A model generated the notes under the pieces. It was not told where the DNA came from and made no database searches. It saw only the letters and a list, made by a program, of their open reading frames with translations. Shown piece by piece: positions 1-64,000 of a stretch of 64,000 bases of DNA. The position numbers were made by a program, and so were the translations under genes. Source of the stretch: Tsukamurella ocularis (GTDB lineage Bacteria > Actinomycetota > Actinomycetes > Mycobacteriales > Mycobacteriaceae); NCBI RefSeq assembly GCF_024807615.1, contig NZ_JANUCJ010000005.1:1-64000 (forward strand). Direction: 5' to 3'. Position 1 is the first letter of the stretch, and every line of letters starts with the position of its first letter.

Positions 1-104
1 GCAACATCCATCCCCTCCTCGACAAGAGCAAGAACCTTCTCATCAGTTCCGACAGCAGGGCCCAGGGTGCAGACAATCTTGGTTCGACGAGTCACGGCGT
101 CCAC
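1..104 (-). CDS. pyk: pyruvate kinase, N-terminal fragment (cut by window edge)
   Basis: Only the first 34 codons are in the window. They read VDAVTRRTKIVCTLGPAVGT and continue into EGMDVA, the N-terminal beta strand of pyruvate kinase, which makes ATP and pyruvate from phosphoenolpyruvate. The GTG start follows a GGGAGG ribosome site after 6 bases, and a second GTG three codons later is the alternative. The start lies one base after the lgt stop, so the two genes are probably co-transcribed. The codons are odd for this genome: AAG ATT, GTT CTT, GCT CTT and GTC GAG include several A/T-ending codons that neighbouring genes avoid. Confidence 0.9.
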   Translation of the reverse strand, partial: MDAVTRRTKIVCTLGPAVGTDEKVLALVEEGMDV

Positions 105-105
105 G

Positions 106-1140
106 TTAGTCCTCCCTATTCCGCGATGTGGAGTCTCCCGGCAACCCGCCGGTATCCATCTGGCGAACATCAGCCTCCGCGTCGGCACCGTCGCCCGCCT
201 TTTCGAGGGCCACGGGCTCGTCGACGGGCCTCGATCCGCCCTGCTCGGGGGCCGATTCCGACGGCGCCGCCGACGGCTCGTCAAGGAGGACCGAGTCCTC
301 GCGCCGCTTCGGGGCGAGGAAGAAGTAGGCGATCGCGCCGGCGAAGACGAGCGCCGCGGTGAAGACGTTGATCCGGACTCCGAAGATCAGGGTGGCGTGG
401 TCGTCGCGCATCAGCTCGATGAAGAACCGGCCGAGGCAGTAGCCCGCGACGTAGAGCGCGAAGAGGCGGCCGTGGCCGATGCGGAAGCGACGGTCGACGA
501 TGACAAGGAAGGCCGCGACCAGCAGGTTCCAGATGAGCTCGTAGAGGAACGTGGGCTGCACGACCGCGAGGACGACACCGGTGCTGTGACCGTCGAGCAC
601 GTCGGGACCGCGCTGACCGACGTCGTTGGCGCGCTCGTAGATCTCCAGGCCCCAGGGCAGCGTGGTGGGGCCGCCGTAGAGCTCCTGGTTGAACCAGTTG
701 CCGAGCCGGCCGATGGCCTGGGCAACGATGATCGCAGGCGCGATCGCGTCGGCGAAGGGGCCGAGCTTGATGCCGAGCTGCCGGCAGCCGATCGCGGCGC
801 CGACGCCGCCGAGGGCCACGGCGCCCCAGATGCCGAGGCCGCCGTCCCAGATGCGGAAGACAGCGCCGAGACCGCGGCCGTTCGGGCCGAAGTAGGTGCT
901 GAAGTCGGTGAGCACGTGGTAGAGGCGGCCGCCGATGAGGCCGAAGGGGACGGCCCAGACCGCCACGTCGAGGACCTGGCCGGGCTTGCCGCCGCGGGCC
1001 ACCCAGCGGCGGTCACCCCACCAGCAGGCGACGACGATGCCGATGATGATGCACAGCGCGTAGGCGCGGATCGGGACGGGCCCGAGGTGCCATACGCCCT
1101 GGGCGGGACTCGGGATGCTCGCGAGGATCACGCCCGTCAC
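106..1140 (-). CDS. lgt: prolipoprotein diacylglyceryl transferase Lgt
   Basis: Integral membrane enzyme that moves a diacylglyceryl group from phosphatidylglycerol to the lipobox cysteine of prolipoproteins, the first step of lipoprotein maturation. The protein has 344 residues and about seven hydrophobic segments. The family signature GRLGNWFNQELYGG is at residues 144-157, and WDGGLGIWGA at 98-107 matches the conserved periplasmic loop. After the last membrane segment there is a charged, disordered tail of about 60 residues, common in actinobacterial Lgt. Likely substrates in this window are the lipobox proteins encoded at 52171 and 58417. Its stop TAA is one base from the pyk start. Confidence 0.96.
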   Translation of the reverse strand: MTGVILASIPSPAQGVWHLGPVPIRAYALCIIIGIVVACWWGDRRWVARGGKPGQVLDVAVWAVPFGLIGGRLYHVLTDFSTYFGPNGRGLGAVFRIWDGGLGIWGAVALGGVGAAIGCRQLGIKLGPFADAIAPAIIVAQAIGRLGNWFNQELYGGPTTLPWGLEIYERANDVGQRGPDVLDGHSTGVVLAVVQPTFLYELIWNLLVAAFLVIVDRRFRIGHGRLFALYVAGYCLGRFFIELMRDDHATLIFGVRINVFTAALVFAGAIAYFFLAPKRREDSVLLDEPSAAPSESAPEQGGSRPVDEPVALEKAGDGADAEADVRQMDTGGLPGDSTSRNRED

Positions 1141-1164
1141 CCTACTGACCGCCAGCGCGGGCCG

Positions 1165-2688
1165 TCACTGCGAGCGCAGCCGCCGCCACAGTTCTGGCCA
1201 GGCGACGGTCCGTTCGGTGTAGAGCTGCACCACGGGATCGCCCGTCTCGCCGGGGGCCGGCACGGCCCGACGGTGCGCGAAGGCCCCGTCGAGCACGGGC
1301 GACGGGTCGCCGATCCAGAGCACCGCGCGGGCGTCCTCGGGCGGGCAACCGAAGTAGTAGTACGCCCGGTGCCCGCTGTACGCGCGGGGCAGGCCCTCGT
1401 CGCGTCCGAAGAAGTCGACGGCCGCGGCGAACGGGTAGCTCTCGGCCACGATGACGGTGCCGTCGCGCTCCGCGGGCGACAGCGTCCGGTACGAGGCGAC
1501 GACGGTGTCGGACAGGCCCTGGAGCATCGTGTCCCCCTCGACGAGCATCGTCGCGGGCGCGCGCAGCGGGGGCGCGCCGATCCGCGCCGCGACGGCCGGC
1601 GACCACACCGGCGAGGCCGCGATCCAGCTGGCGGAGGAGCCGAGGACCGCGAGGACCGCGACCGCGCGGAGCACGCCGCCGGCCCGCAGCCCGCGACGCG
1701 CGAGCCACCGCTCGGCGACGACAGCGCCGGCGGCCATCGGCAGCGCGTACACCGAGGCCAGGTAGTACGAGCGGCCGTGGGTCAGCACGATCACAATCAC
1801 GACCAGCACGAGGGCGACGCCGAGGAATCGGTACGGGCGCAGGTCGCGCGAGCGGAGCAGCGCGACGACACCGGCGAGCAGCAACGGCAGACCGATGAGC
1901 AGGCCCGCGCCGAACAGGCCGACGAGCGCGAACCCGGCGCCGCCGGGCCATTCCGCCCGCACGACCGCCCCCATCCGGGTGTACGCCCACTCGTGCCCGG
2001 CCTGCCACCAGAGCGTCGGGGCGATCGCGACGACCGCGACGGCGCCGCCGGCCCACAGGGCGGGCCGGGCGAGCAGCCGACGAGGCCCACAGGCGAGGGC
2101 GGCGATCGCCACCGCAATCCACAGCGCGGGCACGAGGAACTTCGTGAGCAGGGAGAGCGCCGTGACGGCGCCTGCGAGGAGCAGCAGGCGGTCGTCCCGG
2201 ATGCGCACCCATCGGACCAGCAGGTACAGGATCATCGTCCACCACAGCGGGTCGAGCGAGTAGGTCGCGAGCCAGTGTCCGACGGAGCTGACCAGCGACA
2301 TCGCGACCGCTGCCGCGGCGAAGGCCTGCGCACCGACGCGGCCGCCGAGCTCGCGGGCGATGAGCCCGGCGAGCAGGGTGATCGCCACGACCGCGAGGGT
2401 CGCGGGCAGGCGCAGGACGACGAGGTTCCCGTGCGCGAGGTGATCGAGGCCGGCGGCGAGCAAGGGCACGAGCGGCGGCTGGTCGAAGTACCCGGCGGCG
2501 GGGTGGTCCCGCCCCGCGACGACGAAGTAGGCCTCGTCGAAGAAGTAGCCGTAGTTGCGGCTGCCGAGCAGCATCACGGCGAGAACGACGGTGCCCACGA
2601 GGGCGAGCGGCAGCCGCGCGATCGGCGGGAACGCGCCGCGCGATCCGGCGGTCGGAGCGGAGTCGGGTGTGATGACCTGCGATGTCAT
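1165..2688 (-). CDS. GT39/ArnT-like membrane glycosyltransferase
   Basis: A 507-residue polytopic protein of the GT-C fold that transfers sugar from a polyprenyl-phosphate donor on the outer face of the membrane. After a short cytosolic N-terminus and the first membrane helix comes YFFDEAYF and then GYFDQPPLVP, the acidic first-loop pattern of the PMT/ArnT family. About eleven hydrophobic segments follow. The chosen ATG gives a clean N-terminus (MTSQVITPD); longer forward extensions are high-GC open frame with no family similarity. Acceptor and sugar cannot be told from sequence. It lies 24 bases before lgt on the same strand and diverges from the histidine kinase gene. Confidence 0.85.
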   Translation of the reverse strand: MTSQVITPDSAPTAGSRGAFPPIARLPLALVGTVVLAVMLLGSRNYGYFFDEAYFVVAGRDHPAAGYFDQPPLVPLLAAGLDHLAHGNLVVLRLPATLAVVAITLLAGLIARELGGRVGAQAFAAAAVAMSLVSSVGHWLATYSLDPLWWTMILYLLVRWVRIRDDRLLLLAGAVTALSLLTKFLVPALWIAVAIAALACGPRRLLARPALWAGGAVAVVAIAPTLWWQAGHEWAYTRMGAVVRAEWPGGAGFALVGLFGAGLLIGLPLLLAGVVALLRSRDLRPYRFLGVALVLVVIVIVLTHGRSYYLASVYALPMAAGAVVAERWLARRGLRAGGVLRAVAVLAVLGSSASWIAASPVWSPAVAARIGAPPLRAPATMLVEGDTMLQGLSDTVVASYRTLSPAERDGTVIVAESYPFAAAVDFFGRDEGLPRAYSGHRAYYYFGCPPEDARAVLWIGDPSPVLDGAFAHRRAVPAPGETGDPVVQLYTERTVAWPELWRRLRSQ

Positions 2689-2752
2689 GCCTTCGACCGT
2701 CGCCGATCGGGCGCGACGCCGGTAGCGCCGTTCGGTGGCCCGTCGACCGACG

Positions 2753-2783
2753 AAAGGAGGTACCGGCACCGTCGGGCCCCTCC
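2753..2783 (+). other. strong Shine-Dalgarno with no start codon, and pairing CCTCC
   Basis: AAAGGAGG (2753-2760) is the strongest ribosome site in this stretch, but no ATG, GTG or TTG follows within 12 bases in any frame. CCTCC at 2779-2783 could pair with its GGAGG core. The kinase ATG is 36 bases downstream and looks leaderless, so the site is unexplained. It may be chance. Confidence 0.3.
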
Positions 2784-2784
2784 C

Positions 2785-2790
2785 TACGAT
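2785..2790 (+). promoter_or_regulatory. -10 hexamer of leaderless promoter (histidine kinase)
   Basis: TACGAT ends 6 bases before the ATG at 2797 and no ribosome site sits at a usable distance. This matches the leaderless TANNNT arrangement repeated across the window and supports that start. Confidence 0.6.
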
Positions 2791-2796
2791 GGCTGC

Positions 2797-3894
2797 ATGC
2801 CACTCGCACCCGACACCCGCACGCGGGCCGCCCACGCGACGCTGCTCGTGGTGTCGGCGGCCGGCACCGTCGCGCTGGTGATGGCGCTGTTCCCCGCGCT
2901 GCGGGGCGCCGGCCTGTGGCTGGGCGCGACCGCGATGCTCGCGGCGTCCGCGGCGGTCGGGCCGCTGCGCCCCGTCGTCGCGGCGCCGGTCGTCGCGGCC
3001 GCCTGCTGCTACCTCGCGCTCGGCCCGTGGGCCGAGGCGACCGCCTCGGGTGCGGCGATCTGGGTCGCGGTGGCGGCGTCTCTCATCTCCTCGGCGGCGG
3101 CGCAGACGGCGCGGGACCGCCGCGAGGCGGTGACCGCCTTCGCCCCGTTCGTGGTCTTCGCGGCCGCCGTGGCGGCGTCCTCGCACTCCGTGTGGGGCGC
3201 GCTCGGCTCGCTGGCCCCGGTGTTCGGCGGCACGACCTTCGGGCTGGGGCTGCGGCTGCGCGACGCCCAGCGGGAGCGTCGGGCCCTCGCCGCTCGGCAG
3301 GTCCGCGCCGACGAGCGGCTCGCGCTGGCGGCCCAGCTGCACGACCTCGCGACGGCGCGCCTGACCCGGATCGTGCTCGCGGCGCGCGCGGCGGCGCAGC
3401 CCGGGATCGAGGAGGACGCGCAGGCCGCGCTCGCCGACCTGCGCCGGGTGGTGGTCGGGCTGCAGACCGCTGACGCCCCGGCCGCCCCGCTGGCGGTCAG
3501 CGGGCTCGTCGGCCCGGCCGATCTCGACGGCACCATCGCGGAGGCGGTGGTCCGGGCCCGGGACACGGGCCAGCACGTCGACCTGAGCGGGAGCGTCGCC
3601 GCGCCGCTCCCCCGCGCGAGCGCCGACTGCCTGGCCCGCGTCCTCGAGGAGGGCCTGGCGAACGCGCGCAAGCACGCGGCGGGCGCGCCGGTCGAGGTGG
3701 AGGTCACGGACCGCGGCGTGCGCGTGCACAACCTGTCGGCAGCCCCCGACCCGGCGCTCGTCGCGACCGGCAGCGGCACGGGACTGCGGGGCCTGGCGGC
3801 CCGCACCGCGCTCGTCGGCGGCACCCTCCGTCACGGCCCCTCACCCGACGGTGGCTGGACGCTGCAGGCCGACTTCCCGGCGGCCGCCCGATGA
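2797..3894 (+). CDS. sensor histidine kinase, HisKA_3/NarX type
   Basis: A 365-residue membrane sensor kinase. Residues 1 to about 150 form four to five hydrophobic segments with little extracellular loop, so it probably senses a membrane state or small molecule. The dimerisation helix carries the phospho-acceptor His182 in AQLHDLATARLTR. The ATPase domain has the N box EGLANARKHA (Asn289) and the G box GSGTGLRGL near residue 325. It overlaps the response regulator by four bases (ATGA), so the pair should act together. The third gene of the unit is a lycopene cyclase. The ATG is chosen because it follows TACGAT by six bases. Confidence 0.9.
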   Translation: MPLAPDTRTRAAHATLLVVSAAGTVALVMALFPALRGAGLWLGATAMLAASAAVGPLRPVVAAPVVAAACCYLALGPWAEATASGAAIWVAVAASLISSAAAQTARDRREAVTAFAPFVVFAAAVAASSHSVWGALGSLAPVFGGTTFGLGLRLRDAQRERRALAARQVRADERLALAAQLHDLATARLTRIVLAARAAAQPGIEEDAQAALADLRRVVVGLQTADAPAAPLAVSGLVGPADLDGTIAEAVVRARDTGQHVDLSGSVAAPLPRASADCLARVLEEGLANARKHAAGAPVEVEVTDRGVRVHNLSAAPDPALVATGSGTGLRGLAARTALVGGTLRHGPSPDGGWTLQADFPAAAR

Positions 3895-4520
3895 CGACGG
3901 TGCGCGTCCTGGTGGCCGACGACGACCCGCTCGTGCGGGAGTACCTGCGCTCGACGCTGTCGGCCGAGCCGGACCTCGACGTGGTCGCGACCGCGGCCGA
4001 CGGCGCCGCCGCCGTCGAGGCGGGCATCGCGCACGCGCCGCAGGTCGCGCTGCTCGACGTGCGGATGCCCGGCGTCGACGGGATCGTCGCGACCCGCGCG
4101 CTGCGCGACCTCGATCCGCCGATCGCGGTCGTGCTCATCACCACCCTCGACACCGACGCGGTGCTGGTCGACGGGCTGGCCGCCGGCGCGGCGGGCTTCG
4201 TGGTGAAGACCGCCGAGCCGGCGCTACTGGCGTCGGCGGTGCGCACCGCGGCGGCGGGCGGCTCGCTGCTCTCCCCCGACGCCCTGGCCCGCCTCGTGCG
4301 CCTCGCCGGCGACCGGCCACGCCGCGACCCGCGCATCGACGCCCTCGGCGAGCGGGACCGCGACGTGCTGCGCGAGCTGGCGACGGGCGCATCGAACGCG
4401 GAGATCGCGGCGCGCCTGTTCCTCGCCGAGTCGACGGTGAAGGGCTACGTCTCCGCACTGATGACCCGGCTGGACTGCGCGAACCGCACGCAGCTCGCGC
4501 TGCTCGGGGCGGCGCAGTGA
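3891..4520 (+). CDS. NarL/LuxR-family response regulator
   Basis: DNA-binding partner of the kinase just upstream, 209 residues. The receiver domain (about 1-120) has the acidic pocket D10-D12, the phosphorylation site Asp56 in VALLDVRMPG, the conserved Thr of VVLITTLD and the Lys of GFVVKTAEP. The C-terminal LuxR helix-turn-helix (about 145-205) reads ERDRDVLRELATGASNAEIA, then ESTVKGYV. It overlaps the kinase by ATGA and the next gene by GTGA, so all three are translationally coupled. The natural inference is that it controls carotenoid cyclisation or envelope genes. Its targets cannot be read from the sequence. Confidence 0.94.
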   Translation: MTTVRVLVADDDPLVREYLRSTLSAEPDLDVVATAADGAAAVEAGIAHAPQVALLDVRMPGVDGIVATRALRDLDPPIAVVLITTLDTDAVLVDGLAAGAAGFVVKTAEPALLASAVRTAAAGGSLLSPDALARLVRLAGDRPRRDPRIDALGERDRDVLRELATGASNAEIAARLFLAESTVKGYVSALMTRLDCANRTQLALLGAAQ

Positions 4521-5593
4521 GCGCCGACCTTGTGGTGTTGGGTCTCGGGCCGGCGGGGCGCGCGGTCGCGCACCGCGCTGCGGCGGCGGGCCTGCGGGTA
4601 CGGGCCTTCGATCCCGCGCCGGACGCGCGCTGGCGGCGCACCTTCGGACTGTGGGCCGACGAGCTTCCGGCGTGGCTGCCGGCCGACGTGGTCTCGGCCG
4701 TCTCGTCGCCGCAGGTCGTCGTACGGACCCGGCACGACCTCCGGCGCGAGTACGCGATGCTCGACGTGGACGCGGTGCAGGGCGCTATTCCGCTCGACGG
4801 GGTGGACGTCCGCGCCGAGCACGCGGGCCGCGACGGGCACGGCGCGGCATTCGTGATCGACGCCCGGGGGCCGGCACCGTCGGCTTCGACGGACGTGCCC
4901 CGGCAGACCGCGGCCGGGGTGCTGGTCCCGGCGGGCGCGCACGAGGAGCTGTGGATGGACTGGCGCCCGGCGCCCGGCGTGCCGGACGACGCGCCCGCGT
5001 CCTTCCTCTACGCGGTCCGGGTCTCGGGCGACGCTCTGCTGCTGGAGGAAACGTGCCTCGCGGGCGCGCCGGCGGTCACCGTCGACGAGCTGGAGGTACG
5101 GCTGCGGGCGCGTCTGGCGACGCGCGGCGTCGCGGCGGGCGCGCTGCACGAGCGGGTGGACTTCCCGCTGCTGCACCCCGGGCCGCGGCGCGGGCGGGGA
5201 TGGTGCGGGGCCGGGGTGCGCGGCACGACGCTGCACCCGGCGACGGGGTATTCGGTGGCGGGGTCACTGGCCTTCGCCGATGACGCGGTCGCCGCTCTGC
5301 AGGACGGCCGGAACCCGGCGACCGCAGACGCGGTGGCGGCGCACCGCCTGCGCGCGGCGGCGCTGGGCGCGCTACTGGGCATGTCCCCTGCTGAGCAGCG
5401 CGATTTCTTCGAGGTCTTCTTCGGGCTCCCGGACCGGCGGGTGCGGGCGTTCCTCTCGCCGCGCACGCCGGCAACGACGAACGCCGCAGCGATGGCTGCG
5501 GCGTTCGCGGCGGCGCCGTGGGGGCTGCGCCGGCGCCTGGCGCGGGGGGTTGCTCCTGTGGTTACTCCGCGGGCTTCTCGCCGGCGGCATTGA
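4517..5593 (+). CDS. crtL: lycopene cyclase (CrtY/CrtL family)
   Basis: FAD/NAD(P)-dependent cyclase that closes ionone rings on lycopene during carotenoid synthesis. The 358 residues start with the dinucleotide fold LVVLGLGPAGRAVAHR, followed by WRRTFGLWADELP, a hallmark of the family, and VIDARG before the second half. HPATGYSVAGSL matches the C-terminal flavin-binding part. The GTG start overlaps the response-regulator stop (GTGA). No other carotenoid gene is in the window, so the remaining pathway lies elsewhere. The last 32 bases overlap the 3' end of the thioredoxin gene on the other strand. Ring type (beta or epsilon) is not determined. Confidence 0.82.
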   Translation: MSADLVVLGLGPAGRAVAHRAAAAGLRVRAFDPAPDARWRRTFGLWADELPAWLPADVVSAVSSPQVVVRTRHDLRREYAMLDVDAVQGAIPLDGVDVRAEHAGRDGHGAAFVIDARGPAPSASTDVPRQTAAGVLVPAGAHEELWMDWRPAPGVPDDAPASFLYAVRVSGDALLLEETCLAGAPAVTVDELEVRLRARLATRGVAAGALHERVDFPLLHPGPRRGRGWCGAGVRGTTLHPATGYSVAGSLAFADDAVAALQDGRNPATADAVAAHRLRAAALGALLGMSPAEQRDFFEVFFGLPDRRVRAFLSPRTPATTNAAAMAAAFAAAPWGLRRRLARGVAPVVTPRASRRRH

Positions 5594-5930
5594 CCTCGGC
5601 CTGCTCGATGTCGAGCGCCTTGGCCTGGCCGATGAGGTCCTCGAGCGCGGCGGGCGGGAGCGCGCCGGCCTCGTTGTAGACGAGGTTGCCCTTCTTGAAG
5701 ACCATGAGGGTGGGGATCGACCGGATGTTCGCGGCGGCCGCCAAGCTCTGCTCGGCCTCGGTGTCCACCTTCGCGAAAACCACATCCGGATGCGTCTCCG
5801 ATGCCTTCTCAAAGGTCGGCGCGAACGCGCGGCAGGGCCCGCACCAGGAGGCCCAGAAGTCGACCAGCACGATATCGTTGCCGGTCACGGTCTGATCGAA
5901 CTTGTCTGCGGTCAATTCAACTGTCGCCAT
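5562..5930 (-). CDS. trxA: thioredoxin
   Basis: Small cytosolic dithiol reductant of 122 residues. The redox motif is WCGPC (Cys30 and Cys33), preceded by LVDFWASW and followed by the cis-proline segment IRSIPTLMVF. The ATG follows GGAGG closely and gives a normal thioredoxin N-terminus, MATVELTADKF; a start 15 codons upstream would add residues the family lacks. The 3' end runs 32 bases into the convergent lycopene cyclase gene. A C-terminal tail of about 15 residues (EQAEVNAAGEKPAE) extends past the usual last helix. The target proteins are unknown. Confidence 0.94.
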   Translation of the reverse strand: MATVELTADKFDQTVTGNDIVLVDFWASWCGPCRAFAPTFEKASETHPDVVFAKVDTEAEQSLAAAANIRSIPTLMVFKKGNLVYNEAGALPPAALEDLIGQAKALDIEQAEVNAAGEKPAE

Positions 5931-5993
5931 ACCCCCTCCAACGATTTTGCCGACTCCATGATTCCCATTCGCCAAAATGTCGGATGGGATCGC

Positions 5994-5999
5994 TATTGT
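5994..5999 (+). promoter_or_regulatory. possible -10 element of the lectin gene
   Basis: TATTGT lies 61 bases before the lectin ATG. No convincing -35 hexamer is seen upstream. If used, the mRNA leader is about 55 bases and contains the palindrome at 6027. Confidence 0.4.
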
Positions 6000-6026
6000 C
6001 TACTGAGGCGCGCACCCGCGCGCCAC

Positions 6027-6043
6027 ATGTACACCGAGTACAT
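6027..6043. promoter_or_regulatory. inverted repeat in lectin leader (possible operator)
   Basis: ATGTAC-ACCGA-GTACAT is a perfect 6-bp inverted repeat with a 5-base spacer, located 18 bases before the lectin ATG. Its size suits a dimeric repressor of the TetR or GntR type. No cognate regulator is adjacent. Confidence 0.45.
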
Positions 6044-6060
6044 CGACAAAGGGGATACAC

Positions 6061-6624
6061 ATGACCGACGTGCTTCGCGCAGGAAACCAGCTCGGCCTCG
6101 GGGAGACCCTGGACTCCCTCAACGGCGGCTACACGCTGACCCTGCAGAGCGATGGCAACCTCGTGCTCACCGAGGGCGCCGGCACCGTGGTGTGGGCCAG
6201 CGCGACCGACGGCAAGGGCGTCGAGCGGGCCAACTTCCAGACCGACGGCAACTTCGTGCTGTACAACGGCGCCGGTGAGGGCGTCTGGTCGACCAACACC
6301 GAGGGCACTGGCGCCGACCGCATCGTCCTGCAGGACGACCGCAACCTCGTCGTCTACGCCGGCGACGCCGACAAGTGGGCCTCCAACACCGCTACCGACC
6401 AGCCGGCCCCGGCTCGTCAGGCCGCCCCCGAGCCCGAGCCCGTCGCCGCCGAGGCGCCGGCCGCTCCCGCGCCGCGCACCCACACCGTCGCTTCCGGCGA
6501 CACCCTGTGGGCGATCGCCGAGCAGTACCTGGGCGACGGCAACCGCTACACGGAGATCGCGCAGCTCAACGGCATCGCGAACCCGGATCTGATCAACGTG
6601 GGCCAGGTCATCACCATCCCCTGA
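6061..6624 (+). CDS. mannose-binding B-lectin plus LysM protein
   Basis: A 187-residue two-domain carbohydrate-binding protein. Residues 4-112 are a bulb-type (monocot mannose-binding) lectin with three QxDxNxVxY-type sites: QSDGNLVL (29-36), QTDGNFVLY (60-68) and QDDRNLVVY (91-99). The first lacks the final Tyr. A Pro/Ala-rich linker (112-140) leads to one C-terminal LysM peptidoglycan-binding domain (141-187, HTVASGDTLWAIAEQYLGDG). No signal peptide is visible although both domains bind surface glycans. The ATG follows AAAGGGGA at good spacing. Similar lectins occur in LlpA-type bacteriocins, but that role is only a possibility here. Confidence 0.85.
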   Translation: MTDVLRAGNQLGLGETLDSLNGGYTLTLQSDGNLVLTEGAGTVVWASATDGKGVERANFQTDGNFVLYNGAGEGVWSTNTEGTGADRIVLQDDRNLVVYAGDADKWASNTATDQPAPARQAAPEPEPVAAEAPAAPAPRTHTVASGDTLWAIAEQYLGDGNRYTEIAQLNGIANPDLINVGQVITIP

Positions 6625-6654
6625 TCGCCGAAGATCACGCTCTGAATCACGCAG

Positions 6655-6687
6655 CGGCCCGCCCTCGCACCATGCGAGGGCGGGCCG
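6655..6687 (+). terminator. strong stem-loop after the lectin gene
   Basis: A perfect 15-bp GC-rich inverted repeat (arms 6655-6669 and 6673-6687) with a CCA loop lies 31 bases after the lectin stop. It has no long T run, which is usual for terminators in this group. It could also serve the minus-strand small gene at 6700. Confidence 0.75.
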
Positions 6688-6699
6688 TTGTCGTCGTGG

Positions 6700-6831
6700 T
6701 CAGCGGGTCCGCGGGTGGCAACCGAGCGACGCCGAGACGACGGCGAGCGGCGTACTCGCCAGGCGGAGGTTGTGGCGCTCCTGCGGCGTCATCGTCCAGC
6801 GAGCGTGCAGGTGACGGGCGAATGCGAACAT
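6700..6831 (-). CDS. small protein of unknown function, 43 residues
   Basis: A short open frame with a good ribosome site (AGAAGGAA, 7 bases before the ATG). The product begins MFAFARHLHARWTMTPQER and ends SASLGCHPRTR. It is basic, with one Cys and no clear membrane helix. The frame lies between the strong stem-loop at 6655 and the upstream region of the acyl-CoA dehydrogenase gene, filling an otherwise empty gap. No family is recognised. The clean ribosome site and fit to the gap are the only support, and chance coding is possible. Confidence 0.4.
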   Translation of the reverse strand: MFAFARHLHARWTMTPQERHNLRLASTPLAVVSASLGCHPRTR

Positions 6832-6947
6832 GGTGCGGTTCCTTCTCCGGCGGTGCCGGTCGTACGGTGATCCATCGAGTATCGAACCGAACTACCGAGT
6901 GGCGCAACGACTATCGCGTTAAGACCGCGTATCGGTCGCGATAACCG

Positions 6948-8183
6948 TCACTCGCCGCGCAACAGCCCTTTCGCCACGTGCGTCACCTGGATCTCGTTGC
7001 TGCCCGCGTAGATCATCAGCGACTTCGCGTCGCGCGCGAGTTGCTCCACCCGGTACTCCGCCATGTAGCCGTTGCCCCCGAAGAGCTGCACGGCCTCCAT
7101 CGCCACCTCGGTCGCGGCCCGCGAGCTGTACAGCTTCATCGCCGAGGCCTGCGCCAGCGTCGGCGGCTTGCCGGCCCGCGAGGCCTCGATGGCGGTGAAC
7201 AGCATGTTCTGGACATTGATCCGCGCGATCTCCATCTCCGCGAGCTTGAGCTGGATGAGCTGGAACTTCCCGATCTCCTGGCCCCACAGGGTCCGCGAGC
7301 GCGCGTAGTCGATCGACAGCCGCTGCGCCTCGTTGATGATGCCCAGGCTCAGCGCCGCGATGCCGATACGCTCGGCGGTGAAGCCCGCCTTCGCGGAGGC
7401 CCCACCGCCGCCCGGCGTCTCCTCCGTCTCGCCGAGTAGCCGGTCCGGTCCGAGCCGCACGTCGTCGAAGAACAGCTCGCCGGTGGGCGAGCTCATCATC
7501 CCCATCTTCTTGAAGGCCTTGCCCTGGGTCAGCCCCTCCATCCCCGTATCCAGCACGAACGTGAGCACCTTACGGTCGCGGATCGGCGTGCCGTCGCCCT
7601 CGTCGAGCTTGGCGAAGACGACGATCGTGTCGGCATGCGGGCCGTTGGTGATGAAGGTCTTCTGCCCCTTGAGGATGTAGCCGCCGGAGCCGTCACGACG
7701 AACAGTCGACTTCATGCCACCGAGGGCGTCAGAGCCGCTGTCGGGCTCGGTGATCGCCCACGCGCCCACCTTCTCCATCGTGACCAGTTCAGGCAGCCAG
7801 CGCTTCTTTTGCGCGAGGGTGCCACGGGACTTGATGGTGGACGCCGTCAGGCCCATCGAGACGCCCATCGAGCCGATCAGGCCGAGACTGACGCCCGCCA
7901 TCTCGACGTTGAGAATGAGGAACATCGACGAACTCAGGGCACTGGAGACCGCGGCCGCAGGCTTCTCCCCCGCCTCCTCGGCGGCCAGCTCGGCCTCGAG
8001 GTTCTCGCGGTTGACCTGGTCGATCCCGAAGGTCTGGAGCATCTTGCGCGTGATGTCGTACGGCGGCAGGGCGCCGGTCTCCAGCTCGTCGACGTGCGGG
8101 CGCACCTCCTTGTCGATGAACGCCCGCAGGGCGTCGCGCACCATCAGGTCTTCGTCGGACCACTCGAACACCGCAACCTCCAT
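6948..8183 (-). CDS. acyl-CoA dehydrogenase (FadE-type), helix-G glutamate class
   Basis: FAD enzyme that introduces the alpha-beta double bond in an acyl-CoA, 411 residues. The FAD/substrate signatures are AWAITEPDSGSDA (141-153) and KTFITNG (175-181). The usual catalytic Glu of the C-terminal YEGT motif is Ala here (YAGSNEI, 392-398). Glu271 in FTAERIGIAAL sits where isovaleryl- and long-chain acyl-CoA dehydrogenases keep their base, so the enzyme is probably active. An insertion rich in Ala/Glu/Ser (about 63-90) lengthens the N-terminal domain. The ATG lies just downstream of a palindrome matching the KstR operator, suggesting a steroid or fatty acid substrate. Confidence 0.9.
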   Translation of the reverse strand: MEVAVFEWSDEDLMVRDALRAFIDKEVRPHVDELETGALPPYDITRKMLQTFGIDQVNRENLEAELAAEEAGEKPAAAVSSALSSSMFLILNVEMAGVSLGLIGSMGVSMGLTASTIKSRGTLAQKKRWLPELVTMEKVGAWAITEPDSGSDALGGMKSTVRRDGSGGYILKGQKTFITNGPHADTIVVFAKLDEGDGTPIRDRKVLTFVLDTGMEGLTQGKAFKKMGMMSSPTGELFFDDVRLGPDRLLGETEETPGGGGASAKAGFTAERIGIAALSLGIINEAQRLSIDYARSRTLWGQEIGKFQLIQLKLAEMEIARINVQNMLFTAIEASRAGKPPTLAQASAMKLYSSRAATEVAMEAVQLFGGNGYMAEYRVEQLARDAKSLMIYAGSNEIQVTHVAKGLLRGE

Positions 8184-8186
8184 GAA

Positions 8187-8200
8187 TAGAACATGTTCTA
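8187..8200. promoter_or_regulatory. KstR-like operator
   Basis: TAGAACATGTTCTA is a perfect 14-bp palindrome. It fits TNNAACNNGTTNNA, the published motif of the TetR-family steroid-catabolism repressor KstR of mycobacteria and rhodococci. It ends three bases before the acyl-CoA dehydrogenase ATG, where binding would block transcription. It is about 100 bases from the divergent MarR gene. No kstR gene is in the window. Confidence 0.65.
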
Positions 8201-8287
8201 GATATTGGGGTCCATCCTCGCACTCCTCCCCGCCCGGTGGTACCCGAACCCCCAGGAAGGCCTTGACCTCAACCATTGTCGAGAAAA

Positions 8288-8293
8288 TAGCGT
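8288..8293 (+). promoter_or_regulatory. -10 hexamer of leaderless promoter (MarR-like gene)
   Basis: TAGCGT ends 6 bases before the ATG at 8300. GAGGA abuts the ATG too closely to serve as a ribosome site. Confidence 0.5.
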
Positions 8294-8299
8294 CGAGGA

Positions 8300-8749
8300 A
8301 TGGAGAACTACACGAACGACCGCATCCTGGTACAACCGATCGGCTACTGGGCCAGCATGACCGGACGGTCCGCCGTCACGTTCATCCGCTCCACGCTCGA
8401 GCGCCACGGACTCACCCAGCCGCAGTGGTGGGCACTGAACTACATCGCCGACCGCCCCGGCGGCGTCGGCATGAACGAGGTGGTCGAATACCACCGGGGC
8501 TTCGTCGACACCGACGACGCACTACGCCCCGATGTCGCCTGCCTGGTGGCGACGGGCCTGCTCGACGACGCCGACGGGGCCCTCACCGTCAGCCCGGCCG
8601 GGCAGCGGCGGCGCGACGAGACCTCGCCCGACATCCGCGCCGCACTCGCGCAGATCCGAGACGGGGTCACCGACGAGGACTTCATCACGACGATCCGCAC
8701 CCTGCAGCGGATGATCGACAACATCGGCGACCGCGCCTGGCACGCCTGA
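8300..8749 (+). CDS. MarR-like winged-helix regulator
   Basis: A 149-residue protein with the length and helix pattern of MarR regulators: IGYWASMTGRSAVTFIRSTL as dimerisation helix, LTQPQWWALNYIADRPGGVG leading into the DNA-binding part, and TVSPAGQRRRDETSPDIRAAL as wing and return helix. The recognition-helix region (MNEVVEYHRGFVDTDDALRP) is atypical for MarR and may bind a different site. The gene diverges from the acyl-CoA dehydrogenase and converges on the acyl-CoA synthetase with one base between stops, so it may control one or both. The ligand is unknown. Confidence 0.72.
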   Translation: MENYTNDRILVQPIGYWASMTGRSAVTFIRSTLERHGLTQPQWWALNYIADRPGGVGMNEVVEYHRGFVDTDDALRPDVACLVATGLLDDADGALTVSPAGQRRRDETSPDIRAALAQIRDGVTDEDFITTIRTLQRMIDNIGDRAWHA

Positions 8750-8750
8750 G

Positions 8751-10271
8751 TCAGTTCACCTTCCGCGCCAACGCGTCCCAGAACGGGGCGCGGAGCACGA
8801 ACTTCTGGATCTTGCCCGTGGCGGTCCGCGGGAGGGAGTCGACGAAGTCGATCCGCTTGGGGCACTTGTAGCCGGCGAGGTGCTCGCGGGTGTGCGCGAT
8901 GAGTTCCTCCGCGGTCACCCCGTCGGCCACGACGATCGCCGTGACCAGCTCGCCCCACTTCTCGTCGGGGATGCCGATCACCGCGACCTCGCGCACCGCG
9001 GGGTGCAGGGCCAGCGCGTCCTCGACCTCGATCGACGTGACGTTCTCGCCACCCGAGATGATCACGTCCTTCTTCCGGTCGGCGATCGTGAGGTAGCCGC
9101 CCTCGAAGGTCCCTCGGTCGCCGGTGTGGAACCAGTCGCCCTCGAGCGCCGCGGCGGTCTCAACGGGCTTGTTCCAGTACGCCGTGAGCGCGTGATTGGT
9201 CCGGGTGAGAATCTCGCCGTCCTCGTCGATCCGCAGCTCCACGCCGAGGGCGGGTGCGCCAGCGCGACCGAGCCGTCGGGCGACCTCCATCGGGTCGTCG
9301 CCCGCCCACTCGGCGCGCTCGCGGTTCACCGTGATCAGCGGCGACGTCTCCGTGAGGCCGTAGATCTGGATGAACTCCCAGCCCAGCTCGAAGCGCACCC
9401 GATGGATCACCCGCGTGGGTGGCGGCGCGCCCGCGCAGACCACGCGGACCGTGCCCGCCCCCGGGATGGGGCCGTCCCACTCGGCGGCCGCGTCGAGCGC
9501 GGCGGTCACCACGGCGGGCGCCGCGCACATGATCGTGACGCCCTGATCGCGGACGCGGCGGAGGATCTCGGCACCGTCGACCTTGCGGAGGACCACGTGC
9601 TTGATCCCGACGCCCGTGGCGGCGAAGGGCATGCCCCAGCCGTTCGCGTGGAACATCGGCAGGGTGTGCAGCAGCACGTCGTTATCGGTAAGTGCGACGT
9701 GCAGCCCGAAGACCGTGGCGTTGAGCCACAGGTTGCGGTGCGTGAGCTGCACACCCTTGGGCCGGGCGGTGGTGCCGGAGGTGTAGTTGATGGTGGCGGT
9801 GGCGTTCTCATCGCCGGCCCACGCCACGGGAGAGGCTGTGCCGCCGAAGATCGCGTCGTCGTCGCGGCCGAGGACGAAGACGTGCTTCGCGGTCACGGTC
9901 TCGGCGAGGTGCTCGACCTCGGGGTCGAGCAGCAGCACCTCCGCACCCGAGTCCTCCACGATGTACTCGACCTCCGCGGGCGCGAGCCGGAAGTTCACCG
10001 GGACCAGGATCCGGCCCCAACCCGAGACACCGAAGAACGAGGTCAGCAGCCGCGCGGCGTTCTGCGAGACGATCGCGACGCGGCCGCCCACGGGGATGCC
10101 GAGCTCATCGAGGCGCGCGGCCTGCCCACGGGCCAGGGCCGCCATCTCGGCGTAGGTCTTCTCGCCCCACGACGGCGCCGGCTGGTCCGGCTCGTCGACC
10201 ATGCCGATGCGGTCGGGATAGACGATCTCGGCCCGGTTCAAGAAGTCACGCACACCCAGATTCACGAACAT
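8751..10271 (-). CDS. AMP-forming fatty acyl-CoA synthetase
   Basis: Activates a carboxylic acid to its CoA thioester via an acyl-adenylate, 506 residues. The P-loop is YTSGTTARPKGV, the adenine/acyl region is YGLTETSPL, and the hinge is GDWFHTGD followed by DRKKDVIISGGENV. The catalytic lysine is in RTATGKIQKF near the C-terminus. The motif set and length match FadD-type medium/long-chain ligases of actinobacteria. The gene sits between two MarR-type regulators and near an acyl-CoA dehydrogenase, consistent with a small fatty acid or aromatic acid degradation cluster. The start is supported by TAGCCT six bases upstream. Confidence 0.92.
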   Translation of the reverse strand: MFVNLGVRDFLNRAEIVYPDRIGMVDEPDQPAPSWGEKTYAEMAALARGQAARLDELGIPVGGRVAIVSQNAARLLTSFFGVSGWGRILVPVNFRLAPAEVEYIVEDSGAEVLLLDPEVEHLAETVTAKHVFVLGRDDDAIFGGTASPVAWAGDENATATINYTSGTTARPKGVQLTHRNLWLNATVFGLHVALTDNDVLLHTLPMFHANGWGMPFAATGVGIKHVVLRKVDGAEILRRVRDQGVTIMCAAPAVVTAALDAAAEWDGPIPGAGTVRVVCAGAPPPTRVIHRVRFELGWEFIQIYGLTETSPLITVNRERAEWAGDDPMEVARRLGRAGAPALGVELRIDEDGEILTRTNHALTAYWNKPVETAAALEGDWFHTGDRGTFEGGYLTIADRKKDVIISGGENVTSIEVEDALALHPAVREVAVIGIPDEKWGELVTAIVVADGVTAEELIAHTREHLAGYKCPKRIDFVDSLPRTATGKIQKFVLRAPFWDALARKVN

Positions 10272-10277
10272 GCGGCC

Positions 10278-10283
10278 AGGCTA
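10278..10283 (-). promoter_or_regulatory. -10 hexamer of leaderless promoter (acyl-CoA synthetase)
   Basis: On the minus strand TAGCCT ends 6 bases before the ATG at 10271. No ribosome site is seen. Confidence 0.5.
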
Positions 10284-10365
10284 TTGCCGTCGCCTCCGCT
10301 CGCGCGGCGGGTTCCGTGAATCCCGGCCGAGTGACCCGGTCCCCCGTTGCCCGCCCGATAGATCC

Positions 10366-10379
10366 CTGACTAAAGTCAG
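10366..10379. promoter_or_regulatory. palindrome over the MarR-GNAT promoter (autoregulatory operator)
   Basis: CTGACT-AA-AGTCAG is a perfect inverted repeat; extending three bases each way keeps two of three further pairs. It covers the -10 hexamer TAAAGT (10371-10376), which ends 7 bases before the ATG at 10384. A regulator bound here would block its own gene, typical of MarR proteins. Confidence 0.65.
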
Positions 10380-10383
10380 AGAT

Positions 10384-11268
10384 ATGAGCGAACAGGTGGA
10401 GCAGGTCCGGCGGTTCAACCGGGCGGTCACGCAGCGGCTCGGCGTCCTGCAGGACCAGTACCTCGCCCGAGACCGGCCGCTCGGGCAGGCACGGCTGCTC
10501 TGGGAGGTCGGCCGCTCCGCCGGCGGGATCGGCGTGCGCGAGCTGCGCACCCGCCTCGACCTCGACTCGGGATACCTCAGCCGGCTGCTGCGCGCGCTCG
10601 AGGCGGACGGGCTGGTCACCGTCGGGCAGGACGACGGTGACGGGCGTGCCCGGACCGCGCGGGTCACCCCCGCGGGCGCGGCGGAGTACGCCGAGCTCGA
10701 GTCCCGGTCCAATGACGCCGCACACGCGCTGCTCGGGCCGCTGTCGGACGGGCAACGCGGGCGGCTCGTCGCCGCGATGGCCGAGGTGGAGCGGCTGCTC
10801 GTCGCCTCGCTCGTGCGAGTCGACGAGGTGGACGCGATGTCGGCGGCGGCGCAGTTCGCGGCCCGGGCGTACTACGCCGAGCTCGGCCAGCGGCTGCAGG
10901 ACGGCTTCGACCCCGGACTCGGCGGCGCGGTGCGCGACGCGGCGATCACGCCACCCGCGGGTCTGCTGCTGGTGGCGACGCTGCGCGCGGAGACCGTCGG
11001 CTGCGGGGCCCTCGCCTTCCAGGACGGCGGCTTCGCCGAGGTCAAGCGCGTCTGGGCGGCACCGTCGGTGCGCGGCCTCGGACTCGGCCGGCGGATCATG
11101 GCGGACCTGGAGGACCGGGCCCGTGCCGCGGGCGCGCGGACCGTGCGGTTGGACACCAACGGCAACCTCACCGAAGCGATCGGGCTGTACCGCAAACTCG
11201 GGTACCGCGAGGTCGAGCGGTACAACGACAACCCGTACGCGCACCACTGGTTCGCCAAGGACCTGTGA
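10384..11268 (+). CDS. MarR-GNAT fusion regulator/acetyltransferase
   Basis: A 294-residue natural fusion. Residues 1-140 are a MarR winged helix (GQARLLWEVGRSAGG, then DLDSGYLSRLLRALEADGLV as recognition helix and wing). Residues from about 145 to the end are a GNAT N-acetyltransferase with the acetyl-CoA loop RVWAAPSVRGLGLGRRIMAD and the C-terminal LYRKLGYREVERY. This architecture is known in actinobacteria, but substrates are mostly undetermined. The start is leaderless and under a 14-bp palindrome, pointing to autorepression. It diverges from the acyl-CoA synthetase gene 112 bases away, which may also be under its control. Confidence 0.93.
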   Translation: MSEQVEQVRRFNRAVTQRLGVLQDQYLARDRPLGQARLLWEVGRSAGGIGVRELRTRLDLDSGYLSRLLRALEADGLVTVGQDDGDGRARTARVTPAGAAEYAELESRSNDAAHALLGPLSDGQRGRLVAAMAEVERLLVASLVRVDEVDAMSAAAQFAARAYYAELGQRLQDGFDPGLGGAVRDAAITPPAGLLLVATLRAETVGCGALAFQDGGFAEVKRVWAAPSVRGLGLGRRIMADLEDRARAAGARTVRLDTNGNLTEAIGLYRKLGYREVERYNDNPYAHHWFAKDL

Positions 11269-11282
11269 ACGGCACCACGATG

Positions 11283-11873
11283 TCACCCCGCCGACACGTG
11301 CGCAGTCACCGGTAGGCCCCGCTGGAGCATCCGAACGATCGACGGCGGGGTGAGCAGGCGCAGCTCCCCCGCCGGTGCGGCCGGGGTGTAGCCCTCGAAG
11401 CTCCAGCGCAGCCAGGCGCCGTTCCAGCGGAGGAAGGCGTCCGTGCCGTCGGTGATCACGGCACCGTCGGGCGGCGGAACGTTGACAGGCTCGTTCCCGG
11501 CCCGGCGCTCGGCGCGCAGCGCCCGGTCCATCACCTTCGGCGTGTTCTCGACCTCGGGGTTCGCGACGGCCCAGAGCCGCTTGAACTCTCGGTAGTCGGC
11601 GTTGCGGCACTCGCCGCACGGGCGGTGGCCGGCGGCGTAGGCAGTGGCCTCGTCGAAGAGGAACAGCTGGGTGTACCTGCGTGGGTCCGGCTGCTTCGGC
11701 GAGCGGTAGCGGCCGTTGAAGTCGAGCCGGCACGCGATCCACATGGCATTCGCGTGCTCGCGAACGACGATGCCGGTCTCGTCGTGCAGGATTCCGCGGT
11801 TGCCCAGGAAAGCACCGCGGGCCGGATCGGCGACGATCCGGCCCCACGGGTCGATCCTGTTGCGCAGCGGCAT
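11283..11873 (-). CDS. conserved protein of unknown function with CxxC motif
   Basis: A 196-residue soluble protein that I recognise only as a conserved actinobacterial unknown. It starts MPLRNRIDPWGRIVADPARG, followed by LGNRGILHD and then RYTQLFLFDEATAYAAGHRP. The next residues, CGECRNADYREF, give a CxxC pair after His that could hold a metal; this resembles the cysteine pocket of Ada-type proteins only superficially. The C-terminal half has a Trp-rich stretch (FLRWNGAWLRWSFEGY). It begins 12 bases after the sufT stop on the same strand and may be the last gene of the SUF transcript. A role in Fe-S or zinc biology is only suggested by position. Confidence 0.75.
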   Translation of the reverse strand: MPLRNRIDPWGRIVADPARGAFLGNRGILHDETGIVVREHANAMWIACRLDFNGRYRSPKQPDPRRYTQLFLFDEATAYAAGHRPCGECRNADYREFKRLWAVANPEVENTPKVMDRALRAERRAGNEPVNVPPPDGAVITDGTDAFLRWNGAWLRWSFEGYTPAAPAGELRLLTPPSIVRMLQRGLPVTAHVSAG

Positions 11874-11885
11874 CGCCGGCGGTTT

Positions 11886-12272
11886 CTAGACGGTGAAGCC
11901 CAGGGCGCGCAGCTGCTCGCGGCCGTCGTCGGTGATCTTGTCCGGGCCCCACGGCGGGAGCCAGACCCAGTTGATCTTGGCATCGGTCGCCAGGCCGGAC
12001 GAGACGAGCGCGGCCCGGGTCTGGTCCTCGATGACGTCCTGCAGCGGGCAGGCAGCCGAGGTGAGCGTCATGTCGATGAGGACCGCGGCATCGTCGTCGA
12101 CCTTGAGGTCGTACACCAGGCCCAGGTCGACCACGTTGATGCCCAGCTCGGGGTCGACCACGTCGCGCATGGCCTCCTCGACGTCGAACAGGGTGGGCAG
12201 GTTCAGCGGGTTGTCGCCGGCCTGCGCCGGGTCGGCCGCGGTGCCGGCGGCCTCAGCAGCGTTCTCGCTCAT
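11886..12272 (-). CDS. sufT: SufT-like Fe-S assembly factor (MIP18/DUF59 family)
   Basis: A 128-residue protein of the DUF59 family that helps deliver or mature Fe-S clusters. The domain starts near residue 30 with EEAMRDVVDPELGINVVDLG and contains TLTSAACPLQDVIEDQTR with the conserved Cys, followed by WLPPWGPDKITDDGR. The first 25 residues are Ala-rich and disordered. The ATG overlaps the sufU stop by four bases (ATGA). It is the last canonical SUF gene, in the position it holds in Mycobacterium. Confidence 0.9.
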   Translation of the reverse strand: MSENAAEAAGTAADPAQAGDNPLNLPTLFDVEEAMRDVVDPELGINVVDLGLVYDLKVDDDAAVLIDMTLTSAACPLQDVIEDQTRAALVSSGLATDAKINWVWLPPWGPDKITDDGREQLRALGFTV

Positions 12273-12726
12273 GCCGTCTTCTCCTCCGAGTCGATGATCT
12301 GGGACAGCGCATCCTTGAACGCCATCCAGCCGAGCAGTGCGCACTTGACGCGCGCGGGGTACTTCGCGACGCCGGCGAAGGCGATGCCGTCGCCGATGAG
12401 ATCCTCGTCGCCCTCGACCTGGCCCCGGGACTGCAGCATCTCCGTATAGGACTGCAGCATCTTCAGGGCCTCACCGACGGGCTCGCCGATCACCTGGTCG
12501 GTGAGGACCGAGGTCGACGCCTGCGAGATCGAGCAACCCTGGCCGTCGTACGAGACGTCGACGACGGTCTCGTGGTCGTCGGACAGGTGCACCCGCAGGG
12601 TCACCTCGTCTCCGCAGGTAGGGTTGACGTGGTGGACCTCGGCCTCGAAGGGCTCGCGCAGCCCGCGGCCGTGCGGGTGCTTGTAATGGTCCAGGATCAC
12701 GTCCTGGTACATCTGCTCCATGCGCA

Positions 12727-12727
<1 letters not shown>
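12269..12727 (-). CDS. sufU: SufU, zinc-dependent sulfur transfer protein
   Basis: Accepts persulfide sulfur from SufS and passes it to the SufBCD scaffold, 152 residues. The zinc/sulfur ligands are visible as Cys in NPTCGDEV, Asp and Cys in YDGQGCSISQAS, and Cys in RVKCALLGW. The GEP insertion typical of SufU (as opposed to IscU) is present around EPVGEALKML. The start used overlaps the sufS stop by one base (TGATG); a second ATG two codons later is possible. It is coupled downstream to sufT by ATGA. Confidence 0.95.
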
Positions 12728-14765
<2,038 letters not shown>

Positions 14766-14783
14766 AATGATTCCCTATCAGTC

Positions 14784-15959
14784 TTAGACGCCGGCGGTGG
14801 CGAGTTCGTTCTCGATGGCTGCGGAGAGCCGCTCACGCAGCTCCGGGACGGAGATCCGGTCGATCAGCTCCTGGAAGAAGCCGCGCACGACCAGGCGACG
14901 GGCCTCGTCCTCGGGGATGCCGCGCGAGCGCAGGTAGAACAGTTGCTCGTCGTCGAACCGGCCGGTGGCGCTGGCGTGGCCCGCGCCCTCGATCTCACCG
15001 GTCTCGATCTCCAGGTTCGGCACCGAGTCGGCGCGGGCACCGTCGGTCAGGATGAGGTTGCGGTTCAGCTCGAAGGTGTCGGTGCCCTCGGCCTCGGCAC
15101 GGATCAGGACGTCGCCCACCCACACCGTGTGCGCGTCGGGGAGCTTCGAGGACGGATCGCCCTGCAGCGCGCCCTTGTAGACCACGTTCGACTTGCAGTT
15201 CGGCACCGAGTGGTCGACCAGCAGCCGCTGCTCGAGGTGCTGCCCGTCGTCGGCGAAGTACAGGCCGAACAGCTCGGCATTGCCGCCCGGGGCGTCGAAC
15301 TGCACGCGCGGGGTCATGCGGACCAGGTCGCCGCCCAGCTGGACGGCGAAGTGGCGCACGTGCGCGTCGCGGCCCACGCGGACGTGGTGCTGGGTGACCC
15401 ACACCGCGTCGTCCGCGAAGTCCTGCGCGTCGATGATCTGCAGCGCGGCACCGTCGCCGAGGATGACCTCGACGTTCTCGGCGACCGTGCCCGAGCCGGT
15501 GTGATCGAGCACGACCACGGCGCGGGCGTGCCGCTCGAGCCGCACCTGGATGTGCGTGAAGGCCGTCTTCCCCTCGCCGGGCCCGGCGATGCGAACGAAG
15601 ATCGGCTCGGCGACCTCGGCCTCCTTGGCGACGGTCAGCACGTGCGCCTCGGTGGTCGACGTGAACGCCTGCGCCGCGACGCGGTCGAAGGGCGTGCCGC
15701 CCTGACCGATCCGCTCGTCGGTCCTCGCCACGGTCTCGAAGGAGACGCCCTCCGGCGTCGCGTCGACGGTGGCGGTCACGGCACCGTCGGCCTGCGCGGA
15801 GCCGTCGTGGAGGCCCTTCAGGCGACGCAGCGGCGTGAACCGCCAGGCCTCGTCCCGATGGCTGGGGATCTCGAAGGCGGCGACGTCGAAGGACGTGAAC
15901 AGCGCACCCTTGTTGGCGACGGGGTGGGCCTCGACGGCCTCGTTGAGAGTGTTGCTCAC
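14784..15959 (-). CDS. sufD: SufD scaffold subunit
   Basis: Beta-helix partner of SufB in the Fe-S scaffold, 391 residues. The C-terminal family core reads GRFDDEQLFYLRSRGIPEDE then ARRLVVRGFFQELIDRI, as in SufB/SufD proteins. An upstream His-rich part (QHLEQRLLVDHSVPNCKSNV) matches the region near the cluster-assembly interface. The GTG start overlaps the sufB stop TAG by one base. Its role is structural and iron-related; sulfur enters through SufB. Confidence 0.94.
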   Translation of the reverse strand: MSNTLNEAVEAHPVANKGALFTSFDVAAFEIPSHRDEAWRFTPLRRLKGLHDGSAQADGAVTATVDATPEGVSFETVARTDERIGQGGTPFDRVAAQAFTSTTEAHVLTVAKEAEVAEPIFVRIAGPGEGKTAFTHIQVRLERHARAVVVLDHTGSGTVAENVEVILGDGAALQIIDAQDFADDAVWVTQHHVRVGRDAHVRHFAVQLGGDLVRMTPRVQFDAPGGNAELFGLYFADDGQHLEQRLLVDHSVPNCKSNVVYKGALQGDPSSKLPDAHTVWVGDVLIRAEAEGTDTFELNRNLILTDGARADSVPNLEIETGEIEGAGHASATGRFDDEQLFYLRSRGIPEDEARRLVVRGFFQELIDRISVPELRERLSAAIENELATAGV

Positions 15960-17389
15960 TAGCCCACGGACCCTTCCATCTGCAGTTCGATCAGGCGGTT
16001 CAGCTCGAGCGCGTACTCCATCGGCAGCTCCTTGGCGATGGGCTCGACGAAGCCGCGCACCACCATCGCCATGGCCTCGTCCTCGGTGAGTCCGCGGCTC
16101 ATCAGGTAGAAGAGCTGGTCGTCGGAGACCTTCGAGACGGTGGCCTCGTGGCCCATCGTCACGTCGTCCTCGCGGATGTCGACGTACGGGTACGTGTCGG
16201 ACCGCGAGATCGAGTCAACGAGCAGCGCGTCGCACTTGACGGTGGATCGGCTGCCGTGCGCGCCCTTGTTGATCTGGATCAGGCCGCGGTAGCTCGCCCG
16301 GCCGCCACCGCGGGCGACCGACTTGCTGACGATGTTGCTCGACGTGTTCGGCGCGAAGTGCACCATCTTGGAGCCGGTGTCCTGGTGTTGACCCTCGCCG
16401 GCGAAGGCCACGGAGAGCACCTCACCCTTGGCGTGCTCGCCCATCATCCACACGGCCGGGTACTTCATGGTGACCTTGGAGCCGATGTTGCCGTCGATCC
16501 ACTCCATGGTGGCGCCGGCCTCGGCCTTGGCCCGCTTGGTGACCAGGTTGTACACGTTGTTCGACCAGTTCTGGATGGTCGTGTAGCGGCAGCGGCCGCC
16601 CTTCTTGACGATGATCTCGACGACCGCGGAATGCAGCGAGTCCGACTTGTAGATCGGCGCGGTGCAGCCCTCGACGTAGTGCACGTAGGCGTCCTCGTCG
16701 ACGATGATCAAGGTGCGCTCGAACTGGCCCATGTTCTCGGTGTTGATCCGGAAGTAGGCCTGCAGCGGGATGTCCACGTGGACGCCCTTGGGCACGTAGA
16801 TGAACGAGCCGCCCGACCACACGGCGGTGTTCAGCGCGGAGAACTTGTTATCGCCCGCGGGGATCACCGAGCCGAAGTACTCCTCGAAGAGCTCCGGGTG
16901 CTCACGCAGCCCGGTGTCGGTGTCCATGAAAATGACACCCTTCTCCTCGAGGTCGGCGCGGATCGAGTGGTAGACGACTTCGGACTCGTACTGGGCGGCG
17001 ACGCCGGCGACGAGGCGCTGCTTCTCGGCCTCGGGGATGCCGAGCTTGTCGTAGGTGTTCTTGATGTCCTCGGGCAGGTCCTCCCAGGACTCGGCCTGCT
17101 TCTCCGAGGAGCGCACGAAGTACTTGATGTTGTCGAAGTCGATGCCGTCGAGGTCACTGCCCCAGGAGGGCATCGGCTTCTTCTCGAAGATGCTCAGGGC
17201 CTTGAGGCGCTGATTCAGCATCCACTCCGACTCGTTCTTCTTGCCGGAGATATCGGCGACCACGGCCTCGGAGAGGCCGCGCTGCGCCGAGGCGCCAGCG
17301 GCGTCGGAATCGTGCCAGCCGTAGCCGTAGGTGCCCAGGGAGGCGATGGTCTCCTCCTGGGACAGCGGGCCGTTCTCGACCGTTGTCAT
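15959..17389 (-). CDS. sufB: SufB scaffold subunit
   Basis: Core subunit on which Fe-S clusters are built, 476 residues, matching the family length, without an intein although some mycobacterial SufB carry one. Family segments include [20 protein letters not shown], the Cys of VEGCTAPIY that takes part in sulfur handling, [14 protein letters not shown], and the C-terminal [20 protein letters not shown]. It overlaps sufR by ATGA upstream and sufD by one base downstream, so expression follows the autoregulated sufR promoter. Confidence 0.97.
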
Positions 17390-18087
17390 CGAAGCTCCTT
17401 AGCGGGTTGCTCGCGGACCACGCGCTCAAGGGGCACGTGGGTGGTGCAGGCGCGGTCACCATTGGCGATGGTGGCCAAACGCTGTACATGAGTTCCCAAC
17501 GCCTGCTCGATCGCCGAAATTTCGGCCTCGCACAGTTCGGGGAACTCGGATGCGACCTCCGACACCGGGCAGTGGTGTTGGCAGATCTGGACGCCGTTGC
17601 CCACTTCTCGGGCATCGGCGGAGAATCCGGCGTCCGAGAGGGCCGCCGCGATCCTACGGGCACCGTCCACCGGGTCCGCGGACTCGGTGGGGCTGATGGT
17701 GCCGATGGCCTGCTCGGCCCGGCGCCGCGCGAAGGTGCGCACCGCCTCCTCGCCGCCGACCTCGCGCAGAGCGCGGAGGGCGTCGACCGCCAGGGCGTCG
17801 TAGCCCTGGCCGAGACGCCGCCGCCCGGAGGGGGTGAGCAGGAACTCCTTCGCGGGACGTCCCCGCCCCCGGCCGCCCAGGCCCGACGGTGGCGCGACCG
17901 TCACGTCGCCCGCCTCGAGCAGATTGTCGAGATGGCGGCGCACGGCGGTGGTCGTGATCCCCAGGGCCTCGCCGATATCGGCCGCGGTGGCCTGGCCCCG
18001 GTTCATGAGCAGCCCGACCACGGCGTCACGGGTGTCCCCGTCACGCTGGGCCGAGGAGGCGTGCGCCTCGTGCTGCTCGTATTTCAC
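17386..18087 (-). CDS. sufR: SufR, Fe-S-sensing repressor of the SUF operon
   Basis: Winged-helix regulator of 233 residues. The HTH near the N-terminus reads [22 protein letters not shown], followed by a Gly/Arg-rich wing ([14 protein letters not shown]). The C-terminal cysteine cluster [20 protein letters not shown] binds the cluster that signals sufficiency. The GTG start (VKYEQHEAH) is chosen because longer forms run through the promoter region shared with mptB. It heads the operon and is coupled to sufB by ATGA. Two candidate regulatory sites lie upstream, a SufR-like and an IdeR-like box. Confidence 0.94.
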
Positions 18088-18100
18088 AACACGATTGTTT
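18087..18100. promoter_or_regulatory. possible SufR box
   Basis: CAAC-N6-GTTT lies at the sufR start. It differs by one base from CAAC-N6-GTTG, described for cyanobacterial SufR. Its position would allow autorepression. The mycobacterial SufR site may differ, so the call is weak. Confidence 0.35.
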
Positions 18101-18123
18101 CCTAATTCGTCCGGCACTTCCAG

Positions 18124-18142
18124 CAAGGTCAGGCTAAGCTCA
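18124..18142. promoter_or_regulatory. IdeR/DtxR-like iron box before sufR
   Basis: The 19 bases beginning CAAGGTCAGG match the IdeR consensus (TTAGGTTAGGCTAACCTAA) at 14 of 19 positions, including the run AGGCTAA in the centre. The site lies 37-55 bases before the sufR start and overlaps TTGCTG, a candidate -35 on the minus strand. Iron-dependent control of the SUF operon is inferred. Confidence 0.55.
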
Positions 18143-18186
18143 GCGCTCCTCGCCCCAGGGGCGCGCACGACGAGCCGGGCACCGTC

Positions 18187-18192
18187 TACTCT
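18187..18192 (+). promoter_or_regulatory. -10 hexamer of leaderless promoter (mptB)
   Basis: TACTCT ends 7 bases before the GTG at 18200. It decides the mptB start over longer open frames that would overlap sufR. Confidence 0.6.
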
Positions 18193-18199
18193 TGCGGAC

Positions 18200-19996
18200 G
18201 TGCGCGCTACCCCCTCTCTCCCGGCTCCTGTGCGCACGTTCGCGGACTACCTCGGCCTGACCAAGCCCGGCGGGGCACCGTCGGGCATCGCGGCGAGCGG
18301 CCCCGGGGGCACGGTGAACCGCCTGCACACCGACGAGCAGCAGTACCCGGACCTCAACGCCCAGGAGAAGCGGACGGTCCGGACGATCGCGACCTTCGGC
18401 GGCGTCGGCGCCGTGCTCATCGCTTTCGGCGCGCTCGGTGTGGGCTCGTTCCCCGTGGTGCAGAACCCGATCGCCGGGCGCCGGCTGATCGGCCTCATGT
18501 TCCGGATGCAGTCGACGGCACTGACGGTGACGATGGTCGGCACCGCGATGCTGATGATCGCGTGGGTGCTGCTGCGCAGGTACACGATCGGCTACCTCAA
18601 CCCGAACGCCCACGCCGAGCCGGCGCCGCCTCGCCGGCTGACCCGCCGCGGATTCGACCGGATCCTCGCGCTGTGGGTGCTGCCCTTCCTGTTCGCGCCC
18701 CCGATGTTCAGTAAGGACGTCTACTCCTATCTGGCGCAGTCGGAGATCACCGCCCGCGGGCTGGACCCGTACAAGATCGGCCCCGCCGCGGCGCTGGGCA
18801 TCGACCACGTCTTCACCCGCTCGGTGCCGAACATCTGGCGCGACACCCCCGCGCCGTACGGGCCGCTGTTCCTCTACCTCGGCCGCGGTATCACGTGGCT
18901 GACCGGCGAGAACATCGTCGCCGGAGTGGTGCTGCACCGTGTGCTGGCCCTGGCCGGCGTAGCGATGATCGTGTGGGCACTCCCCCGGCTCGCGCGCCGC
19001 TGCGGCGTGAATGAGGTGGCCGCGCTGTGGCTCGGCGCGGCGAATCCGCTGGTCATCTTCCATCTCATCGCGGGCATCCACAACGAGGCCCTCATGCTCG
19101 GCATGATGCTCGTCGGGATGGAGTGGGCGCTCCGCGCGATCGACGCGGGACGCCCCTTCCTCAACGGCTTCACCCCGACCAGAGCGGGCGGACTGCTGAC
19201 CGCGGGCGCCGCGATGATCGCCCTGTCCGGGCTGATCAAGATCACGTCCGTGCTCGCGCTCGGCTTCATCGGCATGGCACTCGCGCGACGCCTCGGCGGC
19301 AGCTTTCCCAACATCGGCGGACGCCTGCGCGACTGGCGGACCGCGCTCGCCGAGTGGAGACCGAACGCGGGCCGCACCCTCGTCGCGCTCGCGACGTCCG
19401 CGGGCTTCCTGGTGGTCGTGCTGGTCGTCGTGGTGGTCGTGGTCTGCCAGGCGACGGGCCTGGGCTACGGCTGGCTCGACGCCGGCACCCTCGGCACGGC
19501 CAACAAGGTCCGCTCCTGGCTCTCCGTCCCGACGGTGCTGGGCCTCGGGGCCGGGCAGGCCGGAGTGCTGCTGGGCCTCGGCGACCACACCACGGCGATC
19601 CTCGCCATCACCAGGCCGATCGCCGCCGCGCTCGCCGCCGTGATCGTGCTGCGCATGCTCATCGCGACGCTGTCGGGCCGGATCCACCCCGTCGGCTCGC
19701 TCGGCATCTCGATGGCGGCACTGGTGCTGCTGTTCCCCGTCGTGCAGCCCTGGTACCTGCTGTGGGCGATCGTGCCGCTCGCCGCATGGGCCACCGCGCC
19801 CGGCTTCCGTCTGGCCGCGGTCATCGTCTCCGGCGTGATCTCGGTGATGCTCATGCCCAACGGCGGAGAGATCGAGCCCTACGTCATCGCCAAGGCAGGC
19901 ATGTCGACGGTCGTCATCGTCGCGCTGGCCGTCTACCTGGCCTTCGAACTCCCCCGCCACCGCGAACGCCGCCGCCGCACCGGCCGGGTAGTCTGA
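18200..19996 (+). CDS. mptB: alpha-(1->6) mannopyranosyltransferase MptB
   Basis: Polyprenyl-phosphomannose-dependent GT-C enzyme that starts the alpha-1,6-mannan core of lipomannan and lipoarabinomannan, 598 residues with about a dozen membrane helices. The first extracytoplasmic loop carries MFSKDVYSYLAQSEITARG and NIWRDTPAPYGPLFLYLGR, typical of the MptA/MptB family, and LGAANPLVIFHLIAGIHNEA follows. The gene is divergent from sufR and precedes an ABC exporter, exactly as in Mycobacterium, where it is Rv1459c. The GTG start is leaderless. Its presence is strong evidence for a mycolic-acid actinobacterium. Confidence 0.94.
   Translation: MRATPSLPAPVRTFADYLGLTKPGGAPSGIAASGPGGTVNRLHTDEQQYPDLNAQEKRTVRTIATFGGVGAVLIAFGALGVGSFPVVQNPIAGRRLIGLMFRMQSTALTVTMVGTAMLMIAWVLLRRYTIGYLNPNAHAEPAPPRRLTRRGFDRILALWVLPFLFAPPMFSKDVYSYLAQSEITARGLDPYKIGPAAALGIDHVFTRSVPNIWRDTPAPYGPLFLYLGRGITWLTGENIVAGVVLHRVLALAGVAMIVWALPRLARRCGVNEVAALWLGAANPLVIFHLIAGIHNEALMLGMMLVGMEWALRAIDAGRPFLNGFTPTRAGGLLTAGAAMIALSGLIKITSVLALGFIGMALARRLGGSFPNIGGRLRDWRTALAEWRPNAGRTLVALATSAGFLVVVLVVVVVVVCQATGLGYGWLDAGTLGTANKVRSWLSVPTVLGLGAGQAGVLLGLGDHTTAILAITRPIAAALAAVIVLRMLIATLSGRIHPVGSLGISMAALVLLFPVVQPWYLLWAIVPLAAWATAPGFRLAAVIVSGVISVMLMPNGGEIEPYVIAKAGMSTVVIVALAVYLAFELPRHRERRRRTGRVV
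19989..19994 (+). promoter_or_regulatory. -10 hexamer of leaderless promoter (ABC ATPase)
   Basis: TAGTCT overlaps the end of mptB and ends 8 bases before the GTG at 20003, so the exporter genes may have their own promoter. Confidence 0.5.
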
Positions 19997-20002
19997 CTTT
20001 CC

Positions 20003-20935
20003 GTGCCCGCACTGTCCGCGACCTCCGTCACCAAGCGATTCGGCGACGTCGTCGCCGTCGATGGGCTCGATCTCACCGTCGAGCGCGGCAGCGTTCTCGC
20101 CCTGCTCGGGCCCAACGGCGCCGGCAAGACCACGACCGTCGAGATGTGCGAGGGCTTCGACTCGCCCGACTCGGGCCGCATCGAGGTCCTCGGCCTCGAC
20201 CCGGTGGCCGACGCCGCGCGTCTCAAGCCCCGGATCGGCGTCATGCTGCAGGGCGGCGGCGCCTACCCGGGCGCGAAGACCGGCGAGATGCTGCGCCTCG
20301 TGGCGGCCTACGCCGCGAACCCACTCGACCCCGACTGGCTGCTCTCGACACTCGGCCTCACCGACGTGGTGAACGTCGGCTACCGCCGGCTCTCCGGCGG
20401 CCAGCAGCAGCGGCTGTCTCTGGCCTGCGCGCTCGTCGGCCGCCCCGAGCTGGTCTTCCTCGATGAGCCCACCGCCGGCCTCGACGCCCAGGCGCGCCTG
20501 CTGGTGTGGGACCTCGTCGCCGCGCTGCGCCGCGACGGCGTGACGGTCTTGCTCACCACGCACCTGCTCGACGAGGCAGAGGCCCTCGCCGACCGCGTCG
20601 TCATCATCGACCGCGGCCGCGCGGTGGCCGACGGCACGCCCGCGGAGCTCACGCGCCTCGGCGCCGAGCACGAGCTGCGGGTGACTGCACCGTCGGGCCT
20701 GGACGCCTCCGCTCTGGCCGCCCGGCTGGGCACGGGCTTCACCGCGACGGTGGACAGCACCGACGCGCACGGCTCCGTCTACGTGGTGCGCGGCGCCGAG
20801 GTGACACCCACGGTGATCGCCGACGCGGCAGCGCACTTCGCGGCACAGGGCGCCCTGCTGACGGACCTGCGGGTGGGCACGCGGACCCTAGAGGACGTCT
20901 TCCTCGACCTGACCGGCCGCGATTTGAGGGGATGA
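20003..20935 (+). CDS. ABC transporter ATPase (drug/lipid exporter type)
   Basis: Nucleotide-binding subunit of an ABC-2 exporter, 310 residues. Walker A is LLGPNGAGKTTT, the signature is RLSGGQQQRLSLA, Walker B is LVFLDEPTAGLDAQ, and the switch is LLTTHLLDEAEALADRV. The DrrA-like C-terminal extension (about 220-310) is present. It is followed one base later by its permease. Orthologues (Rv1458c in Mycobacterium) always neighbour mptB, and heme or lipid export has been suggested for such pairs but not shown here. The start is supported by a leaderless -10. Confidence 0.92.
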   Translation: MPALSATSVTKRFGDVVAVDGLDLTVERGSVLALLGPNGAGKTTTVEMCEGFDSPDSGRIEVLGLDPVADAARLKPRIGVMLQGGGAYPGAKTGEMLRLVAAYAANPLDPDWLLSTLGLTDVVNVGYRRLSGGQQQRLSLACALVGRPELVFLDEPTAGLDAQARLLVWDLVAALRRDGVTVLLTTHLLDEAEALADRVVIIDRGRAVADGTPAELTRLGAEHELRVTAPSGLDASALAARLGTGFTATVDSTDAHGSVYVVRGAEVTPTVIADAAAHFAAQGALLTDLRVGTRTLEDVFLDLTGRDLRG

Positions 20936-20936
20936 C

Positions 20937-21722
20937 GTGAACCGAGCAGAGCCCCGATTCGCCCCCGGCACCTTCCTGCCGAACCCCGAGGCAGCCCGCC
21001 CCACGGCGATGCTCGCCGCACAGACACGCATGGAGCTCACGCTCCTGCTGCGCAACGGCGAACAGCTGCTGCTCACGATGTTCATCCCGATCGCGCTGCT
21101 CGTCGGCTTCGCGGTGCTGCCGATCGGCGGGGACGCCACCCGCATCGACGCCCTGGTCCCGGCCGTGATGGCCGTGGCCGTGATGTCGACGGCGTTCACC
21201 GGCCAGGCCATCGCCGTCGGCTTCGACCGGCGCTACGGCGCGCTCAAGCGGCTCGGCGCAACGCCGCTGCCCCGGTGGGGCGTCATCGGCGGCAAGACCC
21301 TCGCCGTGGTGATCGTGGTGGTCCTGCAGGCGGCGCTCCTCGGCGGGATCGGCTTCGCGCTGGGCTGGCGACCCGAGCCCGTCGGGCTGCCGCTCTGGGC
21401 GCCGATCCTCGCGCTCGGGGTCTCCGCCTTCGCCTCGCTGGGTCTGCTGCTCGGCGGCACGCTCAAGGCGGAGGTGGTGCTCGCGCTGGCGAACCTGCTG
21501 TGGTTCGTCATGGGTGCCATCGCCTCCCTCGTCGTGGTCCGTGAGCACGTACCGGACGCGGTGCTGGTGCTCGCGCGCCTGTCCCCGTCGGGCTCGCTGA
21601 CCGAGGCGCTCACCCTCGCGTCGACCACGGGCAGCGTCGACTGGCTCGGCCTGACGGTGCTCGCCGCGTGGGGTGTCGTCGGGTCCGCCGCGGCCGTCCG
21701 CCTGTTCCGGTTCACCGGTTAG
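20937..21722 (+). CDS. ABC-2 type permease
   Basis: Membrane partner of the ATPase just upstream, 261 residues with six hydrophobic segments and a soluble N-terminal stretch of about 35 residues. Conserved patches include NGEQLLLTMFIPIALLVGF and FDRRYGALKRLGATPLPRWG, typical of ABC-2 exporters. The GTG start follows GAGGGGATGAC. The gene lies directly before ctaA and is orthologous in position to Rv1457c. The substrate is unknown; the constant association with ctaA makes a link to heme or respiratory assembly an open inference. Confidence 0.88.
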   Translation: MNRAEPRFAPGTFLPNPEAARPTAMLAAQTRMELTLLLRNGEQLLLTMFIPIALLVGFAVLPIGGDATRIDALVPAVMAVAVMSTAFTGQAIAVGFDRRYGALKRLGATPLPRWGVIGGKTLAVVIVVVLQAALLGGIGFALGWRPEPVGLPLWAPILALGVSAFASLGLLLGGTLKAEVVLALANLLWFVMGAIASLVVVREHVPDAVLVLARLSPSGSLTEALTLASTTGSVDWLGLTVLAAWGVVGSAAAVRLFRFTG

Positions 21723-21757
21723 CCACTACAGGACGTAGTAGCCGCGGGACGCCCACG

Positions 21758-21763
21758 TACGAT
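21758..21763 (+). promoter_or_regulatory. -10 hexamer of leaderless promoter (ctaA)
   Basis: TACGAT ends 7 bases before the GTG at 21771. An in-frame ATG at 21762 lies inside the hexamer and so cannot be the start if this promoter is used. Confidence 0.55.
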
Positions 21764-21770
21764 GATCGGC

Positions 21771-22742
21771 GTGTACCAGCTCTTCCTGCGCCTCGTCGAC
21801 CGCCTGCCGCTCCCCAGCGTGAAGGCGCAGCAGCGGATCGCGCTCGCCGCGCTGCTCTCCCAGGCGCTCATCGCCGTCACCGGTTCGGTGGTGCGCGTGA
21901 CCGGCTCGGGACTGGGCTGCCCGACGTGGCCCAAGTGTTTCGACGATTCCCTGCTGCCGATCCCGCAGGACGAGGTCCCGTGGTGGCACCAGGCCATCGA
22001 GTTCGGCAACCGGCAGATCGCGGTGTGGATCGTGGTCACTACGTCGATCGCGATCGTGCTCGCCGTGGCGCGGGCCCGGCGGCGCCGCGAGATCCTGGTC
22101 TACGCCTGGATCCTGCCCTTCTCGACCTTCGCTCAGGGCATCCTCGGCGGCGTCACGGTGCTCACCGGCCTGCGCTGGTGGGTCGTGGGTGCCCACATGC
22201 TGGTCTCCTGCGCGATGGTGTGGATCGCCGCGACGCTGTACGCCAAGGTCGGCGAACCCGACGACGGGGTCGAGATCGAGGCGGCGCCCGCCGGCGCCCG
22301 GCGGCTGGTCGCCGTCTCCGCGATCGTCATGTCCTTCGTGCTCGCGGCGGGCGTCGTGGTCACGGCCGCCGGCCCGCACGCGGGCGACCGCACCAATCCG
22401 AAGGCCATCGACCGGCTCGACGTGTCGATCCCGCTCCTGTCCCTGACCCACGGTCTGTTGGTGGCGGTGTACGTCGCGATCCTGGTGTGGGCGGCCGTGC
22501 TCATCGTCCGCGGGCCGTCGAGCGAGGCCGTCCGGCGGCGCCTCAAGATCGTCTTCGCGGTGGTCGCCGCGCAGTCCCTCATCGGAGTGGTCCAGTACTT
22601 CACCGGCGTCCCAGCGCTGCTCGTGGTGCTGCACGTGGCGGGCGCGATGTCGGTGATCACCGAGACCGCGATCCTCTACCGGCTCATGCAGGCGCGGGTG
22701 CTGCGCGCCTCCGACGTCACGCCCGATAAGCTGGCGGCATGA
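21771..22742 (+). CDS. ctaA: heme A synthase CtaA (COX15 family)
   Basis: Oxidises the C8 methyl of heme O to a formyl group, giving heme A for cytochrome aa3 oxidase; 323 residues with eight membrane helices. Visible family features are GLGCPTWPKC, the Cys-pair loop, and HQAIEFGNR. The heme-ligating histidines lie in VVGAHMLVS, LTHGLLVA and VLHVAGAMS. The start chosen is the GTG beginning VYQLFLRLVDRL, positioned 7 bases after TACGAT. It overlaps the next gene by ATGA. CtaB, which makes heme O, is encoded 4.5 kb away on the other strand. Confidence 0.93.
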   Translation: MYQLFLRLVDRLPLPSVKAQQRIALAALLSQALIAVTGSVVRVTGSGLGCPTWPKCFDDSLLPIPQDEVPWWHQAIEFGNRQIAVWIVVTTSIAIVLAVARARRRREILVYAWILPFSTFAQGILGGVTVLTGLRWWVVGAHMLVSCAMVWIAATLYAKVGEPDDGVEIEAAPAGARRLVAVSAIVMSFVLAAGVVVTAAGPHAGDRTNPKAIDRLDVSIPLLSLTHGLLVAVYVAILVWAAVLIVRGPSSEAVRRRLKIVFAVVAAQSLIGVVQYFTGVPALLVVLHVAGAMSVITETAILYRLMQARVLRASDVTPDKLAA

Positions 22743-23032
22743 CTGAGCAGGCCCCCGGCAACGTCGTCTCCCGCCTGAAGCGCTTCGCCGCCCAGCACGA
22801 CGGGGCGACCGCCGTGCTGCAGAACATGGGCGAGGAGGGCGTGCGCATCACGCTCGTCGGCGGCGACGGGATCATGGGCGACCAGATCGTCGCGAACCCC
22901 GCGCAGGCGAAGGACGCGGCCGAGAAGGCCGGCCTCGACACCTCCGACTGGGATCGCGAGCTGGTCAGCAAGGCCACCACGGAGCCCGGCCATCACGAGC
23001 GGATGGCCGGCTACCGGGCTTCGTCCCGCTAG
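22739..23032 (+). CDS. conserved small protein of unknown function, downstream of ctaA
   Basis: A 97-residue soluble protein, MTEQAPGNVVSRLKRFAAQH at the start, with a glycine-rich middle (ITLVGGDGIMGDQIVANPAQ) and an acidic/basic helical C-terminus. No catalytic motif or membrane segment is seen. The ATG overlaps the ctaA stop by four bases, so it is made together with heme A synthase. I recognise no named family. It could assist heme handling, but only its coupling suggests so. Confidence 0.75.
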   Translation: MTEQAPGNVVSRLKRFAAQHDGATAVLQNMGEEGVRITLVGGDGIMGDQIVANPAQAKDAAEKAGLDTSDWDRELVSKATTEPGHHERMAGYRASSR

Positions 23033-23066
23033 TACCCGCCCGGCTCCGCGCCCGGTGCGGCCGGGC

Positions 23067-23636
23067 TCAGGCGCGCTCGTACTGCGCCAGGATCACCCCG
23101 ATGTCGAACGCGCGGTGCGAGACGAGCCTCCACTGCTGCGGCGCGAAGCCGCCCGCGAACAGCGGAATGCCGTCGCCCGCGGTCACGGGATAGATCTTCA
23201 GCGCCAGCCTGTCGACCTCGGGCGCGAGCGTGGCGGCGAGCTTTCCGCCGCCGCACAGCCAGATGTCGCCGCCGGCCTCCTGCTTGAGCGCCCGCATATG
23301 TGCGACAGGATCTTCGGCGATCACCTCGACCTCGGGGAAGTCCGCGGCGTCGAGCGACCGCGAGTAGACGATCGTGCGCAGGTGCGCATACGGGTCGTTC
23401 ACGCCCATGTCGGTGCCCAGCGCGTACGTGGCGCGTCCCATCACGACGGTGTCCCACTTGGTGAGCGGCGGCGTGATGCCCAGCGCCTCGTGCAGACCCG
23501 TCGGCAGCCCGTCGCCCCACTCCTCGTTCATCTGCCGCGAGTACTCCTCGTCGACGGGGTAGAAGTCGTACTGGCCCTCGGGGCCGGCGATCCGGCCGTC
23601 CAGCGAGACGGCGACGTAGTACACGAGTGAACGCAA
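23067..23636 (-). CDS. RibD/dihydrofolate reductase-fold reductase
   Basis: A 189-residue NADPH-type reductase of the RibD C-terminal/DHFR-like superfamily. The N-terminus YYVAVSLDGRIAGPEGQ is diagnostic. VVMGRATYALG is the cofactor-facing helix and DIWLCGGGKLAATL the conserved GGG turn. The TTG start is chosen because AGGAG sits 7 bases upstream; a GTG four codons later is the alternative. Family members act in riboflavin synthesis or on unrelated small molecules, so the substrate is open. The gene is convergent with the ctaA unit and divergent from qor. Confidence 0.82.
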   Translation of the reverse strand: MRSLVYYVAVSLDGRIAGPEGQYDFYPVDEEYSRQMNEEWGDGLPTGLHEALGITPPLTKWDTVVMGRATYALGTDMGVNDPYAHLRTIVYSRSLDAADFPEVEVIAEDPVAHMRALKQEAGGDIWLCGGGKLAATLAPEVDRLALKIYPVTAGDGIPLFAGGFAPQQWRLVSHRAFDIGVILAQYERA

Positions 23637-23722
23637 GCGAGGACTCCTCGGTCGACGGGATGTGCGGGCCGGATTCTGCGGCCCCGTCGACCCTGCCACA
23701 CCGCGTGCGGTAGAGATGAGTC

Positions 23723-24688
23723 ATGCGCGCGATCACGGTGACAGAACACGGCGGCCCGGAAGTCCTGACCTACGGCGAGGTTCCGGACCCGGCGCCCGGA
23801 CCGGGCCAGGTGCTGGTCCGCACGAGCGCCATCGGGGTCAACTTCATCGATACCTATTTCCGCGAGGGCATGTACCTCACCGCGTTGCCGTACATCCCGG
23901 GCAGCGAGGGGTCCGGCACCGTGGTCGCGGTCGGCGAGGGCGTCACGAACCGCGCGGTGGGCGACGTGGTCGCCTGGTGCGACGGGCCCGGCTCCTATGC
24001 GGAGCTCGTGACCGTGCCGGCGGAGCGCACCGTCGCGGTGCCCGACGGGGTAACACCCGAGGTCGCGGCGTCGGTCCTGCTGCAGGGCATGACGGCCCAC
24101 TACCTGACCCATGACTCGCACCCGGTGCAGGCGGGCGACACCGTGCTGGTGCACGCCGGCGCGGGCGGCACCGGCCTGCTCGTGACTCAGATGGCGACCG
24201 CGCTCGGCGCCCGTGTGATCACAACGGTCTCGACCGACGAGAAAGAGCGGCTCTCGCGCGAGGCGGGCGCCTGGCAGGTGCTGCGCTACGACGAAGACGT
24301 CGCGACCCGCGTGCGGGAGCTGACGGACGGCGCGGGCGTCGCCGCCGTGTACGACGGCGTGGGCAAGGACACCTTCGAGGCCTCGCTGCTCGCGACGCGA
24401 CACAAGGGCATCGTCGTGCTGTTCGGCGCGGCGTCTGGCCCCGTGCCGCCCTTCGACCTGCAGCGCCTCAACCCGCTGGGCTCGCTGTTCGTGCAGCGCC
24501 CCACCCTGGCGCACCACGTCGCGACGGGCGAGGACTTCGCCCGTCGCAGCGGCGCGGTGCTCGACGGCCTGCGCGACGGCTCGCTGCGGTTCACGGTCGG
24601 TGCGACGTACCCGCTTGCCGAGGCCGGGCGCGCCCACACGGACCTGCAGGCGCGCAGGACCACGGGCTCGGTGGTGCTACTCCCCTGA
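23723..24688 (+). CDS. qor: NADPH:quinone reductase (zeta-crystallin-like MDR)
   Basis: Zinc-free medium-chain dehydrogenase of 321 residues that reduces quinones or reactive carbonyls with NADPH. The catalytic domain has IGVNFIDTYFREGMY and GSEGSGTVVAVGEGV. The Rossmann part starts with LLQGMTAHYLTHD and TVLVHAGAGGTGLLVTQMA. The signature matches Qor (Rv1454c in Mycobacterium), and the position between ctaA and ctaB is the conserved one. TAGAGA ends 6 bases before the ATG, a weaker version of the leaderless pattern. The last 12 bases overlap the convergent flavin oxidoreductase gene. Confidence 0.93.
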   Translation: MRAITVTEHGGPEVLTYGEVPDPAPGPGQVLVRTSAIGVNFIDTYFREGMYLTALPYIPGSEGSGTVVAVGEGVTNRAVGDVVAWCDGPGSYAELVTVPAERTVAVPDGVTPEVAASVLLQGMTAHYLTHDSHPVQAGDTVLVHAGAGGTGLLVTQMATALGARVITTVSTDEKERLSREAGAWQVLRYDEDVATRVRELTDGAGVAAVYDGVGKDTFEASLLATRHKGIVVLFGAASGPVPPFDLQRLNPLGSLFVQRPTLAHHVATGEDFARRSGAVLDGLRDGSLRFTVGATYPLAEAGRAHTDLQARRTTGSVVLLP

Positions 24689-25981
24689 CATCGCTGCCGC
24701 GGTGAGCGCGGCACCGTCGGCCGGGCGCGCCGCGAGCCAGCGGCGGTATCGGCCGAGGGCCCGTCGCACGACGGCGAGGTCACGGACCAGCGCGAGCACC
24801 GGCAGCACGCCGGGGCGCGGTTCCTTCCCGGCCGCCATGCGCCGCAGCTGGTGGCGGACCTGCGCCATCGAAGCCATGGACGCGAGAGGCTTGTTCTTCC
24901 ACGTCACGGGCCGCAGGGCGCCGACGGTGCCGTCGCCCGCGCGCCAGCGGGCGGGCAGGTCCGGCGCCACGGACAGCGCGGTCCCAATGCCCACAACCGC
25001 GACGTTCTCCGCGAGGACGGCCTCGGCGGTCGCTCGGCGAGTGATGCCGCCGGTGAGCATGAGCGGGATCTCGCTAGTAACCGCGAGGTCTGCGGCGAAG
25101 TCGAGGAAGTAGGCCTCGCGCGCGACGCTGCGGGCGTCGCCGGGGCGGCCGTCGGCCGCGGGACCGGTCGCGCGGCCGGTCATTGCGGGGCTCTCGTAGC
25201 TGCCGCCCGAGACCTCCACGAGGTCGACGCCGAGCGGCGCGAGCATGGCGATCACAGCCTGGGCATCGGTGGCGTCGAAGCCGCCGCGCTGGAAGTCGGC
25301 GGAGTTGAGCTTCACGGCGACGGCGAAGCCGGGGGCGACCTCGTCCCGGATCGCGCGGACGATGTCGAGCAGGAGGCGGGCGCGGTTCTCGAGCGGGCCG
25401 CCCCATTGGTCGGTGCGGGTGTTGACCAGCGGCGAGAGGAACTGGGAGAGCAGGTAACCGTGCGCGGCGTGCACCTCGACCCCGTCGAATCCGGCTTCCT
25501 CCGCCCGACGGGCGGTCGTGGCGAAGCGGGCGACGGTGGCGCGGATCTGCGCCTCGCTCATGGCCGTCGGCGTGGCGAATCGGCTCGACAGGGCGCTGCC
25601 GAGGTCGACGGATTTCGCGGACGGCCCCCAGACGACGCCGGGCATGTCCTTCTGGATCTGCCGGCCCGGGTGGCTGATCTGCATCCAGATGCTCGCCCCG
25701 TTCTCCTTGGCGGCCGTGGCCCAGGCCCGGAACGGCGCGAGCGGCGAGCGTGCATCGAGGACGATCGCGCCCGGCCCGGTGAGCGCCTCGGCGTGGACCA
25801 TGACGTTGCCGGTGATGAGCAGGCCGGTGCCGCCGGCGCCCCAGCGGCGATACAGCTCGACGGTGCGCCTATCGGGCGCCTGGTCCGCGCCCGCGAGGCC
25901 CTCCTCCATGGCGGCCTTGGCGATGCGGTTGGGCAGGACGGCACCGGAGCGGAGAGTAAGCGCGGAGAACAGGTCGGACAT
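24677..25981 (-). CDS. NADH:flavin oxidoreductase (Old Yellow Enzyme family)
   Basis: FMN-dependent ene-reductase, 434 residues. The TIM barrel (about 1-360) shows RIAKAAMEEGLA at the first FMN strand, QISHPGRQ, the substrate His/His segment FDGVEVHAAHGYLLSQFLSP, and NTRTDQWGGPLENRARLL, in which Trp replaces the usual Tyr of YGG. An extra 60-70 residues rich in Arg/Leu follow the barrel and have no known domain. The gene is divergent from a TetR repressor and shares an operator region with three half-sites, so it is very likely its target. Confidence 0.9.
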   Translation of the reverse strand: MSDLFSALTLRSGAVLPNRIAKAAMEEGLAGADQAPDRRTVELYRRWGAGGTGLLITGNVMVHAEALTGPGAIVLDARSPLAPFRAWATAAKENGASIWMQISHPGRQIQKDMPGVVWGPSAKSVDLGSALSSRFATPTAMSEAQIRATVARFATTARRAEEAGFDGVEVHAAHGYLLSQFLSPLVNTRTDQWGGPLENRARLLLDIVRAIRDEVAPGFAVAVKLNSADFQRGGFDATDAQAVIAMLAPLGVDLVEVSGGSYESPAMTGRATGPAADGRPGDARSVAREAYFLDFAADLAVTSEIPLMLTGGITRRATAEAVLAENVAVVGIGTALSVAPDLPARWRAGDGTVGALRPVTWKNKPLASMASMAQVRHQLRRMAAGKEPRPGVLPVLALVRDLAVVRRALGRYRRWLAARPADGAALTAAAMSGE

Positions 25982-26000
25982 GGGGCGCCTTTCAAGACGG

Positions 26001-26049
26001 TGTAAGCATCGCGTGAGCACCGCTTACATTAGCGGCATATGTAAGCGGT
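26001..26049. promoter_or_regulatory. TetR operator region with three half-sites
   Basis: A perfect 11-bp inverted repeat, ACCGCTTACAT and ATGTAAGCGGT (26019-26029 and 26039-26049), is separated by 9 bases. A further TGTAAGC copy at 26001-26007 gives a second, looser pair. All lie between the divergent starts of the flavin oxidoreductase (25981) and the TetR gene (26075). Confidence 0.75.
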
Positions 26050-26062
26050 GTCAACACTGAGG

Positions 26063-26068
26063 TAGATT
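26063..26068 (+). promoter_or_regulatory. -10 hexamer of leaderless promoter (TetR gene)
   Basis: TAGATT ends 6 bases before the ATG at 26075 and lies just after the operator repeat. Confidence 0.55.
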
Positions 26069-26074
26069 GTCACC

Positions 26075-26653
26075 ATGAGCACCACCTACCACCACGGCGA
26101 CTTGCCCGGCGCGCTCGTGGGCGCCGCGGTCGAGATCCTCGATGAGGAGGGCGGCGCCACCGACCTGTCGCTGCGAGCCGTCGCCCGGCGCGCAGGGGTG
26201 TCGACCGCCGCGCCCTACCGGCATTTCCCCGATCGGGGCGCCCTGATCTCGGCAGTCGCCGCCGTCGGCTACCGCGAGCTGGCGGCGGCCCTGACCGCCG
26301 CGTCCCCGGCACCGTCCGGCCCGGACGACCTGGCCGACATCGCGATCGCCTACGTGGACTTCGCCCTGCGGCGCACCGGCCTCTTCCGCGCCATGTTCGC
26401 CGAGCCCTGCGGCACAGACCCGGACCGCGTCGAGGCGGTGGACATGATCAAGACGTACCTGACCGGCCTGATCGGGCAGACCCTGCAGGGCGCCGCATCG
26501 GATTCCGAGGACACCGCGACGGCGGTCTGGGCCCTGGTGCACGGCCTGGCGTTCCTGCATCTCGACGGCAAGCTCGACGCCTCGTCGCCGCAGGAGGTGC
26601 ACCGGCGCGTCCGCGCGACGGTGACCGCGGCGCTGGGGATCGCGCAGGCCTGA
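26075..26653 (+). CDS. TetR-family regulator
   Basis: A 192-residue repressor. The N-terminal HTH reads LRAVARRAGVSTAAPYRHFP and is followed by DRGALISAVAAVGYREL. The C-terminal ligand domain resembles the WHG-type TetR C-terminus (FALRRTGLFRAMFAEPC). It diverges from the flavin oxidoreductase, and the 93 bases between them hold a strong inverted repeat. Repression of itself and the neighbour, relieved by an enone or other electrophile, is the simplest reading. The inducer is unknown. Confidence 0.92.
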   Translation: MSTTYHHGDLPGALVGAAVEILDEEGGATDLSLRAVARRAGVSTAAPYRHFPDRGALISAVAAVGYRELAAALTAASPAPSGPDDLADIAIAYVDFALRRTGLFRAMFAEPCGTDPDRVEAVDMIKTYLTGLIGQTLQGAASDSEDTATAVWALVHGLAFLHLDGKLDASSPQEVHRRVRATVTAALGIAQA

Positions 26654-26664
26654 CCTCCGGCGGC

Positions 26665-27294
26665 TCAGCGGGAGGCGAACTCCGCCAGGCCTGGGCCGGT
26701 CAGCTCGGCGAGGTACTCGTCCCGCCCGGTGAGCGCCATGACCAGCGCAACGGTGGGTCCGGCGACCTCCGGTCCGTCGCCGACGGCGAAGGCGCCGTCG
26801 GTGGCGCGCAGCCGCAGGTCGCGGGCCCGGGTCGCCGACGGCAGCATGAGGTCGGATCCGGCGTAGAACGCGGCGACGCGTTCGACCACGCCCCCCGGGT
26901 ACGCGCGGACGATGCCGAGCGGGCGCCGGATGTCCTCGCCGTGCACCACGATCTCGCCGAGCATGGCGGCGACGGGGATCGGAGCCTTCGTCCGGCTCGT
27001 GCCCACGCCGCGGAACAGGCGCAGCGTGTCCGCGGGAGCGTCGCCCAGTCGTTTGGCCAGCCGCTGCGCGACGTTGGCGTCGAAGTCGAAGCGATTGCGC
27101 AGAACGCCCGCGAACCAGACGGCGGGATTATCGGACGCCCCGGCGGTCAGATGGGCCAGGACGTCGCGCACCGTCAGCCCCGCACAGAGCGACGGGGTGC
27201 TCCATTGCTCGTCCGCGAGGGCGCCGAGGTCCTCTGCCAGTGCGGCGCGCTCGGCGAAGATCAGCGGCCAGAGGTCGCGGTCGGAGGCGGCCAT
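26665..27294 (-). CDS. maleylpyruvate isomerase-like, mycothiol-dependent enzyme family
   Basis: A 209-residue DinB-like helical protein of the TIGR03083-type group, often described as mycothiol-dependent. It has the early LCAGLTVRDVLAHLTAG and a later GEIVVHGEDIRRPLG. The histidines in AHLT and VVHGED are the expected metal ligands. Mycothiol is the thiol of this bacterial order, so a transferase or isomerase using it is plausible, but the substrate is unknown. The ATG overlaps the ctaB stop by one base (TGATG). Confidence 0.8.
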   Translation of the reverse strand: MAASDRDLWPLIFAERAALAEDLGALADEQWSTPSLCAGLTVRDVLAHLTAGASDNPAVWFAGVLRNRFDFDANVAQRLAKRLGDAPADTLRLFRGVGTSRTKAPIPVAAMLGEIVVHGEDIRRPLGIVRAYPGGVVERVAAFYAGSDLMLPSATRARDLRLRATDGAFAVGDGPEVAGPTVALVMALTGRDEYLAELTGPGLAEFASR

Positions 27295-28274
27295 CAGTGA
27301 CCGAGCAACTGCCAGACGGTGCTGTAGTTGAGGATCGAGTCCACCGAAAGCGCGCAGAACAGCACGGCGAGGTAGTTGTTCGACTGCAGGAAGACCTTGA
27401 GCGGCTTGATCTCCTGCCCCGCCTTGGTCTGCGAGTACAGCTTGTGCACCGCGTAGAGGAACCAGGCGCCGCACAGCGCCGCGGCGATCGCGTAGACCAG
27501 GCCCGCGGCCGGGATCAGCACGAGCGTGGTGATGACGGTGGCCCACGTGTACCAGACCATCTGTCGCGCGACGGTGGTCTCCGGCGCGACGACGGGCAGC
27601 ATCGGGACGCCGGCCGCCTTGTAATCCTCCTTGTAGCGCATCGCGAGCGCCCAGGTGTGGGGCGGCGTCCAGAAGAAGATCACCAGGAAGAGCACGATCG
27701 CCGGCCACTCGATGGTGCCGGTGGCGGCCGCCCAGCCCACGAGGGTGGGCATGCAGCCCGCGGCCCCGCCCCAGACCACGTTCTGGGAGGTCCGCCGCTT
27801 GAGCAGCATCGTGTACACGAACAGGTAGAACGCGATCGTGACCAGTACGAGCACCGCGGACAGCAGGTTCGCCATCTGCCACAGCCACACGAACGAGGCC
27901 GCGGCCAGGACCAGGCCGAAGATCAGCGCGTGCCGCACGGGCACCGCGTGCCGCGCGAGCGGGCGCCGCTCGGTGCGCTTCATCTTCTGATCGATGTCGG
28001 CGTCCGCGACCATGTTGAGCGTGTTCGCCGATGCGGCGCCGAGCCAGCCGCCGAACAGCGTCGACAGGATGAGCGGCAGGTTCACGTGGCCACGATCTGC
28101 CAGCAACATCACGGGGATGGTGGCGACGAGCAGCAGCTCGATCACCTTCGGCTTGGTCAGCGCGATGTACGCGAGCACCGTCTGTCCGGCGCGGCCGGCG
28201 AAGGACGCGGGGATCGGCGCGGCCGCCGAGCGAGCGTCTGGGGTGTTCGTCCCGTGCCCGCCCTTGAAAACCAT
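27294..28274 (-). CDS. ctaB: protoheme IX farnesyltransferase (heme O synthase) CtaB
   Basis: UbiA-family prenyltransferase that adds farnesyl to heme B, giving heme O, the substrate of CtaA. The 326 residues have about nine membrane helices. The first Asp-rich motif lies in [20 protein letters not shown] and the second conserved segment is [15 protein letters not shown]. The ATG beginning [10 protein letters not shown] is chosen because the family core starts about 30 residues later. The frame stays open further upstream, and no ribosome site decides firmly. It is divergent from tkt and coupled to the downstream gene by TGATG. Confidence 0.92.
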
Positions 28275-28353
28275 CTGTGCCGCACTCTCTTCTGCCGTGT
28301 CCGGACGAGACCGGACGTGACGTTCTTCCGCGGCCGGGGCTGACCGACCGCGG

Positions 28354-28377
28354 GCGGTGTGGCAGCTGCCCCACCGC
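28354..28377. promoter_or_regulatory. 24-bp near-perfect palindrome in the ctaB leader
   Basis: GCGGTG-T-GGCAG and CTGCC-C-CACCGC pair except at one symmetric position. It has no loop, so it suits a DNA-binding dimer better than an RNA hairpin. It lies 80-103 bases before the ctaB ATG. Confidence 0.4.
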
Positions 28378-28526
28378 GGGCCCGCGACCGGCGCCGACCC
28401 CATCTACTACGAGCCATGGTAGTCCTCCGACTCCCCGGCGCCGAATCGGGATCGCCGCCGCGAACCGTGGCGGCGGCCACCCGTCGCCTACCCGGTAGTT
28501 TCCGCAGACCGTGCATCGCCGCCGAG

Positions 28527-28532
28527 TAGGGT
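28527..28532 (+). promoter_or_regulatory. -10 element of the pentose phosphate operon
   Basis: TAGGGT lies 48 bases before the tkt GTG. It gives a normal leader of about 40 bases that contains the AGGAGAG ribosome site. Confidence 0.5.
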
Positions 28533-28579
28533 TCACACTTGAGCACGCACGCCCCCACGACCAGGAGAGTCCGCCAGCC

Positions 28580-30679
28580 GTGACCAGCACCGCCGAGATC
28601 CACACCCTCACCACTCCGCATCACCCCGCCGACTGGACCGATCTCGACACGCGCGCGGTGGATACCGCCCGGGTGCTGGCGGCCGACGCGGTGCAGAAGG
28701 TCGGCAACGGCCATCCCGGCACCGCGATGAGCCTCGCTCCGCTGGCCTACACGCTGTTCCAGAAGCTCATGGTGCACGACCCGTCGGACACCCACTGGAT
28801 CGGCCGCGACCGGTTCGTGCTCTCCTGCGGCCATTCCAGCCTCACGCTCTACACGCAGCTGTATCTGGGCGGCTTCGGCCTGGAGCTGGGCGACCTCGAG
28901 GCGCTGCGCACCGAGGGCTCGCTGACCCCCGGCCACCCGGAGTACCGGCACACCCAGGGCGTCGAGATCACCACCGGCCCGCTGGGCCAGGGCCTCGCGT
29001 CCGCAGTGGGCATGGCGATGGCCTCGCGCTACGAGCGCGGCCTGTTCGACCCGGAGGCCGCACCCGGCCAGAGCCCGTTCGACCACTTCATCTACGTCAT
29101 CGCCTCCGACGGCGACATCGAGGAGGGCGTCACCTCCGAGGCGTCCTCGCTCGCGGGCACCCAGCAACTGGGCAACCTCGTCCTCTTCTACGACGACAAC
29201 AAGATCTCCATCGAGCACAACACCGACATCGCGCTGTCCGAGGACGTGGCGAAGCGGTACGAGGCCTACGGCTGGCACGTGCAGTACGTAGAGGGCGGCG
29301 AGAACGTCACGGCGATCGAGGAGGCCACTGCGGCCGCCAAGGCCGTCACCGACAAGCCGTCGATCATCATCGTGCGCACGATCATCGGCTTCCCCGCTCC
29401 GAACAAGATGAACACCGGCGGCGTGCACGGCTCCGCGCTCGGCGCCGACGAGGTGGCCGCGGTCAAGGAGATCCTGGGCTTCGACCCGGCGAAGAGCTTC
29501 GACGTCGCCCCCGAGGTCATCGCGCACTCGCGCGAGCTGATCAAGCGCGGCCAGGCCGAGCACGAGGCGTGGAACGTGCGCTTCGACGCGTGGGCCGCCG
29601 CCAACCCGGAGCGCAAGGCGCTGCTCGATCGGCTCGAGGCCGGCACCCTGCCCGCGGGCTGGGACGCCGAGCTGCCCACCTGGACGGTCGAGGACAAGGG
29701 CATTGCGACCCGCGCCGCGTCGGGCGCCTTCCTCGCGGCGGCCGGACAGACCCTGCCCGAGCTGTGGGGCGGCTCCGCCGACCTCGCCGGCTCGAACAAC
29801 ACCACGATCAAGGGCGCCGACTCCTTCGGCCCCACGTCGATCTCCACCGAGGACTGGAACGCGCAGCCCTACGGCCGCACGCTGCACTTCGGCATCCGCG
29901 AGCACGCGATGGGCTCGATCCTCAACGGCATCGTGCTGCACGGGAAGACGCGCCCCTACGCGGGCACCTTCCTGCAGTTCGCGGACTACATGCGCCCTGC
30001 GGTTCGGCTCGCGGCCCTCATGGACATCGACCCGATCTACGTGTGGACGCACGACTCGGTCGGCCTCGGCGAGGACGGCCCCACGCACCAGCCGGTCGAG
30101 CACCTCGCCGCGCTGCGCGCCATCCCGGGCCTGAACGTGGTCCGCCCGGCCGACGCGAACGAGACCGTCGCGGCGTGGAAGGCCACCCTCGAGCGCACGG
30201 GCGGCAACGGCCCCACCGGACTGATCCTCACCCGGCAGGGCGTGCCGATCCTGCCCGGCACGTCCGCCGAGGGCGTCGCGCGCGGCGGTTACGTCCTCAA
30301 GGACGCCGACGGTGCCACCCCCGACGTGATCATCATCGGCACCGGCTCCGAGGTGCAGCTGGCCCTGCAAGCAGCCGACCTGCTCGCTGCGAAGGACATC
30401 AAGGCGCGCGTCGTCTCCATGCCCTCGGTCGAGTGGTTCCACGCCCAGGACCAGGCATACCAGGACAGCGTGCTGCCGCCGTCGGTGAAGGCGCGCGTCG
30501 CCGTCGAGGCCGGCATCGCCCAGTCCTGGTGGCGCATCGTCGGCGGCTTCGGCGAGGTCGTCTCGCTCGAGCACTTCGGCGAGTCCGCCTCCGACAAGGT
30601 CCTGTTCGCTAAGTACGGATTCACCGGCGAGAACGTGGCCCAGAAGGCCGAGCAGTCCCTCGCCAATCTGAAGGGATAG
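28580..30679 (+). CDS. tkt: transketolase
   Basis: Thiamine diphosphate enzyme that moves two-carbon units between sugar phosphates, 699 residues. [20 protein letters not shown] and [17 protein letters not shown] are the N-terminal cofactor-binding segments, with metal ligands continuing at [31 protein letters not shown] is the active-site loop of the second domain. The GTG start follows AGGAGAG by ten bases and gives the known mycobacterial N-terminus. First gene of the five-gene tkt-tal-zwf-opcA-pgl operon; the gap to tal is 8 bases. Confidence 0.97.
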
Positions 30680-30687
30680 CGCACACC

Positions 30688-31794
30688 ATGGCTCAGAACC
30701 CGAATCTCGCCGCCCTGTACGAGGCCGGCGTCTCCGTCTGGCTCGACGACCTCTCGCGCGGCCTCATCCAGTCCGGCAAGCTTGCGGAGCTCCCGGAGAC
30801 GGACTCCGTCACCGGCGTCACCACGAACCCGGCGATCTTCCAGGCAGCACTGTCCAAGGGCACCGAGTACGCGGCGCAGGTCGCCGAGCTCGCCGCCCGC
30901 GGCGCCGGAGTTGACGAGACGATCCGCACCGTCACCACCGACGACGTCCGCGCGGCGTGCGACGTGCTGGCCCCCGTCTTCGAGCGGACCGGCGGCGTCG
31001 ACGGCCGCGTCTCGATCGAGGTCGACCCGCGCCTCGCGCACGACACCGAGGGCACCGTCGCCCAGGCGATCGAGCTGCACAAGATCGTCGACCGGCCGAA
31101 CGTCCTCATCAAGATCCCCGCGACCCTCGCCGGGCTGCCCGCGATCACCCGCGTGATCGCCGAGGGCATCTCGGTGAACGTGACGCTGATCTTCTCGGTG
31201 GAGCGCCACCGCCAGGTCATGGACGCCTACCTCGACGGCATCGAGGCGGCGGCCGCCGCCGGCCGGAACGTGGCCGACATCTACTCGGTCGCCTCGTTCT
31301 TCGTCTCCCGCGTGGACACCGAGATCGACAAGCGGCTCGAAGCGATCGGCACCGACGCGGCGCTCGCACTGCGTGGCAAGGCCGGCCTCGCCAACGCGCG
31401 CCTGGCCTACGCCGCCTACGAGGAGATCTTCGGCGCGGCCCGGTTCGCCGCGATCGAGGGCGCGAACGTGCAGCGCCCCCTCTGGGCGTCGACCGGCGTG
31501 AAGAACCCGGCGTACAAGGACACCCTGTACGTCGCGGAGCTGATCGCCCCGAACACCGTCAACACCATGCCCGGCGCCACGATGGCGGCGTTCGCCGACC
31601 ACGGCACGGTCACCGACGGCACGATCATCGGTCGCGCGGAGGAGTCGGCGCAGGTCTTCGCCGACCTGCAGGGCGCGGGCGTCGACCTGTCGGCCGTCTT
31701 CGAGCTCCTCGAGACCGAGGGCGTGGAGAAGTTCGAGCAGGCCTGGCAGCAGCTGCTCGACGCGACCGCCGAGCAGCTCAAGACCGGGGCCTAA
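30688..31794 (+). CDS. tal: transaldolase
   Basis: Transfers dihydroxyacetone units between sugar phosphates, 368 residues, the longer actinobacterial class. [20 protein letters not shown] is the family N-terminus and [18 protein letters not shown] the phosphate-binding start of the barrel. The Schiff-base lysine is in NVLIKIPAT. It completes the non-oxidative pentose phosphate branch with tkt, 8 bases upstream. A 65-base gap, the largest in the operon, separates it from zwf. Confidence 0.97.
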
Positions 31795-31859
31795 TACCCG
31801 GTGACCTGGACGAAGCGCGCCGCCGCGACCACGGAACGACACCAGACGGATGGGACCCG

Positions 31860-33380
31860 ATGATGCTCGGCAATCCCCTTCGGGACCCGAAGGACCGTCG
31901 GCTACCGAGGATCGCGGGGCCCTCGTCCTTGGTGATCTTCGGTGTCACCGGCGACCTGTCGCGGCGCAAGCTGATGCCCGCCGTGTACGACCTCGCTAAC
32001 CGCGGCCTCCTCCCGCCCGGCTTCTCGCTGGTGGGCTTCGGCCGCCGCCCGTGGACCGACGAGGACTTCGCTGCGACGGTCCGGGAGGCCGCGAAGGCGC
32101 ACTCGCGCACCGAGTTCCGCGACGATGTCTGGGAGCGTCTGGCCGAGGGCATCCGGTTCGTCCAGGGCGCCTTCGATGACGACGACTCCTTCGACCGGCT
32201 CTCCACGGCGCTGGCCGACCTGGACGCCGAGCGGGGCACCGGCGGCAACACCGCGTTCTACCTCTCCATCCCGCCGGACGCCTTCCCCACGGTGTGCGAG
32301 CAGCTCAAGCGCTCGGGCCTGGCGGACCAGTCCGAGGGCTGGCGGCGCGTGGTGATCGAGAAGCCCTTCGGGCACGACCTCGAGTCCGCGCAGAGGCTCA
32401 ACGCCGTCGTCAACGACGTCTTCGCCGAGCAGTCGGTCTTCCGGATCGATCACTACCTCGGCAAGGAGACGGTGCAGAACATCCTGGCGCTGCGCTTCGC
32501 GAACCAGCTGTTCGAACCGACGTGGAACAGCCACTACGTGGACAGCGTCCAGATCACCATGGCCGAGGACATCGGCCTGGGGGGCCGCGCGGGCTACTAC
32601 GACGGCATCGGCGCTGCCCGCGACGTGATCCAGAACCACCTGCTGCAGCTCATGGCCCTCATCGCGATGGAGGAACCCACCAGCTTCCATCCGGCGGAGC
32701 TGCAGGCCGAGAAGATCAAGGTGCTCTCGGCCACCTCCCCCGTCGAACCCCTCGCAGAGACCTCCGCGCGCGGCCAGTACGGGCCGGGCTGGCAGGGTAG
32801 TGAGAAGGTCGTGGGTCTCCTCGAGGAGGAGGGCTTCAGCGAGACCTCCACCACGGAGACCTACGCCGCGATCACCGTCGAGATCGCCTCCCGGCGGTGG
32901 GCGGGCGTGCCCTTCTACCTCCGCACCGGCAAGCGACTGGGGCGCCGCGTCACGGAGATCGCGCTGATGTTCAAGCGCGCGCCGCACCTGCCCTTCGACG
33001 ACACCATGACCGAGGAGCTGGGCCAGAACGCGCTCGTCATCCGCGTGCAGCCCGACGAGGGCGTGACCCTCCGGTTCGGTTCCAAGGTGCCGGGCAGCTC
33101 CATGGAGGTCCGCGACGTCAACATGGACTTCAGCTACGGCGAGGCCTTCACGGTGAGCTCCCCCGAGGCCTACGAACGGCTGATCCTCGACGTGCTGCTG
33201 GGCGAGCCGTCGTTGTTCCCGGTGAACGCCGAGGTCGAGCTGTCGTGGAAGATCCTCGACCCGGTACTCGCACTGTGGGCCGAGGGCGGCAGGCCCGAGG
33301 AGTACGAGTCCGGGACGTGGGGCCCGGAATCGGCCGAGAAGATGCTGGACCGGACCGGAAGGACGTGGCGGCGCCCATGA
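31860..33380 (+). CDS. zwf: glucose-6-phosphate dehydrogenase
   Basis: First enzyme of the oxidative pentose phosphate pathway, producing NADPH; 506 residues. The nucleotide site is VIFGVTGDLSRRKLMPA, the catalytic segment RIDHYLGKETVQN, and substrate binding EKPFGHD. The first of two adjacent ATGs is used, but only a weak GGATGGG precedes it, so translation may depend on the tal transcript. The stop overlaps opcA by ATGA. OpcA, the allosteric partner, is therefore made in step with it. Confidence 0.96.
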   Translation: MMLGNPLRDPKDRRLPRIAGPSSLVIFGVTGDLSRRKLMPAVYDLANRGLLPPGFSLVGFGRRPWTDEDFAATVREAAKAHSRTEFRDDVWERLAEGIRFVQGAFDDDDSFDRLSTALADLDAERGTGGNTAFYLSIPPDAFPTVCEQLKRSGLADQSEGWRRVVIEKPFGHDLESAQRLNAVVNDVFAEQSVFRIDHYLGKETVQNILALRFANQLFEPTWNSHYVDSVQITMAEDIGLGGRAGYYDGIGAARDVIQNHLLQLMALIAMEEPTSFHPAELQAEKIKVLSATSPVEPLAETSARGQYGPGWQGSEKVVGLLEEEGFSETSTTETYAAITVEIASRRWAGVPFYLRTGKRLGRRVTEIALMFKRAPHLPFDDTMTEELGQNALVIRVQPDEGVTLRFGSKVPGSSMEVRDVNMDFSYGEAFTVSSPEAYERLILDVLLGEPSLFPVNAEVELSWKILDPVLALWAEGGRPEEYESGTWGPESAEKMLDRTGRTWRRP

Positions 33381-34291
33381 TTCTCGATCTGCCGGACACC
33401 TCCACCCAGGACGTCTCGAAGCAGCTCGTCCGCCTGCGCGAGTCGGGCGGCGCGGTCACCCTCGGCCGCGTGCTCACGCTCATCATCTCCGCCGAGGAGG
33501 GCGAGCCCACCGAGAGCGCCATCGAGGCCACCAACGCCGCGTCGCGCGAGCACCCGTGCCGCGTGATCGTCGTGGCCCGCGGCCCCCGCGCGGAGCGGAC
33601 CCGCCTCGACGCGCAGATCCGCGTCGGCGGCGACGCCGGCGCGTCGGAGGTCGTGGTGCTGCGCCTGTTCGGCGAGCTCGCCGACCACGGCGCCTCGGTG
33701 ATCGTGCCCTTCCTACTCCCGGACACGCCGGTCGTCGCCTGGTGGCCCGGCGCCGCGCCCGCGGTGCCCTCGGCCGACAAGGTGGGCGCGCTCGCGACCC
33801 GCCGCATCACCGATGCCACCGCGTCCGACGATTCCGTCGCCGTGCTCGCGCGGCGCCGCGACGGCTTCGCGCCGGGCGATTCGGACCTGGCCTGGTCGCG
33901 GATCACCCCGTGGCGTGCGCTCCTCGCATCGGCGCTGGACCAGCCGCCGTTCGAGCCGATCACGTCTGCGGTGGTGACGGGACCGTCGAACAGCCCCGGC
34001 ATCGACCTGCTCGCGGGATGGTTGCGGGCACAGCTCGGCGTGCCCGTGCGGCGCCGCGCCGGCAGCTTCGAGGTGCAGCTCGACCGCGCGAGCGGCCCGC
34101 TGCGCCTGGAGTTCGACCAGAACTCGACGGCCGTCCTTGTGCGTCCGGGCCAGCCCGACGGTCGCGTCGCGATCCGCCGGCGGGACGTGGCCGACTGCCT
34201 CGCGGAGGAGCTGCGCCGCCTCGATGACGACGACATCTACTACACGGCGTTGGGCGGCGTGTCCGACGTGGACCGATCGGAGATGCCCTGA
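33377..34291 (+). CDS. opcA: OpcA, glucose-6-phosphate dehydrogenase assembly protein
   Basis: Actinobacterial and cyanobacterial partner that oligomerises and activates Zwf, 304 residues, soluble. It begins MILDLPDTSTQDVSKQLVRL; the middle has CRVIVVARG and the Trp-rich TPVVAWWPGAAP, both typical. Near the C-terminus, RRRDVADCLAEELRRLD is conserved. It overlaps zwf by four bases and pgl by one base (TGATG), the tight coupling expected of a stoichiometric complex. Confidence 0.95.
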   Translation: MILDLPDTSTQDVSKQLVRLRESGGAVTLGRVLTLIISAEEGEPTESAIEATNAASREHPCRVIVVARGPRAERTRLDAQIRVGGDAGASEVVVLRLFGELADHGASVIVPFLLPDTPVVAWWPGAAPAVPSADKVGALATRRITDATASDDSVAVLARRRDGFAPGDSDLAWSRITPWRALLASALDQPPFEPITSAVVTGPSNSPGIDLLAGWLRAQLGVPVRRRAGSFEVQLDRASGPLRLEFDQNSTAVLVRPGQPDGRVAIRRRDVADCLAEELRRLDDDDIYYTALGGVSDVDRSEMP

Positions 34292-35049
34292 TGACCGAGC
34301 CCACCGTCCGCACGTTCGACGATGCTGACGCCCTCGTCGCGGCGGCCGCGGACGACCTCGTCGCCGTGATCGAGCAGGCGCAGGCCGAACGGGGCTTCGC
34401 CTCCATCGTCCTGACCGGCGGCACCAACGGCAACGCCCTCTCAGCGGCGCTGCGGGACAAGGTAATCGACTGGTCGCGCGTCGACGTCTTTTTCGGCGAC
34501 GAGCGCTTCGTCGCGGGCGACGATCCCGACCGGAACGTGCTGCAGGCCGAGGACGCACTGCTCGCGCACGTGCCGATTCCGGACGCGAACGTCTACCGCT
34601 TCCCCGCCTCGGACGAGTTCAGCGGCGACGGCGAGCTGGCCGCCCGCGTCTACGCGAAGCGCCTGGCGGACAACGCCGCCGCCCGCGGCAACGCCGTCAC
34701 GGCGGGCGCGGGCACCGCGCCGCGGTTCGACGTGCACCTGCTCGGCATGGGCGGCGAGGGCCACATCAACTCGCTCTTCCCTGACACCGACGCCGTCCGC
34801 GAGACGAAGGCCGTCGTGGTGTCGGTCGGCGACTCCCCCAAGCCGCCGCCGCGGCGCCTCACACTGACCCTGCCGGCGGTCGCCGCCGCACGCCACGTGT
34901 GGCTCCTCGTTTCCGGCGCCGAGAAGGCCGAGGCCGTGGCCGCCGGGGTCGGCGGGGCGTCGCCCGAGGACTGGCCCTGCGCCGGCGCGCACGGCTCCGA
35001 GGAGACCGTCTGGTACCTCGACGGTGCCGCCGCGTCACGACTCGGCTAG
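34291..35049 (+). CDS. pgl: 6-phosphogluconolactonase
   Basis: Hydrolyses 6-phosphoglucono-lactone made by Zwf, 252 residues. Signatures are SIVLTGGTNGNALSAAL, the phosphate loop VDVFFGDERFVAGDDPDRNV, and LLGMGGEGHINSLFPDT. The usual TGGSTP-like loop reads TGGTNG here, a mild variant. Last gene of the operon, overlapping opcA by one base. Its 3' end overlaps the convergent VOC gene by four bases. Confidence 0.95.
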   Translation: MTEPTVRTFDDADALVAAAADDLVAVIEQAQAERGFASIVLTGGTNGNALSAALRDKVIDWSRVDVFFGDERFVAGDDPDRNVLQAEDALLAHVPIPDANVYRFPASDEFSGDGELAARVYAKRLADNAAARGNAVTAGAGTAPRFDVHLLGMGGEGHINSLFPDTDAVRETKAVVVSVGDSPKPPPRRLTLTLPAVAAARHVWLLVSGAEKAEAVAAGVGGASPEDWPCAGAHGSEETVWYLDGAAASRLG

Positions 35050-35738
35050 GACTGCTCGATCACGATCGTCGGGACGCCCAGCGCGGGGTCCTTGACCGTT
35101 GCGACCCGCGTGCCCGGCTTCGCGCCGCGCCGCACGTCGCCCACGGTGATGCCCTGCTCGGTCAGACGGGCGCGGGTCGCATCCGCGTCGACGGTGCGCC
35201 ACGCCACGCCCCACACGGCGTCCGGGCCGGCGAGATTCACATCCTCGCCCTCCTGCAGCACTACCTCGACGAGCAGGTCACCGCGGCGGAAGAACAGCTG
35301 GTGCACGCCCCACGACTGGACCCGGTCGAGGCGCAGGTCGAAGTCGAGCCGGCCGCACAGGGTGGCGATGATCCGGTCGCGGTTCGGCGATGTGAGCACG
35401 ACGTGATCCACGCCGGTGATCTCCGCGCCGGGCACGGCGCCGGGTACCGTCGGACCGGCATATCCGAGGACGAGTCCGTCGGCCGCACCGGCGAATCCGG
35501 TGCTGACGTCCGTCAGGGTGAGCCCGCGGCGTTCGGCGAGCTTCGCGGCCAGGGCAGCGTCGTCCGCCGCGACGAGGAGGCCTGAGGCGCCCGCCCACGA
35601 CGGTGCGCCGATGGCGATCTCAATCCCCTCCGCGGTGTAGCGCTCCGCGGCTTCGGCGCCGAGGAGCCGCGCATGGGCGGCCCGCGCCTCGGCCGGGACG
35701 TCGAGGATGACCAGGTCACGTGCAGCTGTGGAAGTCAC
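35046..35738 (-). CDS. VOC (glyoxalase/dioxygenase fold) protein
   Basis: A 230-residue protein with the paired beta-alpha-beta modules of the VOC superfamily. The C-terminal module begins GVDHVVLTSPNRDRIIATL and includes WGVHQLFFRRGDLLVEVVLQ and WGVAWRTVDADATRARL. The His of VDHVVL and the Glu of LVEVVL are candidate metal ligands. The first half is a degenerate copy (LVILDVPAEARAAHARLLG). The GTG start is chosen over an ATG six codons upstream because CAGGAT lies 6 bases before it, but either could be right. Substrate unknown. Confidence 0.75.
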   Translation of the reverse strand: MTSTAARDLVILDVPAEARAAHARLLGAEAAERYTAEGIEIAIGAPSWAGASGLLVAADDAALAAKLAERRGLTLTDVSTGFAGAADGLVLGYAGPTVPGAVPGAEITGVDHVVLTSPNRDRIIATLCGRLDFDLRLDRVQSWGVHQLFFRRGDLLVEVVLQEGEDVNLAGPDAVWGVAWRTVDADATRARLTEQGITVGDVRRGAKPGTRVATVKDPALGVPTIVIEQS

Positions 35739-35761
35739 CCCGCCATCCTGCCGCATGTGAT

Positions 35762-36703
35762 TCACGCGGGCTGCGTGCCGGTCCAGGTAGTCCAACCGTC
35801 ACCCACGGCCTTGATCCCGCTGGCGCCAGCCGACGCTGCGGCCTCACCGACGGAGGAGATCGGTCTGTTGCCCGCGAGGTGGAACGCTGTCCGGATGACG
35901 ACTCCGTCATCAACTGCGCGCGTCGTCGCCGCGGCGACGTTCTCGATGCCGGTGCCGGCGCGCTTCAGCGCCCGCGCGGCCGTGCCGAGGGCGGAGACCT
36001 TGTCGGCGAGAGCCTCCAGCTGCGTGGTGAGTTTGCGAAGCACCCCGGCGAATTTCTGTGCGAGGGTGGCACCGCGCAGAAGGATCGTGTTCGTCGCTGC
36101 CACCACGGAAGCGCCGCCGGTGGGAATCGACGTCGCCGTGGCGGCCGCGTAACTCGCCGCTGCCCACGCCGCAAGGGACGCGAGCTCGTCTCTGATGAAG
36201 TTGCGGACCTCGACGACGAGAGCTCCCGCGATACTCAAGCCGGTCGCGGCGGCTCGCGCCGCGGTACCGAGCGCCTCACTGTGCTCGGCAAGGGCCGTCG
36301 TGGCCGTGCGGTAGGCGTCGGCGTCGACGCCCGACCACCCGGATGACGTCGCGGACGACGCGGTCCGTACGTCGTCGGCGACCCCGGCGAGCGGGGTCGC
36401 GACCTTCTCCGTCCACACTTCGCTCAGGTCCTCGATCTTGTCCGGATCTCCGGACACGGCGTCCAAGGAGGACTTCAGCGCCGGGATCGCCTCGATGACC
36501 CAGCCCACGCCTGAGGCGAAGAAGGTTCCGATCGGATCCTGCACCGCGCTGCTCACTTCGGAGCCGATGCTCACGACCGCGGCGAGCAGCCCCATCGCGC
36601 TCTGATCCTCGACAACGGCCTCCGCGGCGTCGACCACGGCTTCGGCGAGCGGAATCCCGGCGACGGCGTCGCCGACGGTGCCGATCACACCGTCGCCGCT
36701 CAT
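35762..36703 (-). CDS. WXG-type protein, possible ESX substrate
   Basis: A 313-residue Ala-rich helical protein. An N-terminal part (about 1-90) of moderately hydrophobic helices is followed by SGWSGVDADAYRTATTALAE, which has the W-x-G turn of the WXG100/PPE superfamily, then helices resembling an LXG or ESX-effector core. The C-terminus ends in GDGWTTWTGTQPA, with no recognised toxin domain. It overlaps the EspC-like gene upstream by ATGA. Substrates of type VII secretion are normally encoded in such pairs, so export through an ESX system encoded elsewhere is likely but unproven. Confidence 0.65.
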   Translation of the reverse strand: MSGDGVIGTVGDAVAGIPLAEAVVDAAEAVVEDQSAMGLLAAVVSIGSEVSSAVQDPIGTFFASGVGWVIEAIPALKSSLDAVSGDPDKIEDLSEVWTEKVATPLAGVADDVRTASSATSSGWSGVDADAYRTATTALAEHSEALGTAARAAATGLSIAGALVVEVRNFIRDELASLAAWAAASYAAATATSIPTGGASVVAATNTILLRGATLAQKFAGVLRKLTTQLEALADKVSALGTAARALKRAGTGIENVAAATTRAVDDGVVIRTAFHLAGNRPISSVGEAAASAGASGIKAVGDGWTTWTGTQPA

Positions 36704-37008
36704 CGTCGCCCGGTTTCCGTCAGCGCGGTCGCGCCGCCCCGATCCGTCTCCTGGTTCACCATGATGTTTCGCCGGAACTCGGCACGGTGCGTCTCGAGTT
36801 CGCCGCCATGCGTGGAGACCGATTCCGTGAGGTCGTCGAGAGCGTTGTTCACCCGGGTGGCCAGCCATCCGAAGAGGGCGCCGTAGTCACCGTCGCCCAC
36901 CCGGTTCGACGCCGACGTCGTCCCGGCGGCACTGACGGTCGTCGCGATCGTGGTCAGAGCATTCTCATGAGCGACAGCGGTGGCCGGCGTGATCACACAA
37001 TCCGTCAC
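36700..37008 (-). CDS. EspC-like small ESX secretion-associated protein
   Basis: A 102-residue all-helical protein similar in size and layout to EspC-family type VII substrates. The first helix region is ITPATAVAHENALTTIATTV, a loop with Gly/Asp follows (RVGDGDYGALFGWLATRVNN), and a second helix ends in a charged tail. The family normally pairs with a larger WXG-type partner, which is the next gene and is overlapped by ATGA. Its own start overlaps the YbaB-like gene by four bases. No ESX core gene (eccB to eccE, mycP) is present in the window. Confidence 0.65.
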   Translation of the reverse strand: MTDCVITPATAVAHENALTTIATTVSAAGTTSASNRVGDGDYGALFGWLATRVNNALDDLTESVSTHGGELETHRAEFRRNIMVNQETDRGGATALTETGRR

Positions 37009-37340
37009 CGCTCGGCCTCCCCCGTGTACTGATCCCAGAAGTCGAGCTCCGGATAGAACTCGGTGGCGATCGAGTGGACCTCCCTGGCCGCTGCCTTCTC
37101 GGCCAGGGAGGCCGCCGTCATGATCTCCGCGCTCAGAGCCTCCCCCGAGTACTCCATCGCGCGTCCCGCGATCACCACCCCCGCGAGCCGTCCCCCCATC
37201 CCGACGGTGACCCGCACGTCCCCCCGTGCGGCCGTCCCGCTGCCCGAAACTCGGGCCAATCGCTCACGGACCTCGTGCGCCTGCTCGAACGTCTTCTCCG
37301 CGTGAGCGACGTCCGTCCAGACCTGCGGTGTCGTCTCCAA
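37005..37340 (-). CDS. YbaB/EbfC-like protein of an ESX cassette
   Basis: A 111-residue protein of the YbaB nucleoid-protein fold as found beside EspC-like genes (EspL-like). A helical N-terminus (QVWTDVAHAEKTFEQAHEVR) is followed by the beta hairpin VRVTVGMGGRLAGVVIAGRA and a long C-terminal helix. The TTG start is preferred because GGGGGA lies five bases upstream and family members begin close to the first helix; an ATG 12 codons upstream is the alternative. Probably a chaperone or regulator for the two downstream genes, to which it is coupled by ATGA. Confidence 0.65.
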   Translation of the reverse strand: METTPQVWTDVAHAEKTFEQAHEVRERLARVSGSGTAARGDVRVTVGMGGRLAGVVIAGRAMEYSGEALSAEIMTAASLAEKAAAREVHSIATEFYPELDFWDQYTGEAER

Positions 37341-37551
37341 CTCGTTCCCCCGATCTCGTTGGTTTTTCCTCCGCATCAATTAGACGCACCGGCTCCATGA
37401 TCGGTTCCGACTTTCTGTTCCCGCAGGTAGGAGACTCTCCATAGCCAACGAAAGCCCCCGAAGCCGAACAATTGTCATCGCAACGACACCGCGCGCGGAC
37501 AAGCAGATGCGATCGTTGCCACCCTCGTCCAGCACGATTGCTCGAATGCGG

Positions 37552-38964
37552 CTATCGGGACAGACGGTCGTGCAGCCAGCTGATGGTCTGCATCCCGAAC
37601 AGGTCGGTCCCCCACCCGTAGAGGTCTGTGATCATCTTGCTCATGCTGCAGTCCGTGGGGCGGTAGGAGACGTCCGTTCCGCCTCGACGCCACGTTGTGG
37701 TGAGCTTGCGCGCGTCCTCGGCGGGAACCAGGGACATGAAGGAGTCGTCCTTGGCGCACGACGTGATCAGGACGGGTGCGGCAGGCGTGGGGCCGCTCGC
37801 TGTCAACAGGTCGTTGTCGTCGAACGCGCGCTGGAAGGTCGGCTGCAGATCCGGGGTCTGACCGTTGCGGAACAGAGCTCCGAGCGGCACGAAGGGCATG
37901 GCGAAGTACACCGACTGGCATTGGGTACGGAAGATGTCGGCGATCGCCTTACCCACGGGATTGAGCTGCTCGTCGACTTTCATCTCGGGGTACTCCGGCT
38001 CGAGACCGAGGAGTGTCGCGAACGCGAAACCCGCTCCGAGGGAACCTGTCGAGGTCTTCATGAACGTGCGCTGGTCCACCACCATGCCCTCGAGCACCGT
38101 CGCCTTGACCCGGAGGTCAGGGGCGTACTGCTTCGCCGCCGTAGCGGCGGTCGCAGCACCGACACCGCCGCCCGCAATCCCGAACAGGCCGACCGGCGCG
38201 TCCTTCGACAGGCCCGCCTCCGTGAGCTTCTGCGCCGCTCTGACACCGTCGAGGAGCGCGTGGCCTGCGAACTTGCTGGCGAAGACGCCATGCGGCGTTC
38301 GGTCGGCATCGTTGCCGACGTCGCTGATCGCGACTGCATCGCCATTGCCGAGCATCAGAGCGAGCGGTCCGAGCGCCGACCACGAGGCGCCGTCGATCGG
38401 ATTCTTGCCTGTCCACTGCGTGCTGGGGTGGCAGCCCCAGCCGACGGAGTCGTTCGCCTCTTGATAGCCGATGATCGACTTCTCCCGGTTCGGGTTCCCT
38501 GTCTGCGGAATCATCACGATGCCGGTCGAGATCCGCCGTGAGGTGCCGTCGATCCCTGTGGTGACGTACATGGTGCGCCAGGCGTCGAGGCGCCCCGGCT
38601 TCACTCCCGTGAACATCACGTCGACCTTCATCGCCTTGAGAAGCGTGCCGGGCCGATCGGAATCCTTCAGCGCGGGCTCCATGTAGAAGGGATCGTCCTC
38701 AGTGAGCGCTGTGAAGATCTCCTCCGGCGATCCCGGTCGTGCCGACGTCAATGCACCCGCGACGTAGCCGTTGAACACCTTCTCGAGGCTCGGTGTCGAG
38801 GGCTCGACGGGCGGAGCGGTGGGCGTGGCCGGCTCGGCGAAGGCCGCCGGCGCCATCGTCGTGGCTGTCACGCACAGCGCAACGACCGCGACCACGAATC
38901 GCGGGAGACGCGACGGGGCCTGCCCGAGCTTAGGCGATTTTTGCGATCCAATACCCAACGTCAT
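37552..38964 (-). CDS. secreted lipase homologue lacking the catalytic serine
   Basis: A 470-residue exported alpha/beta hydrolase of the secretory lipase (LIP) type. A signal peptide (1-43, ending APAAFA) is followed by a Pro-rich spacer. SIIGYQEANDSVGWGCHP and GNGDAVAISDVGNDADRTPH match the family. The nucleophile elbow, normally GxSxG, reads G-I-A-G-G at 262-266, so Ser is Ala264, and no clear catalytic His is seen near the C-terminus. The protein is probably a binding or scaffold protein rather than an enzyme. The ATG is leaderless and divergent from an unknown secreted protein 32 bases away. Confidence 0.8.
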   Translation of the reverse strand: MTLGIGSQKSPKLGQAPSRLPRFVVAVVALCVTATTMAPAAFAEPATPTAPPVEPSTPSLEKVFNGYVAGALTSARPGSPEEIFTALTEDDPFYMEPALKDSDRPGTLLKAMKVDVMFTGVKPGRLDAWRTMYVTTGIDGTSRRISTGIVMIPQTGNPNREKSIIGYQEANDSVGWGCHPSTQWTGKNPIDGASWSALGPLALMLGNGDAVAISDVGNDADRTPHGVFASKFAGHALLDGVRAAQKLTEAGLSKDAPVGLFGIAGGGVGAATAATAAKQYAPDLRVKATVLEGMVVDQRTFMKTSTGSLGAGFAFATLLGLEPEYPEMKVDEQLNPVGKAIADIFRTQCQSVYFAMPFVPLGALFRNGQTPDLQPTFQRAFDDNDLLTASGPTPAAPVLITSCAKDDSFMSLVPAEDARKLTTTWRRGGTDVSYRPTDCSMSKMITDLYGWGTDLFGMQTISWLHDRLSR

Positions 38965-38971
38965 TTCGGTG

Positions 38972-38977
38972 AGTGTA
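38972..38977 (-). promoter_or_regulatory. -10 hexamer of leaderless promoter (lipase homologue)
   Basis: On the minus strand TACACT ends 7 bases before the ATG at 38964. The space to the divergent start at 38997 is so short that both promoters must overlap. Confidence 0.55.
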
Positions 38978-38996
38978 CAGATGCAATGATGCGTCC

Positions 38997-40283
38997 ATGG
39001 CATCACTCATCATGCGCAATACTCGCGCCATCGCGCCCCCCGCTCGACGGCTACGTGGAGTGCTCGCGGCGAGCGCCGTAGCGCTGGCCGGCGCACTCGC
39101 CATCCCGTCCGTGCCCGCCGTGAGCGCGGCACCGTCGTATCTGGATATGACGATGACGAACCGCGACGCCTCGACTGCTCCCGGCGGACTGAACCCCGCC
39201 CTGCCCACGACCCTGGCACCCCTCACACGCGCGCTCGGCGACGCACGGCGCGCGGGAACTCCGGCGAAGCGCTACGCCACACTGCTGCAGCAGTACTGGC
39301 TCGTGCGGTCGACCGAGCGTGCCGGCATCGACCTCGCCGCCTGGAATCCCCGCGCAGGAGTCGGCGCGAACTACGACAACCTCAACAAGTCCTACGCGCT
39401 GTACGAGCAGCTCCAGTTACAACACCGCGAACTGCGGTGGGCGGGCCAGGGCGGACAGGTGGGCGCCGACTTCGGAGGAGGCCTCCTGGACTTCGAGATG
39501 GCGGGTGCGGCGTTCAGCCTCCCCGGGCTCCAAGGCGCCGTCAACGAGATCGACAAGGTGCTCACTGACAGGCTCGGGCCGCAGGCGATCTCGCTCCTAC
39601 CCACGGGGATGGCCGCATTGCTGCGCGCCGCGCGAACGATCACCCCGCAGGATCTGAACTGGAGTATCGGGATGATCCTGGTCATGCAGAAGAACATCTA
39701 CTCCGACCTGATGCCCATGCACATCGCCTACTCCGAGAAGGGCATTGCGGCACTGGAGGAGATGCACCGAGCGGGCCTGTTCGATGACGCGATCATGGCG
39801 GCGTGGCGCGACGTGGCCTCGGGCGACGAAGCGCGTATCACGGCGGGCAACGCGGCCCTGCTGCGTCGCGAGCAGCGGGACAACATCGGCGCGCAATGGG
39901 ACCAGGTTCGACGGTACAAAGGCGACGTGGGTGAGGCCATCACCTACCTGTCGACCGTGGCGGGATCGCCGTCCGTCGCCGGCGTGATCCCGCTACGCGA
40001 GTACCGCCCGGTGCGGTACACCGTGATCGCGCAGAACGGGAAGCGGGCCGTGGTCACTCTGCCACTGCCGAGTTGGAACTGGTCCGTCTTCTCCGAGCGC
40101 TGGGACTACATCACCGAGCAACTGGTCCCGAAGTACCAATGGACGTTCAGGAACGACTGGGCGTCACTCGAGCGGACCTTCCGCACCCCGTACGAGGTGC
40201 AGATGCAGTCCCACCGGCCGATCGCATCGCTGCCGCAGATGCTTACTTCTCTGGTGAACGGCCTGAAAGTGGACTACCCGTAG
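38997..40283 (+). CDS. secreted protein of unknown function
   Basis: A 428-residue exported protein with a Sec or Tat-like signal peptide (Arg pair, then a hydrophobic stretch ending PSVPAVSAAP). The mature part is mostly helical, with DNLNKSYALYEQLQLQHREL, a glycine-rich turn GQVGADFGGGLLDFEM, and a Trp-rich C-terminus (LPSWNWSVFSERWDYITEQL). I recognise no family. A later ATG (39012) could also be the start. It is divergent from the serine-less lipase homologue and shares its promoter region, so the two may work together at the cell surface. Confidence 0.75.
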   Translation: MASLIMRNTRAIAPPARRLRGVLAASAVALAGALAIPSVPAVSAAPSYLDMTMTNRDASTAPGGLNPALPTTLAPLTRALGDARRAGTPAKRYATLLQQYWLVRSTERAGIDLAAWNPRAGVGANYDNLNKSYALYEQLQLQHRELRWAGQGGQVGADFGGGLLDFEMAGAAFSLPGLQGAVNEIDKVLTDRLGPQAISLLPTGMAALLRAARTITPQDLNWSIGMILVMQKNIYSDLMPMHIAYSEKGIAALEEMHRAGLFDDAIMAAWRDVASGDEARITAGNAALLRREQRDNIGAQWDQVRRYKGDVGEAITYLSTVAGSPSVAGVIPLREYRPVRYTVIAQNGKRAVVTLPLPSWNWSVFSERWDYITEQLVPKYQWTFRNDWASLERTFRTPYEVQMQSHRPIASLPQMLTSLVNGLKVDYP

Positions 40284-40392
40284 GCGTCGTCGGCCTGCAG
40301 GTCAGCATCAAATCCTGCACCCGTGCTTGTTTTCGTCGATCCGGTTCTGATTAAGTGGTGCGGCAACCCTCCGCAGAAAGGTGGTCACCCCA

Positions 40393-41541
40393 ATGGCCGC
40401 ACGCCGCCGCTCGAGCTGGATGAACGACGAGCTCGACGCCCTCCGCGACCTCGCGGACAAGTTCCTGTCCAAGGAACTCACCCCCAACATCGAGAAGTTC
40501 GCCGAGCAGCACCACGTCGATCGCGACCTGTGGAACAAGGCCGGCGAGCTCGGCCTGCTGTGCCTATCCATCCCCGAGGAGTACGGGGGCGGTGGCGGCG
40601 ACTTCCGGCACGAGGCGGTGCTCATCGCCGCGCAGGCGCAGGCCGTCGACACCAGCTGGGGCGTCTCGCTGCACAACGGCATCGTCGCGCACTACATCCT
40701 CGCGTACGGCACCGAGGAGCAGAAGCGGACCTGGCTGCCGAAGATGGCCTCAGGCGAGGCCGTGGGCGCCATCGCGATGACCGAGCCGGGCACCGGCTCG
40801 GACCTGCAGAGCGTGAAGACCCGTGCCATCAAGACCGGCGACGAGTACGTGATCAACGGCAGCAAGACGTTCATCACCAACGGCCAGCAGGCCGATATCG
40901 TGGTCCTAGTCTGCAAGACCAACCCCGACGAGGGCGCCGCCGGCATCTCGCTGATCCTGGTCGAGGCCGACCGCGAGGGCTTCCGCAAGGGCAACATCCT
41001 CAACAAGATCGGCCAGAAGGGACAGGACACGTCCGAGCTCTTCTTCGACGACGTCCACGTGCCCGTCGCGAACCTGCTCGGCACCGAAGAGGGCCAGGGC
41101 TTCTACCAGCTCATGCAGCAGCTGCCCCAGGAGCGCCTCATCATCGGCCAGGCGTGCGTCGCCGGCATGGAGGTCATCTTCGAGGAGACCCTCCGCTACA
41201 CCAAGGAGCGGGAGGCGTTCGGCCGGCCCGTCTTCGGCTTCCAGAACACCAAGTTCAAGCTCGCCGAGGTGCACACCGAGACCACGATCGCCCGCATCTT
41301 CGTGGACGACTGCATCGAGAAGCACATCAAGGGCGAGCTCGACATCCCGACGGTCGCCATGGCCAAGTGGTGGACCTCGGACCGCGCCCAGCACGCGGCC
41401 AGCGAAATGATGCAGCTCTTCGGCGGCTATGGCTACATGGCCGAGTACCCCGCTGCGCGGTTCTTCGTCGACAACCGGGTGAACATGATCTACGCGGGCA
41501 CGAACGAGATCATGAAGGAGATCATCGCGCGCACGCTCTGA
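40393..41541 (+). CDS. acyl-CoA dehydrogenase, helix-G glutamate class
   Basis: FAD-dependent acyl-CoA dehydrogenase of 382 residues. The N-terminal domain ends in LSIPEEYGGGGGDF. The FAD-binding loop is AIAMTEPGTGSDLQ (127-140), followed by KTFITNGQQAD. LFGGYGYMAEYPAARF is the C-terminal signature. As in the other dehydrogenase of this window, the YEGT catalytic position is Ala (YAGTNEI, about 367-373), and Glu247 in LPQERLIIGQ is at the isovaleryl/long-chain base position. The ATG follows AAAGGTGG by eight bases. It stands alone between the accessory stretch and a strong stem-loop, so its substrate is not indicated. Confidence 0.93.
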   Translation: MAARRRSSWMNDELDALRDLADKFLSKELTPNIEKFAEQHHVDRDLWNKAGELGLLCLSIPEEYGGGGGDFRHEAVLIAAQAQAVDTSWGVSLHNGIVAHYILAYGTEEQKRTWLPKMASGEAVGAIAMTEPGTGSDLQSVKTRAIKTGDEYVINGSKTFITNGQQADIVVLVCKTNPDEGAAGISLILVEADREGFRKGNILNKIGQKGQDTSELFFDDVHVPVANLLGTEEGQGFYQLMQQLPQERLIIGQACVAGMEVIFEETLRYTKEREAFGRPVFGFQNTKFKLAEVHTETTIARIFVDDCIEKHIKGELDIPTVAMAKWWTSDRAQHAASEMMQLFGGYGYMAEYPAARFFVDNRVNMIYAGTNEIMKEIIARTL

Positions 41542-41557
41542 GCACACGAGATCCCCG

Positions 41558-41595
41558 GCGCCCGGGTGTCATCCGTTCGGATGACACCCGGGCGC
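41558..41595 (+). terminator. very long perfect stem-loop after acyl-CoA dehydrogenase gene
   Basis: Two 18-base arms (41558-41575 and 41578-41595) are perfectly complementary with only TT between them. It lies 16 bases after the stop and should end transcription from 40393, perhaps also from the opposite strand. No T run follows. Confidence 0.75.
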
Positions 41596-41599
41596 AGCC

Positions 41600-41616
41600 G
41601 TCGGTCGGGGACCGAC
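41600..41616. terminator. second short stem-loop in tandem
   Basis: GTCGGTC-GGG-GACCGAC is a perfect 7-bp hairpin immediately after the long one. It may back up termination. The rest of 41617-41741 shows no gene. Confidence 0.45.
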
Positions 41617-41741
41617 GCATCCGGTCGTCTGTCGCCCCGCGCTACGAGTCGGGCTCCCCTTACCTGCTCGGCGTCGGGCTCGGGGGCAACCACAAGGCCG
41701 ACATCCGCGGTGAGATCCGCACACGAGCGAGAACTGACGTC

Positions 41742-42185
41742 TCAGCGCTGGAGCGGCGACAGCTTCCGCTGCGCGGCCGGGATCACCAGCGCGAGCACAC
41801 CGCGCACGACACCCTTGGCGATATCAAGGTTGTCGAAGTAGTCGCGCCACAGCACGATCCGGCCGTCGTGGACGTCGAACCGTCCACACACCCAGAACCG
41901 CACGCGCAGCGAGCCCACCCGAAGCTCATCGATGCGCTCAGTGAGGACGACGGCACCGTCGGACGAGATGGAGGTGACCTCCACGCCGAAGCCGAGGGCC
42001 GGCTGCGCGAGCAACCGGATCACCCGGCCCGCGCGGTTGCGCCCGCGCAGGGTCGCGAGGCCCACGTTCGTGTAAACCACGTCCTCGTCGAAGGCGGCGA
42101 CCGCCTCCTCCGCCCGACCGTCCTGCATATCGGCGAGGAAGGTCAGTACCGTCGCCCGTTCGTCCTGCACCACTACGTCAGTCAT
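41742..42185 (-). CDS. limonene-1,2-epoxide hydrolase-like protein
   Basis: A 147-residue cystatin-like barrel of the LEH group, opening epoxides in a one-step reaction. All active-site positions known from limonene epoxide hydrolase can be placed: Tyr38 and Asn40 in VVYTNVG, the Arg84-x-Asp86 pair in ERIDEL, and Trp113-x-Asp115 in LWRDYFD. The protein is thus likely an active enzyme, similar to mycobacterial EphG (Rv2740). The substrate may be a lipid or sterol epoxide. The start is leaderless (TACTGT, 7 bases before the ATG). It follows ppc in the same direction by 55 bases. Confidence 0.88.
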   Translation of the reverse strand: MTDVVVQDERATVLTFLADMQDGRAEEAVAAFDEDVVYTNVGLATLRGRNRAGRVIRLLAQPALGFGVEVTSISSDGAVVLTERIDELRVGSLRVRFWVCGRFDVHDGRIVLWRDYFDNLDIAKGVVRGVLALVIPAAQRKLSPLQR

Positions 42186-42192
42186 GCGGCCG

Positions 42193-42198
42193 ACAGTA
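42193..42198 (-). promoter_or_regulatory. -10 hexamer of leaderless promoter (epoxide hydrolase)
   Basis: On the minus strand TACTGT ends 7 bases before the ATG at 42185. Confidence 0.55.
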
Positions 42199-42240
42199 CC
42201 GCCGCGCGGCGCCCCCGTCCTCCGCCCTGGGGCGGAGACG

Positions 42241-44994
42241 CTAGCCCGAGTTGCGCAGCGCCGTCGCGAGGCCGTTCATGGTCAGCAGGATGCCGCGCTG
42301 GACCAGCGGATCCTCGTCGCCCGCACGGTACCGACGCAACAACTCCACCTGCAGGTGATTGAGCGGCTCGAGGTAGGGGAACCGGTTGAAGACGGAGCGT
42401 TTGAGGGCGTGGTTGTCGGCGAGCAGGTCGTCGGTCTCGGCGATCGCGAAGTACATCTCGATGGTGCGGCGGTGCTCGTCGGCGATCTTGCCGAAGACGC
42501 GCTCGCGCAGCGCCGGGTCCGGCACGAGATCCGCGTAGCGGGCCGCCAGGCCCAGGTCGGACTTGGCGAGGACCTGCGCCATGTTGGAGAGCACCGACCG
42601 GAAGAAGGGCCACCGCCGGTACAGGTCCCGCAGCCGGTCCAGGCGGGCCGGGTCTCCCCCGATCCACGTCTCGAACGCCGTTCCCGTGCCGTAGAAGCCC
42701 GGCAGCATGACCCGCGACAGCGACCACGCCATCACCCACGGGATGGCGCGCAGGTCGGAGATCTTCGACGTCTGCTTCCGCGAGCTGGGCCGCGAGCCGA
42801 TGTTCAGCGAGCCGATCTCCCCCACGGGCGTCGCGGTCGTGAAGTACTCGACGAAGCCCTCGGTGCGGTGCACGAGGTCGCCGTAGGCGTCGCGCGCGAG
42901 GGCGGCGAGCTCATCGAGCACCGCGTACGCGTCCTCCGCGTCGTCGCCGAGGCCCTCGACGTCCAGCAGCGAGGACTCCAGCGTCGCCGCCACCAGGGAC
43001 TCCAGGTTCCGCACGGCCAGTGCGGGTTCGGCGTACTTGGCGGCGATGATCTCGCCCTGCTCGGTGAGCCGCAGCGAGCCGCGGACAGCGCCCGGGGGCT
43101 GCGCGAGGATCGCGTCGTAGCTCGGCCCGCCGCCGCGCCCGACGGTGCCACCGCGGCCGTGGAAGAGCCGCAGCGTGATCCCGGCGTCCCGCGCCATCGC
43201 AACGAGGTCCAGCTCGGCGCGGTACAGCGCCCAGTTGGCCGCGAGGTAGCCGCCGTCCTTGTTGGAATCGCTGTAGCCCAGCATGATCTCCTGCAGCCCG
43301 CCCTTGCCGTCGACCAGCGAGCGATAGGCCGGCACGGCGAACGCGGCGCGCATCGTCGCCGCGCCTTGTTGCAGATCCTCGATCGTCTCGAAGAGCGGGA
43401 CGATGTTGACCGGGCAGTCGGCGCCGCCGTCGGTGTCGGGGCGCAGTAGCCCCGCCTCCTTGAGCAGCACCGCGGCCTCGAGCAGGTCGGAGACAGAGGT
43501 GCACATCGAGATGATGTAGTTCGGGATCGCCTTGGCGCCGAGGGATTCCACGGCGCGCGCCGCGGCCCGGAGCACGCCGAGCTCCTTCGCCGTCTGGTCG
43601 GAGAACTCCGCGCCCGGTCCCACGAGCGGCCGCCGCAGGCGGAGTTCGGCGGTGAGCAGGCGCACCCGGTCCTCCTCGTCAAGGGCCGCGTAGTCGGCGT
43701 GCACGCCGGCCCACGCGAAGAGCTCCGCGACGGTCTCCTCGTGCACGTCGGAGTTCTGCCGCATGTCGAGGCCTGAGAGGTGGAAGCCGAAGGTGTTCAC
43801 GGCCTCCCGCAGCGACTGCAGGCGGTCGTCGGCAATGAGGCCGTCGCCGCCGGCCCGCAGGGAGGCGTCCACGACACTCAGGTCAGCGAGCAGCTCCGAC
43901 GGTCCGCCGTAGGGCTCGGCCCCGATGTCGGTGCGCGCGTCCAGCTGCTCGTCGAGCAGCCCGTCCGCCGTGGCGGTGAGGCGGCCGCGGATGCCGTGCA
44001 GCGCGCGTCGGTAGGGCTCGTCGGCGCGGCGCGGAGAATCGTCCCAAGCGGCAAGGGCCAGCAGCTCGTCGGCGACGGTCGTGAGGCGGGAGCTGAGCGC
44101 GAGCTCCTGCTCCAGTTGCAGCAGCTCGCGCAGGTAGTGCCCGATGGCGGTGGCGGCGGCCCGCCGCGAGGCCATGGTGACCACCTCGTCGGTGACGTAC
44201 GGGTTGCCGTCGCGGTCGCCGCCGATCCACGATCCGGGGCGCACGATGGGCTCGGACAACAGGTTCGTCCCGGGGTACAGCTCGCGCAGTCGGATCCGGG
44301 CCTCTCGGTTGATCGCGGGCATCACCTGCAGGAAGGCGGAATCGAAGTACCGCAGGCCGTTCTCGATCTCGTCCTGGATGCGCAGCCGCTCGAGCCGCAC
44401 CAGCGCGGTGTCCCACAGGGTGAGGATCTGGCGCCGGAGCGCGACCTGGGTCTGCTCCTCCTCGCGCGCATCCAGCTGGGTCCGGTCGCGGTAGCGCATG
44501 AGCTCGGTGATCCGGTGCTGGGTGTCGAAGACGGTGCGCCGCCGGGTCTCGGTCGGGTGGGCGGTGATCACGGGCACGACGAGCGCGTGCCGGAGCGCCG
44601 CGGCGACGTCGGCACCGTCAAGGCCCGCGTCCTCCAGGAGGCCATAGGTATGCGCGAGGGACGAGGCCTGCGGCGGCTCTCCCGCGCGGACGTGGATGGC
44701 GCGCCGGCGCTCGCGGTGCAGGTCCTCGGCGAGGTTGGCGAGCAGCGCGAAGTGCGAGAAGGCGCGGATGACCGGGATCGCCTCGCCGGTCGGGACGTCG
44801 GAGAACAGCGCGGCGAGCTGCTCGCGGTCCAGTTCGGAGCGGCGCACGGCGAAGGACTCCTGCCGGGCGCGTTCGACGAGGTCGAAGATCTGCGGCCCGG
44901 CCTGCTCGCGGATGGTGTCGCCGAGGATCCCGCCCAGCAGCCGGATGTCGTCACGGAGGGGTTCGGTGGCGGCGCGCGCCGGCTCACTGGTCAT
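42241..44994 (-). CDS. ppc: phosphoenolpyruvate carboxylase
   Basis: Carboxylates phosphoenolpyruvate to oxaloacetate to refill the TCA cycle, 917 residues, normal for the bacterial enzyme. The catalytic His is in [34 protein letters not shown] and [14 protein letters not shown] are the substrate and bicarbonate loops. The C-terminus ends RNSG where many enzymes have QNTG, a conservative change. AATACT lies 7 bases before the ATG, close to the leaderless pattern. Mycobacterium tuberculosis lacks ppc at this place, while relatives such as Corynebacterium carry it next to tpi. Confidence 0.97.
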
Positions 44995-45081
44995 GCTGGG
45001 CAGTATTCCTACCGCCTGCTCAGATTTCGAGGCCAGCGCTCATATGGGCGCCCTGCCCGGCGGCACCCCCGCCAACGACGA

Positions 45082-45114
45082 AGGCGCCCCGAACCCTGCG
45101 GGTTCGAGGCGCCT
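45082..45114 (-). terminator. stem-loop terminating secG
   Basis: A 15-bp inverted repeat with one mismatch and a TGC loop lies 23 bases after the secG stop. A smaller hairpin (CCGAA-GTC-TTCGG) sits between. Together they separate secG from ppc, so ppc needs its own promoter. Confidence 0.7.
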
Positions 45115-45137
45115 CGCCGAAGTCTTCGGGGCGACGT

Positions 45138-45383
45138 CTAGGACGTCAGCTTGATGCTCAGCGTGACGCCGACGATGCACACCGTCCAGATGATGCCGAC
45201 GAAGATCGTCACCCGGTCGAGGTTCTTCTCCACCACCGAGGAGCCCGAGAGTGACGACTGCACACCGCCGCCGAACAGCGACGACAGGCCGCCACCCTTA
45301 CCGCGGTGGAGCAGGACGAGCACCACCAGCAGCAGGCTCAGCACGAGGATGGCGATCTTCAGCACCAGCTGCAATGTTTCCAC
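45138..45383 (-). CDS. secG: SecG, protein translocase subunit
   Basis: Small subunit of the SecYEG export channel, 81 residues with two membrane helices (about 8-25 and 56-75) joined by a glycine-rich loop, GKGGGLSSLFGGGVQSSLSG, a SecG hallmark. The GTG start is supported by TACACT eight bases upstream, a leaderless arrangement. It follows tpiA by 80 bases on the same strand in the order conserved across the group. Confidence 0.94.
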   Translation of the reverse strand: METLQLVLKIAILVLSLLLVVLVLLHRGKGGGLSSLFGGGVQSSLSGSSVVEKNLDRVTIFVGIIWTVCIVGVTLSIKLTS

Positions 45384-45391
45384 GAGGATCC

Positions 45392-45397
45392 AGTGTA
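45392..45397 (-). promoter_or_regulatory. -10 hexamer of leaderless promoter (secG)
   Basis: On the minus strand TACACT ends 8 bases before the GTG at 45383. It gives secG a promoter apart from the gap-pgk-tpiA unit. Confidence 0.5.
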
Positions 45398-45463
45398 CCT
45401 TCCGGTCGACGTCGGTCGTTCAGGGCGTGGCGGGCGTGGCGGCCAACAGCGGCCCGCTCCGGA

Positions 45464-46246
45464 TCAGAGCGGCCCGCCCGCGGCGATGGCGCTGAGCGCG
45501 GCGAACTCGTCGGGCTTGAGCGAGGCGCCGCCCACGAGGCCGCCGTCCACGTCGGGCTGCGCGACGAGCTCGCCCACGTTCTTGCTGGACACCGAGCCGC
45601 CGTAGAGCACGCGGATCCCCGCGGCCACCTCGGCGCCGCCGAGCTCGGCGATGGTGGCCCGCACCGCGGCGCACACCTCCTGCGCGTCCTGCGGGGTCGC
45701 GACCTTGCCGGTGCCGATCGCCCAGACGGGCTCGTACGCGATGACCGTCTTGGACAGCTCCTCGGCGGTCAGCCCGGCGAGCGAACCCTTGAGCTGCTCG
45801 ACGTTGTACTCGACCTGGGTGCCCTGCTCGCGGATGTCGAGGCCCTCGCCGATGCAGACGATCGGGGTCAGGCCGTGCCGCAGCGCCGCCGTGGTCTTGG
45901 CGAGCACGATCTCGTTCGTCTCGCCGTGGATGGTGCGGCGTTCGCTGTGCCCGACCACCACGTAGGTGCACCCGAGCTTGGCGAGGAAGGCGCCGGAGAT
46001 GTCGCCCGTGTAGGCGCCGGAGTCGTGCGGCGAGAGGTCCTGCGCGCCGTAGGTGATCTTCAGGTCGTCGCCGTCGACGGCCGTCTGCACCGAGCGCAGG
46101 TCGGTGAACGGCGGGATCACCGTCACGTCGACGTGCGCGAAGTACTTGTCCGGCAACGCGAAGGCCAGCTTCTGCACCACCGCGATCGCTTCGAGGTGGT
46201 TGAGGTTCATCTTCCAGTTGCCGGCGATGAGCGGCTTACGGCTCAT
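45464..46246 (-). CDS. tpiA: triosephosphate isomerase
   Basis: Interconverts dihydroxyacetone phosphate and glyceraldehyde 3-phosphate, 260 residues. The substrate Lys is in AGNWKMN, the electrophile His in VGHSERR, and the catalytic Glu in [17 protein letters not shown], followed by the flexible loop. [15 protein letters not shown] binds phosphate. The ATG overlaps the pgk stop by four bases. Third gene of the gap-pgk-tpiA operon. Confidence 0.97.
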
Positions 46247-47480
46247 GCGTCACCCCTTTCGAGGACCTTCAGCCCCGGGAGCTCCTTGCCCTCGAGGTAC
46301 TCCAGCGAGGCGCCGCCACCGGTGGAGATGTGGCTGAAGCCGTCCTCGTCGAGGCCCAGCGTGCGCACGGCCGCGGCCGAGTCACCGCCGCCCACCACGG
46401 TGAAGGCGCCGTTGCTCGTGGCCTTGATGACCGACTCGGCGACAGCCTTCGTGCCGGCCGCGAAGGCCGGGAACTCGAAGACGCCCATGGGGCCGTTCCA
46501 GAACACCGTCTTGGCCTGGGTGAGCACGGCGCCGAAGCGCTGGGCGGACTCGGGGCCGATGTCGAGGCCCATCCAGCCGTCCTCGATGGCGTCGGCGGCC
46601 ACCGTCTTCGACGCGGCGTCGGCGGCGAAGGCGTCGGCGACCACGACGTCGACCGGCAGGTGCAGCACGTCGCCGAACTCCTCCAGCAGCTGCTTGCAGG
46701 TCTCGATCTGGTCCTCCTGCAGCAGCGAGGTGCCCACGGAGTAGCCCTGCGCGGCGAGGAAGGTGAAGGCCATGCCGCCGCCGATCACCAGGGTGTCGAC
46801 CTTGGGGGCCAGCGCGCGGATCACGCCCAGCTTGTCGGAGACCTTGGAGCCGCCGAGCACCACGGCGTAGGGCCGCGACGGGTTCTCGGTCAGCTGCGCC
46901 AGCACCGTGACCTCGGCGTCGACGAGGCCGCCGGCGTAGGCCGGGAGCAGCTTCGCGACGTCGAAGACGGAGGCCTGCTTGCGGTGCACGACGCCGAAGC
47001 CGTCGGAGACGAAGGCGCCCTCGCCTGCGTGCGAGGAGACGTCGACGAGCTCGGCGAGGTCGCGGGCGAGCGCCTCGCGCTCGGCGTCGTCCTTGCTGGT
47101 CTCGCGCGGGTCGAAGCGCACGTTCTCGAGGAGGAGGACATCACCGTCGGTGAGGCCCTCGGCGCGCGCGAGCGCGTCCTGGCCCACCACGTCGCCCGCG
47201 AGCTGGACGTTGCGGCCCAGCCGCTCCCCCAGCTCCTTCGCGACGGGCGCGAGCGAGAACTTCGGGTCGGGTGCGCCCTTCGGGCGGCCGAGGTGCGCGG
47301 TGACGATCACCTTGGCCCCGGCCTCGGCGAGCGCCTTGAGCGTGGGCACCGAGGCGATGATGCGACCGGCGTCGGTGATCACGCCGGCATCGTCGAGCGG
47401 CACGTTGAGGTCGCTGCGGACGAGCACGGTGCGTCCCTCGACGCCCTCGGACAGCAGGTCGGAAAGAGTGGAAACGGTCA

Positions 47481-47481
<1 letters not shown>
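46243..47481 (-). CDS. pgk: phosphoglycerate kinase
   Basis: Makes ATP from 1,3-bisphosphoglycerate, 412 residues. [17 protein letters not shown] is the N-terminal signature; [20 protein letters not shown] binds the substrate, and [14 protein letters not shown] with [13 protein letters not shown] is the nucleotide end. The ATG overlaps the gap stop by one base, and the stop overlaps tpiA by ATGA, so all three glycolytic genes are tightly coupled. Confidence 0.97.
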
Positions 47482-49563
<2,082 letters not shown>

Positions 49564-49620
49564 AGCTGGACCCTCCTAGGGAAAATGTCGACTACATCGG
49601 ATGGGAAAGGAAAAGGTTGA

Positions 49621-50583
49621 CTATTCGCGGTCCGAGAGTTCACTGTAGGCCACTTTCGCGATCGCGGCTGCCAGTGCCTCGGGGTCGTGCTGGTGCGTCC
49701 CGGGCATGCCGACGTCCACGAAGTGGGGCGTCGCACCGAGGAGCGCGGTGGCGCGGATGAGGTGCTCGCGCTCGGTGCCCGGGGGCACTGTCCGGGCGTC
49801 GACGAGGACGTCGTCGAAGCGCAACCCGTCGGCGTGGGCGGCGAGCACGTGCAGGTGTCGCTCGGGCGAGTAGCCCCCCGTCTCCTCGGGCTCGGGTGCC
49901 AGGTTCAGGATCAGTACCCGCCGGGCCGACGTACGCCGCAGCGCGTCCATCTGCTCGGGCACGAGGACGTGCGGGATGACGGAGCTGAACCACGAGCCGG
50001 GGCCGAGCGTCACGACGTCGGCGGCGAGGATGGCCTCGACCGCGTCGGCGCACGCCTCGGGATGCGCGGGCAGCAGCCGGACGCGGCGCACCTGCCCCGG
50101 CGTCACGGCCACGGCGACCTGCCCGCGGATCACGCGCGACAGCCGCGGGTCGTCCTCGAGCCCGGTCACATCGGCTTCGATCCGCAAGGGCCCCGGCACC
50201 ATCGGCAGCACCCGGCCCTGGACGCCGAACCGGTCGGCGATCGCGTCCAGGGCGTCGACGGGGTCGCCCAGGACCTCGCACAGCCCGGCCAGCAGTAGGT
50301 TCCCGACGGGGTGTCCGGCCATCGCGCCGCCGCCGCCGAAACGGTGCTGCAGGATCCCGGCCCAGAACTCGCCGCGGTCGTCGTCCGGCATGAGAGCCGC
50401 CAGCGCCATGCGCAGGTCGCCGGGCGGGATGATGCCGAGCTCGCTCCGCAGCCGGCCCGAGGATCCGCCGTCGTCGGCGACGGTCACGATGGCGGTGATC
50501 TCCGCACCGAGGGCGCGACCCGCGCGCAGGGTCGCGAACAGACCGTGGCCACCGCCGAGGGAGGCCAGTTTCAAGGCCGTCAT
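49621..50583 (-). CDS. yvcK: YvcK/CuvA family protein
   Basis: UDP-sugar-binding protein of the CofD-like fold needed for growth on gluconeogenic carbon and for cell shape, 320 residues. Conserved segments include LGGGHGLFATLRAGRALG, VTVADDGGSSGRLRSELG and LGPGSWFSSVIPHVLVP. The ATG overlaps the rapZ stop by ATGA. In Mycobacterium the orthologue CuvA is phosphorylated by PknB. It sits in the rapZ-yvcK-whiA set found across Gram-positive bacteria. Confidence 0.95.
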   Translation of the reverse strand: MTALKLASLGGGHGLFATLRAGRALGAEITAIVTVADDGGSSGRLRSELGIIPPGDLRMALAALMPDDDRGEFWAGILQHRFGGGGAMAGHPVGNLLLAGLCEVLGDPVDALDAIADRFGVQGRVLPMVPGPLRIEADVTGLEDDPRLSRVIRGQVAVAVTPGQVRRVRLLPAHPEACADAVEAILAADVVTLGPGSWFSSVIPHVLVPEQMDALRRTSARRVLILNLAPEPEETGGYSPERHLHVLAAHADGLRFDDVLVDARTVPPGTEREHLIRATALLGATPHFVDVGMPGTHQHDPEALAAAIAKVAYSELSDRE

Positions 50584-51509
50584 TCGAGCCCCAGATCCCG
50601 GTGCGCGGCACGGACTTCGATGCCCGGCCGGCCCGCGAGCCGGCGCACCAGCTCCTCGGTCATCGCGACGCTGCGGTGCTTGCCGCCGGTACAGCCGATG
50701 CCCACCGTGAGGTAGGTCTTGCCCTCGCGCCGATAGCCGGCGAGCAGCGGGTCGAGCAGCTGCGCGTAGGTGTCGAGGAAATCGGACGCGCCGGGCTGCC
50801 CCAGCACGTACCCCGAGACCTCCTCGGTCAAACCGTTGAGCGGACGCAGCTCGGGCACCCAGAACGGGTTCGGGAGGAAGCGCACGTCCAGCACCATGTC
50901 CGCGTCCAGCAGGATGCCGTTCTTGAAGCCGAAGGACTCGACGGTGACGGTGATCGTGCCCGAGCGCAGCGTCCGGAAAGAGTTCTCGATCGTCTCGCGC
51001 AGCCGGGCGACCGAGAGCGTCGAGGTGTCCAGCACCAGGTCGGCGGTCGACCGGATGGGCTGCAGGATCCGGCGCTCCGCGGCGATGCCCTCGGCGAGCG
51101 TGCCGCTGCCCTGCAGCGGGTGCTTACGACGCACCTGCTCGAACCGGCGGATGAGGGTCTCGTCGGAGGCGTCGAGGAACAGTACGCGGGGCTCGATATC
51201 CTTCTCCGCCAACTCCCGCCGGATGTTCGCGAAGTCACCGGTGAAGGTGCGGCTGCGCACGTCGGTCACGATGCACAGCCGGTGGATCCGCGACTCGTCG
51301 GCCAGCGAAATGTCGACCATGTTGCTGATCAGCGCGGGCGGCAGGTTGTCGGCGACGTACCAGCCGAGATCTTCGAGGACCTTGGCCGCCGTGCCGCGGC
51401 CGGCCCCGGACAGGCCGGTCACCAGGAGCACGTCCATGGGACCGTCGCTGCGGTGTTCGCCGACGGTCCGTTCCTCGGCTCGGTCGTCCGGATTCCCGGT
51501 CGGGCGCAC
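50580..51509 (-). CDS. rapZ: RapZ/YvcJ nucleotide-binding protein
   Basis: GTP/ATP-binding protein of 309 residues. Walker A is VTGLSGAGRGTAAKVLED, with Arg in place of the usual Lys, as in other actinobacterial members. FLDASDETLIRRFEQVRRKH and a C-terminal GCTGGKHRSVAMTEEL complete the family pattern. The GTG start follows AGGAGGAGGG. In enterobacteria RapZ controls GlmS through small RNAs; in actinobacteria the role is unclear. Normally uvrC lies directly upstream, but here 8 kb of other genes intervene. Confidence 0.94.
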   Translation of the reverse strand: MRPTGNPDDRAEERTVGEHRSDGPMDVLLVTGLSGAGRGTAAKVLEDLGWYVADNLPPALISNMVDISLADESRIHRLCIVTDVRSRTFTGDFANIRRELAEKDIEPRVLFLDASDETLIRRFEQVRRKHPLQGSGTLAEGIAAERRILQPIRSTADLVLDTSTLSVARLRETIENSFRTLRSGTITVTVESFGFKNGILLDADMVLDVRFLPNPFWVPELRPLNGLTEEVSGYVLGQPGASDFLDTYAQLLDPLLAGYRREGKTYLTVGIGCTGGKHRSVAMTEELVRRLAGRPGIEVRAAHRDLGLE

Positions 51510-51609
51510 GGACCCTCCTCCTGGCTCGTCGGTACTGCTCCAGCCTAGCCACCGCAGCAGCTTCCCGCGGTGGTCTCGGCGGGCCGTCCACTCGCGACCG
51601 CCGACCGCC

Positions 51610-51615
51610 TAGAGT
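51610..51615 (+). promoter_or_regulatory. -10 hexamer of leaderless promoter (carboxypeptidase)
   Basis: TAGAGT ends 7 bases before the GTG at 51623. Confidence 0.55.
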
Positions 51616-51622
51616 CATCGTC

Positions 51623-52096
51623 GTGTCCGTCCCCCGTACCGCCACCCTGACCGCCGCAGCCCTCGCCGTGGCGGCGTCCGTGCTGGTGGCTCCCGCGGCG
51701 TCGGCGGACACGGCGCCCGGCACCGCGGGTCTCGATCCGGCCCTCGCGGAGGCCTACTCGGCGGCGTACCGCGCCGCCGCCGCGAACGGTGTGGTGCTCA
51801 GCATCACGTCCGGCAAACGCTCGTGGAGCCAACAGCAGTGGCTGTGGGAGGACGGGCTCGCCCGGTACGGCTCCCCCGCGGCGGCGCGCCGCTGGGTGCT
51901 CCCGCCCGCCGAGTCCCCGCACGTCGCCGGCGAGGCGGTCGACGTCGGCCCATGGCGCGGCGCGGCATGGCTGCAGGCGAACGGGAACCGGTGGGGCCTG
52001 TGCCGCACCTTCGACAATGAGTGGTGGCACTTCGAACTCGCCACGTCCCCGGGCAGTGCCTGCCCGCCGATGGTGCCCGACGCCTCCTACCGCTGA
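51623..52096 (+). CDS. secreted VanY-type D,D-carboxypeptidase (M15)
   Basis: A 157-residue exported zinc peptidase trimming the terminal D-Ala of peptidoglycan stems. A signal peptide (1-28, ending APAASA) precedes the domain. The zinc ligands are in SPHVAGEAVDVG (the SxHxxGxAxD motif), and the catalytic Glu and third His in NEWWHFEL. GKRSWSQQQWLWEDGLARYG is the family's substrate-side segment. It is a minimal M15B enzyme without a cell-wall-binding domain. First gene of the plus-strand insert between rapZ and uvrC. Confidence 0.9.
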   Translation: MSVPRTATLTAAALAVAASVLVAPAASADTAPGTAGLDPALAEAYSAAYRAAAANGVVLSITSGKRSWSQQQWLWEDGLARYGSPAAARRWVLPPAESPHVAGEAVDVGPWRGAAWLQANGNRWGLCRTFDNEWWHFELATSPGSACPPMVPDASYR

Positions 52097-52135
52097 CGTC
52101 TCGGCGAACCCTTCGCGCGGCTCATGGGCCGGTGC

Positions 52136-52141
52136 TAGGTT
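52136..52141 (+). promoter_or_regulatory. -10 element of the ggt gene
   Basis: TAGGTT lies 29 bases before the ATG, and a GGAGG ribosome site lies between, so this gene has an ordinary leader. Confidence 0.45.
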
Positions 52142-52170
52142 TCGATGACCCGATTCTCGTGGAGGACGTC

Positions 52171-54144
52171 ATGCTCCGTCTCAGGTCGGCGGCCGCGGCC
52201 GCAGTCGTCATTCCCCTCGCGCTCACGGCGTGCGGTACTTCCGGTTCGGATGGCGGACCGTCCGGCGGACCGTCGTCCGTGACGATCGCGGCGGGCGGAT
52301 GCGACGCCGCCAGCCCGACGGGCACGATGTACCGGCCCTCGGCCACGGCGTCGCCGACCGGGCCGCGCGACATCAGCACCAACCCGGAGGGCGCGTCCGG
52401 GTACCGGTCCGGCCTGCCCGTCACGCACACCAAGGACTACGGCGTCGCCACCGCGAACCCGATCGCCACGAAAGCCGCCTGCGAGGTGCTCGCGCAGGGC
52501 GGGAGTGCGGCCGACGCCCTCGTGGCGGCGCAGACGGTGCTCGGCCTCGTCGAGCCGCAGTCCTCCGGAATCGCCGGCGGCGCCTTCCTGCTGTACTACG
52601 ACGCGAAGTCGAAGAAGGTGCAGGCGTACGACGGCCGCGAGACCGCACCCGCGAGCGCCGACGAGAACTACCTCCGGTGGGTCTCCCCCGAGGACCGGAC
52701 GGAGCCCAAGCCCGACGCCCGCTCGTCCGGCCGCGCCGTCGGCGTGCCCGGCGCGCTGCGACTGTTGGAGGCCGTCCACGGCGAGCACGGCAGCAAGACC
52801 TGGCGCGAGCTCTTCGACCCCGCGGTGAGGATCGCCGACGACGGCTTCGAGATCAGCCCGCGCCTGGCCGGCGCGATCGCCGACGAAGCGAAGAACTTCG
52901 CCAACGACGCGGACCTGCGGGCCTACTTCCTCGAGCCCGACGGTGCGCCGAAGAAGGCCGGCGTCAAGCTCACCAACCCGGCGTACGCGAAGACCCTGGG
53001 CGCCATTGCCTCCGAGGGCGCCAAGGCCTTCTACACCGGGCCGATCGCCGAGGCGATCGTCGCCTCCGTGCGCGATACGACCGGCGGCCGCACCGCCGGC
53101 ACGATGACCGTGCAGGACCTCGAGCAGTACGCGGTGAAGACCCGCGAGGCGGTGTGCACGCCCTATCGCGACCGCGAGCTGTGCGGCATGCCCGCACCCT
53201 CGTCGGGCGGGATCACGGTGGCGCAGGCGCTCGGCATCCTCAACTCCTTCGATCTGTCGAACCTCGGTCCCGCCGCGGTGCACGGCGGCGATCCGGGGCC
53301 CGACGGCGGCATCCCCACCGCGGAGGCCATCCACCTGATCTCCGAGGCCGAGCGCCTCGCCTACGCGGACCGCGACAAGTACATCGCCGATCCCGACTTC
53401 ATCCCGCTGCCCGGAGGCTCGCCGGCAGCGCTCGTCGACCCGGCGTACCTGGCGGGCCGCGCGAAGCTCATCGACCGGAACAAGACCATGGGCACAGCGA
53501 AGCCCGGCGAGTTCGCCACCGCCACACCGGGCGTCACGACGACGCCCGAGCACGGCACCAGCCACATCACGGTGCTCGACAAGGCCGGCAACGTCGCGTC
53601 GATGACCACCACGATCGAGTCGGCCTTCGGCTCGTACCGCATGGTCGACGGCTTCCTGCTGAACAACCAGCTCACCGACTTCTCCGCAGAGCCCGCCGAC
53701 TCCGCGGGCCTACCGGTGGCGAACCGGGTACAGCCGAACAAGCGCCCGCGCAGCTCGATGTCGCCGACCATCCTCTTCGGCCGCGGCGCGAACGGTGCGC
53801 GCGGCGAGGCGATCGGCGCGCTCGGCTCCCCCGGCGGCGCGGTCATCATCCAGTACGTCATCAAGACGATCATCGGCCTCACCGACTGGAAGCTGAACCC
53901 GCAGCAGGCCGTCGGCCTCGCGAACTTCGGCGCGGCGAACACGGCGAAGACGAACGTGGACAGCGCGCACCCGACGCTGAACACCGACGAGGGGCGCAAG
54001 GTCGTCGAGCAACTCCGAGCGCTCGGACACCAGCTGAACCTCGCGCCACAGGTGTCGGGGCTCTCCGCGATCGTCAAGCAGGGCGAGGTGTACGAGGGTG
54101 GCGTCGATCCACGCCGCGAGGGGGTCGTCCTCGGCGGCAGCTGA
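52171..54144 (+). CDS. ggt: gamma-glutamyltransferase lipoprotein
   Basis: Cleaves or transfers the gamma-glutamyl group of glutathione-like compounds outside the cytosol, 657 residues. It carries a lipoprotein signal (lipobox LTAC). GIAGGAFLLYYD and RETAPASADENYL belong to the large subunit. Thr463 in HGTSHITVLDKAGN is the self-cleavage site and nucleophile, and SPGGAVIIQYV lies near the C-terminus. The ATG follows GGAGG by five bases. This order uses mycothiol rather than glutathione, so the enzyme may scavenge glutathione from outside. Not part of the conserved uvrC-rapZ block. Confidence 0.95.
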   Translation: MLRLRSAAAAAVVIPLALTACGTSGSDGGPSGGPSSVTIAAGGCDAASPTGTMYRPSATASPTGPRDISTNPEGASGYRSGLPVTHTKDYGVATANPIATKAACEVLAQGGSAADALVAAQTVLGLVEPQSSGIAGGAFLLYYDAKSKKVQAYDGRETAPASADENYLRWVSPEDRTEPKPDARSSGRAVGVPGALRLLEAVHGEHGSKTWRELFDPAVRIADDGFEISPRLAGAIADEAKNFANDADLRAYFLEPDGAPKKAGVKLTNPAYAKTLGAIASEGAKAFYTGPIAEAIVASVRDTTGGRTAGTMTVQDLEQYAVKTREAVCTPYRDRELCGMPAPSSGGITVAQALGILNSFDLSNLGPAAVHGGDPGPDGGIPTAEAIHLISEAERLAYADRDKYIADPDFIPLPGGSPAALVDPAYLAGRAKLIDRNKTMGTAKPGEFATATPGVTTTPEHGTSHITVLDKAGNVASMTTTIESAFGSYRMVDGFLLNNQLTDFSAEPADSAGLPVANRVQPNKRPRSSMSPTILFGRGANGARGEAIGALGSPGGAVIIQYVIKTIIGLTDWKLNPQQAVGLANFGAANTAKTNVDSAHPTLNTDEGRKVVEQLRALGHQLNLAPQVSGLSAIVKQGEVYEGGVDPRREGVVLGGS

Positions 54145-54198
54145 TCCGAGCCCCGGAGCCCACTGGCCCGGTCCAAGCGCCGCGCAAGGCACCGCGCC

Positions 54199-54204
54199 TA
54201 CGCT
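54199..54204 (+). promoter_or_regulatory. -10 hexamer of leaderless promoter (unknown protein 54212)
   Basis: TACGCT ends 7 bases before the ATG at 54212. Confidence 0.5.
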
Positions 54205-54211
54205 CCCCGGC

Positions 54212-54796
54212 ATGGGAATGAAGTGCAACTTCGTCGTCGCGTGCCGATCCGATCCGGCGGAACGGCTTCGGAATCTGCCACCGCTGGACGTCGAGGCGAG
54301 CGACGCCTTGGCGACCGCGGTCCTCGGCAAGCGTTCTTGGGGCCGATCGCGCCGATCGCACCGGAGAGGTGATCTCCTTGTCGACGTCTACCCCGAGGAC
54401 GGCGAGATCGCGGTGGCGGTCTACGGCGACCTCGTCATCGTCGCCAGCGACGATGTTCTGTCCTGGTTCGAGCAGACCGTCGAGGGCTGGGGCGTGGCGC
54501 TGATCGACGGCTACGACGCGGACGTGTTCGTACTCCATTCCGTCGTCGACATGGGATGCTTCGCCGCCTGGCGCCGCGGAGAACTGATCCGGTCGTTCGC
54601 CGGCTCGAGTGACGACGGGGTGATCGTGGACGAGGGCGGAAGGCTGCCGTTCGAGCGCGTCCTCCACGGTGAGGACGACGATTTCGGCTGGATCACCGAG
54701 CACGCCATCCTCGATCGCCTCGGGTACTGCTACGAAGGTCCGTACTCCGCTGACAACCTCGATCCGGCGACGGTGCCCCTCCTCGTCTACCGCTGA
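54212..54796 (+). CDS. conserved actinobacterial protein of unknown function
   Basis: A 194-residue soluble protein, possibly of the DUF6928 group seen in Rhodococcus and Mycobacterium, but I am not certain. It begins MGMKCNFVVACRSDPAERLR and contains LVDVYPEDGEIAVAVYGDLV and FVLHSVVDMGCFAAWRRGEL, then an acidic C-terminal half ending in VPLLVYR. No catalytic motif is seen. A leaderless -10 supports the first ATG. Its last 10 bases overlap the 3' end of the iron-transporter ATPase gene on the other strand. Confidence 0.7.
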   Translation: MGMKCNFVVACRSDPAERLRNLPPLDVEASDALATAVLGKRSWGRSRRSHRRGDLLVDVYPEDGEIAVAVYGDLVIVASDDVLSWFEQTVEGWGVALIDGYDADVFVLHSVVDMGCFAAWRRGELIRSFAGSSDDGVIVDEGGRLPFERVLHGEDDDFGWITEHAILDRLGYCYEGPYSADNLDPATVPLLVYR

Positions 54797-55848
54797 GCCG
54801 CGGGCGATTCGAGAATCACGGCCTCCCCCACCACCTGCAGCCGCACGCCATCGCCTGGCGCGGGCAGTTCGGTGCTGGGATGCCGGATCTCGATGCTCGT
54901 CCCGTCGGCGAGGCTCAGCCCCACGGTGGCGTCCGGACCGAAGAACTCGACCCGGGTGACGGTGGCGGGCACGCCCTCCCCCGCAATCCGGATCTGCTCG
55001 GGGCGCAACAGAAGCGGCACCGGGCCGGGCGCCGCGGCACCGTCGTTCCCGGCGACGCGGATCCGCCCCAGCACCGTCTCGGCGGCGGCACCATCGAGCG
55101 CACCGTCGAGCACGACGACGTCGCCGAGGAACCGCGCAACGACCTCCGATGCGGGGCGCGCGTAGACGCCGGCCGGCGGGCCGACCTGTTCCAGGGCGCC
55201 GCCGCGAAGCACGGCCACCTGGTCGGCGAAGGAGAGCGCCTCCGCCTGGTCGTGGGTGACGAGGACCGTGGTGATGCCCGCGGCGCCGAGGACGTCGGCG
55301 ACGGCGGCGCGGGTCGCGACGCGCAGGCCCGCGTCGAGGGCGGAGAAGGATTCGTCGAGCAGCATGATCTGCGGCGCCCCGGCGAGCGCCCGTGCCAGCG
55401 CCACGCGCTGCTGCTGACCGCCGGACAGCTCGTGCGGATAGCGCCGGGCCAGAGTGGGATCCAGCGAGACCGTCTCCAGCAGCTCCGCGACCCGCCCGGC
55501 TGCGGCGCGCCGGCGCACCGGCAGCGATGCCCCCATCCCGAAGGCGATGTTGCGCGCGACCGAGAGGTGCGGGAAGAGCGCGCCGTCCTGCGCGACGTAG
55601 CCGACGCCCCGCCGGTGCGCGGCGACCCATGCGGCGTCCGAGGCGAGGTCGCGGTCGCCGAGCCGGACGCTCCCGGCGTCGGGCCGAGCGAAGCCGGCGA
55701 CGAGCCGGAGCAGCGTCGTCTTCCCCGAACCGGAGGGCCCGACGACGGCGGTGATCGAGCCCGCGGCCACCGTCAGGTCGACGTCCCGCAGCACGGTGTC
55801 GGCGCCGTAGCGCTTGGTGAGACCGCGCAGGGCGAGTTCGGCGCTCAT
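54787..55848 (-). CDS. ferric-iron ABC transporter ATPase (FbpC-like)
   Basis: ATPase subunit of a binding-protein-dependent importer, 353 residues. Walker A is VVGPSGSGKTTLLRL, the signature is HELSGGQQQRVALARALAG, Walker B is IMLLDESFSALDAGLR, and the switch His is in VLVTHDQAEALSFADQ. A C-terminal OB-like regulatory domain (about 245-353) is present, as in FbpC and PotA. The ATG overlaps the permease stop by ATGA. With the iron-binding lipoprotein and permease upstream it forms a complete Fe(III) uptake system. Confidence 0.9.
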   Translation of the reverse strand: MSAELALRGLTKRYGADTVLRDVDLTVAAGSITAVVGPSGSGKTTLLRLVAGFARPDAGSVRLGDRDLASDAAWVAAHRRGVGYVAQDGALFPHLSVARNIAFGMGASLPVRRRAAAGRVAELLETVSLDPTLARRYPHELSGGQQQRVALARALAGAPQIMLLDESFSALDAGLRVATRAAVADVLGAAGITTVLVTHDQAEALSFADQVAVLRGGALEQVGPPAGVYARPASEVVARFLGDVVVLDGALDGAAAETVLGRIRVAGNDGAAAPGPVPLLLRPEQIRIAGEGVPATVTRVEFFGPDATVGLSLADGTSIEIRHPSTELPAPGDGVRLQVVGEAVILESPAAQR

Positions 55849-57374
55849 GCGGCTCCTCTCGTCCGGGTGGTGCGTCCGGCGGCCCGTCGGGACTGGCGGA
55901 ACAGCAGGTAGGTGGTGGGCAGCGACAGGAGCACCATCGCCATGGCGTAGGGCGCAGCGCCGGGATAGTCGATCTCGCTACTGCGCGCCCAGAACTCGGT
56001 CGCGAGGGTGCGGGTTCCGTTGGGCGCCAGGATCAGCGTCGCCGTCAGCTCGTTGGTGACGGCGAGGAAGACGAGGGCCGCGCCCGCCGCCGACGCGGGC
56101 GCGGTGAGGCGGAGGGTGATGCGCGCGAAGGCGATCGGGGGCGGCGCGCCGAGGGCGCGGGCCGCCTCCTCCAGCGAGACCGGCGCCTGGGCCAGGCCCG
56201 CACGCAGGCCCACGGCGGCGCGCGGCAGGAAGAGCAGCACGTAGGCGAGGATCAGCACCGTCGCGCTCTGGTACAGGTCCGGTACCGCGCGGATCGAGAC
56301 GGTGACCAGCGCCAGGCCGATGACGATGCCGGGCATCGCGCTGCTGACGTAGGTCGAGGCCTCCAACGTCCGGGTGATGCCGTTCGGCCGGCGCACGGCG
56401 AGGTACGCGAGCGGGAACGCGGCGGCGACGGTGAGCACGGCGGTCGCCGCGCCGTAGCCGAGCGAGGTGCCGAGCGCCTCGAGGAGGTCCGCGGGCACCG
56501 TCTGCGCGGCGCCGCGCACGGTCCACCGGACGACGAACCACAGCGGGAGCCCGAGGGCCGCGCCCACGAGTGTTAGGAGCGCGACCTGTGCGCCGGCCTG
56601 GTAGCGGCCCAACAGGATCCGCTCCGGCGTCGCGACCGCGCCCGAGCCCACCCGGGCATACCGGGCGTGGCCGCGGGCGGCGACCTCGGCGACGAGCAGG
56701 AGCAGGCACAGCAACGCCAGCACCCCGGCGAGCATCGACCCCGCGGCACCGTTGAAGGTCGACTGGTACTGGACCATGATCGCGGTGGTGAAGGTGTCGA
56801 ACCGGATCATGGCGAACGCGCCGTACTCGGCGAGCAGGTGCAGCGCCACGAGCACGGCGCCGCCGAGCGCCGCGAGCCGCAACTGTGGGAGGACGACTCG
56901 GACGAACACCGCCCACCGCCCGAGGCCGAGCGCGGCGGCAGACTCCTCGAGCGCGGGGTCGAGTCGGCTCAGTGCCGCCGCGACCGGGATGTAGACGAGC
57001 GGGTAGTAGAACAGCACCGCGATCAGAACGCCCGACCACAATCCGCCGAGCGACGGGATCGCGGAGACCCAGCCGTAGCTGCCGACGAACGCGGGGATCG
57101 CGAGCGGCGCGGCGAGCAGCAGCGACCACGCCCGGCGGCCCCAGAGCGTGGTCCGCTCGACCAGCCAGGCGCCGCCGACGCCGAGGATCACACTGAGCGG
57201 CACCGCGATCACCGTGAGTAGGACGGTGTTGATGAGGAGCTCGGCGACGCGGGGCCGGAAGACGAGCCGGACGGATTCCGCCCAGCCGGTGTCGATCGTC
57301 GTATACACGACGAAGCCCAGCGGCACCGCCGCGACCGCCGCGAGGGCGGCGGCCGCGAGGGTGAGCAGCCTCAG
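55845..57374 (-). CDS. ferric-iron ABC transporter permease (FbpB-like), possible CTG start
   Basis: A 509-residue fused permease with about twelve membrane helices and two binding-protein-dependent transport motifs, ESAAALGLGRWAVFVRVVLP and EEAARALGAPPPIAFARITL, as in FbpB-type iron transporters. No ATG, GTG or TTG precedes the first helix. The candidate start is a CTG overlapping the fbpA stop in the sequence CTGA, with GAGGCGGG six bases upstream, mirroring the ATGA and GTGA overlaps elsewhere here. The first conventional start is a GTG inside helix 1 and would truncate it. The product should pair with the ATPase just downstream. Confidence 0.85.
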   Translation of the reverse strand: MRLLTLAAAALAAVAAVPLGFVVYTTIDTGWAESVRLVFRPRVAELLINTVLLTVIAVPLSVILGVGGAWLVERTTLWGRRAWSLLLAAPLAIPAFVGSYGWVSAIPSLGGLWSGVLIAVLFYYPLVYIPVAAALSRLDPALEESAAALGLGRWAVFVRVVLPQLRLAALGGAVLVALHLLAEYGAFAMIRFDTFTTAIMVQYQSTFNGAAGSMLAGVLALLCLLLLVAEVAARGHARYARVGSGAVATPERILLGRYQAGAQVALLTLVGAALGLPLWFVVRWTVRGAAQTVPADLLEALGTSLGYGAATAVLTVAAAFPLAYLAVRRPNGITRTLEASTYVSSAMPGIVIGLALVTVSIRAVPDLYQSATVLILAYVLLFLPRAAVGLRAGLAQAPVSLEEAARALGAPPPIAFARITLRLTAPASAAGAALVFLAVTNELTATLILAPNGTRTLATEFWARSSEIDYPGAAPYAMAMVLLSLPTTYLLFRQSRRAAGRTTRTRGAA

Positions 57375-58417
57375 AGCAGGCCCGCCTCGGTCATCAGGGT
57401 CACGACCTGCGGGCCGTTGAGGGTGGCCGGGTCGACGGTCGGCGCCTGCAGGTCCGCCATCGGGACGAGCTTCGCGTTGGCCGGGACGCCGGAGGCCACT
57501 GGGTACTCGAAGGACGTGCCCTTCTCGAGCACCTCCTGGCCTGCTTTGGAGGTGATGAACTTGAGCAGTTGCTGGGCCTGCCCCTGCTTCTTCGACGACT
57601 TCAGGACGCCGCCGCCGGAGATCGAGACGAAGGCGCCCGGGTCCTGGTTCTTGAAGTAGTGGGTGCCCACGTTGCCGGAGTTCTCGCCGGTCTTCGCCTG
57701 GTCGCCGTAGAAGTAGTAGTGGTAGATGAGGGCGGTGTCGACCTCGCCGGCGTTGACGGCCTTCATGGCGGCGCCGTTGCCCTTGTACTCCTTGGCGTTC
57801 TCCTTCATCGCCTTCAGCCAGTCCTTCGTAGCCTGCTCGCCCTTGAGCTGCAAGTAGGCCGAGACGATGGCCTGGAAGTCCGCGCCGGACGGCGACGCGC
57901 TCCAGCGCCCCTTCCACTCCGGCGTCGCGAGGTCGGCCATCGACTTCGGCAGCTGCTCGGGCGTCACCTTGCGCTTGTCGTAGACGAGCACCGTCGAGCG
58001 GGCCGCGATTCCCGTCCACTTGCCCGTGGACGGCTTGAGACCGTTGTTCACCTGCGCGAGCGTCGCCGGGTCGACGTCGGCGAACAGCCCCTTGTTCTCG
58101 ACCTGGGTCATCGCGGGCGAGTTCTCGGTGAGGAAGACGTCGGCGGGTGAGCGGTCGCCCTCGGCGATGATCTGCTGCGCCAGTTCGGAATCCTTGCCCT
58201 GGCGGATCGTGACCTTGATACCCGTCTCCGCCGTGAACTTCTCCACCCACTCCTTCGCAAGGGTGTCGTGCTGGGCGTTGTAGAGCGTCAGTTCACCGCC
58301 CGCGGAGCTCGAGCTCGACGGTGCAGCACCGTCGCCACTCGACCCGCAGGCCGTGATCGTGAGGGAGGCCACCGTCACCAGTGCGGCCGCCAAAGTGGAG
58401 CGCTTGCGCAACGACAT
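57371..58417 (-). CDS. ferric-iron-binding lipoprotein (FbpA/FutA-like)
   Basis: Extracytoplasmic iron-binding protein of 348 residues anchored by a lipid on Cys24 (lipobox LTITAC). The mature protein starts with a Ser-rich spacer and GELTLYNAQHDTLAKEW, the typical N-terminus of class-4 iron-binding proteins. The tyrosine-rich segment ALIYHYYFYGDQ is where such proteins hold Fe(III), and GFE-type loops are absent. AAAAGGA precedes the ATG. A 13/19 match to the IdeR box lies 49-67 bases upstream. First gene of the uptake operon. Confidence 0.9.
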   Translation of the reverse strand: MSLRKRSTLAAALVTVASLTITACGSSGDGAAPSSSSSAGGELTLYNAQHDTLAKEWVEKFTAETGIKVTIRQGKDSELAQQIIAEGDRSPADVFLTENSPAMTQVENKGLFADVDPATLAQVNNGLKPSTGKWTGIAARSTVLVYDKRKVTPEQLPKSMADLATPEWKGRWSASPSGADFQAIVSAYLQLKGEQATKDWLKAMKENAKEYKGNGAAMKAVNAGEVDTALIYHYYFYGDQAKTGENSGNVGTHYFKNQDPGAFVSISGGGVLKSSKKQGQAQQLLKFITSKAGQEVLEKGTSFEYPVASGVPANAKLVPMADLQAPTVDPATLNGPQVVTLMTEAGLL

Positions 58418-58465
58418 CGTCGAATCCTTTTCTTGAGCAACGAAATCACTCACGACGGGCGAGAG

Positions 58466-58484
58466 TAAGGCGACGCTACACTAA
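58466..58484. promoter_or_regulatory. IdeR/DtxR-like iron box before the iron transporter
   Basis: The 19 bases from TAAGGCGACG match the IdeR consensus at 13 of 19 positions, with both outer ends conserved. On the minus strand TAGTGT, a plausible -10, lies inside it and another, TACTCT, overlaps its edge. Repression by iron-loaded IdeR is the expected control for an iron importer. Confidence 0.55.
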
Positions 58485-58523
58485 GCCAGACGAGATGGGG
58501 AGCAACCGGACATACCTGACGCG

Positions 58524-59591
58524 TCAGAGAACCAGGACCGCGGCGACCGTCGCGGGAACGGCGAGCAACAGGCCGTGGAACGCGAACCGTCGGGCGGAGA
58601 TCCGCACCCCCGCGCGGGCGCACCGCTCCCGCCAGAGCAGCGTCGCCAGCGAAGCCCACAGCGTCACGATCGGCGCCACCCCCACGCCGATGAGCAGCGC
58701 CATGAGCCGCAGCGGGTCGCCGGCGGCGACGGGCTCGAGGGCCAGGTACGCGGGCAGGTTGTTCACCCCGTTCGCGGCGAGCGCCCCGACGCCCGCCACC
58801 CGCAACAGGTCCGACGGTGCCGCGCCCGCCCCCGCGACCTCGCGCAGGACACCCTCCAGCCCCAGTGCGAGGAGCACCTGTACCCCGGCGAAGACGGCCG
58901 CCAGGATCAGCACCATCCGCCACGGCACCACGATCTCGCGGAGCCGCTCCGGCGCGCGAACGGCAACGGCGCCGGCCAGGACGATCGCGGCCATCGTCGA
59001 CGCCCCGGCGGGCGAGACCCCGAGCGCGAAGGCCGGCCCCAGAGCGAGGCAGACGGCCGCCGCGACGCCGAAGAGGACCCGGTCAGCGGGCGCCGCGAAG
59101 TCGGGGATCTCGTACCGGCCGCGCAGGTCCCGGCGGTGCAGCAGCCACAGCACGACGACGGTGACCGCGATCGCCGCCAGCGCGGGCCGCCAGGAGAGCG
59201 CGACGTACGCCCGCACACCGCCCTCGAGGTGGTACACCGCGAGCAGGTTGGTGAGGTTCGAGACCGGCAGCAGCAGCGAGGCCGTGTTGGCGAGCCAGAC
59301 CGTGGTCATCGCGAAGGGCAGGGGCGCCAGCCCGAGCCGCGACGCTGCTGCCAGCACGACGGGTGTCAGCAGCACCGCCGTGGTGTCGAGGCTGAGCACG
59401 ATGGTCGCCACGCAGGCGGCTGCCACCGTGCACAACCACATCAGCGGTACGCGGCCCCGGCCGAGGCGCGCGGCGAGCACGCCGAGCGCGTCGAACACGC
59501 CGGCCAACTGCGCGATCTCGGCGACCACGGTGATCGCGAGGAGGAAGACGAGCACGGGCGCGACCTGCGCCGCCACCTCAGCCACGTTCAC
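58524..59591 (-). CDS. ArsB/NhaD-type ion permease (SLC13-like superfamily)
   Basis: A 355-residue membrane protein with about ten helices. The two re-entrant-loop segments of the ion transporter superfamily are visible: [19 protein letters not shown] with [20 protein letters not shown] in the first half, and [14 protein letters not shown] in the second. The first matches ArsB-type arsenite permeases closely, but no arsR, arsC or arsA is nearby and it is shorter than usual ArsB (about 430). The substrate is uncertain. The GTG start overlaps the uvrC stop in GTGA, so it is translated after uvrC. Confidence 0.8.
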
Positions 59592-61570
59592 GCGCCGTCG
59601 GTGCGCAGGCCGTCGAGCACTGTGCGGGCCGTCGTCATCCCGATCCCGGGCACCTCCACGATCTCCTCGAGGCTGGCCCCGCGGAGCTTGGTGACCGAGC
59701 CGAAGTGCTGCAGCAGCGCGGTCTTGCGGGTGTCACCGAGGCCGGGAATCGCATCGAGGGCGCTCGCGGTCATCCGCTTGGACCGCTTGCTGCGGTGGAA
59801 GGAGATCGCGAACCGGTGCGCCTCGTCACGCACCCGCTGCAGGAGGAACAGCGCATCCGAGCTGCGCGGCAGGATCACCGGGTCCTCGTCGCCGGGGACC
59901 CACACCTCCTCGAGCCGCTTGGCGAGCCCCACCACTGCCACGTCGGTCACGCCGAGCTCGTCCAGCACTTCCTGCGCGGCGGCGGCCTGGGGAGCCCCAC
60001 CGTCGACTACGAAGAGGTTGGGCGGGTACGCGAACCGTCGGGGGCGCCCCGTCTGTGGGTCGAGCGCTGCCTCCGGGGCGAGGTCTCCCCCGTTGTCGTC
60101 TCCGTCGGCATCCTCGACCTTCCGGGCGTCCGCGCGGTGGCGGAGAAAGCGGCGTCGGGTGACCTCGGCGATCGACGCGACGTCATCGCTGTGGCCGTCG
60201 CCCGCGGCTTCCTTGATCCCGTAGTGCCGGTAGTCGGACTTCTTCGCCAGTCCGTCCTCGAAGACCACGAGGGAGGCCACCACGTCGGAGCCCTGGATGT
60301 GGCTGATGTCGACGCACTCGATGCGCAGGGGCGCCTCGTCGAGATCCAGCGCGTCCTGCAGTCCCTGTAGCGCCGCCGAGCGGGCCGTGAGGTCCCCCGA
60401 GCGTTTGAGCTTGTGCTGGTGCAGGGCCTCGATGGCGTTGCGCTCCACCGTCTCCATGAGGGTGCGTTTGTCGCCGCGCTGCGGAATGCGCAGCGAGACC
60501 CGGGCTCCGCGCAACCCGGTGAGCCAGTCCTGCAGCTCGTCCGCGTCGTCCGGCAGCACCGGCACGAGGACCTCGCGCGGCACGGGATTGACCGCACCGT
60601 CGCCCGACTGCTCAGCGCGCTCGACCTCCTCGCCGTAGAACTGGGTGACGAACTGCTCCAGCAGCTCGGCGTGCTCGTTCTGCTCCGCGTCTCCCGGTTT
60701 TTCGACGACCCAGCCGCGCTGCCCGCGGACGCGGCCACCGCGGACGTGGAAGATCTGCACGGCGGCCTCGAGCTCGTCGGCGGAGAACGCGATGACGTCG
60801 GCGTCGGTACCGTCGCCGAGCACCACGGCCTGCTTCTCGACGGCCTTGCGCAGGGCCGCCACGTCGTCACGCAGGCGCGCGGCCCGCTCGAAGTCGAGGT
60901 CCTCGCTGGCGGAGAGCATATCGTTCTCGAGTTGTTTGACGAGGTTGTCGGTCTTGCCGGCGAGGAAGTCGCAGAAGTCCTCGACGATCTGTCGGTGCTC
61001 CGTGGCCGTGACCCGCCCGACGCACGGCGCGGAGCACTTGTCGATGTAGCCCAGCAGGCACGGACGGCCCATCTGGTTGTGCCGCTTGAAGACCCCCGCC
61101 GAGCAGGTGCGGGCCGGGAAGACCCGCAGGAGCAGGTCGAGCGTCTCGCGGATGGCCCAGGCGTGGCTGTAGGGGCCGAAGTAGCGCACGCCCTTGCGCC
61201 GCGGGCCGCGGTAGACGTACAGCCTCGGGTACTCCTCGTTGAGAGTGACCGCGAGCATCGGGTACGTCTTGTCGTCCCGGTAGCGGACGTTGAACTGCGG
61301 GTCGAACTCCTTGATCCAGTTGTACTCGAGTTGGAGGGCCTCGACCTCGGTGCCCACGACGGTCCACTCGACGGACGCCGCGGTCGTGACCATCTGGTAG
61401 GTCCGCGGGTGCAGGCCGAAGACGTCGGCGAAGTAGGAGTTCAGGCGGCTACGCAGCGACTTCGCCTTGCCGACGTAGATGACGCGGCCGTGCTTGTCCC
61501 GGAACTTGTACACGCCGGGCTGCGTGGGGATGGTGCCCGGTGCGGGACGGTAACTCTGCGGATCGGCCAC
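59588..61570 (-). CDS. uvrC: excinuclease UvrC
   Basis: Nuclease subunit of nucleotide excision repair, making both cuts around the lesion, 660 residues. The N-terminal GIY-YIG domain (about 10-95) reads [24 protein letters not shown] motif ([16 protein letters not shown]) binds UvrB. The RNase H-like domain begins [20 protein letters not shown], and the last 70 residues are a tandem helix-hairpin-helix ([20 protein letters not shown]). It normally lies directly upstream of rapZ in this order; here it is followed by the ArsB-like permease. Confidence 0.97.
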
Positions 61571-61623
61571 CCTTCCAGATTAGGACGGGCGGCCGACAAG
61601 TTCGGGTGCGGGCGGGCCGAGGT

Positions 61624-61974
61624 TCAACCGATGGGGATCCAGATCGGCCCGATCCAGAAGCCCCAGTGGTTGCGCCCCTGGTCCCAGACCGGGGTGTGCC
61701 AGGCACCCTGCCGGTAGACGGGCCCGGGCCGCCAGTTCGGGTTCTGCCCGTTCGGCCGCGGTGCGACCTGGCGGGGCACCTGGTTCGGTGCCGGCCGGGC
61801 GGCCGGCTGCGGCGTGGGCCTCGCGGCGGGGCGAGCGCCCTGCCCGACGCCCGGGGCACCGGGCTGGCCGGGATTCGGCGCCGCGGCGGCGGTGCCGGCG
61901 CCGACGGTGGCGACACCGCCGACCGCGGTGGCGCCGAGGAGTGCGGATCCGATCATCTTCTTCATCGTCGTCAT
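61624..61974 (-). CDS. small secreted Pro-rich protein with tryptophan-rich end
   Basis: A 116-residue exported protein of unknown function. A signal peptide (MTTMKKMIGSALLGATAVGG through AAAAP, about 1-32) precedes a Pro/Ala/Arg/Gln-rich disordered stretch. The C-terminal 30 residues, WRPGPVYRQGAWHTPVWDQG followed by WGFWIGPIWIPIG, are rich in Trp and aromatic residues and may insert in or bind the envelope. Such short Trp-tail proteins recur in mycolic-acid actinobacteria without known function. It lies between uvrC and the zinc-finger gene on the same strand. Confidence 0.75.
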   Translation of the reverse strand: MTTMKKMIGSALLGATAVGGVATVGAGTAAAAPNPGQPGAPGVGQGARPAARPTPQPAARPAPNQVPRQVAPRPNGQNPNWRPGPVYRQGAWHTPVWDQGRNHWGFWIGPIWIPIG

Positions 61975-62039
61975 ACGAGAAGCCTGACCGCCGCACCTGC
62001 GCGCCGGCGTGGGACGGCCTGCGCGTTCGCTGGGACTCG

Positions 62040-63242
62040 TCAGGCGGTCACCGTGGGCTCGGCGGCGCTCCCGGCAGGACGACGGGGCGCGCGGGGACGC
62101 CGCGGGACCATGCTGCGCGAGGCGAGCAGGTCGTCGGCGGCCAGGCCGAACCGGCGGCGGTAGGCCTCCGCATCGATGCTGTGCACACCGAGGTGCGGGA
62201 CGAGCATCGCCACCCACAATCCGCACAGGTGACACTGGACCCGGTCGCCGTCGTCCTCCAGCCGTCCCGCGCACGAGCGCAACAGGTCGCCGAGGGCATC
62301 GACGTAGTCGTCGTGCGCCGCCATCCGGTCCACGAACTCGGCGACCCGCTGGTCCGTGGCGTCTATACGGGTGCGGAACTGCGACGGGCTCAGGTGCTCG
62401 AGGACGCTTCGGCGCAGCTCGAGGTAGTGGTCGAGCAGTCCCTCTCGCTCCATCGCGTGCTCGAAGGCGGTGCGCGGGGCGGCATGCCCGTCGTGCTCGG
62501 TCCGGGCGCCCCACCGCGCCCGCGTGCGGGCGGGGCCGCGCCGCCCGCTGATCCGGCCGTGAGCGGCGACGTGGTTGTCGACGCTCGCGAACCACAGCCC
62601 GCATGCCGGGCACTGTTTGAGCGCGCCGCCGGGGGCGCTGACGGGGGACGGCACGGTGAACGCCGTCGGGTCGTGGCTCCACGCGTCGATGATCGCAACC
62701 GTCACCGACGCGGCATCGGTGCCCACGCGGTCCGCGAGCCGGCTCGGCCCGAGACCGTTGGCGGCGGCCCAGTTGGCGGCCTCGGCCCAGCTGCCCCAGG
62801 GCGCATCCGGGGGCAGTTCGGTCAACGGGACTCCACGGCCCGGCGGCGGGGCATCCGATGAGCGTTCCAGGGCGTTCGGAGAGGCCCGTGGGTGTAAGGG
62901 TCGACCGCTCTGCCGCAACGGTTCGACGGCCCGCTGCCGGTTGGGGTGCCGAGGGCGGGGCGCAGAGGAGCGCTGACGACCCCGACGGTGCACGACGCGG
63001 TGCGCCTCGACGTCCGAGAACCAGATCCCGCACTCGGGACACTGCTCGACGCCAACCGGCGGCACGGTGGCGGGCGGCCGGGTGAACAGGTCGGGGAACC
63101 GCGTCCACTCGTCGGCGATGGCCAGCAGAGCGTCGATCCGGCTGACCCCTTCGCGCTGCGCGATCGCGCCCACGCCGAAGCCGCCGGCCGCCGCCCAATT
63201 AGCAGCGGCGACCCAGCGTGGACCGTGAGACTGCTCGGGCAT
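62040..63242 (-). CDS. triple CxxC zinc-finger protein with duplicated module and MucR-like end
   Basis: A 400-residue protein built of repeats. Module A (about 9-85) and module B (about 148-228) share WxxAANWAAAxGxG, then a helical stretch with an [AI]DxW step and a Pro-rich hinge, and end in finger QCPECGIWFSDVEAHRVVH (A) or QCPACGLWFASVDNHVAAH (B). A third finger, VQCHLCGLWVAMLVPHLGVH, is followed by DAEAYRRRFGLAADDL, the pattern of MucR/Ros zinc-finger regulators. Arg-rich linkers separate the modules. No named family covers the whole protein. A nucleic-acid-binding role is the most likely reading. The start has only a weak ribosome site (GAAAG). Confidence 0.8.
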   Translation of the reverse strand: MPEQSHGPRWVAAANWAAAGGFGVGAIAQREGVSRIDALLAIADEWTRFPDLFTRPPATVPPVGVEQCPECGIWFSDVEAHRVVHRRGRQRSSAPRPRHPNRQRAVEPLRQSGRPLHPRASPNALERSSDAPPPGRGVPLTELPPDAPWGSWAEAANWAAANGLGPSRLADRVGTDAASVTVAIIDAWSHDPTAFTVPSPVSAPGGALKQCPACGLWFASVDNHVAAHGRISGRRGPARTRARWGARTEHDGHAAPRTAFEHAMEREGLLDHYLELRRSVLEHLSPSQFRTRIDATDQRVAEFVDRMAAHDDYVDALGDLLRSCAGRLEDDGDRVQCHLCGLWVAMLVPHLGVHSIDAEAYRRRFGLAADDLLASRSMVPRRPRAPRRPAGSAAEPTVTA

Positions 63243-63262
63243 GTCTTTCAGAATGCATCATT

Positions 63263-63287
63263 GTGTCAACCCCAGGTGTTCTGACAC
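63263..63287. promoter_or_regulatory. inverted repeat upstream of the zinc-finger gene
   Basis: GTGTCA-N13-TGACAC lies 21-45 bases before the zinc-finger start and just after the end of the next gene upstream. It could be an operator or part of a terminator. The spacing suits two major-groove contacts about two turns apart. Confidence 0.35.
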
Positions 63288-63301
63288 GCCTGTCCGAGTC
63301 T

Positions 63302-64000
<699 letters not shown>

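Follow-up and report, generated by a model that had tools for sequence, protein, structure and literature searches.

The Ros/MucR family (PF05443) includes Ros of Agrobacterium and MucR of Brucella and Sinorhizobium. A review calls this family "widespread", and its main text contains no word starting with "Actinobact" (PMC9779718). The Ros/MucR proteins were placed in the alphaproteobacteria, where their bridging of DNA depends on oligomerisation (PMC11662661). MucR2 and MucR3 were described as binding DNA without bridging it (PMC13297338). Members typically have a single finger in about 140–150 residues. Ros has 142 residues and uses His92 and His97 (PMC7283297). No actinobacterial multi-finger MucR-type protein was described in the titles or abstract beginnings of the open-licence papers that literature searches listed.

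The window analysed in this study, a stretch of 64,000 nucleotides of Tsukamurella ocularis (positions 1 to 64,000 of contig NZ_JANUCJ010000005.1), contains an open reading frame (ORF) that starts with ATG on the minus strand, lies where the original prediction had placed it (62040–63242) and encodes a protein of 400 amino acid residues. Its features are listed below.

62040..63242, minus strand: zinc-finger gene, probably of three units (9 of 16 genomes of the genus; purifying selection)
62988..63215, minus strand: module 1, predicted three-helix domain, hinge and C2H2 finger (model pLDDT 90.8, pTM 0.80)
62802..62984, minus strand: variable Arg/Pro-rich linker, about residues 87–147 (pN/pS 0.69 for residues 93–147)
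62559..62789, minus strand: module 2, near-invariant helical domain and finger (finger pN/pS 0.012)
62142..62465, minus strand: unit 3, probable diverged helical domain, Ros/MucR-type finger and YRRRFGL (PF05443, hhalign, Ros 2jsp)
63263..63287, minus strand: conserved element GTGTCA-N13-TGACAC, possible operator or promoter (upstream alignment)

Repeat units and comparison with Ros/MucR

In modules 1 and 2 (residues ~10–85 and 152–228), a helical part that contains AANWAAA is followed by a hinge and then by a CX2CX9HX3H finger. Their local alignment scored 183, while 1000 shuffles averaged 27.4 and never exceeded 51, which bears out the proposed duplication. The predicted Cys/His patterns are also genuine. 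The ligands of fingers 1, 2, and 3 are C68/C71/H81/H85, C211/C214/H224/H228, and C337/C340/H350/H354, respectively, all with the spacing CX2CX9HX3H; the 12 residues are invariant in a six-row alignment, and all three patterns are present in 9/9 orthologues. YRRRFGL is found downstream of finger 3 only, and the nine orthologues all have the unit 3 pattern and retain the Y and the final L of YRxxxxL. Similar to C2H2 zinc fingers, these fingers possess a pair of Cys and a pair of His residues at the expected spacing and, in the model of module 1, a beta-beta-alpha fold. We infer that they bind zinc, the model being one without metal.

The original prediction could not name this architecture, and no full-length match to a named family was found in Pfam, PHROGs, NCBIfam, or PADLOC. 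PHROGs and NCBIfam gave weak matches only, and the copy of T. tyrosinosolvens is annotated in RefSeq as a hypothetical protein. In Pfam, the whole protein scored 26.1 against zf-C2H2_4, just below the cut-off of 27, and residues 333–382 matched PF05443 (ROS_MUCR) with 22.0 bits (E 1.8e-4), below the cut-off of 25.4. Because the latter match covers only positions 63–113 of the 123 profile positions, the N-terminal oligomerisation region of PF05443 (positions 1–62) is not seen in the 400-residue protein. When the profile of unit 3 was compared with known structures, the best of the seven matches, itself weak, was the DNA-binding domain of Ros (2jsp, E 0.011).

Similar to the Ros/MucR proteins, finger 3 is of the form CX2CX9HX3H followed by YRxxxxL, and it aligns weakly with Ros 2jsp. 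Different from Ros, however, with its single finger and its His92/His97 pair, the window protein has 400 residues and three fingers of the H-X3-H type, and it falls below the Pfam cut-off with profile positions 1–62 unmatched. Moreover, the MucR proteins of alphaproteobacteria make several contacts through ring formation, whereas the window protein carries its repeated units on one chain.

Predicted fold and the third helical unit

The AlphaFold2 model of the full protein, made from six sequences, was poor (mean pLDDT 50.5). In this model three helices precede each of fingers 1 and 2, four helices precede finger 3 and a low-confidence helix at residues 358–365 follows finger 3. Module 1 alone (14 rows) was modelled with a pLDDT of 90.8 and a pTM of 0.80 as helices 2–12, 16–23, and 27–40, two short strands and helix 70–83, i.e., a three-helix bundle before the finger. 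Foldseek found no match at E ≤ 0.001 in PDB or BFVD. The top PDB matches, which were non-significant, include ScpB, MarR-family regulators and DNA polymerases. Given that the helices are predicted but no Foldseek match is significant, the helical domain is likely, and no more firmly than that, a helix-turn-helix.

The protein had been described as two modules plus a lone finger. The third finger is indeed of the Ros/MucR type with YRRRFGL, but it is probably preceded by a diverged helical domain of its own, which would give three helix-plus-finger units. Direct hhalign comparison of the segment before finger 3 with the helical domain shared by the two modules revealed no relationship (probability 0.9%). 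A profile of two units from paralogues, however, was matched by the helical profile of modules 1 and 2 (probability 94.3%, E 9.8e-8) as well as by that of unit 3 (95.7%, E 1.1e-8), and both forms meet it in a consistent register. The probable homology of unit 3 to the helical module thus becomes visible only through the paralogues. As these E-values are from single comparisons of thin profiles, of which the paralogue profile has two rows, the evidence for three units is good but short of conclusive.

One paralogue is a second three-finger gene of T. spumae (contig L022, 7046–9667), which lies beyond the same AMP-ligase gene and encodes 873 residues. Similar to the window protein, it has three fingers, and the identity between its first unit and module 1 is 47%. 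Different from the window protein, it is more than twice as long, contains extra helical-looking segments and is found on the opposite side of the ligase gene. It passes PF05443 with 35.1 bits against the cut-off of 25.4. Its third helical unit matched HTH_23 at E 1.3e-4 with 22.1 bits, below the cut-off of 24.6, and when scanned alone reached only E 0.014; the remaining 13 module rows gave no HTH_23 match. A possible resemblance of paralogue segments to helicase-associated domains was set aside, Pfam giving no such match at E ≤ 1.

Selection

The pN/pS values given here are means over nine orthologues (36 pairs). The value for the whole gene was 0.34. Those for helices and finger were 0.25 and 0.20 in module 1, 0.086 and 0.012 in module 2, and 0.36 and 0.37 in unit 3, respectively, while the linker reached 0.69 and the tail 0.72. 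Among the nine orthologues, 24 of the 25 positions of finger 2 are invariant, compared with 4 of the 55 positions of linker residues 93–147. Selection on the gene is therefore purifying and is extreme on finger 2; the strictest constraint falls on module 2, not on the MucR-like finger. Given this purifying selection, the possibility that the ORF arose by chance or by overprinting was rejected.

Distribution and genomic locus

The whole protein was matched in 9 of 41 genomes, these nine all belonging to Tsukamurella, and the module profile in 9 of 16 Tsukamurella genomes. The named carriers are Tsukamurella sp. M9C, T. conjunctivitidis, T. sputi, T. asaccharolytica, T. spumae, and T. tyrosinosolvens. 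In 9/9 carriers the gene is located between the AMP-ligase gene and uvrC. In five other genomes the matches to these two genes are ~70–490 bases apart and the gene is absent; in a sixth they are ~1.1 kb apart, and in a seventh uvrC is on a 5.2-kb contig that has no ligase match. On a uvrC tree in which 4 of 13 inner branches were well supported, the presence pattern required 4 changes (shuffled mean 5.5); clustering was non-significant, since 76 of 500 shuffles were as low. Our own reading is a single gain inside a 12-row group (support 88/90) followed by losses. One of the five empty sites, that of genome G001, looks like a loss of the gene, because the upstream element is kept and the match ends about four bases short of the start codon, beyond which the gene is missing.

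A sequence of 249,745 bases labelled as plasmid 5 of T. tyrosinosolvens (NZ_LR134447.1) has uvrC and the finger gene arranged as in the other carriers and is, for this reason, probably a mislabelled piece of chromosome. A degraded module copy with in-frame stops is found at ~3087–3356 of another contig (L025, C32 of genome G002). A small gene (61624–61974, minus strand) that lies between uvrC and the finger gene encodes a secreted-looking, Pro-rich product ending in WGFWIGPIWIPIG; a similar frame was readable by eye in three of the five genomes with an empty site (G008, G009, and G012). A 257-residue neighbour outside the window was rejected as a further relative, as it had no Pfam match and no finger on reading.

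The conserved upstream element has both halves at a spacing of 13 in 7 of 10 upstream sequences (by eye), which disfavours a strict palindrome. In G015 and G013 one half of the palindrome is broken, and in G004 the spacer is 12. With up to three mismatches, the copy at 63263..63287 is the sole match in its genome, and the reversed control pattern also had one; with a single genomic copy the element implies no regulon and was rejected as a regulon motif. No sigma-70-like promoter was found in 61500–63500. The two-half element is absent within 400 bases upstream of the 873-residue paralogue and of a 376-residue paralogue, while the stretch TGACACGATG at the start of the 873-residue ORF resembles the right end of the element. 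The element is possibly an operator or promoter.

Relatives and mobile DNA

The unit 3 profile was matched in at least 9 of 298 genomes of the order, two of them Tsukamurella, and in at least 3 of 396 genomes of the phylum, the own genome included; the module profile was matched in at least 5 of 397 genomes of the order, three of them Tsukamurella and two by the finger part only. These tallies are lower bounds, with 12–16 candidates scored per genome. Frames were read for six of the nine places outside Tsukamurella that the unit 3 profile matched in the order (L046, L047, L049, L052, L054, and L056), and L048, L050, and L051 were left uncounted. ROS_MUCR was matched in 4 of 246 genomes of the class (own included), two of them above the cut-off, and in 1 of 14 control genomes, Caulobacter.

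The lengths of relatives whose frames were read ranged from 189 to 873 residues, excluding one broken frame (L122). Among seven proteins scanned, the window protein and the 873-residue protein contained three fingers each and the other five one each. Similar to the window protein, the single-finger actinobacterial relatives (e.g., L046, L052, L047, L104, WP_143533739 of Rubrobacter, and gp29 of Gordonia phage Finkle) combine a Ros/MucR-type finger with helical or HTH-like segments; different from it, they have one such finger each and another order of finger and helices. Further helical or HTH-like segments were seen by eye in some relatives, and L047 passes HTH_3 (23.2 against 23 bits).

The relatives are in part on or beside mobile DNA: several are, and some are not. 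In the T. ocularis genome, the 376-residue paralogue (C1:1075063) is flanked on one side by ParA, primase-like (26.9, cut-off 27) and AbiEi-type genes, and on the other by MspA and hydrolase genes. One relative adjoins a tyrosine integrase gene, another adjoins IS3 genes near an SNF2-type helicase gene, and a third is on a contig of 94,790 bases with a relaxase. Relatives are also found on plasmid 3 of Rubrobacter radiotolerans and, as gp29, in phage Finkle. For a further relative, the single neighbour scanned was a cyanate lyase gene, and the two scanned neighbours of yet another gave one weak ParA-type match under the cut-off. One more finger gene (L107) seems, by eye, to lie near metal-ABC-transporter-like genes. 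Searched against phages with tblastn, the whole protein had one weak match (Microbacterium phage SadLad, E 0.2), and a paralogue segment matched a single phage, Finkle, in two records (E 4e-3). Close relatives in viral contigs were a rejected candidate: two scans gave 130 and 3 pattern stretches, of which none was confirmed.

Possible function

We propose, with a probability of roughly one half, that the 400-residue protein is an accessory multi-contact regulator, most likely DNA-binding, that was captured from the Ros/MucR-finger proteins of mobile elements. Its ancestors would have been proteins of the kind often carried by plasmids, phages and integrative elements of actinobacteria. A helix-plus-finger unit would have been duplicated to give three linked units on one polypeptide, so that one chain could reach several sites or a single long one. 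An ancestor of Tsukamurella would have captured the gene between the AMP-ligase gene and uvrC, and at least one species (G001) would have lost it again. With its own conserved upstream element, the gene may regulate itself. We infer DNA binding, contact with several sites, self-regulation and this direction of transfer. A regulator is the most likely reading given the duplication, the conservation of ligands, the predicted fold of module 1, the PF05443 and HTH_23 matches of the 873-residue paralogue, the alignment with Ros 2jsp, the mobile relatives, the empty sites and the selection. No DNA target was found for the 400-residue protein. Also counting against this reading are the low positive charge of the folded segments, the sub-threshold PF05443 score, the weak HTH_23 match of the isolated paralogue unit, the lack of significant Foldseek matches, the poor full-length model, the single genomic copy of the upstream element, the non-significant clustering on the uvrC tree and the relatives outside mobile DNA.

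The main rival, on account of folded units that are neutral or acidic, is that the units, above all the near-invariant module 2, are protein–protein modules that contact RNA polymerase, a nucleoid protein or the protein itself, with DNA contact being minor or made through the linkers or unit 3. The calculated pI of the protein is 8.6, with a single lysine. The basic charge is confined to the linkers and tail (+8 in residues 86–147, +6 in residues 229–257 and +4 in the tail), while the net charges are 0, −3, and −8 for the helical segments of units 1–3 and −3, 0, and 0 for fingers 1–3, respectively. Helix 3 of module 2 (residues 177–190), read from the sequence, is without Lys or Arg. Finger 2 is, moreover, held more strictly than the most Ros-like finger, finger 3 (0.012 and 0.37). 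Against this rival, the closest solved finger structure is that of Ros, which binds DNA, and the paralogue unit matched HTH_23 just below the cut-off. Because the folded units carry little charge and module 2 is so strictly constrained, a protein scaffold is kept as a possible, though clearly less probable, role. The same neutral to acidic units weaken the original suggestion that the modules read a DNA array or bring several sites together. A bridging regulator turned around, in which Ros/MucR-type units were strung together by duplication, make several DNA contacts without rings, and passed from a plasmid or phage into the host, is unlikely.

Still more doubtful is a reading of the gene as the passenger or leftover of a mobile island for defence or conflict, for instance an accessory to a restriction locus, that has no regulatory function of its own. 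The T. spumae contig of the 873-residue gene also carries an HsdR-like gene, the 376-residue paralogue adjoins the AbiEi-type gene, and another relative is near the SNF2-type helicase and IS3 genes. However, other ORFs intervene between the HsdR-like gene and the 873-residue gene, filing with a defence system was rejected as PADLOC matched 0 of 3 proteins, 9/9 carriers have the gene flanked by the ligase gene and uvrC (immediate flanks only), and the strong purifying constraint disfavours a passenger. Finally, a classical Ros/MucR silencer of AT-rich DNA, simply enlarged, would account for the finger of unit 3 with YR...GL and its PF05443 match, but it is very improbable for a protein of 400 residues and three fingers in which that match is partial and below the cut-off.

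As an accessory multi-contact regulator, the protein would be a tandem actinobacterial relative of Ros/MucR under strong selection, with which it may be asked whether covalently repeated units can stand in for oligomers and how the tasks are divided among the units. To our knowledge, multi-finger C2H2 proteins are usually regarded as eukaryotic, and a bacterial one would thus be a useful test case.
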